From: Hyperoplus lanceolatus
Taxonomy: Eukaryota; Chordata; Actinopteri; Uranoscopiformes; Ammodytidae
Reading direction: 5' to 3'
DNA length: 64,000 nucleotides
NCBI GenBank assembly: GCA_026929865.2
Contig: CM049409.1
Location: 15,839,452 to 15,903,451, forward strand
Below the pieces are notes generated by a model that had not been told where the DNA came from, ran no database searches, and saw only the letters and a program-made list of their open reading frames with translations. Below are positions 1-64,000 of the stretch, one piece after another (position 1 is the stretch's first letter; each line of letters begins with the position of its first letter). The position numbers and the translations under genes were made by a program.

Positions 1-246
1 TTTGAATGTTAATTATTGAATATGAATTGTATGTCGTATTTGATCAGAGTTACTTTCAAGTGTTTAGAAAAATGTTTTGCATAATTGAACAAACCCCATG
101 ATTCTGTTACTAGTCCGACATTAGTTTTGTAATATTTGGTTTTCAAGCTAGCGGTCATGATTCTAACTGTTACAATTTGTGTTGTTATGGTAGTTTCAGA
201 GTGTAAAAAGTAAGTGGTTCAGTTTACCCCCTTGATTTTTCTGCTC

Positions 247-284
247 TGTCTCAGTTTACCCCACAGCTGGGGTAAAGTGAGACA
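247..284. repeat. Near-perfect 17-bp hairpin
   Basis: The arms at 247-263 and 268-284 are inverted copies with one mismatch around a 4-base loop. Each arm contains TTTACCCCA or its complement. Another copy of the motif, TTCAGTTTACCCC, lies just upstream at about 218-231. The arrangement resembles two transposon ends meeting back to back, but no element body can be traced from it. Confidence 0.6.
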
Positions 285-1586
285 CATGACAACTTTTTTT
301 TTTAAAACAATCATATTTTCACTGCCCTTTGTCTTGAAAAAATTCTGCTAATGCCCATTTCTAGGAAACATCCTGAATTAATTGTAAATGTGTAAATGTG
401 AGTGACACACGGACACTGCCGTCAAGTTTGGGTTCATATTATCCTCCTTAACAGCACACAGCTGGGTGAGTTTCACTATGTAAAATGCTAAGTACAACCA
501 ACTAAAGCTAAACAGATGCAAAATACACATATTTGCAGAATAAATTGGAAGCCCAATGTCCTCACTCCACACGCCCACCTCGTCTTGCAGACTACCAGGC
601 AATCTCAACGCTGATTGGCTATCGCGGCGATGCCGAAAATATATAATTATATTTTCATCTTCTGCTTTCGCCGCGCCGCAAATGGTCGCGTCTTCGATTC
701 ACGCGCATTCGATTAGGCGCGGCCACGCCCGCTGCTGGGCGGCAATTCTTGGGTGGACGCGCGGCCACACGCTATAATATTGGCTTTGTGTGTTATCGCA
801 CCTTTAGTCCACATAACTACAAGAAAAAGTCATAATGGCCGGAGCCAGACCTGGAATAATTTTTCTTTTAATTTTTTTTTTTTGACATACACTGACATGT
901 ACTTCTTCAACAGCCTACTACACAGTAACAGTATTTACACTATTAACCCAATAGTTGAACTAGGTATTTATAGTCTTGATTTTGCAGACATGTATCTTTC
1001 TATTGCCTTCAAGCGTGTACTCACCTGTTAATCTCCTACAACGATAGCTACGGCTGTACAAACTTAAATGCTCACTGCACTAATGTTCCCCTAATGTTAT
1101 TTTTTTTATTATCAAGTTAAGGAGCTCAGGTCTTCCAAAAACATTAGGTTCACCGGGTGGATACAATAACACCTGATAGAAACCAGGCTGCAGGAGGAAC
1201 ACACAAAATTATTCAAACACATTGACATTAAGTAAGAATATGGGCCCTTGATTGTTAAATCAGTGTGATATCCATTACATTTTTATTTTGTTAAGTCTAA
1301 GGAAAATAACCTTGAATTGCCGTTTAGTATGCAATGTACTAAACAAACTGCTTTACCCTAACAGGGGCCACAGATTGAATTGATATACAATGATTATATT
1401 AGAGTGAAATTAAGATTGACTGGACTGGGTTGATGGGTGAAACAGAGTAAGAGGGAAATGTATTGAGGCCTAATGTAGAGAGGGAGGAAGGAAAAATACA
1501 GGCAAGACGAGACGGACAGAAACAGAGGAGTTGCTCCCTCTCTGGTTGAGTAGCTTCTCAATTTCAATTTTACCCTATGTTTGTAT

Positions 1587-1686
1587 AGTGTGTGTGTGTG
1601 TGTGTTCGGTGTGTGTGGAAGAAGGGGCACAGTAAGGGTATAAGGATGGAGGGAGACGAGAAGAAGGGAATGGAGACGACTTGAGG
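1587..1686. repeat. Dispersed duplication, copy A (about 100 bp)
   Basis: This segment starts in a short GT run, continues through TTCGGTGTGTGTGGAAGAAG and ends at GACGACTTGAGG. It is repeated almost identically at 3111-3209, with about two substitutions, in the same orientation 1.5 kb away. Confidence 0.8.
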
Positions 1687-2366
1687 GGAAAAAGGGGTGA
1701 GGATGCCAGGAAGACAGGAAGAGATGAAACTGAGAAAATGAGTAGGAGCAGACAGGAGAAGAGTGAGGGAGCCTTGTTTTCACTGATAAGCACACATCAA
1801 AGCTGTCTTGGCTGTCAAGATCAAAGACTTTACTTCACGGCGGAGTTGACCTTTTGGAGGTATCGTATGTCCAGTTGGGCCACAGGGAATCAGCAATCAG
1901 TGATAAGGGGATGAGCTAAACCAAGTCGGGTGTAACGCGGAGTTCTTTCGGACAGCATACAGGCAGATGGGTCAAGAGCTAAGAAATGATGTTGATACAG
2001 TATGACAAGTTTCTTTTATCTTTGGGTTTTCTCCTGACCCCCCCTCATTTTCTGGTGTCTAAGGAAACAAAACCATTGCAGAAAAGTCCCAAGAGGAAAC
2101 CACTCAAACATGTTTTTTTTTTGTATTGTTGTTACATTTCATACTTGCCAGGTTCTCTCCAGGTGTGAAAATCATGTCTCCTCCTATGTAGTATGCCCCC
2201 CCACACACACACACACACACAAACACACGCACACTTATGTTGACATATGGTTTACATCTAAAGGCTTTACCACAAAACAAACATAGGTCCAACAGACATG
2301 TGCGTTTGGAATTTGTATGGGATTTTGCTACATTTTTGTGATCATAAGGAATAAAAAAAAAAACTA

Positions 2367-2774
2367 CCCTGCATTCCAAATCGCATACTTTCTATTATTT
2401 AGTATGGTAGAAAAAATATTTAGGATGTTCCGATTCTTCTGGCAAGATTTAGGATGGTTAGAAAGACTCAGATGTCTACTACATCCGGCCGAGATTTTTA
2501 TTGTTGAAATAAAGCATCCTATTTGGGCGATTCTGACCCATATCCAGTGCGTACCTGAAGTGACGTCACATCAACGGAGCCTCCATATGAAAACAAACGG
2601 GGATGCGACGGATATAAAAGCAAGAGGCAAGATCAAGGCGCAATGTTATGATGAAATAAATAAGTAAAAGTATGTCTCAATTGTAGCATACTGCATCCTA
2701 ACTAGATTATTTTTATCGTCAGATGTAGTATGTAGAATAGAAAAAAGGAAGAGTATGCGATTTGGAACGCAGGG
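2367..2774. mobile_element. MITE, about 408 bp, with 20+ bp inverted ends
   Basis: The left end CCCTGCATTCCAAATCGCAT and the complement of the right end, CCCTGCGTTCCAAATCGCAT, differ at a single base. Inner copies of a GTATG/CATAC-type motif lie near both ends. There is no transposase, so this is a non-autonomous element. No clean target duplication is visible at the boundaries read here, so the superfamily is left open. Confidence 0.8.
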
Positions 2775-3110
2775 TGAGTGTTTTTTTTCCCCTCGTATAA
2801 TTACACTTTCAATTCTGTTCATGACATTAGCAAGTTCACACTTTTAACTAATGACTATAAGTGGTTGTTTAAGATCAAGTTTTTGTAATTGGCCCTTGAT
2901 TCATTTGTCAAGTTGGGTACTGCTGCTGATGCTGACAATCAATCAGTGATGGGAAGTCGATCAATCAACCGATGTCTGTGGGCAGCAGTCTCATTCTCCA
3001 ATACCCATTAATTATTTGACATTATAACACAATACATGAGATTGATTTTATTGATTAGTGCCTTTGATCAGAATCTTGACTGACTATTTTAAAAAGTACA
3101 TTTTCAAGAA

Positions 3111-3236
3111 GTGTGTGTGTGTGTGTGTTCGGTGTGTGTGGAAGAAGGGGCACAGTAAGGGTATAAGGATGGAGAGAGATGAGAAGAAGGGAATGGAGAC
3201 GACTTGAGGTGTGTGTGTGTGTGTGTGTGTGTGTGT
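3111..3236. repeat. Dispersed duplication, copy B, plus GT microsatellite
   Basis: Positions 3111-3209 repeat the block at 1587-1686. Immediately after the shared GACTTGAGG the sequence runs into a second GT tract (3210-3236), followed again by TTCGGTGTGTGTG. The head motif of the duplicated unit therefore occurs twice here, which suggests slippage or a partial third copy. Confidence 0.8.
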
Positions 3237-4163
3237 TCGGTGTGTGTGCTGTATGTGAGCGACACAGAGCTGGAGAGGATATGAAAAGGGCTTCAAATTA
3301 CATTACATTACAACATCTATGTAATGCTTTGGAAATGTTGTCAGAGGGTCAGATAATGATAAGCAAACACACATCTGTGCCCCTCTGAAGCTTGTTGATA
3401 TGAGGATTTAACCACAAAAGACATGATACTGATAGACCAGTTAAAAGAGCTGTCCTCTTGCTCAAATAAGCCGCTTTCACACCATGCAAGATTTATTACA
3501 ATTCCAAAAATAAACCAAACTAGAAATGGAGCTGAGATGGTGTTATTGGAAGTGATAGAGGTCAGAGGGAGAGATAGACACAAGGCCGAAAGACTTTGGA
3601 GGATTAGAAGAAATAAACAGCAGTATTTCCCCCATGTTTTATGAGGGAAAGGACAACCAGGCAAGAAAATCACTCATCCTAAAAGTATGGGTCTTATCTT
3701 CATGGCAACTATTGAGAAACTTGCTTTGGTTCAAGTTCAAGTGGCATCTATCAAAAGCAGCTCCAAATGGTTTACATTTTCAATACAGCTATAGAGGGTG
3801 TTTTTTGTGTCAGGGCTAATGGTCCAGTCCAAAGACTTTCAGGTGGCAATAACAAGTCAGGAACCATAATCATTTGTTAACTGAAATTATTTAAAGGGGA
3901 CATAATATGCAAAATCTCGGTTTTAAAGGTGTATTTCCAAGGTCTACTAGAAAAGGTTTTCTTGGTTTATTGTTCAAAAAACCCAATCGTTTTCTACCAT
4001 TTCCCATTTCTTCATCGCCTTTTCCAGCCTCTTCTGCCCTCTATCTCAAAAGGTAGATTTTGACAGCTTACCCCCCTTCGCAAGAATACTAGTCTGCTCT
4101 GACTGGTCAGATCTACATGGGCGTGCATGCACCGCCCTGCTCATTTACTCTATACCTACCTAC

Positions 4164-4543
4164 ATGGGCATGGCACACGCCCAGCTGTCAGTTTTGTTTA
4201 CTTTTGGCCAATGCAGCATGGAGACCAATGTAAACATGTTTAGCTTCATTTCTACCACAAATATCGGCACACTAACCAGTTCTAAACTAAAAGATGTACA
4301 ACTGAACCTGTTCAGACAGGAGTCTGAGCTGAAAACTGTGAAAATGGCATCAAGATTTCTGATTTCCCTGACATTATCCTCAGGTAAATACTGTTTAATT
4401 ATGTCACAGTCAATAACATAATTTGAGCTAAGTAGTTATGCAAAAACTCTCTAAACTGGTAACATACACCCTGTTTTACGTTTGTCTTTACAGGTCTGTG
4501 GAATGATCTACAGCCCAGTGGAGTGAAAAAGCTTTGGTTGTGA
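4164..4543 (+). CDS. Two-exon reading frame inside the TTAA element
   Basis: Exon 1 (4164-4383) ends at TCCTCAG followed by the donor GTAAAT. Exon 2 (4494-4543) follows the acceptor TTTACAG. The join keeps phase, one base being carried over, and adds GLWNDLQPSGVKKLWL before a TGA. An AATAAA poly(A) signal lies about 215 bp downstream at 4757. The alternative start METNVNMF at 4218 is equally plausible. The product, about 89 residues, is rich in Ser, Thr, Leu and Lys, has no motif I recognise, and could be the C-terminal part of a longer spliced protein. It lies tail to tail with the minus-strand frame. What supports it is the matching splice phase and the poly(A) signal, not homology. Confidence 0.4.
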
Positions 4544-4756
4544 ACCGATACTGAGTTGACATGTAAAAATGTACAGTAACCATAATGGAAAAGAATGTAT
4601 CCTGAATCATGTCAAGATTCACTGGAAAGGCATTATCTTTTGTAAAATGTATGGTCGAAATAATCATGCTTTAGGTTTGTCAGAGCTGCAAATTATCTGA
4701 CAACATTTCAATATCTAGTAGATAATGTATCATTTGCATTGTGATCACTCATTCAT

Positions 4757-4762
4757 AATAAA
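4757..4762 (+). other. Poly(A) signal AATAAA
   Basis: A canonical hexamer downstream of the plus-strand spliced frame, with a TG-rich tract (ATTGTGTTGC) about 20 bp further on, as expected for a cleavage site. Confidence 0.45.
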
Positions 4763-4925
4763 GTTTTACCGTTAAAAAATGTATTGTGTTGCTTACTGTC
4801 ACTGTTTGCTACCTGTAGTAAAGGATTACTTGAAACTCACATTTTCATCTCGCTGAAGATTTTCTCTGATAAAACAGTATCATTACATTTTAAAAAGACC
4901 AAAAACATCCTTAAAAATAAAGCAG

Positions 4926-4931
4926 TTTATT
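4926..4931 (-). other. Poly(A) signal AATAAA on the minus strand
   Basis: TTTATT on the plus strand reads AATAAA on the minus strand, about 60 bp past the minus-strand stop codon at 4992. It faces the plus-strand signal at 4757, so the two frames converge on about 160 bp. Confidence 0.45.
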
Positions 4932-4991
4932 CATAGCCAGTGGAATGAAAATATGAAGTGTACATATCAAACAGAAGCAAAGCCATAACTT

Positions 4992-5984
4992 TTATGTAAC
5001 TGTCCAGTTGTTGTTGGGCCCTGAAGAAGACCACCTGTCCCCCCCAGTGAACACATCCTCCTCTGAAGGAACGGATAGTGTGACGGTCTTGGTGGCTCTG
5101 TCCGGCTCCATCAGGTCACTCAGACACCTGTAAAACATGGCACATTCAATGTTACATCATGTAGCCTAGCTGACATGTATAGGCCTACATCATACATCTG
5201 TTATGGCAAAGCTACAACAAATTCAGTACAGCCCTGGCTCGATAAGCAACAAGTTCTGAGTGATACTGTGTGCTTTTTGAAATATAATGGACAGGAAACA
5301 AACACCAGCAGAGACAACTTACAGTATTCCTGTATATGTGTACATTACACTGGAGATCATGTAATAGGCCTACTGCTGCTTGTACTACAGGTTTATTTTG
5401 CTTAAAAAAAACGGCACTTTGTCACGCATTCTCCCGCACAAACGTAGTCTTTGTCCCACATCTGGTGAATTGGGATCTGGTCACCCTAACTACACACTGT
5501 CCGCAGACTTATTGCGGTGTGTACTTGAGCTATACAATCAGACAGCTAGCAGGTAGCAGGATGAAGCTATTAAAAAAATACTCTTCAGTTTCCAACACAC
5601 CCTACAGTTTCACCGTCTGTTTTTCACTCAGGGGCTGTCACGGCAGGACTAACGTGAGCTCACAAAAGAGCCAAATAACAGTCACAGCAAAAGACCCACA
5701 GCTCTAACCGTTAGCATAAAGCTAACGGTAAAGCTAGCGGGCGCTAATGCTAACGACTAAACCCCGCATTCTCTCATTTCAGTCGGTGTTGGTTATTATA
5801 GGAGGGATAAAATAAAGCACATTACAGACATTGAACTAACAAACGGACATAATTATTTTTAAAATAGGACTACTTACATTTCGGACGGATGGTGTCTCTC
5901 AGTCTTCCTGGCACAGTCTCCTCCACACTCCAGTAAAAAGGCTTTGATCACACTAACAGATTGCAAACCTTTGCTGGAGATAGC
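4992..5984 (-). CDS. Two-exon minus-strand reading frame (C-terminal part) inside the TTAA element
   Basis: An exon at 5984-5878 is bounded by the acceptor TTTTAATAG and a perfect donor GTAAGT. The next exon, 5127-4992, follows the acceptor TTTTACAG. The interrupted codon AT|G rejoins in frame, giving about 80 residues that end at TAA (4994-4992). The sequence has a Cys-Gly-Gly-Asp-Cys segment followed by KTERHHPSE in the first exon, and an acidic/Ser-rich tail in the second. The phase match across a 750-bp intron and the poly(A) signal 60 bp on make chance unlikely. The 5' end was not found; candidate upstream exons would lie between 5990 and 6380. I do not recognise the family, and a transposase C-terminus or a captured host gene are both possible. 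Confidence 0.5.
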
Positions 5985-7611
5985 CTATTAAAAAATGAAG
6001 TAAATCCATTCAGCCCTAGTGTGCTTCGAGGCTGGGGTGTGATGGTAGCTTGAGGTTGAGCTCACACTGCAGCTTGCTTCTCCTCTGTTGTTGCATGAGC
6101 GAGTGGAGGCTCAGCCAGGTGTGTGTGGTTACCAACGGGGCGTCTTGATTTGCCAATCAACTGCCGAGTTTCTGGTGAGCTTTCCCGTTGGAGTATTTAT
6201 GATAATGAAAACCGACCGATTTTGTCATCAGTCGGTGTTTTTTGGAAGAAACCTTCAAATCCCCCCTTTTTACGAAATAAATGTCCCAGAAGAAACTGAC
6301 ATATTTGTCTTTTTGAAGCTTGTGTGTGCTGGTAGGGACGCCAATAACCTAAACAGTGTGCCCAAACACCGGCAATGTTTGGTTTTTCATAGTATGTCCC
6401 CTTTAATCCCCGATTGCGATATAAACACTCCATATGATTGTTCAATGTATGGAAAATGTGATTATAGATTATACCATATGTATTCTAAATACAAAGGTTA
6501 TGGAGATAGCTGTGCACAAGTTTTTGAAGTCAAAACTTCTTATAAAAGATATTTCCCCCCAGTGCTTTTGAATACATGTTGCAACATGTTACAGACAACA
6601 TTCCCTTTTATCACTTGTATTACTAATAGTGAACACTTGACGTAGAACTTCAGTTAAAAATGTAGTAAAATTTAAAAAAAAAAAGGTTAAATAATGGCCA
6701 TCAACAAAAAGAGAACATATTGTTAATTGACCGATTTGATTAGTTTAACTTGTTTGTAGAAATAAGTAAATCAAACTCAACTTGTGACAAATTCTAACCG
6801 GCAACTTGATTTACTTGGAAGAAGAAGTCCACCTATACTGACTTATTGAGTGTGCTGTTCATAGTGTGAAATTAATTCTACAGACTTTGTTTGTTCTTTA
6901 AAGTGAACAGTATGATGTTATGGTGGTGTAACAGTTCTACCTTTTAAGGGCAGCTGGTTACATTTGTTTTGGTTAAAGATTGCTCATACTCCTTCAGGCC
7001 TTACCAATCAAAAGAAGACAACTATGAACACACAAACTGACAGATGTGAATTGGCCTCAGAAAACAGATGAGGGTTTAAGTTAACAATGTGAAAAAACTG
7101 CTTAAAAAATATCATGAAAAAATAATGAAAAGCATAAAACAATATGGCCCCCACAGAAGGAACAGGATTGTGAATGATCAAGGAATGTGGAGTAACAGCC
7201 ACTGAATAGGAATGGTAATTGCCTCAGGAGCACGTACAATATTAATCTTATAATAATATGACTGTACAATGACTGGTCTCTAGACAATAACAGTATGGTG
7301 GGTGAATCATTGTTTTAAAATGAAAGGAGTTTTAGTGGAGCTTAATCTCTCAGTCAGGGGTTTATTTAGCCTATTCTGCTGCCTGCAGGTCTAGTGTAGG
7401 TCAGCTGTTCAGAGAGGCAGTCAGAGCACTGGTGGGAATCAAGTGTTTTCCTTGAAGGATCTTCCAGTAGTCTGACAAGATTGCAGTAGTATCTCCCTAT
7501 TGGCTGTAGGTCCCTGCATCTTCAAATCTTGTTAAAACTGATTTGAAGCTGGAAATATGTGTAAAAGTATGCAACTATGTAGTAAAATAGTGAGCCAAAG
7601 GGAATGACAAT

Positions 7612-7749
<138 letters not shown>

Positions 7750-7894
7750 AAGAGACAGACATGGCCAAATGTTATGTGTATGAGTTAACCAGCCAATTTA
7801 AAGAGAGGGCACGAAGGGGCCACATCCATAAATGAGCGAAATGGAGAGGGATAAACAATGAATATAAGACAACATGGCTGTCTTTATGCGGGAG

Positions 7895-7896
<2 letters not shown>

Positions 7897-7964
<68 letters not shown>
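7897..7964. repeat. (GT)n microsatellite, 68 bp
   Basis: Uninterrupted TG dinucleotides. It lies 157 bp after the previous array, so the two may have once been one locus. Confidence 0.98.
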
Positions 7965-7965
<1 letters not shown>

Positions 7966-8334
7966 CTTATGCTGCTTTCAGAATGATATGTGACAGTCGG
8001 TGTGTAAATGGCAAAATGAGGACCATAAACAACTAAATGTGGCTCAGTGTGTGTGTGCGACTTGTTTGTGTGTATATGTGTGTGTGTGTAACTCATCAAT
8101 TCAAGGTAGTGAAAGTCTGTTTATTCATGCAGTGACCCACATATGCTCCCCAGAAAGTCCTCATCAAAAGCCTCATTGTCCCCATTCTCTCTCTCTCCCT
8201 TCACCTCTTTCTCCCTGTCTCCCTGCCCTCCTTCCCCCCTTCATTTTGTCTTTCCTTCCTTTCCCTCGCTCAATCACTCTCTCCGTCTCTCCTGGGGTCT
8301 CTTTATAAGCCGGTCTTGACAGTCTCAGACAGTG

Positions 8335-8351
8335 CCCCCCCCCCCCCCCCC
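8335..8351. repeat. Poly(C) run
   Basis: Seventeen consecutive C after AGTG, at the end of a pyrimidine-rich stretch. It is prone to length error in assembly. Confidence 0.95.
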
Positions 8352-8551
8352 TCCCCTGCTTTCTTGACTTCCTGAACCCCATGGTAAAATGAAACCCTTG
8401 TGCCAACACATGCACAGCAGCAGCGGCAGTAAAGTGAGAAGTTGACGTCTGCGGTCATTCAGCGTAGGAACCCTACTCCATCTTCATCAACCTTCTCAGA
8501 ACTGAGAGGTTCTCCTGCAACCTTAGATCAGAGAGTGTTTGGGATTTTTCT

Positions 8552-8565
8552 GGGGGGGGGGGGGG
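8552..8565. repeat. Poly(G) run
   Basis: Fourteen consecutive G, 200 bp from the poly(C) run and complementary to it. Confidence 0.95.
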
Positions 8566-9410
8566 TTCGGCTTACAAACTAACTATCTTGTTGACTGACC
8601 TTGGCTCAAACCATACAGCAATCTTCTTTCGGATTTTGCAATGACAACACATCTCGGGGCTTGAGCATATGTGCTTAATGATATAGGTTAATTCATACAC
8701 AAGGAACATTAGAGTTTAAAATGTATTTTACAGGTAACCTTGTGATATTCAAAATATCTGTAGGGGAAAAAGGAAGTAATGTTATTCTCATGGCTTCAAA
8801 TACCTATAGGATCCTTTATTAAATTGTGTACGCAAGACAAATGACTTTCTGACTTTCCATTTATTAGGTCTCAAATTACCAACATGGAAATAACACATAT
8901 TATAAAAGTGTGGAGACGTATGATGCATATAAGCAATAGTTTACTTAATTTTTGACTTTATTATTTGTGCTTCCTTCATGGGTGTTTAATTCCCATCTTA
9001 TTATTATTTCTTATATTGCCATAGGGATAGCTTTATGTACCGGCAGTATTTACAGCAGTAGACAATATGAAACACCACACTAACTTTTCAGACAAATATT
9101 TCATCCAAGTGGATCGGTAAGACTAGTCTAAAACTTAATACAAGTTTAGATCAAATATCACTATTGTTTATACACATTATGCGCCAATAAATTTAGTTTA
9201 AACAATGGTTTAAACTACAATTGACTCTTAACATTAAATAAATATAGTCCACTTTTAGACTTGATATGATGAATTATTGCTCTAAAAAACACCCAAACTA
9301 AACATTTACAATGTTTGTCATTTCGTCACCCTCTTAAAATAATGGCCTAAGTCACTTTTTTGCCAAAATGATTTTTTTGCCTAAATCAGCTTCTTCTGAT
9401 GCTGGCCACC

Positions 9411-10589
9411 AGAGCGGCCAAGTCTCACGCTTTGGCCGTGAGACACACGCATATCAACCAGTTCACACGCTCACATGCCACACCTCCAATTTCTCACGCA
9501 GAGAAATGAATCCCCGTAATATATATATATTTGTTGGTACTTTTACTTTGAAAGTCTTATTTTGAAAAGCTAAACGGAGTTCCGTGATATCCTCTTTCTG
9601 CCATGCTTTCTGCACGCGCGGTTTCTTTATAGGTCCATGGCATGGACAATATCCATGGCCTTGTGCAGCCCGTAGTTGCAGCAGCCACTTGGCAAACCAC
9701 CACGGCCACGCCCCCCTGCGTTACACTACAAAACTAATAAAAGACCGCCGCCTCCCAGTCCCGCCCTTTGTTCAAATTATATGGAAAATTAATGACAACA
9801 AGGACGCCGGTATTAAATGAACAAAGAGGTAAGAACACCTTAATTCAAATCAGTCACTTCACTTGATATATTCAAGCTTGTTTTGCATTATGTTATTGGG
9901 CTGGTTGACACACCAAGACATTTTTGTTCTAAAATGTTGTCAACATTAATTGAATGAATGTATTGAGTAACTAAGCTTAGAGGTTACTGTGGGAAAAATA
10001 TGTTCTGAGAAGACATCAATTGTCATAGATTTAATATAATAATGGTGAATTGAAATTGGATAACCCATACAATGTTGAATACATATAGAATAATTACCTT
10101 TATTACAGTTTAACCAAATGTTTTAACAATAGGCTACAGGAGATATTTGAAAGCACTACACATGCATTGTAGGCTATTCAATTAAATGTCTGTCAGCGAA
10201 ACCGTGAATGTTCTCTTTTACTTTACATAAAAATTAATGCAGAAAAGGCACACATTGCTTCATAAAAATTCACCAGAATGCAGGAAATTAAGTGTTTAAT
10301 GCTCAACATTTTCTGGGGGGGAACCCCAGACCCCCACTTACAATATGTCCACACCCAATGTTTAATTAAAACCTGTCCTACGACTTTGCAATTCATGAAT
10401 TTGTTTATTTTAATAAGATTTTTGATGTTTTATCACATTTTCCAATTGTCTTTTATTTCTGATTTATTATGAACAATATGTAAACTTGCAGGACACTAGC
10501 AAAAATTATTGGGTGGGAAAGAGGACACGGTTTTGGGTCCCTCGGCCAAAAAATCTCACTCCAAACTTTTGGTGAAACCTGGCAGCCCT
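9411..10589. mobile_element. Nested 1.18 kb element with 10-bp target duplication
   Basis: GCTGGCCACC occurs exactly at 9401-9410 and again at 10590-10599, on either side of the insert. The insert's ends are imperfect inverted repeats: AGAGCGGCCAAGTCTCAC on the left against AGGGCTGCCAGGTTTCAC read inward from the right. Removing the insert and one duplication gives a continuous host sequence within the larger transposon. No transposase is visible. A 9-11 bp duplication is typical of Mutator-like elements, so a non-autonomous Mutator-like element is the best guess; hAT (8 bp) is less likely. Confidence 0.75.
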
Positions 10590-10750
10590 GCTGGCCACCT
10601 CTGGTAAAAATCTCAGCATCCTCAGTTGAACAGATCATGTGATATCACCCATTTAGTGTAATGGCCTATGTCAAGAGTGTGAATTAGGCCATTTTATTTA
10701 GCCTAAGTCACTAGACAGAGTGATTTAGGCAATTTTATAAGCGTTTCAAA

Positions 10751-13653
10751 ATGGCGGCCACTTCCAAAATAAAGAAAGTCTACCATACTAGTGACGTTAT
10801 TGCCATGGTGCAGGACCCCTTCCATACTGGTAAGTGATAAGGTTTACTATAATAAAGGCTAGAATTTGAATGTTGCATGGTTATTTAGTCTGTTTATTTA
10901 GCATTTGAGTCAGCTAGCACCATGAAGCTAGCAGTTACTGATAATTAGCAAAGAGTGGAATGGCTCCAGAATTTGTGGCTGCAATGAATATTTTCAGAAA
11001 CTTCAACTTTTGCTATGTGGGAGAAGCTACTTTCTCAGCATAGCTTTTCAAACTACCAATGAATTTACACTGGAAGAAGTTAAACTACAGCATAGCTATA
11101 CTAGGGATAAATCTAGTTTGGTTAACTAAAGCTACTTACAAAGAAGTAGATCAAACTACTTTGTAAAAAAATATATTTGATATGAAATTATAACCAAATA
11201 TGGTAAAAATGTACAATAAGGTTTAGGGTTGGGGGTTAATCAGCATTAACAGTAAGTTTATGTTTTACTACCATGCTTATTCACTTAATGCTTAGTTCAT
11301 GTTTAGTATTTTAGTTAAGCAGTTAAGTTAAAGGTTTGGTAAATGAATGTTTGTTGACAAATCACTTTGTCAACATCTGCTACCCGGTCCATACTGTATG
11401 AGCACTGAAACAAATCTTGTTAATACACAGGCTAGGGAATTTGAACAAAGACGACCCGCTTACCCCACCTTTAATGCTAAGTTGATGCTTATAAAACATT
11501 AACTTAGCTTTGATTAATGCTTATTAAGCATTAAATAACCATTAATTAATGCACCCTTATTGTGAAGTGTTACCTAACACATAATACAAAATCACACACC
11601 AGCAAAAAATGCCATTGATTGAGTGTTGTTTTCCCTCTTTGGTAGGAGATGAACTTGACTCTTCTGAAACTCATCAGGCCCCATCCAATGGATATGAAAA
11701 TGAGACCGTCGTTGAGATGTAGGAAAATGCACCATGCCAAGACTCCTTTTCAGATGGAGCAGACAATACTTTCAACACTCCAATTGATGATGCTGAAGAA
11801 ATCGAGCAGACACGTCCACATCTTGAAGAAGACTCATCTGCTGACTCATCTGTTGATGATGATATCGCCGATCCAGACTATAAACCACCTGTTGATGAGT
11901 CCTCTGCCCCTGAAAATTAAGACAGCCTTAACAATACTGTCCAAAGGAAAATAAATAAACGCCTCAGTCCAGGAACATGGAAGCAAAATGAATCCAAGGA
12001 GAAACGTCTCAAAGGAATGCCATACAACCTCAAAGGTGGCAAAGAACAAAGTGCAAAGGCTATGGGTTCTCCCTGTAACTCGACGTTCTGTCAACGAATC
12101 TCAACTCGAGGCTGCCAATCCGTTACAGAAGAGCAGCGACAGTGGATATTTCAGAAAGTTTGGTCAATGAACTCCTGGGAAGAACGTCAGTTATACATCA
12201 CCACTTTGGTCACAAAGGTTGGCATAAAGCAAAGGAAAGTTGCTGGAGGATCCCGACGCAGTGTATCATTTTCCTACCAACTAAAGCAGTTGTAAGGTGT
12301 GTAAGTCACTCTTTTGCTCTAGAATTGGTGTCCCTGAAAGAACCATTACACACTGGCTGAACGAAGACACCATCAATCACAAAGAACAAGCAGCAGCCCC
12401 ACCATCTAAATCCGGACCTAAGAGTGGTAAGAATGCAAAGCTGGAAACTTGTGTCACAGATTTCCTTAAGGACTGGTTGAAGGACCTGCCCACTGTTGAT
12501 TCACACTACTGCAGACACACTGCAACCTACAAAAACCAGAAGTTCCTTCACCCTGGCCAAACCCTCTCCCAATTACGTAGAGAATATGTACAGATGGCTG
12601 CAACTGCTGAAATGAGGGCAGTTGGGATACAACATTTCACAGATGTGTTCAATGAAGAAAACTATTCTGTATTCATACCGCGAAAAGATCAGTGTGATGT
12701 TTGTGTTTCATTCAAGCATGGGAATATCATTAAGGTTGAGTATGATGCACATGTCACCAATAAAGATGAAGCAAGGCAAGATAAATCCCACAACAAGGCT
12801 TCTGCAAACAATGAGAAGTCCGTTTGGACAATGGACTTGCTGCTGTCTCCAAAAACCCAAGCCAGCAGCATGTATTACGAAACGAAACTACAGATCCATA
12901 ACTTTACCCTCTTCAACTTGGAATCAAACGAAGGCTACTGCTATACTTGGGACGAATCAGAGGGTGGCCTGAATAGTGAGGTCTTCGCACATTTACAATA
13001 TCGCCATTTTGAAGGTGTGATCAAAGACCATCCAGAAATAAAGGAGATAATAGTGTGGAGTGATGGCTGTGGTTATCAGAACAGAAATGCAACTGTGGCA
13101 AATGCATACTCTGAGCTTGCCAGGAATAATGGGGTACTAAGAACACAGAAGTACCTTGTTGCAGGGCACACACAAATGGAGTGCGACAGCATGCATAGTA
13201 CCATTGAACGCAAAATAGTCGTGGATATCTTCACCCACAGAGACTATGTAATCATACTCCAGATGGCAAGAATCCGACCATGTCAAGATGCTCAAGCATG
13301 ATGAATTCCCGAGTCTGAATGATTCTTACTTCTTGAGCATCAGACCAGGCAAGAAAGCTGGAAAGCCGACTGTGCATGATCTGCGGGCCCTTCAGTTTAG
13401 CAGCGATGGCAAGGTCCATTTCAAGCTGTCCTTTTCAGAGAACACTGCATGGGAAGCACTGCCACAGAGGATACAGGTGCCAAAAGAGCCGATGACATGG
13501 ATAAGAGTGTTTGCATGTGCTCTGCCAATCAAGGAGAGAAAGTTCCAGGACCTTCAGTCTATGAAACATGTCATGCCGACCGAGTGGCATCCCTTCTTCG
13601 ACAACTTACCTCATCAATGGGCATCAGTCAAAATAACTGAGAATAAATGTTAA
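10751..13653 (+). pseudogene. Decayed DDE-type transposase of the 4.9 kb element
   Basis: Exon 1 (10751-10829) starts ATGGCGGCC, encodes MAATSKIKKVYHTSD and ends at a GTAAGT donor. Exon 2 starts at 11646 after TTTGGTAG in matching phase. The frame is broken by an in-frame TAG (about 11718), a TAA (about 11916), a one-base shift near 12285-12295 and another near 13270-13285. Conserved-looking blocks in the main 12297-13301 segment (residues counted there) are SHYCR at 69-73, DQCDVC at 131-136, WTMD at 177-180, YTWDE near 216, WSDGC..QNRN at 254-263 and GHTQMECDS at 290-298. These give candidate catalytic Asp180, Asp256 and Glu295. I have the impression of similar proteins in insects, Hydra and fish but could not check this. 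The N-terminal 270 residues are acidic. The copy is inactive. Confidence 0.75.
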
Positions 13654-15330
13654 TTTGATAAATTGTTATACAATGAAAACCCAGCTCAGATAAGCTGGAG
13701 GGAGAAGTGAGGAGATGAACATGCCTCCTCAGTGTTCTGTTTAGCTGTTAAGTTGTGCTTTATTGCGCATGTTGAAAAATCATTTCATATTATCACAGAG
13801 GAAAGTTTATCCGCCATTTGTTTGGTTTAGCTAAGAGTTAACCTATTACAGTTGTGACGTTTGAGTTTGCTTTACTGAATTAAAGTGCCATTCACAGCCA
13901 AACTTCCCTCTGTCTCATGAGTCTATGTGTGCTCCACTAGCATATTCAAATGTTTGTGGCATACCCTTTCTCATGGTATATTACAGTAGTTGGGAAAAAA
14001 AAAGAAATGCTCAAAAAGTCATGTTCAAAATTGCGAAAATCGTTAAGGCATGTTCATAAATTGGCCTAAGTCATTTTATCCTCTCATGTTACACAATTGA
14101 CTGACATTCTTATTTGTATATAGTCATCTATTGTCATAACCTATTTGTTTGAAATTGTTCATAAATATCATATACTCTAAATATGGTTCAGTTTTTTTCT
14201 GTTTTCTGAACAACTTGAAAATATGACTTAGGGCATTATTTTAAGAGGGTGACGATTTAATACTGGGGGTCATACAGCATTGATCCCATGTAAATTGTTC
14301 CTTAATGAGGCTGCAATTATAAAAGCATTCATATTACTCTGAAAGGGAGAAAAAAAATGCAAAGTTGCAATTACTCAAAGTATGTCTGGTTTGAGAAAAT
14401 GTTTTGTCTCTGTCTGGCCTTTCCAAACAAACCATCACATTATGTCAATTTCAAGAGAAGAAAAAAAAATGTTTGGATGATTTTTTCGCCGGCTGTGATG
14501 CATTAGTTATTCACTTATAATGAGCTAAGTTGCCAAGGAAACAAAACAACTATAGCCCTAGCGAAAAGGTCAGATGTATTCATTTAAAGAAATAAAAGGA
14601 ATTTGTGTGGCTATCGGGAAGGGTTTTGGTGACTATTTGGGATGAGCCAAGTTGTTTTATGTAGAAAATGTCGGTTCGGTTGACAAAAACTGAATTTAAT
14701 ACATTAGCTATAGTGAAAGAAACAGCCGTGACAGGACACATGCTCACCTGGGGACTTTGCTGATAGTGACTGTTATTGGCCCCTCAGCTTCACTAAACTC
14801 TGAGACAAAAGCCTCTATATATATGGTTTCCAGTTTTCCCTAATGGAAGTCAGCTGTGGGCTTTTTCCTGTCAGGAGCGCCATCATAATGTTGTCCCACC
14901 GGGAGGCAGTCCAGTGAAAACAGAAGGACAGAGCGAGCTGAGGAGGGATGGAAAAAGAGAAGGAAGAGAAAATAAATGCCGAGGGAGAGACTGTGGTAAG
15001 GATGGAGTCCAATAAAAATATGGTGGACTTGCAAAGGGGAGAGAGGGAAAATAGAGAAATGGGTCATCCTAAGGGCTTCTGACTTATTTTATAAATGATT
15101 CGGCTTTAAATGTTTGGGTTCTAAACCATTGTTTACTCTTGGTCATTTATTAACTAATGACCACTGCTCTTTTTCTGTGAAGGGAAATAAGATTGCTGGC
15201 ATAAGATAAATACAAGCTGATAATACAGAAACAAACTTAGTGGGCCTTAGAAATGAGCCATGGAAATTAAGGTTGATTGGACGTTTGTGCTATAAAAAAA
15301 TAGGTAAATCAAGGTACAGTGGGCTTAAAT

Positions 15331-15357
15331 GCACACACACACACACACACACACACA
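15331..15357. repeat. (CA)n microsatellite
   Basis: About 13 CA units. Confidence 0.95.
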
Positions 15358-17027
15358 TGAAACACTTAGAGTAGAGCCAGTGTTCCCATGATCCCTCAGA
15401 AGTGACTGTATCCTGAGAGAAAGTACACTTCAGTTCTGGATATGTTTGCCGTTTGTTTACCTTGTTTCTTGTTTGCACTTATATTTAGTCTACTTCCTGA
15501 TGACCCAGCTTCTCCTGACAAATCTTAATCATTCAAGAACCAAATGACACATCGACTGAGAGGTTTGATATCTCAGCCTTTGTGTGTGTTGTCTTAGAAA
15601 ATCACCCCAGTGTAGTGCTCCTCTCCATGGAGGGGCTTCATGTAGTGGGTCACATCACTGACTCACCAACTAATCAGCCTGACTTTCCTAACAAGTCTTA
15701 GCCATGTTTCCATCACTTCTTAGGATATTACATACTTTAATAGTGTAAACTTAACCTAACCCTAAACCAACCTAAAACTCAAAGTATCCACTCTAATGAT
15801 ACTGATTTACATTATGGTGACATGTTGTCTCCAAAAGGAAGGTGAGTCCCAACAATATGACTGTGTAATTAGATTCATGTCCTCACATCACGAGTAATAC
15901 AAGTACCTATGCAAGCACACACTGAGACACAGTAACGACACAATAGTCCACCAAACACACACACCTACATAAGTGTATGGATTCATGATGGTTAAAACTA
16001 ATTGCCGAGCACATTTACCCCTGCAATTTGCAGTCACTAACAGCATGACCCAGACCTTCCACTTAATAATTTAATTCTGAGGCCTAGCTTTTTAGACCTG
16101 TACTTAGAGGTAGTGTTATGCAGCTGCCCCTTTGCAGAGTCCACTCTCATTATAGCATGCATTGCAAGCTTCCTCCTTGATTCAGATGTTGTTGTGCTCA
16201 TCTGTATTTCCTTTTTTCATTTTTATCAACAACTGTTTTCTTTTACCTGCAGAAATGTTCCTTTTCAAAAACAAATCAACACTGCATCAACCATGGCTGA
16301 GCATTGCTACTGTACCGTTATGGTTAAAACCTTTAAAATACTTCCATACAATTACATTTTGGGGGAGTAAATGCAATTTCCTTTGTTTCAATATTGTTAT
16401 GGCATATACACAAAAGGGCCAATGTGTACTATAGTGACCCAGGGCAGACATATCAAAAGAGGGAGAAGAGAGGACAGATGAGTGTGGACAAAGAGAAGTA
16501 GCTAGAGAGAGAGAGAGAGGGTGAGGCAGAGGTTAGGAAGTGGTGAGGCAAAGTCAAGAGCAGCGCCAAAGATAAGAAATGCAGAAAGGAATAACTAGAT
16601 GGAAAACATAAAGAGGTGAACACTAAAGCAACTGAGATGGAAGAGGAAAGGAGAGAGAGAAAAAAAGAAAAATATTATCCAGGATGGACACTGTCCAAGT
16701 AAAATGCTCCAGATTGATGAAAAAAAAGATATAGTAGAGACTGGGAAAGGGCTGTGCAAAGTCCAAAGAAAACAGACTTGGAGATCTCAGAGAGCTGGGA
16801 AGTGATGGGAAAATACTTTGGGAAAAAGAGGCTGTGAGAATGAGTGGGCTGACAATGAAAGGAAAGAAGAAAATAGTAGAGATGGGAAACAATACACCAT
16901 TCAAAGTGTCTTGACTGCGAGGGGTGTCATAGAGGCAAGGGAGTTATTAACCCCACATAATAGATACACAGATTACACTGACAATAAAGCTGCCAATAAT
17001 GCCACGCTAATAAAGTATAGCCAAAAG

Positions 17028-17075
17028 CACACACACACACACACACGCACGCACGCACGCACACACACACACGCA

Positions 17076-17146
<71 letters not shown>
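17028..17146. repeat. Compound (CA)n/(CACG)n microsatellite
   Basis: CA units alternate with blocks of GCAC (about 17046-17058 and 17072-17095) before a long pure CA run. The whole tract alternates purine and pyrimidine and includes CG steps, the composition most favourable to Z-DNA. Confidence 0.95.
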
Positions 17147-17148
<2 letters not shown>

Positions 17149-18436
17149 AACTTAGAAGTAGAGGAAAGGTTCATCAGGACATCATTATATTTTCCCCAAC
17201 TCTAGGTTTTCCCCAAATACCGTCACATGTTACGTTTTTTGTTGTTGCCAGCGACCATTACAACTCCAGCTGAGAGTTGCCAGTTTCTTACCCATATGTT
17301 TATTTTTTTTCAAATTAGCATGCGGCTGCCTTTTTTTAGAGGAACAATTTAGTTAACACTAACCACATCATGGAGATCTCCAGTGTCATTTTAAAAGTAA
17401 AAATGCCTAGAGCAGGACTGGGTAATAATCAATATTGCCAAGAAGAGTTATCACATAATTAAGTTTAAAACTAAATTAAAAAAATACTGGCTTAAATTTT
17501 AAAAATAAATGCTTTTTTTATAAATCTTGGTCTTACTACTGCCAACTGCACAGCACTTCCAATTACTCATAAACACAGGAGAGTTCAATCAGATTCAGGC
17601 TCTAACCCATCCATTTTCTAAAGCATTTGAATATTGCACATGAGGATGGCTTCATGAAACATAAGCGATACATTGACGGTTAATGGCTATGTTATTGAGT
17701 GCAGAAAGTTAGCCAAACCAAACAAGCAGTGAGTAGCTTAAATAGTGCAGGAGACAGTCAGACCAGGTATGGCAAATTATCCATGACGACCTTCACCTCC
17801 AGTTTCCTGCAAGGGGAAGCCACAACGTGTGGAATATGAACGCCTATTGATGGATTACTGTCACAATATCTCAAAGAATAAGCACATAATTGGATGAACA
17901 TAACAGTTTTGCACTTAGCGGTACATTAGTGTATGATGGTACCTAAGCTTAGCATTGAAACAAGTTCATCGACAGAAAATTAGAAAATATGCCAACATTT
18001 TATTTTTCAAGCTTGCCTTATCTAAGGATTTAATTTTTTTACTAAACAAACAATGCAATTTGTAGCGAACTATACTAAGACATATTTAATGTGAGCATGT
18101 GTTTCTTATCATCCTGTACAAATGGACAGAAGCCAAACCAGTCAATCACTACAAATGGTTGACGTTAAGGACTCAACACCTAGAGAGAGACGTGGCACAC
18201 CTGTGCTCCGTGCACAATGAGAGTCTTTCAGTGTAAACGCACTGAAGGGCGGTAACAAAGCAATTTATAGGTAGATTACGTTTCACCCATAAAACTGATT
18301 ATTTAGTCCCAGCAGTAGCTAAAGTAAAAGACACAGTGTCCAGTGCTGCTTTATTAAAGCATTAAAGTATGTTACCTGTCGTACACAGAATAAATTATGT
18401 TCTGTTAGGAATGCATTAACCTTGATGTATGGCTGC

Positions 18437-18437
<1 letters not shown>

Positions 18438-18523
<86 letters not shown>

Positions 18524-18540
18524 TGTGTGTGTTTGTGTGT
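18438..18540. repeat. (GT)n microsatellite, about 100 bp
   Basis: Pure GT to about 18522, then two interrupted units (CTGTGT, TTTGTGT). It abuts the left side of the 18587 element by 46 bp. Confidence 0.97.
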
Positions 18541-18586
18541 AGTTTTTATTTTTTAATTGTTTAACTTTTAAGATCCCTTCTCTATA

Positions 18587-19892
18587 CTGCCGTGCAAAGG
18601 CAAAAGACCGCAACTTCATTTTTTTCAAAAATGAGTTTTTGTCATTTTTGGAACACTGGCCATCAGTTTTATCATGTGAAAAAATATCTTGAGTCAATTC
18701 TGTTGTTTTCATATCAAAATAAGATGCTGTTTTTGCCGTAACTTCCAAAAGCAGAGGGAAAGCCAAGGCAGAAGACCGTAACATCAGTTGCGGTCCTTTG
18801 GCTTTGTTTTCGCGTCGCTATGGAACGTTCGGATTAAGTTACGGCTTAGTTACGGCTTAGTTATGGCGCTCTGCCTTTGTTTCACTTCTTTATATGTCCA
18901 TGGTTTTACAAAGCACCACAGTGGAGTTACTGTTTAAAGCGCTGGAGTTACGGTGATTTGCCTGTGTATTGCATGTAATTGAAGCACTTCTGCGCTTCCA
19001 CATTAAAAGCATTTCACTGCCATCACATTAGCATTTCATTGGACAAACGTGAGTTGGCTTTTATTTTGAAGTAACAGGAAGGTGGGCAGCACCTTCACAG
19101 AGCCCACTGAGCTCGGCAGCGCTCCAGTAGCAACTAGCAAGACTGCTGTCTCCACACAGCTATCGGATAAATGCCAAATTATAAAACACGCATTTAAAAA
19201 TGCTAGCTCACTGTAATTAACAATGTGGGACAACGTCTCAAAAGTAATTGAAATGCGTGACTGCCCCGCACAAAGCGGGACATCTGGTCACCCTACTTCT
19301 GTCACACACATTAACTTCAATAAAGTAAGTAATAAGCTACCTGCCAATGACAGTCCAGTCCACTCACTGACTGAAAACAACGCGAGCGAGATGGCGATGC
19401 CTCAAGACACATCTCCCTGGCTCGGAGAAAACATAGCCTGAACGATAAACCAATCCAGCAGATCCTAGATTGCATTTTACCTTTTCTTGAAATCTGGTCA
19501 AAATCCATGGCAAAAAAATATCCACCGAGGAGAAAAATCCATTGTCTAAATCCATAAAGAGTTATCAGTATTATTAGTCCATTCGCTGGCTTGTATATTT
19601 TCCGGTGCGGTGCCATAAAGTGATCAGCTGTCATAAAGTGATTTTGGTCTCACGGCACTTGCTGAATACCACTTTTAAACATCTAGTAGCCTAGTCTAAA
19701 AGTATGTCTTCATAAAAGAACGCACATTTGCTCGTGCTATCTCTGGATTTTCAGGGTATGAAGTGGGGCCTAACCAAACACCAATGTGTTTGTGAAAGTG
19801 TGTATTACAAAATGTTTTTTCATAATTATAAAGAGTAGCCTATTAGAACAGTTGTGGGAAGAATTAAGTCCCTGAAATCCGGACTCCCTCTC

Positions 19893-19950
<58 letters not shown>

Positions 19951-20637
19951 ATACAAATATACATACATTTTCTATTCCATCAAAAACGCAGTGTTTTTTC
20001 ACTGACTCTAGAAAACTTGCACATAATGGCATCAAACACAACCATATTCCTATACGTTTATCAGAAAATTAAAAAAAAATTATAAATGGCATATAAGAGA
20101 ATACATTTTACTGACATCCAACCTTTCAAATGTAAGAAATATAGGTGGATACTTTTAAGTGTTATTTTATCTCAAATAAGTACAACCATATTTTTTTTTT
20201 AATTTTCCAAAAATTAATAATTTTAGCCATAAAATTCTAATTTTTTTAATTTTTTAAATATTCAATTTGTGTAGTATTATGCCTAACAAGACAACACTCA
20301 CTTAATGCTATCATTGTTATAACAGGAAATGTAGATATAGAGTGATACAAATCCAAATTGTCAATAGAGTAGAAGTTAAGGTATTTTGCCTTTGTATGAC
20401 CCATTATTGTTTTGCAGATAAAACAAAGGCAGAGTACAGTAACTTCCGAATAAGGGTCAAAGGTCAAGTTAAAATTTTAGATTTTTGGGGGATAAATAAC
20501 ATACAATCATACAATAACATGCCACATTTTCAAGTATCTACCTACAACTGATTTGGCAGGACAACACAATAACTTTGAACCAATTTTTCTCAGTTCTACA
20601 CTCTGGTGAGTTAAGGTCTTTTGCCTTTGTAGGGCAG
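18587..20637. mobile_element. TA-flanked element, about 2.05 kb, no transposase
   Basis: The left end CTGCCGTGCAAAGGCAAAAG and the complement of the right end, CTGCCCTACAAAGGCAAAAG, are flanked by TA on both sides (18585-18586 and 20638-20639). Degenerate copies of the end motif (GGCAAAAGACCGCAAC, and AAGGTATTTTGCCTTTG at about 20378) occur inside. TA duplication points to the Tc1/mariner/pogo group. The interior codes for nothing recognisable, so this is a non-autonomous derivative. The TC-repeat block at 19884-19949 and the AT-rich right half suggest later change. Confidence 0.75.
19884..19949. repeat. (TC)n microsatellite
   Basis: About 66 bp of CT dinucleotides with one TCCCTC interruption, inside the TA-flanked element. 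Confidence 0.97.
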
Positions 20638-21035
20638 TATACTCACACTGTTTAACAAACTGATATAAGGTAAAACTAACAAAACAGGCTTATGTGTTGG
20701 TCATCACCAGTGGATGCACTGTGGGAGAGAGCTTCCTAACCATCTTTGAAGATAAGTAAGATGTAATCCCACTTTGGGCACATTCAAGCATTATTGAATG
20801 ATACCCAATCACAATCAGTAGTCACATCAGCTAAATCAAACTCATCATAACATGTTTGTGTTTGTTTTGTCAAACCAGTTTCACAAATGGCATAATCATG
20901 TTAAGTAGCTGAACACATTGTATTTGAGTTACTATAACATTGTAGGGGAGAGTGGCCTAAATTGTGCCGGTGGGGAAGTTGTGCCACCCCTTGTTTCTAG
21001 AAAACCATAGAAGAAATTGGAAATGTGACCACATG

Positions 21036-22632
21036 CAGTCATATGAAAAAGTCTGTGACCCCCTTCTAATTTTGGGGATTTTTGTTAATCATTAGCTGGG
21101 ATTTCAAAGAAGCAAATTCCTTTACATATATGGCATACCTTAGGTAAACAGAAGCAATTCAGCTGTGTCATTTTGTTTATTGGAATAATAGAAAATATGC
21201 AATAAGAATCATAACAAAATTTGACTGGTGCATAAATTTGGGCACCCCAAAATAAAAATGTCATCAGTACTTAGTTGAGCCTCCTTTTGCAAAAATAACA
21301 GCCTCTAGACGCCTCTGGTAGCCTGTGATGAGTGTCTGGATCCTAGATGTAGGTATTTTTAACATTCTTACATACTAAAGCGATCCAGTTCAGTTAAATG
21401 TGATGGCTGCCGAGCATGGAAAGCCTGCTTCATATCATCCCATAGATTGTCGATGATATTCAAGTCATTGGACTGCGACGGCCATATCAGAACATTGTAC
21501 TTTTCCCTCTGCAGGAATTTGAACTGTGTTAAGGGTCATTGTCTTGTTGGAATATCCAACCCCTGGGCAATATCAACTTTGTGACTGATGCTTGAACATT
21601 ATCCTGAATAATCTGTTGAAAATGGGTTGAATTCATCCGACTATCCACTTTAACCAGGGCCCCAGTCCCTGAAGTGGCCACAGAATGATTGAACCTCCAC
21701 CAAATTTGAAAGTAGGTAGCATGTGTTTTACTTGGAATGCAGTTTTCTCCTTTCACCACGTAAAGCACTTTTTATAATGACCAAATAACGTATTGTTGTC
21801 TCATCAGTCCAAAGCATTTTCTTCCAATATGAATCTGGCTTGTCTAAATGAGCTTTAGCATACTCCAAGCAACTGTATCTGTGGCGTGGGCGCAGAAAGG
21901 GCTTCCTTCTCATCACCCGGTCATACAGATGTGTTGGTGCAAATTGCACTGAATTGTTGAACCATGTACAGATACACCATCTGCAGCCAGATGTTCTTGC
22001 AGGTCTGTGGAGGTGATCTGTGGGTTGTGTGCAACCATTCTCACAATTCGCCGCATATGCCGCTCTTGTACTTTTCTTGGTCTGCTAGACCTGGGTTTAA
22101 CTGTAACTGTGCCTGTGTCCTTACAGTAGAAATTGACAATTGAAAGCTTCTTGTAGCCTTCCCCTAAACCATGACAATGAATAATCTTTGTTTTTAAGAT
22201 CTTTTTGGGAGTTTTTTTGATGATCCCATTCTGTCTCACTTCTGCAGAGAGTCAAAGAGAAGTGCAACTTGCATTTAGGGACCTAAAATACATTTTCTCA
22301 TGATTAAACATACCTTTATATGAGGTTCAAGGCTTAACAACATAATCCAACCAATGTTGTGTTTAAAGTCCTCCGTTTTACATGCTGTTACATGCATTAA
22401 AATCAGCAAAACCACAAGGGTTCCCGTATTTTTGCATAGCCAGTTTTTTCACATTTTATTTAATTTCATAAAACTAAATACTGCTTTTCAAAAAAATCTT
22501 TGTTTGGAAAACGTCCCAGTACTTAGCTGTTCCTGGTAAATGAAAGACATACCACTTTTATCTTTTTTGTGTGAAAGCAGAGTCAATTATAATGCCGGCA
22601 GAGAGGGGTTCCCAAACTTTTTCATATGACTG
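21036..22632 (-). mobile_element. Tc1-like transposon, 1.6 kb, inside the pogo-like element
   Basis: The inverted ends CAGTCATATGAAAAAGT and its complement bound 1597 bp, the usual Tc1 length. TA follows the right end; on the left the expected TA reads TG, a probable mutation. The transposase lies on the minus strand and is broken. Confidence 0.9.
21368..22239 (-). pseudogene. Tc1-type transposase, frameshifted
   Basis: The N-terminal part (22239-21913) has the paired-type helix-turn-helix region of Tc1 transposases, with RPRKVQERHMRRIVRM. The catalytic part continues in another frame (21949-21728) with MLWTDETTIRYL, then again (21768-21529) with WIFQQDNDP. The last piece (about 21480-21368) reads NDLNIIDNLWDD, so the third catalytic position is Asp where the family has Glu in a D-D34-E triad. 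At least two frameshifts separate the pieces, so the copy cannot make an intact enzyme. Confidence 0.85.
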
Positions 22633-22934
22633 TATTTAAGAAGAGCCATCCATTTAACTCATCCTGTAAAGAAGGGAGAAACATGGAATAAGATATAAGC
22701 ACATTTAAGCTCAGTTTTTAAGTTTTTTGCCTCTAAAAGTAACATTTCCATGATCAAGGTTTTTTGATTATTGTGTCTGAACAATTATAGACACGTTTGA
22801 AAACATTTGACACTTGTTTTAGTGCTTCAGTATGCTACACTTTGTGTCTATATAGTTAGCACGATGTCAGCCCTAAACTGCTGCATCATGCTTATTATCC
22901 AAAATTCTGGGTTTGGGGTGATTTGCGCCAGAGG

Positions 22935-23242
22935 GCCTAGGTGAGTTATAAGTAAGTAAATAAGTACAATGTATTTATCAAAGCACATGTATAACAGTTT
23001 GCACTGTCCAAAGTGCTGTATATAGTGCATTCAGTAGGTAAAAAATGAAATAACAATAACAAAAATAAAAGACATGAAGCCCATACATCCACATATAAAC
23101 AAAGATAGTAGTGCAGAGATAAGATAGTTAATGGGGAGGAAAAACCAGGGTGTACAGATGGGTTTTGAGCCTTGATTTAAAGGCAGAAATGTAGGGGGAA
23201 TCGCATATGCCAGGTGGTAGTTGGTTCTACAAGGGCGGAGCA
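22935..23242 (-). mobile_element. LINE-type 3' tail fragment inside the pogo-like element
   Basis: The plus strand reads TAAGTAAATAAGTACAATGT, then an AAAGCACATG / AAGTGCTGTA motif pair, and GGTGGTAGTTGGTTCTACAAG near the far side. This is the pattern I associate with non-LTR retrotransposon tails common in fish genomes. The orientation is minus. Boundaries are approximate and no target duplication was established. There is no coding sequence. Confidence 0.5.
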
Positions 23243-23253
23243 GCTAGTGCAAA

Positions 23254-23515
23254 GTACATTTCTGAGAGTTGTGCCATTGGCATGGCTGTTTACGCTGGTC
23301 ACCAAAAGAAAGTGATTAGCTCAGAAGAGACTGACATCTCCATTCCACTTACCGACACCACTGATGAGAGTTCAGATGGCCAGAAAGATGATGATGGTGA
23401 CTTTGTCATTGTGAGCTTTGCAGATAAAACCATTAGATCTGCTAGGCCTTGTTTAAGAAAATTGTCCTTCAATCTTTGTAAACTATTTACTTTTTTTACT
23501 TTAAATACACCTTAA
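23254..23515 (+). pseudogene. C-terminal remnant of a transposon protein
   Basis: A reading frame of about 85 residues ends in an acidic stretch followed by GDFVIVSFADK. I recall the pattern acidic linker then GDFVxVxF from the C-terminus of jerky/tigger-like (pogo superfamily) transposon proteins in fish. The frame is cut by the TTAA element inserted at 23516. No catalytic part remains in this window. Confidence 0.4.
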
Positions 23516-25376
23516 AGGCCCTGGCAACCCAAATCCACTAAATCCTTGTAACTATGTTATTTGGGGAGTAAAATGAATGTTAATATGTCTATGAAAGGTT
23601 TTAGGAATAGCTGCCAACCCCCGCAAACATACTTCCATGTCAGTTGGTCGAGCATTTGAAAAATCCTGATTCGAATGTCGCATGACAAGCCGTTTTCACA
23701 CGCATCTCCACTCCAACATACATTGGACTTCTCGTTAGAAAATTTCAAATTCGAATTTTGGCTTGGAGTTTTGTTTTCACACGTCACGCGATTCTTAAAG
23801 ACTATAAAAACAATTCTATGCCATCTCTCTGGTGCCGCGCAAGTGATACAGACAGTCTCTTTGCGTCTGAGCCTACACTCAAAGCCCCGTCTGAGCGAAG
23901 CAGCGCGCACCCCGGTGAAACACTGTGATGGTGACGTTCACAGTGAGCCCTCGCCGAGCCGCCGTGCAGAAAAACTATGTGGTTTAAGACTAAATGATCA
24001 CCGGGGATTCCTGCATGTTAACGTTGCAGAGGGGACATGCTTTCACGAGCCGATTGCATGTCCCGAGCCCTGATACACAGAGACATGTCTCCTAACTGAC
24101 TGCGCGACGTCGATCGCTGCCCCGCTTCATGCCTCTGACACGTCGACTCACAACATAATGAGTCGAGGCTTTGAATTCAGTGCTGGGGATGTGGGGCCAT
24201 TTCACGTGCCTCGTTTTCCTCTCGTCACTTCGTTCTCTATCCAAGCACACACACCTCTGTCCGGCCGCATCTGAGTGCGCAGCCAGTGCTCCACCCGAAA
24301 AATAAAAAACAAGTTGGACACAAGCCCTGAAGCTTAATGATCGCTCTGGTAACGGTCAGTCCATAACTGGACGCTGAATATTAGACCCCGAATATAAAAC
24401 GACCCGACTTTTTACGACCTATTCCCAGGGGGAAACCCCTTCTTATAGGCTAATCGGCCCAATACGGCATGTGTCACCGCTGCATGTAACAATATTGCAT
24501 TGGTGATGCATTTTTTTTAATCAATGTAGCGAGTTATTATTGAAGTGCAGGCAGAGCTTCTTTTTTGTCAGCACTCCCTTCTGAGAATATGTTTCCGCGG
24601 CTATGCCTGTAGCGTACTTCAACAGCGAGTCTCCACACTGTTGAACCGCCTATATCGCATCAGCTCACGTGATGAGAAACATAATCAGACTCCGTTTTCT
24701 CTCTCTCTCTATTCCCACTCCTATCCACAGAAAAATCTGATTTTAAAAATACAAATGCCTAAAATAAGATAGGGGATTTTTTGCAAGTTAAATGGGAAAT
24801 AAACTAATAAGAGATAGTCTAACAATAAATATGAGACAGAGATATTTTTATATATTTTCATTGTGACACAGACACTTGTTTCAAATAGGTTGCGGTTGTG
24901 GTGGGGAAAAAATAGCATACAACTAATTGCAAAGCTAGCCTATATAGGCTAATAATAATAAGTTACTTTCTAGCAGGATGCAAGTGATTCTGAGCTGCGC
25001 TCTCAGCTGTGCCAAAGCATTCACCGTTGCTAGGGAAACCAGCTACCGTCGCAGCCCGTGCAGCAGTGTGAACTGCCAGTCAGGCTCGTTGAGCATTTGC
25101 AACATTTTCAAGTTTGCGTTTCGTTGTGTGGCGAATCTTTGGTCTGAACTGGGCTAAACCTGCTCAGCACCGTGAGTGAGAGAACGTTCCCTTACAGAAC
25201 GTTATTGACCACGCCCACACCGCCCTGCAAAATGTTCTAGACAGCAAAAAAGCAGTTTTTTAGACGAAATTTTATAATATTTATGAAAATAAATTTTTAA
25301 TTGGATAACTGCAAACAGCTTGTAGAGAAACACAATATTAATGTCATATATTTAGGTCTCTGGGTTGCCAGGGCCT
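23516..25376. mobile_element. TTAA-flanked element, 1.86 kb, nested in the pogo-like element
   Basis: TTAA at 23512-23515 and 25377-25380 flanks inverted ends AGGCCCTGGCAACCCA that match perfectly over at least 16 bp. The interior is richer in GC and CpG than the surroundings at about 23860-24330. An apparent 132-codon frame (23675-24073) has no recognisable motif. Kolobok-like or piggyBac-like by its duplication; non-autonomous. Confidence 0.85.
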
Positions 25377-26170
25377 TTAAACAAGTAATTGTCTATGGAT
25401 GTGTCTTGCATTACAGTTTATGAGATATATATCAATGGCACAATTCACCCCATGGTATTCTCTCCAACGGCACAATTTACACCACACCAGGGGCAAGTTG
25501 TGCCACAAGACAACTTTTTTTTCCGAAAGCTATATTTCTTCAACAGTTTATTCCAGATCCAAAGTTTTTATTGCCAGGGATGCACAACACCCTGGAATAT
25601 ATGTACATGTTTGAGTTGGAGACTTTACTGTCAAGGCCTCACTTTAAAGTCACTTTGAGTAAAAAGTGGCACAACTTAGACCACTCTCCCCTATTCAGAT
25701 GTAATTGGCAGTCATGGAGCCTGCATTCTATTCTGTTCATAAGGAACTATATACTATAATTATTACAATGTGTTACTCTCCCCAGTTCAGAATTACATAT
25801 GGGTGGCTGACATTACATGACATGGGATTACATTTGGTTTGATATTATGGTAATGTGGCATAAGTGCCTTGCTCAAGGGCACACCAGATGACAACACTGT
25901 TGGGATGGAGCCACCAACCTTTCAGCCACAAGTTTTGTTCCCTATCTACCGTTAACCGTATATTAAAAAACTGTGGATAACGGATGACGCTTGAGTGATT
26001 GTGTGTGTAGGTGTGTGTGTGTGTGTGTGTGTATGCGTGTGCTTTTTAGTATGACCAGAGGAGGATAATAGGGTGTGATTTATTGAGTGGCAAAATCTGA
26101 CTTCTGGCTATCAGCCTAATAGCACTCATGCACCAATGTGAACACAACCATGTACTCACTTACACATGCA

Positions 26171-26186
26171 TACACAAACACACACA

Positions 26187-26223
<37 letters not shown>
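26171..26223. repeat. (CA)n microsatellite
   Basis: CA repeats with occasional CAAACA interruptions. Confidence 0.95.
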
Positions 26224-26226
<3 letters not shown>

Positions 26227-26423
26227 CTCACACAAACACACACTCACATGCAATCATAAAGGTGTCATTCACCCTTGCTTCGTTACAGTATATCCTGATA
26301 GAGTTCAGACAGGATTAGTGCAAACACACACACAAACTCCCTGGCCTTTAACAACAAGAAAACAATTAGTCTCCGATTAGCCGGGCCAAGCAGCACCAGG
26401 TGTTCAATTAGTTGCCTGTGTGC

Positions 26424-26424
<1 letters not shown>

Positions 26425-26472
<48 letters not shown>
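26425..26472. repeat. (GT)n microsatellite
   Basis: About 24 uninterrupted GT units. Confidence 0.95.
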
Positions 26473-26473
<1 letters not shown>

Positions 26474-27470
26474 CTGAGAGAGACATATATAAATTAGGTT
26501 AACACATTGGCACATCAAGGCAAAGGTGGGTGGCACCTGTGTGCAGGGACAGCGATTGAATTCACTCATTGGCACACTGTGGCAAGTTTGTGTGTGTGTG
26601 CGTGTGTGTGTGTGTGACAGTTAAAAGGGTTCTAAATTGATTCACTGGCAGGCCTTGTCGAAACGCGGGCGAGTCTGCACATCTACTGGGATAGGGAGAG
26701 AGACAGAGAGAGAGAGAGAGGTACACCCAACTGCCACAACTAGTGTGTGTGTGTGTGTGTGTGTGTGTTAGAGTATCTCAAGTCTTTCTGACATTTTCAA
26801 CTCCTTGACATCTCACAGCTCAGTGGTTTTTAACTCATCAATACACACACATATTACTTGTCCTAAAACAAACTTGAAACAAGACAAATATCTATTTTAT
26901 TGATAGGTCTGAATCCAAGTACTGTAGGTTCATTTCACACTTTCATTGAATTCCATGATATTCTTATGGTCACAATTGTAATACTTAAAGATATAGACAC
27001 GAAAGGAGAGATGACATACTTTTATTAGCCGGTATACACAATGTGACCGCATGAGAAGAGCAAATGGTTTCTTGGAAGAAAAAACAAACACATGGTTTGC
27101 TTAGTGTAATTATAATCCAGAATGCATGAGGCCATGGATCTGACACAAATCCAAAACTAATACTTTAGCATGGTCGATTTTGTTTTTTCTGTGAAGGAAA
27201 TGTCATCCAGCCAACTTTGCATTTCCACATCCCTACACAGAATATCTTAGCACATAGCAAATAGTGAGACAGAAACATAAAGGAGACATTGCAAAGTGGT
27301 ATTATTGTGCTCCAGAAAAAAGGGGCTGTTTTCAGCTTATGTTCAAACAAAGAACAACATGTAAATACAGATTACACGTATGCTGTGAAACTGTTTGCCT
27401 GTGGAAGGTTGTTCAAAATAATAAAGAGCGAATATTCAGTTTGGATGGCTATCTCATTTCATGGGTTGTA

Positions 27471-27552
27471 TGATAGCCTAGAGATAAGGGGGCCAACCAT
27501 TACATAACCATGAGGTTGCTGGTTCGATCCCCAGCACTGGAAAGGAGGGTGT
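27471..27552 (+). mobile_element. tRNA-derived SINE, 5' part
   Basis: TAGCCTAGAGATAAGG resembles an RNA polymerase III A box, and GGTTCGATCCCC about 40 bp on is a good B box, the split promoter of tRNA-derived SINEs. The SINE is cut at 27552 by a retrotransposon and resumes at 28952/28957. Confidence 0.75.
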
Positions 27553-27627
27553 TGTTGTGAATTCTCTAATTACTGCCTGTCTGTTTATTGTTAGCGTCTG
27601 AGTTACGTCAGTTATTTACGTAATTTC
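27553..27627 (+). repeat. Truncated 5' LTR
   Basis: Matches the first 75 bp of the 3' LTR at 28278 with about one difference, then breaks off into internal sequence after ACGTAATTT. Confidence 0.85.
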
Positions 27628-27689
27628 CCATCGAGAAGCAGAGCTCAAACTGCTGAGATACGGCCAAACCCAGAGTTTCTCTTACAAGG

Positions 27690-28232
27690 TTGCTGCCCTT
27701 AAGGCACATAAGCCTGTACCGCCTGGCCAGTCTTGCTCCAGAATGGGATCCTACTGCAGGGTTGATCCGAGTTGATGGCAGGCTGCGTAGACTGGAATAC
27801 GCCAAGCCTGAAGACATCCATCCCATCGTCCTGGACTCACGATACCCAGGAATGAAGCTCCTGATCAAGAGGCGCAGCGTTGTCTCAAGCGGTCTATGTG
27901 CCGGCTGCACTGGGGCAGCGACGGCTGCGTCACCGCCAGAACCTGGTGGACCAGTTCTGGATCAACTTTGCACGCAATACCTAACTACTCTTCAGACACA
28001 CCAGAAGCAGCAGAGACCTTCAGAGAACTTGGCTGTGGACTCCATCGTCATGATAGTCGATCCACAACTTCCCAGAGCTCAGTGGCCGGTGGGAAAAGTC
28101 ACGAAGACTGTGCTTAGCCAAGACGGATGTGTCAGAGTAGCAGAAGTCCTAGTCAAGGGCAAAGTCTACACAAGACCTGTTGCCCGCCTGATTCAGCTAC
28201 CGGCTCTCGGAGCCGACGAAAAGGACACTTGA
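27690..28232 (+). pseudogene. BEL/Pao pol remnant (integrase flanks)
   Basis: The open frame begins with LAPEWDPTAGLIRVDGRLRR and then HPIVLDSRYPGMKLLIKR, the conserved segment just before the zinc-binding part of BEL/Pao integrases. It then jumps to the C-terminal domain, with MIVDPQLPRAQWPVGKVTKT and YTRPVARLIQLP, and stops with TGA. The zinc finger and DDE core are missing, so integrase activity is impossible although the frame is open. The C-terminal domain is complete to its end. The short middle stretch is out of register with the family and marks the deletion join. Confidence 0.8.
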
Positions 28233-28277
28233 AGAATTCCCTTTATTGCACATTCGCTGCTCGAATGTGGGGGCGGC

Positions 28278-28951
28278 TGTTGTGAATTCTCTAAGTACTG
28301 CCTGTCTGTTTATTGTTAGCGTCTGAGTTACGTCAGTTATTTACGTAATTTACTTAGCTTACGTCATTAATGTAAATGTCCGCACCACTGTTCAGTTTAT
28401 TCTCCGGTGGCCACGTTTGGAAGTCATTGACGATGTAAGTTATAAATCCGATGTTAACCATGTTAACCAGTTGATATGCTCTTACTAGCTTGGAGAGCTG
28501 TATGTTAAGCTGACTTATTGTTTGTCATGTTAGTGTGTGTTTCTAATATGAGGAGCTAAACTATCTAGCATGAGGTTGATGAGTGCATTGTGTTTTACTA
28601 GCTAGCTCTGGCCATGTTGTTATACTAGCAACCATTTTGTATTTACTCAGTGTGCTAATACTGCCTGAGTGTTTTATTTAGATGAAGAGAGTCATGTACA
28701 TGTTTTCCTTTTCTTTCTTTATTTACAGAAACTTCTATTCCATGTCCCATATTCCATCATTCCATGTTACCTATTCCATCTACCACCATTGTATATTTCT
28801 ACGTGTCAACACGTGTTCTACAAAATGTTATACAGTCCAATCGAAGTAAACTCAGCTAACTCTCACAAATGACTCTGTCCTTCCTGACCGAAGCCCTGAA
28901 GCGGCGTAAATATTAGTCTACCAGCTCAACTCAACCAATTCATTCTCAACA
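28278..28951 (+). repeat. Complete 3' LTR, 674 bp
   Basis: Runs from TGTTGTGAATTCTCTAAG to CATTCTCAACA, bounded by the polypurine tract upstream and the GGTGT target duplication downstream. Confidence 0.85.
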
Positions 28952-28956
28952 GGTGT

Positions 28957-29150
28957 TATTGGTAATACTTGGGTGGCTGGTAATGTATCTACGGTGCCCA
29001 CCATCTCTACCATGTGTCCTTGAGCGGGACACTTAACCCAAAAACTGCTCCAGCGGCGACCTTTGCCTCCGACCCCTGAGCGATGATCCCTGATATACGC
29101 AGAACTGCATGTGTGTGTTACAGATGTTGGAGGGGTGAGTGAAAAGTATT
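28957..29150 (+). mobile_element. tRNA-derived SINE, 3' part
   Basis: Continues the SINE split at 27552. TGTCCTTGAGCGGGACACTT and the following ACCC..AACTGCTCC segment are the usual body of fish tRNA-SINEs as I know them. The downstream limit is approximate; it may extend to about 29270, where AATAAACC occurs. Confidence 0.6.
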
Positions 29151-29964
29151 GCATGTTCACAGTCTGTATTAAAGTCTTGGTGATTCATTTGATAATTTCC
29201 GACTTTGGTGCTCCCTTTTGCTCTCATGTATTACGAGTGTATTATGAAAGTGACAATAAACCGTTTCTAGATCCAGCCTGGAATTACCCAACAGGATAAT
29301 GTTGTTTGTTTCTTTCATTTACAAATACCTATGCAGTCAGAATAATTTCACACTTATATAATCATTAGAAACAATACATAATAGCTGTGTAATGATGGTT
29401 TGAGTTGCACGTAGCTCTCACTGTTTTTCACTGTGGTTGAACTTATAAAAAGTCAAATCTATTTCATTCAATATAGGGCTATGGCACAAATCACACATTT
29501 GCCTGCAATCTATACACCATAAGAACAGCATATCCTGAAATATTCAACCATAAAACCTTGAGGTGTTAAAAGTTGCTTGGTGCAAACACACGTTTTCACC
29601 TTTATTGACCCAATTTGTTTCTTCAACATTATATCAGCCACATTAACAAACTAATTCTACTTTGACAACCATGATGCATATAACTCTAATTAAATGTATT
29701 GGTGTAGCTAATCCACTACTATAGGGATACATATAAATATGTATGGAAGACGGATCATATACTTAATATACTAAATGCAATATGCCTGCAGTGGTTTAAC
29801 TTTTCCATGTGGAGACCAATTATGAGGTCTTGACCTCAAATTGAATATGATGGATTCACAGGTATAGAGTAGCCAGACACAATATGCCTGTAATGTTTTT
29901 AAATGGTTTAGATTTCCACATGAACTTCCTTAACCTGGGGCCTACACACACCAGTCATGCACTC

Positions 29965-29970
<6 letters not shown>

Positions 29971-30050
<80 letters not shown>
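29971..30050. repeat. (CA)n microsatellite, 80 bp
   Basis: Forty uninterrupted CA units. Confidence 0.98.
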
Positions 30051-30051
<1 letters not shown>

Positions 30052-30701
30052 CTAATACCCATTTGTCGTGACAGACGTCATGTGGTTCCTATTCAGCCAT
30101 GTGTAATGAAGTTGGCTCTGGTCGGAGCAGGAGCATGCTACATGTATTATGGCAGTGTATTTTGAAGAGGGTGGGGCTGAGTGATGGGGAGAGCTGTGGC
30201 AATAATATAATGTGACCTGATTGAGAACATGAGGATTGCATCTGCCCTCCAAATAAAAGTGCTGAACTCTCAGTGTCACCTTTCATCATTTTCTATGCAG
30301 TTGAAACAAAGCAAGGAGGAGAAACCTTAGCTGCCAAAGGACTGAGGAAAGAGAGCAAAGGTATTGCAGAGAAAATAAGAAGATAAAGGCTATCACCACA
30401 TGTGAAAAATGTATATTCTGTTTATCAGTTTTATTTTATGTTGTTTAAAACGGTCTCTCCCTACGTTGAAACACCAAGGCAATGTACTAAACACCTTAAC
30501 ATATTCTTCTTCCTCCTCTTCATGTTAAATAGGAAAAAAGTTTGCATTATCATCTGGTGGAGAGTAAAATATCTCAGTTACTTTGCAAGTCTTAGCAAAC
30601 CATTTAGTTGACGTTTCCATTTAGCAGTTTTTTTTCAGATCTTCTTTCTACATTATCCTGTAATGTGTATATAATTTGTATCACACTGGCTTCGGGAAGG
30701 G

Positions 30702-30890
30702 GGGAAATCCTCTCCATCCATCCACTTTCTACTGCTTATCTGATTCTAGATCCTACGCTAAGTGAAGTAGCCTATACCTCCGTTTTCCTAGGCACATCTG
30801 CTCTTCGTAGGGGATCCTGGGATGTTCCCATGCCTGATGAGATTTAGATACCTCCAAGGTGCATCTGCCTTTGGGTCTCTGGAATATGTT
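30702..30890. mobile_element. Old non-LTR retroelement fragment, L2-like
   Basis: CCATCCATCCACTTTCTACT, GGGGATCCTGGGATGTTCCC and GGTGCATCTGCC..GGTCT follow the order of a diverged non-LTR retroelement I know to be abundant in fish genomes. The copy is strongly diverged and its boundaries are vague. Class assignment is by memory of the pattern only. Confidence 0.4.
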
Positions 30891-31576
30891 TAGAATGGAT
30901 CCTGATCAGATGATGAAACTTTTACCTGACAGATCAATGGCTGAACTTGAGGTCCCTCTGGGTGTCCTCATTCTTTATAGGCAGCTTACATGAGGGAAAA
31001 TTGTGCTTTCAATTTGAACTGTTTCTGTTTGTTACATGGTCAAACATGTCTTTATGTACAGATGTCACCAAGCTTAAAATTAAAGACCTGTTGACCTTTG
31101 CAGAACCCCAGTGTTATTTTCAGAACTCCATGGGTCCTTGGGAAGCTGTACTTGGCCTGCAATGGTCATGTTTCATCTAGATTTATCACACATCAGTGTA
31201 AGGTTTACTGGATTTTAACGACTGCCATTAAAATCCGCCATGGCTGCAGACTTCCTGAATAATTCTTGAGGCAACATTAATGCCTTGGCCAAACTCAACT
31301 TCTGTGACAAAACTATAAACAGGGGTTCTTAATTGCTGGAAAGTGAAATAGGTGCTGTAAAAGTTAAACCTGCGCCAGCTCACCCTGAATTACTCTCTTG
31401 CTAGAAAATGCCCCGAGCTACAAGGAGCAGAGGAACAGAGCTAGACTTCAGATGCTGAAAACTTTTCAAAGTCTGTCCATCTCTATTGGAACATTATTTC
31501 TTCCTTGAAAGAGCTGGACATTCCCCATTCCGGTATACTTAAATCACCATTTCATCTTTCCCCCCTTCCTGTCTTT

Positions 31577-32135
31577 CGAGGGCTTGGCGCAAAAGGGGCG
31601 TAAGTGACATTTTCAGAATTTTACAGGAGAGCAAAAACAAACTTTTTATTCATTGTAAATAGTTTATAAAAAACAGTATATTGAAGCAATCTCTACTTAA
31701 ATAGAGGTTAGGCTTCAAGGAATTCATATTTGTAAAACAAATCTAAAATTTAAAAAAAATATTTATAAAAAAAAAATCAAAAATAAAGTGTTTATTTTAG
31801 TGTCCATATTTTCTCCATCATATGTGGGTATATCAGGTTCTCCAAACATATTCAGAACACTTTTTCTGTAGTATAAATGTTGGCCTTTTCTGCAATCCCT
31901 CCATATTGTCAGCTCTTTTAGCCTATTTATGATGCACTTACGCCTTTTTTGCTCCAAACTCAACTGAAGGTTTTCCCTTACGCCTTTATGTTTTCAGCCT
32001 TTATTTCAAAAAGTAAAATGTATAGTGACGTTATTCTTTTACCATTTGATAGAACTTATCAAGACCTTAAAAATTATATATAAAAGTCATTTTCGCAAAA
32101 TATGTCACTTACGCCCCTTTTGCTCCAAGCCCTCG
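31577..32135. mobile_element. MITE, 559 bp, with 4-bp CTTT duplication
   Basis: Ends of about 32 bp, CGAGGGCTTGGCGCAAAAGG on the left and CGAGGGCTTGGAGCAAAAGG on the right (complemented), are flanked by CTTT at 31573-31576 and 32136-32139. The inner motif CTTACGCC recurs at least twice between the ends. No coding capacity. The 4-bp duplication and repeated subterminal motif are shared in kind with the 4.9 kb element, though the end sequences differ. Confidence 0.85.
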
Positions 32136-32139
32136 CTTT

Positions 32140-33251
32140 ACTCCTTCAGGGAGAGCTGGGTAGATAATAGCTGGGATGTCGTGTCATATACTGCTCCTTT
32201 AGACACCCCCCCCCCACCCCCCGACTCCCATTTTTCTGTAATCTGCAGGCTCAGTGGGGAATGAACACTTTCTTCCTCATGCTGAGTAAACCTGGCCTCC
32301 AACAGATACTCTTACTTTGTACCACAGAGCTTTCCTCCTTTCCTTTTTCCTTGCTTTTCTGTAGTTGTGTAAGCTGTGATCTATACTGTCAATTCCCATC
32401 AGACAGGTCAGTCAAGACAAGAGGAGGAGGAATGCTGCTAACTGACTTCCTCCTCTGTTTATCTCTAAAGGGCATGTACAGACAGAAACTAAGATGTCGA
32501 GGATAGACTTCAGCAGTGTATCTGACTGTATAGTTCAGCTGCCATTTTAAATGTAGATCTTGGACATATTATCAAAGGGTACAAATGTCAAGTCAATAAA
32601 TCTGCCTTATGTTTTACTCTGAAAAGATTTTTTTTTTGTCAAAATAAGTCATTGTGTTCAAAGCCTATTCAGTCCTAAAACAGCTCTCATTCTCTCTGTG
32701 AGACTTGGTGTCAATTGTGTTCAGAGGAACTAGGGTTTAAAAGACGTTTCAGTTTGCTCAACAACTGAACTGTACTGAGGTACATTCTTAAAATGATGAG
32801 CTGTATAATGCTTTACCGGCAGACATTAGTACAATCATTTAAAAAACTAAAAAATAATTTGTTGGGCGACAACCTCATTTGAGTAAAATCTTGTAAATCC
32901 AAATACTATTTGTTATATTCAGCTGTTCCTTTTGGAATGTATATGTGGAAAGGTCCTTCTAGGCCAGTAGGCGTCATGTTATCCTGCAATACCGATACTT
33001 CAAATGGCAGATCTTCAAATGGTTCTTAGCATCGATGATATTATAGTTGTACATCTACATGGTCTGTGAACATTATTGCTATTTACTGTAAGTCAGTTAT
33101 AGCTGGTTAATTGATCAACATTGTATTATGTAATTCATCTAGTTTATGTGAAACACATGCATCAGTAAGTCATGACTATACTTAGCTCCACAATAAAGTT
33201 TTAAATTGCTGTTTATCAATATGTGTCAAATTAAACAGGAAATAGAGATAT

Positions 33252-33296
<45 letters not shown>

Positions 33297-34090
33297 TGTG
33301 TATGCTCATGCATTGGGGAATGGGAAATTGATAGCATGCTGTCAGATTATATTTGAGCCCTGATTAATTGTCTCACTCAACTGAAACAATAGCTGATTTT
33401 GTCATCTGCAAGACTGTGTGGTATATTAGCTTAGACATTGTCACTAATTACCCTGTCATTAGCTTCCACCTCACAACACACTTTCAAACAGATACAATCT
33501 GAAATGCACTCACTATGCTCCTTAGGCACAAGTTTTAGGGTCACCCAAGGAGAGAGAGCGAGAGAGACAGAGTGAGAGATAGAGAGAGAGGGGACAGGTG
33601 TGAATTGGTGCGGAGCATGGAGTAGGGATAAAAAGGAGAGAGAGGGACCAGTAATGCAAACAATGATTTTAAGACACTGGACTTGTGATGTTTACAAGCA
33701 GCTTGACGCAGACTTAGGGGGGTGTTAAGGAGTTTTAGAGCCTGCTGTTTAATGGTTGAGTGCAATTCCTGTTGATGTGAAAGCCATTTTGGGGGGAATA
33801 CAAGTTCACACACAGAAACACACTCACACTTGAAAAACCCCAAGGACAGCAGCTTCACAAAGGACATACAGTTTACAACTTCTCCCTAAGTAACCTTAAT
33901 GGACTGACACGTTCATAGAATATCTCTTTGCAATGTTTGCTGAGCACTCTTCTCTTTAAATGTATTAATTCATGAATTTGTAGGTTTAAGTATGACTCAT
34001 TGTATCATCGGTTTAGGGGAAATAAACACATGCAGCTCACCTGTGAGATAATACAAGGGGAGAATCATATTGCTTACAACAAGTGAAAAT
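32140..34090. other. Gene-free stretch
   Basis: Contains C-rich tracts near 32203-32222, a GT microsatellite and an AG-rich block at 33545-33592. Nothing else could be identified. Confidence 0.45.
33254..33294. repeat. (GT)n microsatellite
   Basis: About 20 GT units, then TAGTGTG. Confidence 0.96.
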
Positions 34091-34160
34091 ACCCATTTGA
34101 ATGTAGCCATTGACTAATAAATCAACTTTATTTGACCAACTTTAATCAACAAGCTAGGTA
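34091..34160. repeat. Dispersed repeat, first part of unit 1 (interrupted by Tc1)
   Basis: ACCCATTTGAATGTAGCCAT through AAGCTAGGTA is repeated at 35919-35990. The unit continues after the Tc1 insertion at 35609, so the transposon landed inside an existing repeat. Confidence 0.75.
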
Positions 34161-35606
34161 CAGTCCCCTCCATAAGTATCGGAACAGTGAGGCCAATTCC
34201 TTTATTTCTGCTGTAGACTGGAAACATTTGGGTTTGACACCAAAAGATGAATATGAGACAATAGCTCAACATTTCAGCTTTCATTTCCAGGTATTCACAT
34301 CTGGATCTGATACACAACTGAGAAGATATAATTATTTGAAAAGGAACACCACATTTTTAGGCAAGCAAAAGTATTGGAACAGATAGACTTTAAATAAATT
34401 AAAGTGAATAAACCGTAATATTTTGTCGCAAATACTTTGCTTGCAATAACTGCATCAAGCCTGTGACCCATTGACATCACAAAACGTTTCCATTCTTCTT
34501 TTGTGATGCTTTTCCAGGCTTTCACCGCAGCCTCATTCAGTTGCTGTTTGTTTTGGGGGGTTATACCCTTTGGTCTCCTCTTTAGCAGGTAAAATGCATG
34601 CTCTATAGCGTTTAAGTCTGGAGATTGACTTGGCCAGTCTAAAACCTTCCATTTCTTGCCCCTGATGAACTCCTTTGTTGTTTTTGCAGTTTGTTTGGAT
34701 CATTATCTTGCTGCATGATGTAGCATCTGTCAGTTTCTGTCGACTTCTAAGTTCATTTTGCTGTTGCCATCATGTGTTACTGTGTTATTGTCAAGATGAA
34801 CCTTTACCAAAGTGATGGAAAGGCTAAAGTTTGGAGAAAGAAATGACCTACTCATGATCCCAAACATACAGGCTCATCTGTGAAACACGGTGGAGGCAAT
34901 GTCATGGCTTGGGCTTGCATGGGACGGGCTCATTATTCTTCATTGATAATGTAACACATGATGGCAACAGCAAAATGAACTCAGAAGTTTACAGAAACAT
35001 TGTGTCTGACAATTTAAGGAAAGATGCAACCAAACTGATTGGAAGATCCTCCATCATGCAGCACGATAATGACCCAAAACACAACAAAGGAGTTAATCAG
35101 GGGCAAGAAGTGGAAGGTTTTAGACCGGCTAAGTCAATCTCCAGACTTAAACGCTATAGAGCATGCATTTTACCTGCTTAAGAGGAGACTTAAGAGAGTA
35201 ACCCCATAACACAAACAACAACTGAATGCGGCTGCGTTGAAAGCCTGGAAAAGCATCACAAAAGAAGAATGAAAAAGTGTTGTGATGTCAATGGGTCACA
35301 GGCTTGATGTGGTTATTACACGCTAAGGATTTGCGACAAAATAGTATTTTTTTTTTTATTCACTTTAATTTATTTAAAGTCTATCTGTTCCAATACTTCT
35401 GCTCGCCTAAAAATGTGGTGTTCCTTTACAAATAATGATATCTTCTCAGGTGTGTATCATATACAGATGTAAATACCTGGAAATGAAAGCTGAAATGTTG
35501 AGCTATTGTCTCATATTCATCTTTTGGTGTCAAACCCAAATGTTTCCAGTCTACAGCAAAAATAAAGGAATTAGCCTCACTGTTCCCATACTTATGGAGG
35601 GGACTG
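34161..35606. mobile_element. Tc1-like element rearranged into a long palindrome
   Basis: The ends CAGTCCCCTCCATAAGTAT are flanked by TA (34159-34160 and 35607-35608). The inverted match does not stop at normal terminal repeats. Sequence from 34161 to about 34785 reappears inverted at about 34946-35606, including the transposase C-terminal coding part in both orientations (for example GCATCAAGCCTGTGACCCAT near 34452, and its complement near 35290). The spacer of about 160 bp encodes the middle of the transposase on the plus strand. The result is two 3' halves facing outward, a foldback derivative. Confidence 0.85.
34790..35190 (+). pseudogene. Tc1 transposase middle and C-terminal remnant
   Basis: The plus strand encodes HTGSSVKHGGGNVMAWACMG-type catalytic core sequence (broken by a shift near 34905), then GSLFFIDNVTHDG and SIMQHDNDPKHN with the second catalytic Asp. 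The frame then fails after KHN. The helix-turn-helix N-terminus is absent from the whole element, replaced by the inverted copy of the C-terminus. Confidence 0.75.
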
Positions 35607-35612
35607 TATGTG

Positions 35613-36005
35613 CAGCTGATACATTAGTTTAGTTTAAAACACACTAGTACCAATCTTCCAACCATGGAACAAATGATGTGGTGCATTATGTGTGTGTTAT
35701 CTGAAGGTGCATGTTTCAGAATACCTACAGTATACTTGTGGTTATTGATTAATCCATTGTAAATACTCTCTACATGTGTAAACACCCTAAACATTGAACG
35801 GTTCATATAGAGGCTGGAAATAAGCTGCAGTTAAATGTTCACTGTTTACCTTTTGTCAGTTTACCCACATAGTCTAAATAACAGCACACATTTGCATTTG
35901 GTAGTTTGACCTAAAAAGACCCATTTGAATGTAGCCATTGACTAATAAATCAATTTTACTTGGCCAACTTTACTCAAAAAGCTATCTAGGTCTGTACAGC
36001 TGATA
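35613..36005. repeat. Dispersed repeat: rest of unit 1 and start of a tandem unit 2
   Basis: Positions 35613-35918 match 42239-42536 closely, with a few substitutions and small indels. At 35919 the sequence restarts with the 34091-34160 motif and again reaches TACAGCTGATACATT at about 35996. That gives a head-to-tail unit of about 380 bp once the Tc1 is discounted. Confidence 0.75.
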
Positions 36006-36333
36006 CATTTCTTTGTGGTGAAAAATAAAGGCACTCATGTTGCCATGATCCCTATAGTCACTTAATTGTAAGCAGCTAAATACAAAAAGTAGCTTTGATT
36101 CTTTTTTGAATTTTCATTAGTAAATTACAATGGGAGAAGAAAACAGAGCAAAAGAGAAATGGAGAGATAATTAAAACTACTTCTTCTGGATCAGAGACAG
36201 CTTTTAGTGTGGTTATCATAAGAGGTAATAAAAATCCCTTTTTTATTTTGCGCTAATAGGGCCAGATAGAGACAGTAAATGAACTGTGGCTGTATTACAA
36301 GTACCCTGGGAACTGGACAATTAGACTACTGTG

Positions 36334-36394
<61 letters not shown>

Positions 36395-37092
36395 AGGGAA
36401 TGCATTTATTCGGGTGAGAGAAACCATAGTTGTGACACATACATATCGACTAGCTTACATACAATGAACACTGAACACTTTAACAGTATACCTGCATACA
36501 CTTAAGTGATATAAAGCTACAGGTGAGGAAGTTGTGAATTATACATACACACATTGTGGTATCTGTCGGTAAAAGACAGAATCAAATCCACTATAAGAGA
36601 ACACACATTGAAACTCACAAGAACCTGGAACCTGAGTGTCGCGTTACAATAGGGTCTTGATTATGTGAGGTACTGGACAGAGGAGCTGGTTAACCAACCT
36701 TAGGAAATTGCACATCAGATGTCTACAAGGCAGATGAACACATACTTAACCTCCGAACAACCTGCCAAACCACTGCTGCTGAAATATGTCACCGACAGGT
36801 TTGCAGTGTTTCTATTTTGATTTTACCTCTCACTGGCAATATTATTCAGCATATATCGAGTCACTGGATGTTAAACTGCTTCAGAGTTTTCCTGTGAGAC
36901 AAAAAAGAGAAAAGTTGTGTTCAACTTGATTTCAAAGTTTGGCAAAGTCCTCTAATTTGCCTGAACAAAGACATAAAAAAATATATTTTGCTTAAATTGT
37001 CAGGAGCAAATTTTGTAGCGGAAACAAGTGAAAATATTTGAATATTTTGCAGAGAATATGAAAATTTGGTTTTGGCAACTAGCATAACTAGT
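36006..37092. other. Gene-free stretch
   Basis: Contains one CA microsatellite; otherwise AT-rich sequence without identifiable features. Confidence 0.45.
36336..36389. repeat. (CA)n microsatellite
   Basis: About 27 uninterrupted CA units. Confidence 0.97.
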
Positions 37093-37095
37093 ATT

Positions 37096-38877
37096 GGCCG
37101 CGTTTCCCAGATTCGATCGTTCTTTGGGACCAAAGAAGGGTCGAAAGAAGGGTGTGCCTAACAAGGAGCGCTAAGATACGGGCGTTTCCCAGATGGCTTC
37201 TTAAGTGCCATCGTTGGAGAACGCGTAAATTGAAGCGAAAGAAGTTCTTTAGTGGGAGTGGTCCACCGCGGTTGTGCTGAAACTGAATAAATCGATGCCT
37301 GGCGAATTGATCACCCACTTCTTTATCAGCGCATAAGTCACACACAGCGCCCCGTGGTCTCCCCCACACATGTGGAATTAGGCTACGCATGTATCGTGTG
37401 TGTGGGAGGGTGTGTGGGTGCGGGTGTGTGTGGCAACAAGTGTATCAAAGTAGTAATCAAGCCCATTAGCGCATATATACCCCGTGGATATAGGCACACA
37501 CATGTGATGTGAGAATGGAAGAAAGCGGCAGCAAAAGAAACAAACGGGCACTGTCGTTTACCACGGAGGGGATGGGCGTCTCAGTGGACGAGGTTTGGCA
37601 GCACCGGGGAGTTTTATTCGGGGGAACAAGGGGCAAAAAGAACATCTCGGTGAAGAACCGTGTTAGGCAGGCCATAGCCAAAAAGATGTCCCCCTCCAGC
37701 CCATGTGGCCTGCGTGACTGGTCTGCTGTGAGGAAGAAGTGGCAGGAGTTCCAGAACCAAACAAAAAGGAAGCGTGAGAAGGTTTCACTAATCAATCTCC
37801 CTTCGTTGCAGGTGATGCAGATGCCCAGTAAAGACAGCGCGGAGTAACCCCTCCCCCTTATGGTTTCAATAAACTATTTTGGTTTCTTTTCAACCATGTA
37901 TTATGTGGATCATTTTGCATTGAAATGAGGGTGTCAAACCTAGCAACAAAAAGTCCCAGGCAATTTATAATTTATCTAAGCGTAGGTTAATGACGTGTGC
38001 GTATTGTGCGCCCTTTCAACATCATTCCAGTGCCAGACTTTCAGGTAAAGCACCCGGACACTGCAGCAATAATCATAGTGTGCAGGACGTTACATGTAGC
38101 CTACATCTGCTGGTTCTGTTTATTTATTTCAGCCTTCAGGCCTGAGAGTTGATATGGGTGATGTGTGGTGGTTGTGGGTTTATGGTTTAGTGCTTGGTGA
38201 CTGGTGGTGAAGAGGTAGGGGCTGCGGGTTGTTGGACCGGGCTGAAGGCAAAATTACAGCGGGTTACTCTGGATGTGTGGAGAAACCAGATCGATCAGCA
38301 GTTGGATCTCCGCACGGAGCACCCGGTACTTTGCCTGGACGGCCCGGTTCGCAGCGAGTAGGTGTTGTATTGCAGCCATGGTTTCTCACACGCGCGGACT
38401 TTGGCAACGCCTTTAGCAGGTGGAGCTGCTCTGGATGAGGTTCAGCTGAGTTCAATTAAATCTGTTTCTTTGATATCTGTGAAATGCCACAGGGTTGTTG
38501 ATGTTTTTTTTGTATGTGTAGTAGTACTATAAACTCACATGTGTGTGGAAAACGTAAACGTCTAATTCATTAAAACAATTTTTTCTCTACTATTAGTCTA
38601 TGTTTATTGCACTAGTGGTCCGCATTGAGCATTGTTTTATTATTTCGAAAAGTGGAGGAAATAAATTTCCCTGACGCGGCATGATCACTGACGATTTGGT
38701 CGCTAAGAAGGTTGTAAGAGTGGGTCAGCTCCATCTTACAGTTCCATCTTAGTGAAAGAACTACTTTCGCTAAGAACAAATCTGGGAAACGCATTCTTCT
38801 TTCACAGCGTTCTTAAGAGCGCTCCAAAGAAGTACTTAGCTCCAAAGAGGCTCTTAACGAATCTGGGAAACGCGGCC
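37096..38877 (+). mobile_element. PIF/Harbinger-like element, 1.78 kb, with Myb-like ORF
   Basis: The ends GGCCGCGTTTCCCAGATTCG and GGCCGCGTTTCCCAGATTCG (right end complemented) are flanked by ATT on both sides (37093-37095, 38878-38880), a 3-bp duplication as in PIF/Harbinger. A second internal copy of the GTTTCCCAGA motif lies near each end (about 37184 and 38783), a double-end structure. The DDE transposase gene is missing, while the accessory DNA-binding ORF is kept. Harbinger elements are known to need both proteins, so this copy depends on another for movement. Confidence 0.85.
37515..37847 (+). CDS. Myb/SANT-like accessory protein of the Harbinger-like element
   Basis: An uninterrupted frame of 110 codons from ATG (37515) to TAA, followed 20 bp later by AATAAA. 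After a basic N-terminus (SKRNKR) comes VSVDEVWQHRGVLFGGTRG and, further on, LRDWSAVRKKWQEFQNQTKR. The spacing of these aromatic and hydrophobic positions is that of the Myb/SANT-like domain of Harbinger accessory proteins and the related host protein NAIF1. Known role: binds transposon ends and brings the transposase to the nucleus. The first Trp-containing helix is atypical (ALSFTTEGMGV), so the domain is diverged. The protein is shorter than most family members and might continue through an exon not found here; CAGGTGATGC at 37809 is a possible donor. Intact as read. Confidence 0.6.
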   Translation: MEESGSKRNKRALSFTTEGMGVSVDEVWQHRGVLFGGTRGKKNISVKNRVRQAIAKKMSPSSPCGLRDWSAVRKKWQEFQNQTKRKREKVSLINLPSLQVMQMPSKDSAE

Positions 38878-38880
38878 ATT

Positions 38881-40757
38881 GCCAGTAAACTCAATATATG
38901 AAGGTCACATTATTGTGTTAATAAAATAAAATATCCTCCATTTCCTTCCACATATATTATGCCATACAAGTTAAGTACATGATGATACTGCCAAATAGAG
39001 AGACGGTTGGAAGACCAGGAAGTGAGGGAGAACCTCTCTGGTCGGTTTACCAAATGTTTTATTGATCTATCCGGTAAAGTTATTGTAATATTTTCATACA
39101 GGAAGCATCACATGTGTCTGTTGTTGGTTATAACCCTGATTATGTTCAACATATTGAACATAGAGCAAATGTGTATTGTTAATCAAATGCTCACTAATCA
39201 TGAATAATGAAAAACCTTTAGCATTATGTCGATTTGCCCTGCCAAGAATTAACTTGGATTAAATTGCATTCACTTGCATGTAGCGACTGATTATCCAGTT
39301 GAGCTGCTTCTGAAGTCAGCTTTGTCTTTACTATTTGTGTAGACCAAGACAACCGCGTCCCGACCCCAACTATGCTCACAATTATAAGCACATGGAAAGT
39401 ATTTTCAGTATAGGGGCAACTGCCCTGGATACGTCTGCACGCTTATTCGAACTAAGAGTCAACAATCACCAGATGTAGAGAGTTTTTTTCCAGTTGATCT
39501 GAAACTCGTGTGGAATATTAAAGCAAAGTAAACAATCTAATCTGTGTAATCGAGCATGTTTAAACCTGCAACAACACAGCTGCTGGTGAAGTTTTACAGA
39601 ACTATGCCAATGAAAAAAACTATATGTATGAGCTGGTTACCACTAATTTGTATTCAATTTTCAAATAGATGTGCATTATATCTGTCTTAAGAATGTTACG
39701 TGGGTTCGTTGCTGCTCTGGGCACACACAAGGTCAAATGATGCTATTTCTTTATTGCAGCCCCCCTTTCCGCAAAAATGCATGATTTGTGTAGGCAGATA
39801 CATTATGAATATAGCCTTCATGTGATAAAATAATAAGAGTATATGGAGAAACAGAAACCCTTGTTGTGAAATATTCAGTCTGACTGCCTATACATTAGGC
39901 AAACAAATGGGAACGTCAGTGCAGCTACAAACATGACCTCAGGTCAAAACTGACTCAAAATTGTTATGGTAATACATACAGCAGTAGATTCAGACCTCCT
40001 TTGTTGGTCTTCTGCCCCCCCCCCCCCTCACCTCCATATTTCTCTCTACCTCTAGTCCCTGTACCTGCATCCCTCCATGTTCCTCTGGGCCCACTTGCCC
40101 CTTTTTTCTTAATTTCTCTCTATGTTGTCTGCCATCCTCCTTCTCTCAATAGGCGGCCTCCATGAAAAAGCTGGTCTTCATGTTTGTTTGAAGTCCCGCC
40201 ATCTCTTTACTTCTCCTATGCAGTCTGCCTTGCTTCTCCTTTATTGTTCCTCTCATTATTTGCTGGTCTATCTTTGCCATCCTTTTTTTTCCTCGTCTGC
40301 TCTACTTCATCCCTATAAACTTTTGGTCCTCATGTTTCCCTCTCCACCCTCTATGTAATAAAAAAAAATGTTTTACCTACTCCGTTTGTCTCCTCTTCCT
40401 CTTTGATGTGGTAAGTTCTGAGTATGTTTCCGCTGGCTAGGAGGCATTTCTCAACGGCCTAATTCGACTTTGACATTGGACAACTTTTATACACTTGATT
40501 TAAGCTTACACATCCGTCACTCAGCATAGGTCTTGCACTGGCAATAGCGAAGAGCCCCTGCTATCTGTCCCCTGCATTAAAGGTACATTAAAACCAAGCA
40601 CCAAGCAAATTCTACCTGCATCTTATCCGAACGTGAAAAAAAATTCAGCTCTCCGAGTAGCAACTACGGGCAGGTTTCAAAATAGAGCAATTCCTCATTG
40701 ACTCCCATGTTAAAAAGGCTGTTTTCACAGCATTATTAAAGCTATTTAATGCCTGGT
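38881..40757. other. Gene-free stretch
   Basis: Contains a poly(C) run at about 40013-40027 and a pyrimidine-rich tract to 40360. No gene or element ends found. Confidence 0.45.
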
Positions 40758-42211
40758 CCAATAATCCATTCCACCTCACAGGTGTGCCACATCAAAATGC
40801 TGATCTGACATCATGATTAGTGCACAGGTGTGCCTTAGACTGTCCACAATAAAAGGCCACTCTGAAATGTGCATTTTTTTGCTTTATTGGGGGTCTGGGG
40901 ACTCAGAACCAGTCAGTACCATTTGCCTCATGCAGTGCAACACATCTTCTTCACATAGAGTTTATCAGATTGTCAATTGTGGCATGTGGAATGTTGGTCC
41001 ACTCCTCTTCAATGGTTGTGCGAAGTTGCTGGATATTAGTGGGAAGTGGTGCACGCTGTCGTATACGCCGGTCAAGCACATCCCAAACATGCTCAATGGT
41101 TGACATGTCCGGTGAGTATGCTGGCCATGCAAGAACTGGGACATTTTCAGCTTCCAAGAATTGTGTACAGATCCTTGCAACATGGGGCCGTGCATTATCT
41201 TGCTGAAACGAACGGTGATGTTCATGGATGTATGGCACAACAATGGGCCTCAGGATCTCATCACGGTATCTCTGTGCATTCAAAATGCCATCAATAAAAT
41301 GCACCTGTGTTCTTCGTCCATAACAGATGCCTGCCCATACCATAACCCCACCACCACCATGGGCCACTCGATCCACAACATTGACATCAGCAAAGCGCTC
41401 ACCCACACGACGCCACACACGCTGTCTTCCATCTGCCCTGAACAATGTAAACCGAGATTCATCCATGAAGAGAACACCTCTCTAACGTGCCAGACGCCAT
41501 CGAATGTGAGCATTTGCCCACTCAAGTCTGTTACGGCGACGAGCTGGAGTCAGGTCAAGACCCCGATGAGGACGACGAGCATGCAGTTGAGCTTCCCTGA
41601 GACGGTTTCTGACAGTTTGTGCAGAAATTGTTTGGTTATGCAAACCAATTGTTCCAGCAGCTGTCTCAGTGGCTGGTCTCAGACGATCTTGGAGGTGAAC
41701 CTGCTGGATGTGGAGGTCCTGGGCTGGTGTGGTTACACGTGGTCTGCGGTTGTGAGGCCGGTTGGATGTACTGCCATATTCTCTGAAACGCCTTTGGAGA
41801 CGGCTTATGGTGGAGAAATGAACATTCAATGCACGAGCAACAGATCTGGTTGACATTCCTGCTGTCAGCATGCCAATTGCACGCTCCCTCAATGCTTGTG
41901 GCATCTGTGGCATTTTGCTGTGAGACAAAACTGCACATTTCAGGGTGGCCTTTTATTGTGGACAGTCTAAGGCACACCTGTGCACTAATCATGATGTCAG
42001 ATCAGCATCTTGATGTGGCACGCCTGTGAGGAGGAATGGATTATCTCAGCAAAGCAGAAGTGCTCACTATCACACATTTAGACAGATTTGTGAACAATGT
42101 TTGAGAGAAATGGTAATATTGTTTATCTGGAATGAATTTTAGATCTTTAAGTCCATCTCATGAAAAATGGGAGCAAAAACCAAAGTGTTGCGTTTATATT
42201 TTTGTTGAGTG
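40758..42211 (-). mobile_element. Tc1-like transposon, left end truncated
   Basis: The right end reaches the terminal TTGTTGAGTG at 42211, followed by TA. The terminal arms are long and inverted: ACAGGTGTGCCTTAGACTGT at 40825 has its complement near 41965. The outer 180 bp of the right arm (about 42031-42211) have no partner on the left, where the match stops near 40758. The left terminus has therefore been lost. The minus strand carries one transposase gene. Confidence 0.9.
40951..41928 (-). pseudogene. Tc1-type transposase with two nonsense codons
   Basis: The frame runs from ATG at 41928 through a helix-turn-helix half (MSTRSVARALNVHFSTISRL) and a second DNA-binding half with RRPRVTTPAQD. 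The catalytic domain has MDESRFTLFRADG (first Asp), QQDNARPHVAR (second Asp) and SPDMSTIEHVWDVLDRR (Glu). A TAG at 41484-41482, where the reading frame elsewhere in the family has Trp, cuts it after RWRLAR. A TGA right after NLINSM ends it about 18 residues early. No frameshift is seen between, so this is a recently inactivated copy. Confidence 0.92.
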
Positions 42212-42238
42212 TAATTAGGGGTGGGGCCTCTTGAGTGA

Positions 42239-42536
42239 CAGCTGATACATTAGTTTAGTTTAAAACACACTAGAACCAATCTTACAACCATGGAACAAAT
42301 GGTGTGGTGCATTATGTGTGTGTTATCTGAAGGTGCATGCTTCAGAATACCTACAGTACAAGTGTGGTTATTGATTAATCCATTGTAAATACTCTCTACA
42401 TGTATAAACACCCTAAACACTAAACGGTTCATGGAGGCTGGAAATAAGCTGCAGTTAAATGTTCACTGTTTACCTTTTATCAGTTTACCCACATAGTCTA
42501 AATAACAGCACACATTTGCATTTGGTAATTTGACCT
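42239..42536. repeat. Dispersed repeat, third copy
   Basis: About 298 bp matching 35613-35918 in the same orientation. It lies only 26 bp beyond the end of the Tc1 element. Confidence 0.85.
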
Positions 42537-43067
42537 AATAATAAACATTGATTCTTAAAGTAATGTGGCATTTCACTGTGACGTTTGTGGTGCTATGGTT
42601 GCAATTTGTATTTATTTAAGGCTCTATTCATGTTAACAAATAAGACTGATGACTGTTTGATAAATACGATTACTCGTATACTACAACTCAAAGATACACA
42701 ATGTTCAATGGCAACTTGTCAGTACTGTGTTGAGAAGAGGAGGACATTGGATGTGTGTTCCCCTGGGTCCTGCAGGATTCCTGTGGGAGAGCTGGGCCAG
42801 TACATTGTGTCTTATAGTTCTACAGACAAGATGGAAAGGTCAAGCATTATGTGTGGACAAGAGATGGAAGAGTTTATATCTGTTATTTAGATGTATTTAT
42901 GTTGTATTAGACAGTATACAGCAAGGGAAGGGTCACGTCAATGTAGAAAACAAATGTTGTATTCAATTATCAATTCCTGCTGTAATATAGCTTACAAAGT
43001 GGTAACAATGGCTCACACAGCAAATTATGGGCAGCTGGCAGCCATTTCATTTCAACAGCAATGTTAG

Positions 43068-43460
43068 TTTAGTTAGTTTATTTATTTAGCACACATTAAC
43101 AATTAATGGTGCAAGGAGGGAACGAAGCCCAATGGGCTTGTACAGAGTTCCACCCCTATCAATAATCACAATGAAATCATATTCAGGCTAACAAATAAAC
43201 TCTAGAAATTAAGGAGACAAAGTACATAAATACTCAAAATAATAAAAAATAGATGGGAAAAAAATGTGATAAATACATGTCAAAGATAATGAAAAAATTA
43301 GAAAGAAAAAGAAAAAAGCAAAGGAGAAGACAGGAGTTTATTAGAAGATTCACAAAAAGATAAGGTGTTTTTAAGATGCTTTTTAAAGAGTGAGTGGGAT
43401 GATATGGATCTTAAAAGGGGAGGTAAGACATTCACAATGTAAAGAGGCACACTTGATTCT
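43068..43460 (-). mobile_element. LINE 3' end fragment, minus orientation
   Basis: TAGTTTAGTTAGTTTATTTA marks the A-rich tail read from the other strand. It is followed by GCAAGGAGGGAACGAAGCCC and TGGGCTTGTACAGAGTTCCA, the order seen in fish non-LTR retrotransposon tails as I recall them. No target duplication determined. Confidence 0.45.
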
Positions 43461-43606
43461 TTACTTTGTACAATAAAATAAATTCTATAATTTGCACGTC
43501 AATCTTTACACATATGATAATCACTCTCACCTGAGAAAAACAGGCAGCACTATGGATGTTATGTTTTTGACGTATCCAGTGTCTTGAACACAATTCAGAA
43601 CTCACT

Positions 43607-43960
43607 GCTGCTTGATAAGCTCCAACAGATTGAAAGTAAATGCCTCCACAACCTCCTGGAGTATTGACTACCTGACAGATGAACTGAACAAAGTGATTAA
43701 GAAGGCTGGCTCTTTGCTGGAGGACTGCTCCGGAGCCCCTAGCATTGGTTATGGAGAGAAGGATATTGGTTAAGCTGCTCAACATGGACAACAATACACA
43801 ACACTGTTAAAATAATCTTAGGCCAGGGGCTCATTTGGCTCTGCTGCAATAAAAAGAAAACATTACAGAAGTTAATTCCTGCCCACTGCAATATCCATCT
43901 AAAAGGACTCCGCTGTGTAGGGACGGGGCATCCCTCCTTTACAGATAAATAGTAATATGT
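43607..43960 (+). mobile_element. LINE ORF2 C-terminal remnant
   Basis: The plus strand encodes DELNKVIKKAGSLLEDC and then YGEKDIG before stops, matching the (K/R)(K/R)AGS(V/L)(L/I) segment near the C-terminus of fish LINE ORF2 proteins. The following CTGCCCACTGCAATA..CTCCGCTGTGTA corresponds to the end of that frame. Heavily mutated. Confidence 0.45.
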
Positions 43961-44857
43961 TTGTGTTTTTATTGCTATTCTATATTATTACTTATTACTT
44001 GAATATTACTGTCAGTACTTATGCCACCCTGCTTGGGTGGGGAATTTTCAACAGACTTGGAACAACGAACCCTTTTTAAAATTAAACAAAAGGAGGCACT
44101 GCAGAAAGCACATATCATGGAAGCAGGTCTACGTTTTGCCTCAAGGTAGCCTTGAATATGTGCTATACAAAGAATATCCACTAGGGGACTACTTTCAACA
44201 CGTGCATTTACTTCCAGTGGTAAATACTGTATGCTATACATCTCGGTGCAGTGAACTGACAATTCTAATTTTAATTCATTAGTCTCATAGCTCATTTGGC
44301 TCACAGCAAATTACAGCATTAGTCAGACAGCATCATGTGTTAAGGAAGGCTGAGAATAACACATACAGATGCTGCCTCAGCATCTCTACCAACACTGCTC
44401 TGCTTGTTAGCATCCATGCATAAGGGTTTGGCTTGGGCAGAACCACAAGCTCTTCCTAAATGATGAACATTTCTGTCGTAATCAAATGAGCACCATCTTC
44501 CTGGGCACTAATTGATCTATAATAGTCATCCTCAGCCTACACATTGTTTACCTCAACGGATAACCCAGTAAGGCAAAAGCTGCATCCATAGGCAACATTA
44601 CACATGGGAAGAGAGGTTGAGCTAAAAACTAAAATAAACCTGACGAAAATTATAGGCTGACACTTAAAAGTTCACTAAGCAAAATGGTTATTTAAGCTAA
44701 CTTCCTGTCAGTGACTGCAGTTAGCAGTACCCTCCCTTGTCACCACATTAACGCACAGCGGTCTTCAAGCAGAGAGTTATCTAGTGTCATCTCAGATCCG
44801 TAAGAGTGATAAAACATGATGAAAAGCATCAAAACAGATATTAGGAAGGATTTGTAC

Positions 44858-44869
44858 CTGCTCCGCCAT
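44858..44869 (-). CDS. Candidate first coding exon (MAEQ) of a minus-strand gene
   Basis: Read on the minus strand, CTACAATGGCGGAGCAG is followed directly by GTACAAATCC, a start codon in a strong YY1-like context with a splice donor after four codons. Short first coding exons inside a YY1 site are a known arrangement at TATA-less housekeeping promoters. The downstream exons would lie at lower coordinates and were not found, so identity is unknown. The donor (GTACAA) is only moderate. It could be coincidence or part of a transposon gene. Confidence 0.35.
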
Positions 44870-45000
44870 TGTAGGCGCATACAAATTCATCCCTCTGTCG
44901 CTTTCTGCGCGTGCACGGACAGAGAAAAGTGCCCGTTTGTAGCGTTCTCTTTTCTGATTGGATATCAGGTTGTGGGATACCAGAAAGGTTTATCTGACGA
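44870..45000 (-). promoter_or_regulatory. Candidate promoter with CCAAT box
   Basis: Upstream of the MAEQ exon the minus strand has ATCCAATCAGAAAA (CCAAT at 44961-44957), about 90 bp before the ATG, and a local cluster of CpG steps (44875-44935). No TATA box is placed suitably on this strand; a TATATAAG at about 45050 faces the plus direction. Confidence 0.35.
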
Positions 45001-47821
45001 TTACATGCAGAGCAGATGACTGAGAGACCTGTGTTATGAAGCGCGCACACTATATAAGTGATCACTGTATGAATATAGGGCTATTTAACACGTACATTAA
45101 CATTAATATACCGCTTACTTCCTCTTTAAAACCTGCCATCGGCATCTTTCCCTGAGTTTCACTAGGCATTTGGTTTTATATGCAGTAAGAACCAGCTTGA
45201 CTGCAAGATCTGTAATGTATGTTATCTCTTCTTCCCTGCATTTCTGCACTCCACTGCTTTGTGATGTCATTTCTCACTAAGATACAACTGCACATAGGTT
45301 CCAACGTACAGAAAAGCATTTACTACATACATTCAGACACAATAGAATATGCATTGGATGCTGTGCTTCTACACACTGCGTTTCCACAAAACACAGTATC
45401 TAATAACTTCCAGCTGTTAAAGTATCGCGAGGGGGGATGGATCTTGTTTTTCCATTACTCTCTCTCTCTGTGCACGTCTCCTTTCTTCTCAACAGAGCCC
45501 TCCATTCACAGGTGAGCCCTCCCGGGAATAGTTTAACAGCAGGTGCAGCCATGGTGGTCACGGTGATGCACGGGTACACAGCACAGCACTGCAGCCTAGC
45601 TGGGCGGCTACATGGGGTTAGCACAGGGTGATGAAACGAGGGGGAGCAGTAGAAAGGAAGCCATGAGAGGTGATAAGAGCAGAAGGAAAGGGGAAAAAGA
45701 GTGCAGGGTGGAGGATGAAAGTAAGGGGCAGAGAAGGAGAGAAAGGTGAAGAGTGAGAGGAGAGGATGGGAGGTGGAGGAAATGTGGAGAGGAGGGAAGC
45801 GAAAGAGGAATAAAGTTCAACAGACTTCAAAGAAAAGCACAGGAGATTTGACACAGGACCATCCCCAACATGGGGTGAAGTCAGACAGAGGGACAGTATA
45901 AAATAAATATCTCAGAAGAGGACAGCACATTCGTTGAACACAAGTCATTATCATTGACATTTTTGTTGTTCTAACTGCTGCAGTCAACATTGCTGCCAAA
46001 TGTGAGCAGTATGCATTTCCATCTGCTCACTGTGTCCTTTGTCATTCATCATTTTTGTATTTATTTTTATCCCTCTACATGTGTACTGCTTATCATAATG
46101 AAACGTTGCTTTAACATGTTAATTACAAGTCCTAATTGGGAAGCATTAATACAATATTAACAGGAAACATTAATCAGCTCATGCTGTTGGCAGTCAATGT
46201 TTTGCAAAAATGTGACAGCTTGCTAACGGGCCATGCCAACTTGTTTTGGCCCACAACCTTGTACATACTGGTACAGCATCATTGGACATACAAACAAACA
46301 CATTGACCAAAGATCGGCCACACATTTGTTTTTGTATATAAAGACAAAATCACACATATACAGTACATAACCACACACTCATGTAAACAGAATCTTAACT
46401 TCATTGCTTATTTTTATATTTATTACTATCAGTCTGTCTCCCGGATGGTGATATCCAACATGGCAGCCAGTTTTGAGTGACGCAGTGCTAAAGAAGCACA
46501 AATCTGATAGCTGCATTGATTCATGCCATTATGAGATTACTGGCAGGCTTCAATCCAGTAATGTAGTGTTCATTTTCTGTCAGCAGTGACGGGTGTTATA
46601 GAATATGGCTGTTCACCTTCATATGGTCCTTTATTAAATCGATAGCTGGAAACACAGTCTGAATTTTCATTCTCAGTCTCAGTTCTCATCAATAATTGCT
46701 AAGAATGATGTTAACTCAGGGTCAATCAATAACAAGTCATTTAATGAGATAAGTAAGCACTGCTGAAACATTACACATATGTTGTATTTGTTTTACAATA
46801 TAGGACGATCTTTTATATTCAGTTAGTGTTTAAAAGCTGTACTAAAGTTTGGTCTCAATGTTAAGTCTGTTTGGGATCAGGTCCTTAAAACCCAACCCAT
46901 GTCATTCTATTGAGAGGTCAACATATTGAGTGAACCCTAATTAACAGCTGGTTTAAGTGACTTGCTTAAGAGCCATTTTCCAATGTTGGTTGGCACAGTA
47001 TAATTGCTGAAAGCCACTTCTGGAAAACATACCGCTTATGTCTTGCTGCAACCATACCTATTATTCCATAATGTGAGTGCAAAAACAGCCTATTAGCTGG
47101 TGAAGCTGCACTCTGCAAGGCTCCATAATGGTCCCTGTGGGTGCACCAGAGAGTCCCAACCAATACATCAGTTCAGCTCCCTACCACCTGTCTGCCTTCG
47201 TTTTCAGCCTTCTCTTTTCTGTGGCAAGGAGAGCAAAATGGCAGATTCCCTGCTGAAAAGAGCACCCGGTTAGAGAAAAATGTCCCTTCAATTTAACAAA
47301 ATGTTTCTGGAGGTCAGAGGGGTAAAGTGGATTTGAAAACTTGTTGCTCCCAAACAAGCTTTTCCCCATTCAACAGCTTACCTACTCGAATTAGAGCACT
47401 GACAACACATTGGGAATTGTAAAAGAAAAAATGCCTTTGCTTAATACAATGCCAACATTTATCTTTTTAGAAAAACTAACAACAATACTAAATTACTGAT
47501 TAAACTGATGATGAATTATGTAAATACTAATCATTTAATTATACAGATTGCCAAATCTATAGAACAAGTACGCTTAATGTATGTTTATTTTTTTAGTTTT
47601 ATGAACTTGTGTTGCTGACTGAGAGAAAATATTACAGGTCCCTAATTGACTTTTAGAAAGCCAAACCTATTTTTACTTAGTCTGGCATGACCACTTCCGC
47701 CAGCGTCTATTCGCTTGCGGCGGCAAGCTACGCAGCCCCCTCCTTTTCCGGTTGCTGGCTTTACCCTATTGTGATCCCCCTCAAATTCGAAAACAATTCG
47801 CTCACAGTCAACCCGTGTGCT
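45001..47821. other. Gene-free stretch
   Basis: Contains a polypyrimidine tract with acceptor and donor around 45496-45511 (see findings), a purine-rich block at 45620-45830, and otherwise AT-rich unique sequence. Confidence 0.4.
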
Positions 47822-48536
47822 CAGTGTTGCCAACTTAGCGATTTTGTCGCTATAATTAGCTACTTTTCAGCCCCCCCTGGCGACTTTTTTTTCAAAACAA
47901 CGACAAGCGACAAATCTAGCTTTTTTTTCTGGTGTAATTGGAGACTTTTTCGCCGAAGCAAGTATCACTTTTAACACTTCTCAACGAGCAGCGGGAGCCT
48001 CCCGGCCCGTCCCCCGTAACAGAGCACTGACAGACGGCCCGGTCCTCATGCAGCAGCCCCTCCCAGCTGCGGTCAGAGCAGTAGATACACCTCTCCGCTC
48101 GTGTTCCGTTAGCATCACTATTAGCAGTTAGCAGCTTTTCCCACCTCTTCTACAGTCTACGAGTAGTGCAATTCAAAATATTATGCAGTGCTTTTTTAAA
48201 CCATGAGCATGTATGATTACTGCTAGACTTAAAGAGGACCTATGATGCTTTTTGACTTTTATGACCTATAAACGTTGTTATGATGATTCATAGTCATGCT
48301 TAACCATACTAAATTATCAAATAATGACTTACATGCATTTCGACATATTCCCTGCTGACCGTCTGGGGTGTCTGTGCAGAGCACTAAACACTATTCTAGC
48401 CAGTCGAGAAGTCACGTCTTCAAAGCGGTCTATCCTTTCATAATTTGTGACGTCGCATAAAACTTTGTGACGTCTCCACGCGGATGTTTCCATGTATGGT
48501 AATGCTGTTACTTCCCTGTTCGCGTCTGCCTCGCGC

Positions 48537-49416
48537 CCTTATTTATTTATTTATTTATTATTCTTTCGGACAATTCCACACAATACACAATTTTCTCTTG
48601 AAAATATTCATACATCATACTTTGTGTTGTCCGAAGGGAGACGGTAGGCCAGATAAGCGTTTCTCTTGGTTAGATTTTCACTCATTCCAATTTGTTCGCC
48701 TTTAAGCTTCCTGCCTTGACTGAGCAAATTTATCTTATGCTTTCTACTCACGAATTTCAGAATGACAGCACGCTTTTTGGCTAAATTTCCCTTCGGGAGA
48801 AGAAAACAGGAATCCACGTTCTCCAGATCCAGACTAATGCCTTTGCTTTTCAGGAACATTTCAACCTGGTTTTCCACCGAAACATACCCTGTATCGCCCT
48901 CTTCATCTCCACTCACGGCAGTTGCATACGACCTTGGTTTAATAGTAATTCCAGTCAGTATTACATCTCTGTTTTTTGCTTGTTGATCCTGTTCATCAAT
49001 TTTATCTCCAAGCTCTTTCAAGAGCTGATCTTTATTCACATTGACGGCATGAAGTTCCTTCAATTCGATCATCAGTGGCTTCAGACCAGCAGCAATTTTC
49101 TCTTTGATTTTTACATCAAAACGCCCCATCCATTCTTCCATAATTCCAGCCAGCTCAGCCTTCCGCTGTGCTCGCTCCGTCTCCCTCTCACTTTTTATTT
49201 CTCTCTTCAACTCTGCCAACATTCCTTTCTTCAAGTCTGCCAACTGTTTTTTCATTTCTTCGGCAAAGCCTTTGTCCTCTTCCTTATCAGTGTTTTTTCC
49301 TTTTTTGGACATCTCCAGAGATTTTTAGAGATTTTCAGAATCTGAATTCTCCGCTGCTCTCAGTAATAGCTGTTCACCCTCGACAAGCCGGAAGTGAAAA
49401 GGATTATAGGTCCATG
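48537..49416 (-). mobile_element. ORF1-only LINE insertion, innermost of the nest
   Basis: On the minus strand a 5' leader of about 100 bp precedes an ORF1-like gene, then comes a short 3' part ending in an (AAAT)n-type tail (plus strand ATTTATTTATTT, 48539-48561). CTCGCGC occurs at 48530-48536 next to the tail and at 49417-49423 next to the 5' end, a plausible 7-bp target duplication. ORF2 (endonuclease and reverse transcriptase) is wholly absent, so the unit resembles the half-L1 (HAL1) arrangement known in mammals. Confidence 0.65.
48608..49312 (-). CDS. L1-type ORF1 protein, 234 codons
   Basis: The frame is open from ATG (49312) to TGA (48608). Residues 1-15 are Lys/Asp/Glu-rich. Residues 16-112 are strongly charged with heptad-like Leu/Ile spacing, a coiled coil expected to trimerise. 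Residues 115-200 have NRDVILTGI, then a helix QVEMFLKSKG, then KKRAVILKFVSRKHKINLL, the RNP-type strands of an RRM. From 200 the segment RKLKGEQIGMSENLTKRNA matches the C-terminal domain of L1-like ORF1 proteins. Known role: RNA-binding chaperone of the LINE particle. After the TGA the same frame continues about 18 codons into the tail, so the stop may be a CpG-type mutation that trims the end. This is the longest non-repetitive intact frame in the nest. Confidence 0.75.
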   Translation of the reverse strand: MSKKGKNTDKEEDKGFAEEMKKQLADLKKGMLAELKREIKSERETERAQRKAELAGIMEEWMGRFDVKIKEKIAAGLKPLMIELKELHAVNVNKDQLLKELGDKIDEQDQQAKNRDVILTGITIKPRSYATAVSGDEEGDTGYVSVENQVEMFLKSKGISLDLENVDSCFLLPKGNLAKKRAVILKFVSRKHKINLLSQGRKLKGEQIGMSENLTKRNAYLAYRLPSDNTKYDV

Positions 49417-49894
49417 CTCGCGCTTCCCGCCACTGAAAGTGTTCCGGAAGGAAGGTAACCAATCACAACGGAGTGGGGTTTGCAGGAGGGGGGGGAGGGG
49501 AGCGGAGATGGCCGAAGCACAGGCGGAGGGAGCCGAAGCACACACACTCAAGTGTTGACAGGATGTGCTGGATCGCCAAAATAAGAGAAAGAGCTTCCCG
49601 AAAATCTACATAGTTTTTTGTGATGTGATCCGTGTCAGGTTGCTCTATAGAAGTGTAAAACAAGAAATTAAGACCAGAAAAGTAGCATAATAGGTCCTCT
49701 TTAACATTACCACGTTGGTTGTTTATGCGATTGTCACGTTCATAACACTAGAACCTCATCTATTCAAATATTACTGTATAAAACCCTGTCTACAAATATG
49801 CAAATTAGGCGATGATGTCATCTGGCGACTTCTAGCGACTTTTTGGACAGCCAATAGCCACTTTCCTTACTGAAGAGTTGGCAACACTGCGTGT

Positions 49895-49896
<2 letters not shown>

Positions 49897-49939
<43 letters not shown>
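49897..49939. repeat. (CA)n microsatellite
   Basis: Uninterrupted CA units starting 7 bp after the end of the hAT-like element. Confidence 0.97.
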
Positions 49940-49941
<2 letters not shown>

Positions 49942-51006
49942 ATTGTACAACTACCCCCGGGCAGAAATACCCTCATAAACTCTGGAAAATGAAGCGTGGG
50001 GGTTTGAATTGAGCACCGGACCTTATAACCAGCTAGATTAAGATCCGCCGTTCCCTTTCTTTGGTGAATTAGGGACTAAGCAGCGGTGTTTTAGCGACGG
50101 GTAAAGATTCCAATGGCTTCCACTATCACCTAGCAACTCTTACGGCTACTTGCTGCAGTTGGTGTAGCGCTCACAACGTCAAAACCCTGTTCTGCCTGTA
50201 AACAGACGGACTACGGCTCTGACTACAGCGATAGGAGGTGGTGACATAAGTTCTCGAATGCTAAAAATTCTACTCGACCGCCGTAGCCTTGCCTCTCAAC
50301 CACCAATGATAATGTTACCAGAGATAACACTACGTGGCTAGTTAACTCCGGTTAAGTTATCCCGTGAGCTCCTCGGGGGCTAAAATGTATGGTGTCTTGA
50401 CATGTTGGTTAGAAAGCAACACACAATGTATATTTCTTTTGTCTTAAATAGTTTTTGTGTGGCGTTTGCGGGTTTAGCCATTTCGCTGAAAGTCTCTGGA
50501 CGTGAAGACGTTCCATCAAAATAAGTCCCCCCCGGCACTATTTTGCAGGACACCGCTGCTGCTTCCCGGGGTTAGCCCCGCCCTAGATGATTGTGATTGG
50601 TTTAAGCAAATACAAACAGGCTAGCCCAGTTTCCCCCGGTTTCCCCACCCGAATAGACGGCTCTAAACAGAGTGCTTCCATACCATACTACTTGCTGTAG
50701 TTTGGTCTGGCTTTGCGAGACTAATTTTTACTTGATGAAGGAACTAAATGTTTCCCAGGATTCCCTTTGGTTCTGGTGGGCTTATGTTTTTGGTGCACAC
50801 AAGTGGTGCCACATAAACTCAGTGAACCATTCAATGTTATAGTTTACTCCCAAACAAGTTAATCACTTGTGTTGAGGTGTATCTCTCGCCCACACTTTTC
50901 CAATTCCAACAAGATAACTTTTAGAGCTGCCGCCTCCATAATACACACCAAAGTGTTTGCATTAATTAAATGCACATACAAGCTTTGACACTAGGATATA
51001 TTTATA

Positions 51007-51074
<68 letters not shown>

Positions 51075-51110
51075 TTCCCTTGAAAAGTTGTGCTGTGTCC
51101 ACAGGGAGTC
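49940..51110. other. GC-richer stretch, probably transposon-derived
   Basis: Positions 50000-50720 are richer in CpG than the surroundings and end with GTTTGGTCTGGCTTTGCGAG, a type of sequence I associate with fish hAT-like elements. I could not pair its ends, so no element is called. The AT repeat at 51009-51074 follows. Confidence 0.4.
51009..51074. repeat. (AT)n microsatellite
   Basis: About 66 bp of TA dinucleotides with one GTAT interruption; self-complementary and able to extrude a cruciform. Confidence 0.97.
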
Positions 51111-52174
51111 TTAGGGGCCACTCACACTAGGGCCGCGGCCCCGTGCCTGAGCTCATTTGCATACTAAAGTCTAGAACGTTTGGCTATTGTGACCACGCCA
51201 TCCGTATTCCAGCACGGAACAGCCCCTTGGCCACGGCACATTTGGGAGAGGTGTGCCGTGGCCAAAGTACAGATGCTAATGAGATGACACGCGCACAAGC
51301 AAGCGCACAGGCGGCGTTCCTGACGTGAATTTATTAAGGATGCATTGTCCGTTAACGTCCGCTGCCTTTCTAGTCGGCACCAGAATTGCCCACCACTTGG
51401 ACTATAGCAACATACAATGTGTGAGAATTAACGTGTGTAGGCCTAGGTGTGGGCTAATAAAAGAGGGAGAGAGCTAAATAGGTTAGCGCAGAAAGCAAAG
51501 CAAAAAGGTTTTCGTGTTTACTCACGTTCGTCAGATGATGTTTTTCTTTTTCCTCCCGTCAGCTGTCATAGTACTGTCTTTATGCATGGCGGTGGAGACA
51601 AACACATAACAACACACAACGGGACTCCGCGGCCCAGTGATAAGGAAACAGTAGCCTACACTAAGGTTTAACAAGAAACTTTATAAAGACACTTAAAAAA
51701 CCGATCTCTGCCCATACAAAAAGTTCTGACTTGGATTACTTGATGGAGCGATCGATGTGTATAAAACCATCCGGTACGTATGGTCTGATGACGGGCCGTT
51801 ATATTAATAATAAACAGCGTGCTGCCGTTATATTCATAATAAACAGTGTGCTGCACAAATATCAGCCTGTCTATTACGTCAAGGCTACATTTAAAAAAAA
51901 AAAAACACAATAGTTTAAGGATTCTCGTTGCTCAAATGTGGAAGTGGAATATATGATGCAAATTTGGCCGGATGAAAATATTCACAAACGGTCGTATAGC
52001 CTACAAGTAGACTACGCTCCGAATCCTAAACGCGCACGGTGACGTAGGCAAGGTGCAATCGTGCCCAGACAACGAGCAGTGTGACCACAGGGCAGCGGGG
52101 GGAGTAGGGGGTCTGAATCTGAATCTTCCTGCAGCACGGAACAGGCAAACGGCCCTAGTGTGAGTGGGCCCTAA
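51111..52174. mobile_element. MITE, about 1.06 kb
   Basis: The left end TTAGGGGCCACTCACACTAG and the complemented right end TTAGGGCCCACTCACACTAG match with one difference, and the match goes on through GGCCG. CACGGAACAG also occurs near both ends. No transposase. No clear target duplication, so the superfamily is open. Confidence 0.75.
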
Positions 52175-53973
52175 AGAACACCGTGGTCAAGGTAACTGGG
52201 ATTGTGATGTTACACAGCACAGCACAGTATATGCTATATTAGAGACAGTACACTTTTGAATACACATAAAGTAAATATGTTGCCATGCCATACATATGTT
52301 GTAACTTTGTAGATACATATTCAGCTTCAATCACAGCTCCACAGATGTACAGACAACAATAATGATTTGTTTGCTAATAACAGGATTATTAGGAAGCCAA
52401 TTTACCCATGTTAGTTTTATGTAACTTTTACAATTAGTCCTAACTAATAATATTTGAATTCACACCATGTTCCACACAGTGGACGAGTAACATCAGTGAA
52501 CTAATTTCTGTTATGTTTTTTAGACAGCTGTCTCACCTTCAAGGCAAATGCTTGGCACATAAATTAAACAAAATTTAGGTAGAGGACAACTTCAGTCCTG
52601 ATGTCCTGACAGTTCAAGCCTGACATGGGATCTTTGTCACCTCTCTTCTAATCTAAAAGACAACAATACCCTGCTTGTATTTTAAGAAGGCGTAGCTATA
52701 TTTTACTGACAATATGGACGCTTTTTGTAAAGGAGCCTCACATCACTGTATGGGTAGGTAGAATTTTTTTCTGCTCCAATCTGTATCAGGTATCAACCAG
52801 CTGATCTGCACATCTCAACACTGTATCCTAGCAACACCACATGTACAGTACTTATGTTTGAACACTGTTGTTTAATGAAAACGCTGTGTGCTCCTTTAAG
52901 TGCCTCTGAATTACATTTTCAAATCTGAGTGTTCACTGTGTTAATTTCTAATTTTGACTGAAACACAAAGGCAGTTGAGTGGCCACTTCTGAACACACAA
53001 TCGGAGTGTCCACTTGACGTTGTTGAGTGGACGAGTGGCTAGCTCCAGTTTAGACAGGACATTAGCTTATTGTGCCGCTCCACGGACCTCAATTCACTCA
53101 GACTCCACGGCACGGGCAATTTTCATTTGCTCTTCAGTTACACAAGCTCCCACATCTGGGTTTCAGCCAGACGTGTATGCAAATTGAGTTAAAGCAATTC
53201 CTTGCCAAAAGGGCCTCACATGTATTAAAGTTGAGTGTATTTGTTAAGAAAAAAAGGACTACTTAAGCAGTGATGCCAATGAACTGGCTGTTGCTGGCCA
53301 CCACTACTGAACACATTAAGCTTTGTACCTTGCATTATTCTGTTGAAAAAAGTGAAAGGGAGAATAAGTATAAAACTGTAACATTGTGGGCTATAGACAA
53401 AGCAAAGCACTTATAAAGTATGCTGTTCTAATGCTGATGGGGATGTGCATTGTAATGATATGCTCTGTCCAGGTGTGTAGAGCCATTGATAACAGCAGCT
53501 ATGGGACGTTGCTTTAAAATGCTTAGCCAGATGTGTGCATATCCTTACATGAAACTAATAACTGCTAAACATTCCTAGGCCAGGTGTGTGTGTGTGTGTG
53601 TCTTAGCTTCCACTTGTTCTCATGTCGGATAACACAATATTTTCGTATGTTACAATGTCAGATAAGGAGACAATTTTAGAGCGATCAAATGGTGCCGTGT
53701 TGTGACCGTGAGACATGACAGACCACACGATGCTCACCCACCGATAGCCGCCTCCTGTTCTCCATGGCGTGCATGTTGTCATCGGGAATGAGTTGCTTGC
53801 AAGAGGCACAGGCAACTTTACTCTCCTTTCCTCTTTGCCCTATTAACATTGCTGCGCGGCCTGATCTCTTCTGGTAGAGCGCTGTCAGCTGTGCTTCTAT
53901 TGGTCAAAATCATGGATGCAACGCAAGCTGTTGTGGGAGGTAAATCAAAAATCTAATAACATGCTAGACTTTC
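52175..53973. other. Gene-free stretch
   Basis: AT-rich sequence. Positions 53600-53970 and 54407-54600 differ in composition and may be one older element interrupted by the solo LTR; a short CTCATGWC motif sits near both outer sides, but the pairing is too weak to call. Confidence 0.4.
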
Positions 53974-54401
53974 TGTCATGGTCTGTCTTTGTCTTGTCTT
54001 GTTTTGGTGTTCCCCGTGTTTCCTGTTTTATTTTGGTATGTCTGTCTTGTTCCTCCCCATGTACTGTCAAGTTTCCCGCCTGTGTGATTGCTGCTCCCTC
54101 CCCTAATGTGTGGCACCTGTCCCTCGTTGTCTACCCTGTCTTGTGTCTAGTATATATACTCCTTGTGTTCCTTTGTTCCTTGTCTGTACATTATGATTTG
54201 TCAGTGTCGGTGAGTCCTTGTCTTGTGTGTTCCCTCTGTTCCTAGTTTCATGTGCTCCTGGACTCCTGGACTTTGTTTTACTTTTTGCCTTTTTGCCTGT
54301 TGGCGTTTTTGGTTGCCTTTTTGAGCTAATAAATCACCTTATTTGATACGTCTTGCATTTGGGTCCTGCTTTCCTGCCTGCCTGTCTGCCACACCGTAAC
54401 A
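53974..54401 (+). mobile_element. Solo LTR, 428 bp, gypsy-type
   Basis: Starts TGTCATGGTCTGTC and ends CCGTAACA (5'-TG...CA-3'), flanked by CTTTC on both sides (53969-53973, 54402-54406), a 5-bp duplication. Inside are a TATA box (GTATATATACTCC, about 54150), a following poly(A) signal AATAAA (about 54329) and a GT-rich downstream tract, in the U3-R-U5 order. No internal region or second LTR exists here, so it arose by LTR-LTR recombination. Gypsy-type is inferred from the termini. Confidence 0.85.
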
Positions 54402-54406
54402 CTTTC

Positions 54407-55868
54407 TCTCAGAATGTCGTGAGTCGTCCTAAATGCATCGTTGCCGTCCATTATGACACTATACGACTTAAAACGATCAATTGTTGTTCTCTGTTGTTCA
54501 CCGCTCCACACTCTTCGGAATGCAGAATTAAGCTATAATAGGGATGATATTGTGTAGTCTGAGACTGCCGTTACTGTCATGAGATGTCTATGCACAAATT
54601 ATGTCACACCATTTTTTTTTCAAATCCTTTTCACACTCGGGAATATGTCTTTATTCTTAACACACACACATATTGAATATGGAGCTTGAACTTTGCTCCC
54701 ATTTATCACAGTGAACTTTCCATTAGACAACACTTCAATTTATTCTTAAGCATTTGAGGTCAGGGTTTGATTGCAGGGCACCTACCACTTATGTTTAGGG
54801 GCGCTGTGGATCAAGGCATCCATCACATTTTACAAATGATAACTCATTTCAGATTCAACAAGGTGCTTAGATTCTCCATCGGGTCATACACGGCTGTATC
54901 TTGTGTCAAAGCTATGCATTTTATTGCATACTAAAACCTGTGTGTTTGTATTGAATATGCAGAGCTTTACACGTCTTTCCCGTTTTGTGTTCCTCTTTAA
55001 TTTACCAGAAAAAAAGTCTGTCTAATTTTACTATGTTTCTTAGTTCTTGCCTGTAATTATAAGGTGGGGACTTTGGATGTTAAATACAGTTTCTGTTTAT
55101 CAATGTGGATGTATAAATATTTTATAACAAGTGGTGTTTACGGGAGTAGTGGTGTATGATGTGAAGCCATCTGTGTAAAAGACCTGCGCTTCAAGAGGAA
55201 AGCATGGGTTAGGGGTTCAGTCCTCGCGGTCATCACAAAAAACATTTCCGTCCAAGGTACAATGAGGTCCTTTGAATAAAAACAACAATCCCTGATTTAT
55301 ATTCAGTTGATGCTTTAACAGGTCCTTAAAGTCTGTCCCTTCTGTGATATGCTGAATAATAAGTATGCCAGTGCCAGGAGTAGTGATTATCACCCATGAG
55401 CAGCCACTGAATATGGATTATTAATGTTTCCCTACCTCTCCTTTCTCTTTTACTTTCAAGTGAGAGCCTGAACCCTGCCAGCACCACTGGGTAACATACT
55501 ATTAACATGATTACACAAGTACATACTGAGGGCACACAATGTTCAGATCACATAAACTGACATTGGCCTCACCACAAGAAAAATGTGCTGAAATGCTGAA
55601 AAATTTATAAAGTGTGGTCATGGCAAATCAGTTGTGGTTAGAGTGTGGATAATTGTAACGATCTAAAACACATCATTTTGTATGATTAGCATTAGGCAGA
55701 TAAAATGCTCAGGCAAAGTGTGTGTTTAGAAAAAAGAAAAAAAAAATGTTGCTGGTCTGTGACAGGAAAATAATTGGCGTTCCCTTTATAAAAGTCAGAC
55801 ATGGTAGACATATATTCAACTGTGTTGGCACTGAACATAAGTAAATTGAGACCTGACAAACCAATAAC
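54407..55868. other. Gene-free stretch
   Basis: A possible SINE remnant at about 55165-55240 (GGGGTTCAGTCCTCG, a degenerate B box) is the only notable sequence; it is too weak to call as an element. Confidence 0.4.
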
Positions 55869-55872
55869 TTAA

Positions 55873-56794
55873 AGCCACTATGAGTAAGTCGGCATGTTGG
55901 CGACACCTTTGAACAAAAGCGGTAGTATTTTAACGACGCCAGCTGTCGTGAAGCTGTTTTCTAGCTCGTGCAGGGAGTGCAAGATTCAAATAATCAGGAA
56001 GCAATATGGTGCGTGTCCGTGTGTTGAAAGTGTGGAGGGCACTGGACTCTTTTCGGCTCTGTGAGTCTATGGGTGACACAGCATCAACTAATGGCAGTAA
56101 GTGCTAAACACACCTGATTGCAATGAGTTGATGCATTGTCACCTCTCACGGAGCTGAACGAGTCCGTGTCCTCACACCAAGCGAATGAACGAGAGATGGC
56201 AGTTAGTTAGTATGGATCACGATGAGGTAATGTGTTTATGTTGTAAATAATGACTATTTCAGATGAATAATGGTCATCTGATGATGCTGGTGAGGCAAAG
56301 TTAACTTTGTTTTAGTAGGCTACTGCTCATTCATTTAGGAGTAAACACTGCAGTCTAGGTTCGCTGCGTGAAATTGTGTATACGTTGCTTGGCAACGCCC
56401 TCCCGCCCGCCTATCACTCTCCCTTTTAGCTTTTCTTCATTGCATTTTCTTTTTTTTCTTTTATGGTTCAGCCCCGTTATCAGTCATTATGAACAAATAA
56501 CTGTATCAAACAAGGCTCCCGCTCCCCTTCCCTCACCTGGAGCCATAGGCTTCTCAAATCGCGTTCGTGCGCCGCACTGAAATCTGCGACCAATACGGAT
56601 ATGTGACCATAGAGCATGCACGCGTGAACCGAAAATCGGACTGGGTGTACGACCAGATCAAATGCAGTAATAAAAACTATATAAAAAAGTCTTTCTTTGC
56701 ACAGATGGTCTCGTTTGCTGTTAAAGGTAATTTATGATTATGAGAGGAAACATGAGGCTGTTTAAAAGATATTTACATGTTACTCATTGCTGCT
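55873..56794. mobile_element. TTAA-flanked element, 922 bp
   Basis: TTAA at 55869-55872 and 56795-56798 flanks AGCCACTATGAGTAA on the left and AGCAGCAATGAGTAA complemented on the right, 12 of 15 matching. CpG-rich patches occur inside (about 56370-56640). No coding capacity recognised. The end match is shorter and less exact than in the other three TTAA elements, so this copy is older or the call is weaker. Confidence 0.6.
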
Positions 56795-58623
56795 TTAATA
56801 ATCATAGGGTAAGAAAAGCATTCAGAAAGAAAACTATTTCCTATTCCAAATAATGGTGACAATAGACACGGTTAAGCTGCTGTGTGATGCATACAGGACC
56901 CCGACAACCACCATTCACCAGCCACCTCATCTATGTGTTACAGGATTGAGTGTTAATTCAAATCTGTCACAAGATTAAAGGTTATCAAGATGCCACCTAT
57001 CTTCACAAGTCTCTTTTAATTAGGCTGAGTCACATTCTCAGGTTTTCTCATCTCTGAGAAGACCCAAAGGAAATAGGGGGAAGGCCTCTAATAACACCCA
57101 TCAGAGTAAGCTCTCTGTTCTGTCATGCTGCCAAACAAAATGTCAAAAATGTGCAAATGAGTCTGATGGATGCTACAAGTTTCTGCTACATTTGATTGAA
57201 TATTCCTCCTTCAGTTACTTCTTTCTTCAATGAAAATAAGCTTGTTTCTGACAAGCCATGAAGTTATTCTTTCTCATTTGATGACAACAGCCTCATGCGG
57301 TGGCTGTGACTGCTAACTGTAGCATCTCGGTCACTATTTCAGGACACCATCAACATCATACGGCAACAGGGGGATCAAAATGTTTGTTGTGCAGAGGCAG
57401 GAATCTATGGAGCAATGTTAACTTTGTCTTGAGAATGTTGTGTGCAAAGAAAATGAAGTGAATAGCAAAATTAACTTTTTTGGAATGCTAATGAGATTCA
57501 CTGTAATTGTCGGTGAGACAAAAGATTCATAGATACCATGTACAGTATATTGACTTTTAAATTGTCCATGCACCTTTTTATTATTTACTGTTTCATACGA
57601 AACCACTAAGTTAAACTTATTTATTGAATTCCTATTGCCAAACCAATTCAAACATTGAATCTATAGTTGTTGTTTGATAGCTCCTATAGTTTCACTCACA
57701 GTATCAGATCTTGCTGGGTTACATCAGGTGAACTGTTTGTAGAATGTGTTAATGTGACCGCAAAGATGTACAGTACATTGATACAAAGCAGAACTAATAA
57801 TGGGCTGTGAGACATGCTCAAAGTGTCCCACATAAGACAAACAATCAAAGAACAACTTGGACTGACAAGGAAAAAAGGCTCTTTCATATCCTGCATCCGT
57901 CATTCCCTCAGGCACATACCTGACTCTCTGAAAGTCGAGTACAATCATATGAAAAACAAATTCCCATAGTTAATGTTTTCTCTGATGGTCTCTGTCTCTG
58001 GAAAAAAGATGAGTGCGTGGAATATCCTTTTCCAAAGGCTTAGAGATGCTAGATGACACATGATCACATTATTGCTTGTGTAGAGTTTAGGAAACATATT
58101 TGCTCATATTGCCAAAGGGTTTGATGTCTCCTTCCCACCGCTGTGACTGCATTAACTGCCTATTTGAGCCGCAGCAAATTGACACCTTACTCTTTCTGTC
58201 TATCTGCCTTCTCCTCCTCTTCTCCCCACATGCCCACCCCACTGATATTCAGAATGAGCAGTCCATTGCAGTAGCAGCAAATCATTAAGACAGAGCAGAG
58301 AAGGTCAAGTGCTTTATAAAGACGAGGGACAATTAAAAACCCGCGAGACAATGTCGCTCTGGAAAGGTTAGCGTACCAACTAGCATACACACGCACACAC
58401 ATACACAGCGGCAGGGCTTGGAGGCCTTTACACACTGACTCCAATGCACAAGTATACAAGTTTAGATAAAGTGGCGTAGAATAAAACATGTTTACAAAAG
58501 ATTGGACTGAGACTGACAAACACACTCACACTCACACTCATTCATGAACAGGCTTATGAGCATGGCCTCCATATGGTAATACAAAAAAAAAATATATTTT
58601 TGTCGGAGGGTTACATGCCAGCA

Positions 58624-58625
<2 letters not shown>

Positions 58626-58667
<42 letters not shown>
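58626..58667. repeat. (CA)n microsatellite
   Basis: About 20 CA units. Confidence 0.96.
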
Positions 58668-58671
<4 letters not shown>

Positions 58672-61324
58672 GCATTATATCCCGCAGTGTGAAGTTCCTT
58701 TGAAGAACATTTAAAAATTAATAACAAAACATGATCTTAATGAGGAAAGAAGGCAATGTTCCTCCGTGCCAATTTACCAAATTGCGATAATGTTATAAAC
58801 AACTTCCCCCAACAGCAATTTTGTATCTGTTTTATGACGACAGCTAAGTAATGGTGTGGAATATTAAGATGCAGCACCCACTCTGACTTCACCAATACAT
58901 TGTCCTCTTTGCTGTGCTGATGAGGATGCAGAGCAGCACATTACTGTGTGCTGTGCAAATATTCAAGACCCACACATTGTTTTATCCTTGAGATTTGAGA
59001 GTTGGTCAACTGAAATAGCTAGCGAGCCAACAGCAGGGGAGAAGCTGTCACAAAAGCTCTCCAGGCTAGCTGGGGTGTTAACTGTCATTTAATTCATGGG
59101 AAGTATGTTCCATCACCTGATATCTAGTTACAAACAAGTACTCTTTTGTAGAGCAATATTCAGAGTTAGTGCAACATTTTACATCAAATGTGTACAATAG
59201 TTTTGTAGCTGTATGCCATTAGTTGCTTTAATAAAGCAGTTTGTGCAGAATTAGCAGTAATTCCTAAAATGGAGGAGCAATTGCAAACGTTTAAAACATG
59301 GTACAACATAAGCATGTTATGGTGTGGTTGATCATTAAGGGTATTCCGAATATCTTCAAAGTGATGCAAATTCCAACATGCATACAGGAAACTTAAACAA
59401 GGAAAACATGTTAACGGACTGAAATGGCAGACAGGTAATATACTGCAGAAAGTAAATGAGGACAGTGGGCCGAATCACAGTGTCCTTGGGTTTGGGTTGT
59501 TTGTGTGTCTCTGTAGTTTAATGGCATTGTACTGAACAACTATGTTCAGCAGAAGACAATAATATACAGTCAGCAAAGTGAAGGTACATTGGAGACAGTA
59601 GCTTGGTGGATCAGATGATCAACCAAGGATTAACTAAAACTGGAGGGCATATGAGACAGGACATGTTAAGAGTTTCAAGAGGACATACTGTATAAGAAAT
59701 AGAAGGCGTCATTATGGCATCACAACATATTGGTTTGTTACCAGCTTTCATTTGCTTCATTTGAGTGTTTTCTTTTTTTAATACTTGATGAATATTTGAA
59801 ATATCACTCAGGACTAGATTGATAAACAGAGCATATAATTAACCAAATCCTTCCCAGTATTTTCCTGTAAAAAAAACTTCAGAATGGACAAACCTATGAG
59901 TATTTCTAGAGGGCTGACGTTTTAATGAATACTGTATGCAGCATGAGAAACATAAATGTTTCCACTCAACACATTTTCCCTGACCCATATAGTTAATTGT
60001 TTCATCACCCTCTTCTGCTTTCTTATCAACCCCCCCTTTTTTAGTATTTGGGCCATACATCCTGAAACCATTATCCTGCAGGATGATTGCCTTATGACCA
60101 TTGTCTGACTATTTTAAAATGAAATTCACAGAAATGTGAAAGTTCAGACAAACTTCCTAGATCAAAGACTTGCTTCTCTGTAGCTTAAGGAACATATTGA
60201 TCATTCCAGAATACTGATTATGCTGTGACTATTGTGTGGGTTGAAACATCACATGTGCAGACATTACTAATAACATGAACCTTGGTAATACTTTGACAGT
60301 GTGTGGATTTTTCCAGGCCCCTCAGTTTAGATTGCATTATTTCACGGTGCTAACAAAAGAAAATAATAATGATATTCACTTGGGAATGTTCTGCCGTTCC
60401 AGACAAAACATAAATTGTGTTGCATGTCTGACTAAGAGCTAAAATAAGTGTTGTCAACCTTTGAAGTGTTCTCTTGGGGAAGTTTAATGGGCCAGTTAGA
60501 TAATGATTATGTCTATCTCACGTATTGCTTGCAGCTATTCATAGAGTACAGAAATTCCATAAAACATTTTTTTTTAGCATACAAGAGTGTATGCGATGCA
60601 CCAAATGCTTGGCTATGAATGACTGAAGTGCACGGTGCTCTGCAAACATCCGTGCATGCCTAAGCAAACACAAAGGTTTTTAACTTGCAAGGCCATACAA
60701 CAGAAGCCTCTTTACTGAACTTAATATCTACACTGCGTACATGTTGACTCATCCATTGTTTTTCCTCTCTTTGTGAGAAAAAGTAGTACCGTCAATTTAA
60801 GACAATTGTTAATTCATGTGACATGTGTGGGAGTGCTCTTTGCATTTTAAGTCCGTGAGTAAGAAACCTAATCACAATAGAAGTAGGTTTTTGTATTACT
60901 TCACTTATTAGGAACAAATGGACTAAAAGCTAAGAAAGAAAATCTTTTCAGTATCCACATTTTAATGACATATAGAGATAATGATATATTCAGATGGTTG
61001 AACACATTTGTGAGTAATAAAGTAAATAAAAAAAAACTTTAAAGCACTCAGATAAGTACAAAGGTGCTAAACAATGTAGTGCTTTAAAAACAAGTAAAAT
61101 TATTTTAAAATCAATCCGGAAACATGTGTACCATTTACTAATATAGGGTTGTGTGTCTGGCAGCATTTTGTGGAGTTCTACTGCCCCCGGTGTACATGTA
61201 GCTTTTACTGACAAAGCCTTTAGGGCACAATTTAAAGTAGAAGTTAAGTATGAAATGTCGTCTATACAGTTTCATGAATATACAGTGTAATAAAAATGTA
61301 TATGAAACCAAGACTGGCATAGCG

Positions 61325-61349
61325 ACACACACACACACACACACACACG
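61325..61349. repeat. (CA)n microsatellite
   Basis: About 12 CA units ending in CGCACAAACA. Confidence 0.95.
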
Positions 61350-61888
61350 CACAAACAGCCCCTTCTGGCTGTGTGTCCATAATGTTTACAACGGTTTGTT
61401 ACTCATGGATGAAATGTAAAAATCATATATCAGATCTGGATATCTGCCCCGTCTCTTCCGCGCTTCCCATATTCTCTCCTCTGCTTTCTGTCATTGGTTA
61501 TTGTGCTTCCTCCATTCATTCACAGCTCCCCTTTCTCCTCTTTTTATTTTTTTCCATATTTCTTTCACCCCATCTCTCCACAGTTTTCACTTTACCCGTC
61601 ACGTGTCTTAACCTTTTTTGCTCTTCTGATTGTTCCGTCTCTGTCTTTCTCTCAGTCTATCTTTTCGGGGTCATGGTATATTTCCCTGGGTGTTTGCTCA
61701 CAAGATTATCTGATGTTGGCAAGCTGGCCCTGCGGTAGAATTAATTGCATCAAACACTGATAATGGAGACAAGGGGAAGGGGAGGGGAAGCAACGATTAC
61801 ATTTGGCTTCAGTCAGATAAATAGCCTCAACAAGCACCATTACAAAAATCCTTCCAGCACTTTTTCTCTGTGTTCTATCGAGGCCACC

Positions 61889-61890
<2 letters not shown>

Positions 61891-61960
<70 letters not shown>
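61891..61960. repeat. (TTTC)n microsatellite
   Basis: About 17 tetranucleotide units followed by a T run; a purine/pyrimidine mirror tract that could form triplex DNA. Confidence 0.97.
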
Positions 61961-62106
61961 TTTTTTTTCTCTCTATCTCTCATTCTTTCTCTGCTGCGAA
62001 TAACGTGTAGTTGTCTGCGGGTCACTTCTTCCTACTCACTGTATCTACTTCAAACAATGATGTTATTTGCTTAGAGTTTTGTGTCAACATCTAGTGACAG
62101 TATATT

Positions 62107-62242
<136 letters not shown>

Positions 62243-62589
62243 TGATGCCCAGCTTCAGTAACTCTTAAATACACAGAAACATACACACATGTATAAGCAT
62301 ATTCTCATTCAATCACTGTTACTCTGTCTGCAAAAACACATGTATACATAAATCAGTGTTGTAAGTTTTGTCATTTTCCCTTCATCATGGGTCTTGAATA
62401 GGAAAAGCTATCGAGGTGGTTTTAAAATTGCTTCATACAATGTACAATGTTTCATATGTTTAGGCTAATAGCTGCCATTTCACTTTACAGACACTTCACA
62501 CTTCAACACATGTATCTCTTTCAGCAAGATACATATGCAGATTATGTTTTTTCCATTACATTGGTAGTCCCTAAACACGCTGCAGTCCA

Positions 62590-63844
62590 GGGCCCTCATT
62601 TATAAAGCTTTGCGTGGGATTCACGTGGAAGCTGGCGTACGGAAGAAATGTAGGATGTACGTGCAAACAAAAATATTCGGATTTATAAAACAGTGCGCAC
62701 TCACGTCCTACGCCTGTTTCCCTTTATAAATCACAATCAACTCTAAATGTGGCGCAGACTTTGCGGGCTTCACGTACCGCCCATATTTACCCATACATAG
62801 TCATCAACACGCCCAAATTAATATCATTTACTGAGTGCATGAAGGCGGTAGTGGCAATCGCCGACTGAAAGGGAAATGGAAAAATAGACTCCACACGGTG
62901 TGGATCACTGCGGTCACCCCGAAGTACCCGTTGGAGAAGTGGCGACCAGGGAAAATATAGTTTGGTGGCAGTGTGAGCGTAAAGGCGTCAGAGTGCAGCC
63001 TGTGGCGATCTCTGTGAACGCTGTGGCCGAAATAAAAAGAAGCGATCCGACATAAAAGTGGACGCAAACAAGTGCATATCCTCACATAACAGTGTTTGTG
63101 CCACGAGCGGGGGACACTGAGACCCCCCATGAGATACACATTCGGAGAATTCATCCCGGGGCAGTGGCGGGCGGCGGAGGGTTAATAATAAACTTCACAG
63201 TCCCTTTCAAAACACAATTGCGACGTGCTTAAACTAAAAGAAAAACATAGATAAAACGGACTAAAAGTCGTGAAAAAGATCACAGTAGCCTATGTGATGT
63301 ACAGTAGGCTTATCATTAGTGTATGAAAAGGCGCACTGCCTGACTGAGGCATCGAGAACAGCGTCAGTGTAAAAGTAATAGGCTGTATTCCACCTCAATA
63401 TTATCAGAATTAATTCCACAATTTTTTTTAAAAATTTGCACTCATATAGCCTATCTCCGTTTGTAGGCTATGTAAGATCCTAATTCGTTTTGTTTTTGTT
63501 GGTATCACTCCATGGAACAATCCGTGGAGGCATTTGTTCATTAGTTGTAAGAATGGCTTCATCCGTTTTGCAAAGGAACTCCCAATATATGATAGACCTA
63601 CATGGCTTATAATAGGCCTATCTGGATTCATTTTACACAAACACATTCGTTCTCGCACTTCATACATGTGCCGACGGAGTCGCCGTTTCTCCTTTCTCCA
63701 CTTTCTGTGCGTACGCATGGGTCAGAGTTTGCGTGGAGGACCGCACATCTCCCGTCAAGTTTGGTTTTTGTAAATCCCAATATTTGCTTAGAAACTGGCG
63801 TGCGCCCTCTTCTGGGCGTACGCAATGTTTATAAATGAGGCCCC
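62590..63844. mobile_element. Harbinger-like MITE, about 1.25 kb
   Basis: GGGCCCTCATTTATAAAG on the left and GGGGCCTCATTTATAAAC on the right (complemented) are inverted ends. GCGTACGC-type motifs lie inside both (about 62634, 63708 and 63816). Further GATTTATAAA copies repeat near the left end. I recall CCTCATTTATAAA termini from Harbinger-type MITEs. No target duplication was clear. Frames inside (62828-63154 and 63428-63718, minus) show no known domain. Confidence 0.65.
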
Positions 63845-64000
63845 TGAAGCATAATGCACCAAGATGTAGTTCAGGATGGGTGGGAGAAGTAACGATATAA
63901 ACATTGCATTTGCATCTTGGAGAGTCAGATGCATCATTTCTGCCTAAATAAACTAGGACCTGAACCTTTCTTTCAAACTGCAGCCCAAGGCATAATAATA
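63845..64000. other. Window edge, no feature seen
   Basis: 156 bp of AT-rich sequence; nothing identified. Confidence 0.5.

Follow-up and report, generated by a model that had tools for sequence, protein, structure and literature searches.

An element with two facing units

The window analysed here, a stretch of 64,000 nucleotides (C15:15839452-15903451) from Hyperoplus lanceolatus, contains at 3895..6402 an element of 2508 bp between two TTAA sites. These sites, at 3891..3894 and 6403..6406 and assigned to neither strand, form a target site duplication that is recognizable both from the sequence and from other copies of the element. The left terminal inverted repeat, AGGGGACATAATATGCAAAA, lies on the plus strand at 3895..3914, where the consensus of the copies has T at 3905; its partner at 6383..6402 on the minus strand is defined by pairing of the arms and by alignment of copies. 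The inverted ends read AGGGGACATA(T)TATG, also written TTAAAGGGGACATA(A/C)TATG, and the 24-nt arms, TTAA included, are 92% complementary. The TTAA element that an earlier, sequence-only reading had placed at 3895-6402 is thus borne out by its flanks and arms.

Two convergent units with spliced reading frames occupy the interior. On the plus strand, exon 1 (4218..4383) begins with an ATG at 4218-4220 and provides a 55-codon frame plus one base. It is followed by an intron-like segment, GTAAAT...TTACAG, at 4384..4493 (donor at 4384, acceptor ending at 4493), and by an exon 2 frame at 4494..4543 that would add the peptide LWNDLQPSGVKKLWL before a stop at 4541-4543, an ending confined to the window's subfamily. 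The spliced frame amounts to 71 aa in the window copy, and an AATAAA signal stands at 4757..4762. Before the ATG lies a well-conserved stretch, 4111..4217, that is probably a promoter and holds what we take to be GC-box-like and CCAAT-like words.

On the minus strand, exon 1 (5878..5984) offers 35 open codons and no start codon; exon 2 (4992..5127) ends with a stop at 4994-4992, and the intron-like segment between them, GTAAGT...TTACAG, spans 5128..5877 (donor 5877-5872, acceptor ending at 5128). The first ATG arises only across the splice junction (AT|G), leaving 45 codons after it. The region from 5985 to 6382, next to the right end, is presumed from its position to hold the 5' part of this unit. 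The minus-strand AATAAA at 4926..4931 faces that of the plus unit, with 163 bp between the two, close to the 160 bp given in the sequence-only reading. Of the two spliced frames described there, the splice sites, the stops and both AATAAA signals lie where claimed; two points needed correction, the plus ATG being at 4218-4220 and a start codon for the minus frame being absent from its first exon.

Searches with the element and its frames returned little. Four frames had no match in Pfam, nor the element in Rfam, up to E 1, and a known RNA gene was rejected on the latter result. The minus frame had no match in PDB up to E 10, and the best match of the plus frame, MID51 at E 0.073, is at chance level and not credible. 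Viral contigs scanned for the end pattern and for each of the two frames gave either no match or matches to the pattern without a relative. In the literature text, TTAAAGG was not found together with Kolobok and, for five words taken from the ends, the 10-mer AGGGGACATA was the sole word present among the matches listed. The Pfam, Rfam and PDB results weigh against the suggestion of the sequence-only reading that a captured host gene might be travelling in a transposon. The introns and poly(A) signals are host-gene-like; however, no Pfam domain was recognized, the MID51 match carries no weight, and both of the subfamilies aligned below hold two units between their ends in the same layout. We have rejected capture of a host gene fragment or gene pair by a TTAA transposon, and regard it as scarcely probable.

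The quality of the frames was compared with chance by a scan under our own loose splice rules, which demanded frames of at least 71 and at least 45 aa on the two strands with AATAAA after each. Such an arrangement occurred in 0 of the 141 other tiles of the window and in one of 300 dinucleotide shuffles, figures that serve only as a rough guide because the rules were chosen after the finding had been seen and because the best frames differ. Indeed, the scan's best frames within the element were an 89-aa plus frame, using the same exons and an earlier ATG, and a minus frame unlike that of the sequence-only reading. A single-strand frame of at least 71 aa is common (17/141 tiles, 13/300 shuffles).

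A young and abundant family

The genome searched comprises 806,742,258 bases (806.7 Mb). A DNA search with the element gave at least 42 matches, 40 having been scored of 1,472 first-look candidates. We aligned 40 young copies (39 fetched plus that of the window), leaving out the minor fragments of L045-L047, which are split, and found them to lie 0.12-1.73% from their consensus. The left-end TTAA is present in 39 of the 40, the exception being L045 with CTAA, and of the 38 copies for which the alignment reaches both ends, 37 are flanked by TTAA left and right. All 38 of these, the window copy among them, have the termini AGGGG ... CCCCT. Two copies, L042 and L043, are without the right end and have flanks in common, so that they may derive from a single insertion duplicated along with the DNA around it, and the 40 young copies would represent at most 39 insertions.

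The end pattern TTAAAGGGGACATANTATG occurs 858 times exactly across the genome (420 plus, 438 minus) and its reversed control not at all. Among the first 100 listed end places, on contigs C1 and C2, 37 facing pairs less than 25 kb apart were present; 21 of these span 2,300-2,530 bases, three are shorter and 13 longer, five of the latter at 2.99-3.27 kb. The family is young, homogeneous and abundant, and so many nearly identical copies, flanked by TTAA and with undamaged ends, reflect a recent spread.

When these young copies are spliced at the same places, 38 of 40 have an undamaged 71-aa plus frame and 35 of 39 the 80-codon minus frame, one further copy being without the exon. This would favor a Kolobok gene pair, as yet undescribed, in which both frames encode genuine small proteins, as would the rarity by chance of frames this good on both strands. 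However, with a divergence of only about 0.5% in most of them, young copies would retain any frame at all. Their dN/dS is 1.08 for the plus frame and 2.09 for the minus frame. Minus exon 2 is the most variable of the regions compared, at 0.97% against 0.24-0.61% elsewhere; plus exon 1 carries 12 non-CpG changes in 6,480 cells, or 0.19% against 0.46% overall.

Comparison with sister subfamilies

A more searching comparison was afforded by a sister element that adjoins one copy and is 79-84% alike in three aligned pieces. A search with this sister element gave at least 48 matches, 82-100% alike to the query (40 scored of 1,086 candidates), and the sister subfamilies were found to have the same ends and layout as the window's subfamily. 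Our alignment, of 17 rows, combined three copies of the window's subfamily, A (the window copy, L009 and L044), with 14 sisters, B: L048 and 13 of the 14 fetched sister copies, L075 being left out. Counts taken on single columns exclude the foreign DNA that makes up the 5' part of L069 and the 3' part of L074.

The signals of both units run through this alignment. The plus donor GTAAAT is present in 17/17 rows, the acceptor AG in 16/17 and the AATAAA in 16/17; on the minus strand the donor is likewise kept in 17/17, the acceptor in 16/17 and the AATAAA in 16/17. In L068 the minus acceptor is deleted, and the frame runs on, open, through the deletion to a similar tail. A strict test of conservation, which was run first, found two of seven signal hexamers fully invariant (p 0.27). 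A looser test, allowing at most one deviating row (31.7% of background hexamers), was passed by 6/6 chosen hexamers (p 0.001), this threshold having been picked after the strict test failed and the plus acceptor hexamer, whose commonest form is held by 11/17 rows, having been omitted; with that hexamer restored and counted as failing, the result is 6/7 (p 0.005).

The frames fared differently. The plus exon 2 frame is present in 3/3 A rows and 0/14 B rows, where the frame stops just past the junction or earlier. The B consensus at the plus junction is GGT TAA, and hence the exon 2 peptide does not exist in B. Subfamily A is without four bases at this junction relative to B; the simplest explanation would be that A lost them and so gained its open frame. 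The spliced 80-codon minus frame is broken in L044 but present in the other two A rows, and all 14 B rows are without it. Plus exon 1 can be read through to the junction in 15/17 rows, the exceptions being L063, with a frameshift, and L068, where a stop immediately precedes the junction.

Synonymous and nonsynonymous changes in plus exon 1 number 4:13 between the subfamilies and 9:19, counted as distinct, within B, for weighted sites of 183:477; the changes look neutral. Three of the four indels that it has suffered among the 17 copies preserve the frame, a point in favor of a gene pair and against an accidental frame. Against the gene pair, both frames are lost in the sister subfamilies while the signals stay, the codon changes have a neutral appearance and the minus frame has no start codon. 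Since neither frame survives in the sisters, the undescribed gene pair of the sequence-only reading fails as a protein-coding claim; we have rejected two coding genes and consider them very unlikely. That reading had itself named copies lacking the frames or the splice sites as evidence against it: the frames are lacking, and the splice sites are kept. Judged from these alignments, in which the signals are kept and the frames not, comparison of copies is a better test than the chance scan.

Substitution rates vary along the element. Over the 17 copies, distinct substitutions per site come to 0.15 in 4111..4217, 0.14 in plus exon 2, 0.229 in plus exon 1 and 0.32-0.36 in the two introns; 5985-6402, at 0.325, shows no special conservation. 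The low rate of plus exon 1, which like the indels speaks against an accidental frame, is also seen in the private mutations of fresh copies, and part of it may therefore be due to mutability, although the correlation across 44 windows is weak (Spearman 0.26, p 0.09).

Probable placement among Kolobok elements

Kolobok elements, as characterized in the account of PMC9587614, have a TTAA target and termini of the form 5'-RR ... YY-3', RR being what sets them apart from piggyBac. The element possesses both the TTAA target site duplication and 5'-RR termini. A piggyBac-type TTAA element was also considered, as the same account has piggyBac likewise duplicating TTAA. However, the ends here start with 5'-AG, which is RR and so falls on the Kolobok side of the distinction that it draws; non-RR termini are not found. 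We have rejected piggyBac on the ends, and hold it to be highly improbable.

The mark of T2-MITEs described by Hikosaka and Konishi (2018, PMC6004289), TTAA plus AGGRR, is found here as TTAA-AGGGG. Table 5 of that article gives six Xenopus subfamilies, among which XKol A5 is by eye the closest: its ends, AGGGGAACTATCATGA and AGGGGATCTATCATGA, match AGGGGACATATTATGC here at 12/16 terminal bases, each end. The TTAA target, the AGGGG (5'-RR) ends and these matches support the 'Kolobok-type' assignment of the sequence-only reading. XKol A5 of Xenopus tropicalis is 10,282 bp and, according to the article, probably autonomous, whereas the element here is non-autonomous. No DDD/E transposase of the sort that autonomous Koloboks carry is found in it; its longest stop-to-stop stretch is 156 codons, and with no transposase encoded in stretches of at most this length and no Pfam match, it can at most be a non-autonomous member of the Kolobok group. 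In this it resembles the Xenopus T2-MITEs as presented in that source, presumed Koloboks with which it shares a TTAA target, AGGRR, recent homogeneous copies and non-autonomy, the transposase being presumed to act in trans. The source calls MITEs short, however, whereas this family measures 2.3-2.5 kb and keeps the signals of two facing units.

Kol0 elements in the genome

Kol0 Koloboks are described by Kojima and Bao (2022, PMC9587614) as encoding a transposase together with KolX, which in this lineage has a P2RX7_C-like ballast domain. In the present genome, the KolX-like domain PF20478 gave at least 111 matches (150 of 210 candidates scored), and a stretch of Kol0 transposase gave 32 (all 52 candidates scored), which we grouped by hand into 21 loci. 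In a pairing check that used 73 of the 111 PF20478 places, the domain lay within 7 kb at 14 of the 21 transposase loci and was convergent with the transposase in 14/14. One locus, L076, has a 622-codon open transposase-like frame with 26% identity to Kol0 transposase, facing a KolX frame, and from its sequence is a possible source of transposase.

An autonomous parent bearing the element's ends was not found among the KolX loci and long TIR pairs examined. On C1 and C2, all 21 positions that match KolX or transposase lie outside the 37 TIR pairs. The element's ends are absent from the fetched KolX loci, ten of which are only about 3.4 kb long, and our own rules revealed no TIRs at five Kol0 loci. 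L076 and L077 each contain one unpaired TTAAAGTGGACAT. Among the 13 pairs on C1 and C2 that exceed 2.53 kb, two were examined, L047 as a whole and a 5.9-kb pair over 2 kb, and both are, as far as covered, ordinary copies split by other DNA. Comparison of the element with the Kol0 loci read gave no clear similarity, only weak short matches.

The element shares with Kol0 its TTAA and its RR ends, but differs in having no transposase and no KolX/P2RX7_C domain (no Pfam match in its frames). Its two convergent units, with facing AATAAA signals, recall the Kol0 plan, a likeness that counts as analogy and not as demonstrated homology.

Discussion

Taken together, the ends, copies and subfamilies make it probable that the element is a young, abundant, non-autonomous Kolobok derivative that retains the signals of two genes and no conserved protein, its frames being accidental. 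Since the signals of two facing genes are kept and no protein is preserved, its movement most probably depends on enzymes not its own, which would make it an unremarkable, though tidy, passenger. By way of its ends and TTAA, it would be cut out and reinserted by a Kolobok transposase encoded at another place in the genome. What it keeps inside are the signals of a convergent pair of genes, namely the plus ATG, the splice sites and the facing poly(A) signals; a promoter, relic or still active, would be presumed near each end. The simplest origin would be an ancestor with a two-gene, Kol0-like plan, transposase facing KolX, which may have lost its coding middle and spread as a 2.3-2.5 kb form before the subfamilies split. 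The two frames noticed at the outset would then be accidents of the young subfamily's sequence.

It is tempting to speculate that the two units are instead non-coding spliced transcripts with facing 3' ends, useful to the transposon, for example in the timing of expression or in the recruitment or evasion of silencing. Conservation at the level of nucleotides and not codons, in the stretch before the ATG, plus exon 2 and the splice and poly(A) signals, points in this direction. There is, however, no Rfam match, and the low divergence of plus exon 1 in fresh private mutations speaks for partly lower mutability; we regard such transcripts as unlikely. The broader proposal, that a non-autonomous Kolobok lineage has kept two facing, protein-less spliced units through approximately 16-21% subfamily divergence and that their RNAs or convergent transcription aid its spread, seems to us less likely still.

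As a probable passenger, the element adds a young and homogeneous Kolobok-type family. That Kol0 transposase and KolX are consistently convergent at the paired loci accords with the idea of KolX as part of the transposon. Finally, a young repeat can contain convincing spliced frames by accident, and an alignment of diverged subfamilies settles the question.

Among the 40 young copies of the main element, a TTAA-flanked, non-autonomous Kolobok-type transposon, exon 2 of the minus-strand spliced frame (4992-5127) was the most variable of the regions compared, at 0.97% vs 0.24-0.61% in the others. Four sites within this exon carry variants that are common to 4-8 young copies.

A second TTAA element occupies positions 48229-49704 of the window, with ends TTAAAGAGGACCTATGATGC and TTAAAGAGGACCTATTATGC, and contains a minus-strand open frame of 238 codons. 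This frame presumably resembles a LINE ORF1; a Pfam search with it returned no match. An end resembling those of this element was also seen at position 1078 of L048, a sister-subfamily copy of the main element.

At 11921-13650 of the window, long plus-strand open frames of 124, 338 and 133 codons look like parts of a transposase, or else of a transposon protein that has been domesticated; the 338-codon piece found no match in Pfam. The same search identified a Tc1/mariner-type transposase piece at 40954-41481 on the minus strand (DDE_3, E 1.7e-16) and a DUF5641-matching open frame at 27657-28229 on the plus strand (E 1.9e-16).

Elsewhere in the genome, locus L076 holds a Kolobok-like transposase open frame of 622 codons (2260-4125, plus strand), faced by a KolX/P2RX7_C frame on the minus strand (5153-5701). 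A further Kolobok-like transposase match, at 26% identity, lies within a 1,952-codon open frame (G000:C4:12440239-12440733, minus strand), which is possibly a domesticated or fused gene. Finally, 5 of the 37 facing pairs of the main element's terminal inverted repeats form a longer size class of 2,989-3,270 bp, found on contigs C1 and C2 among the matches listed. Judged from pair length, these are candidates for what could be a less deleted subfamily.
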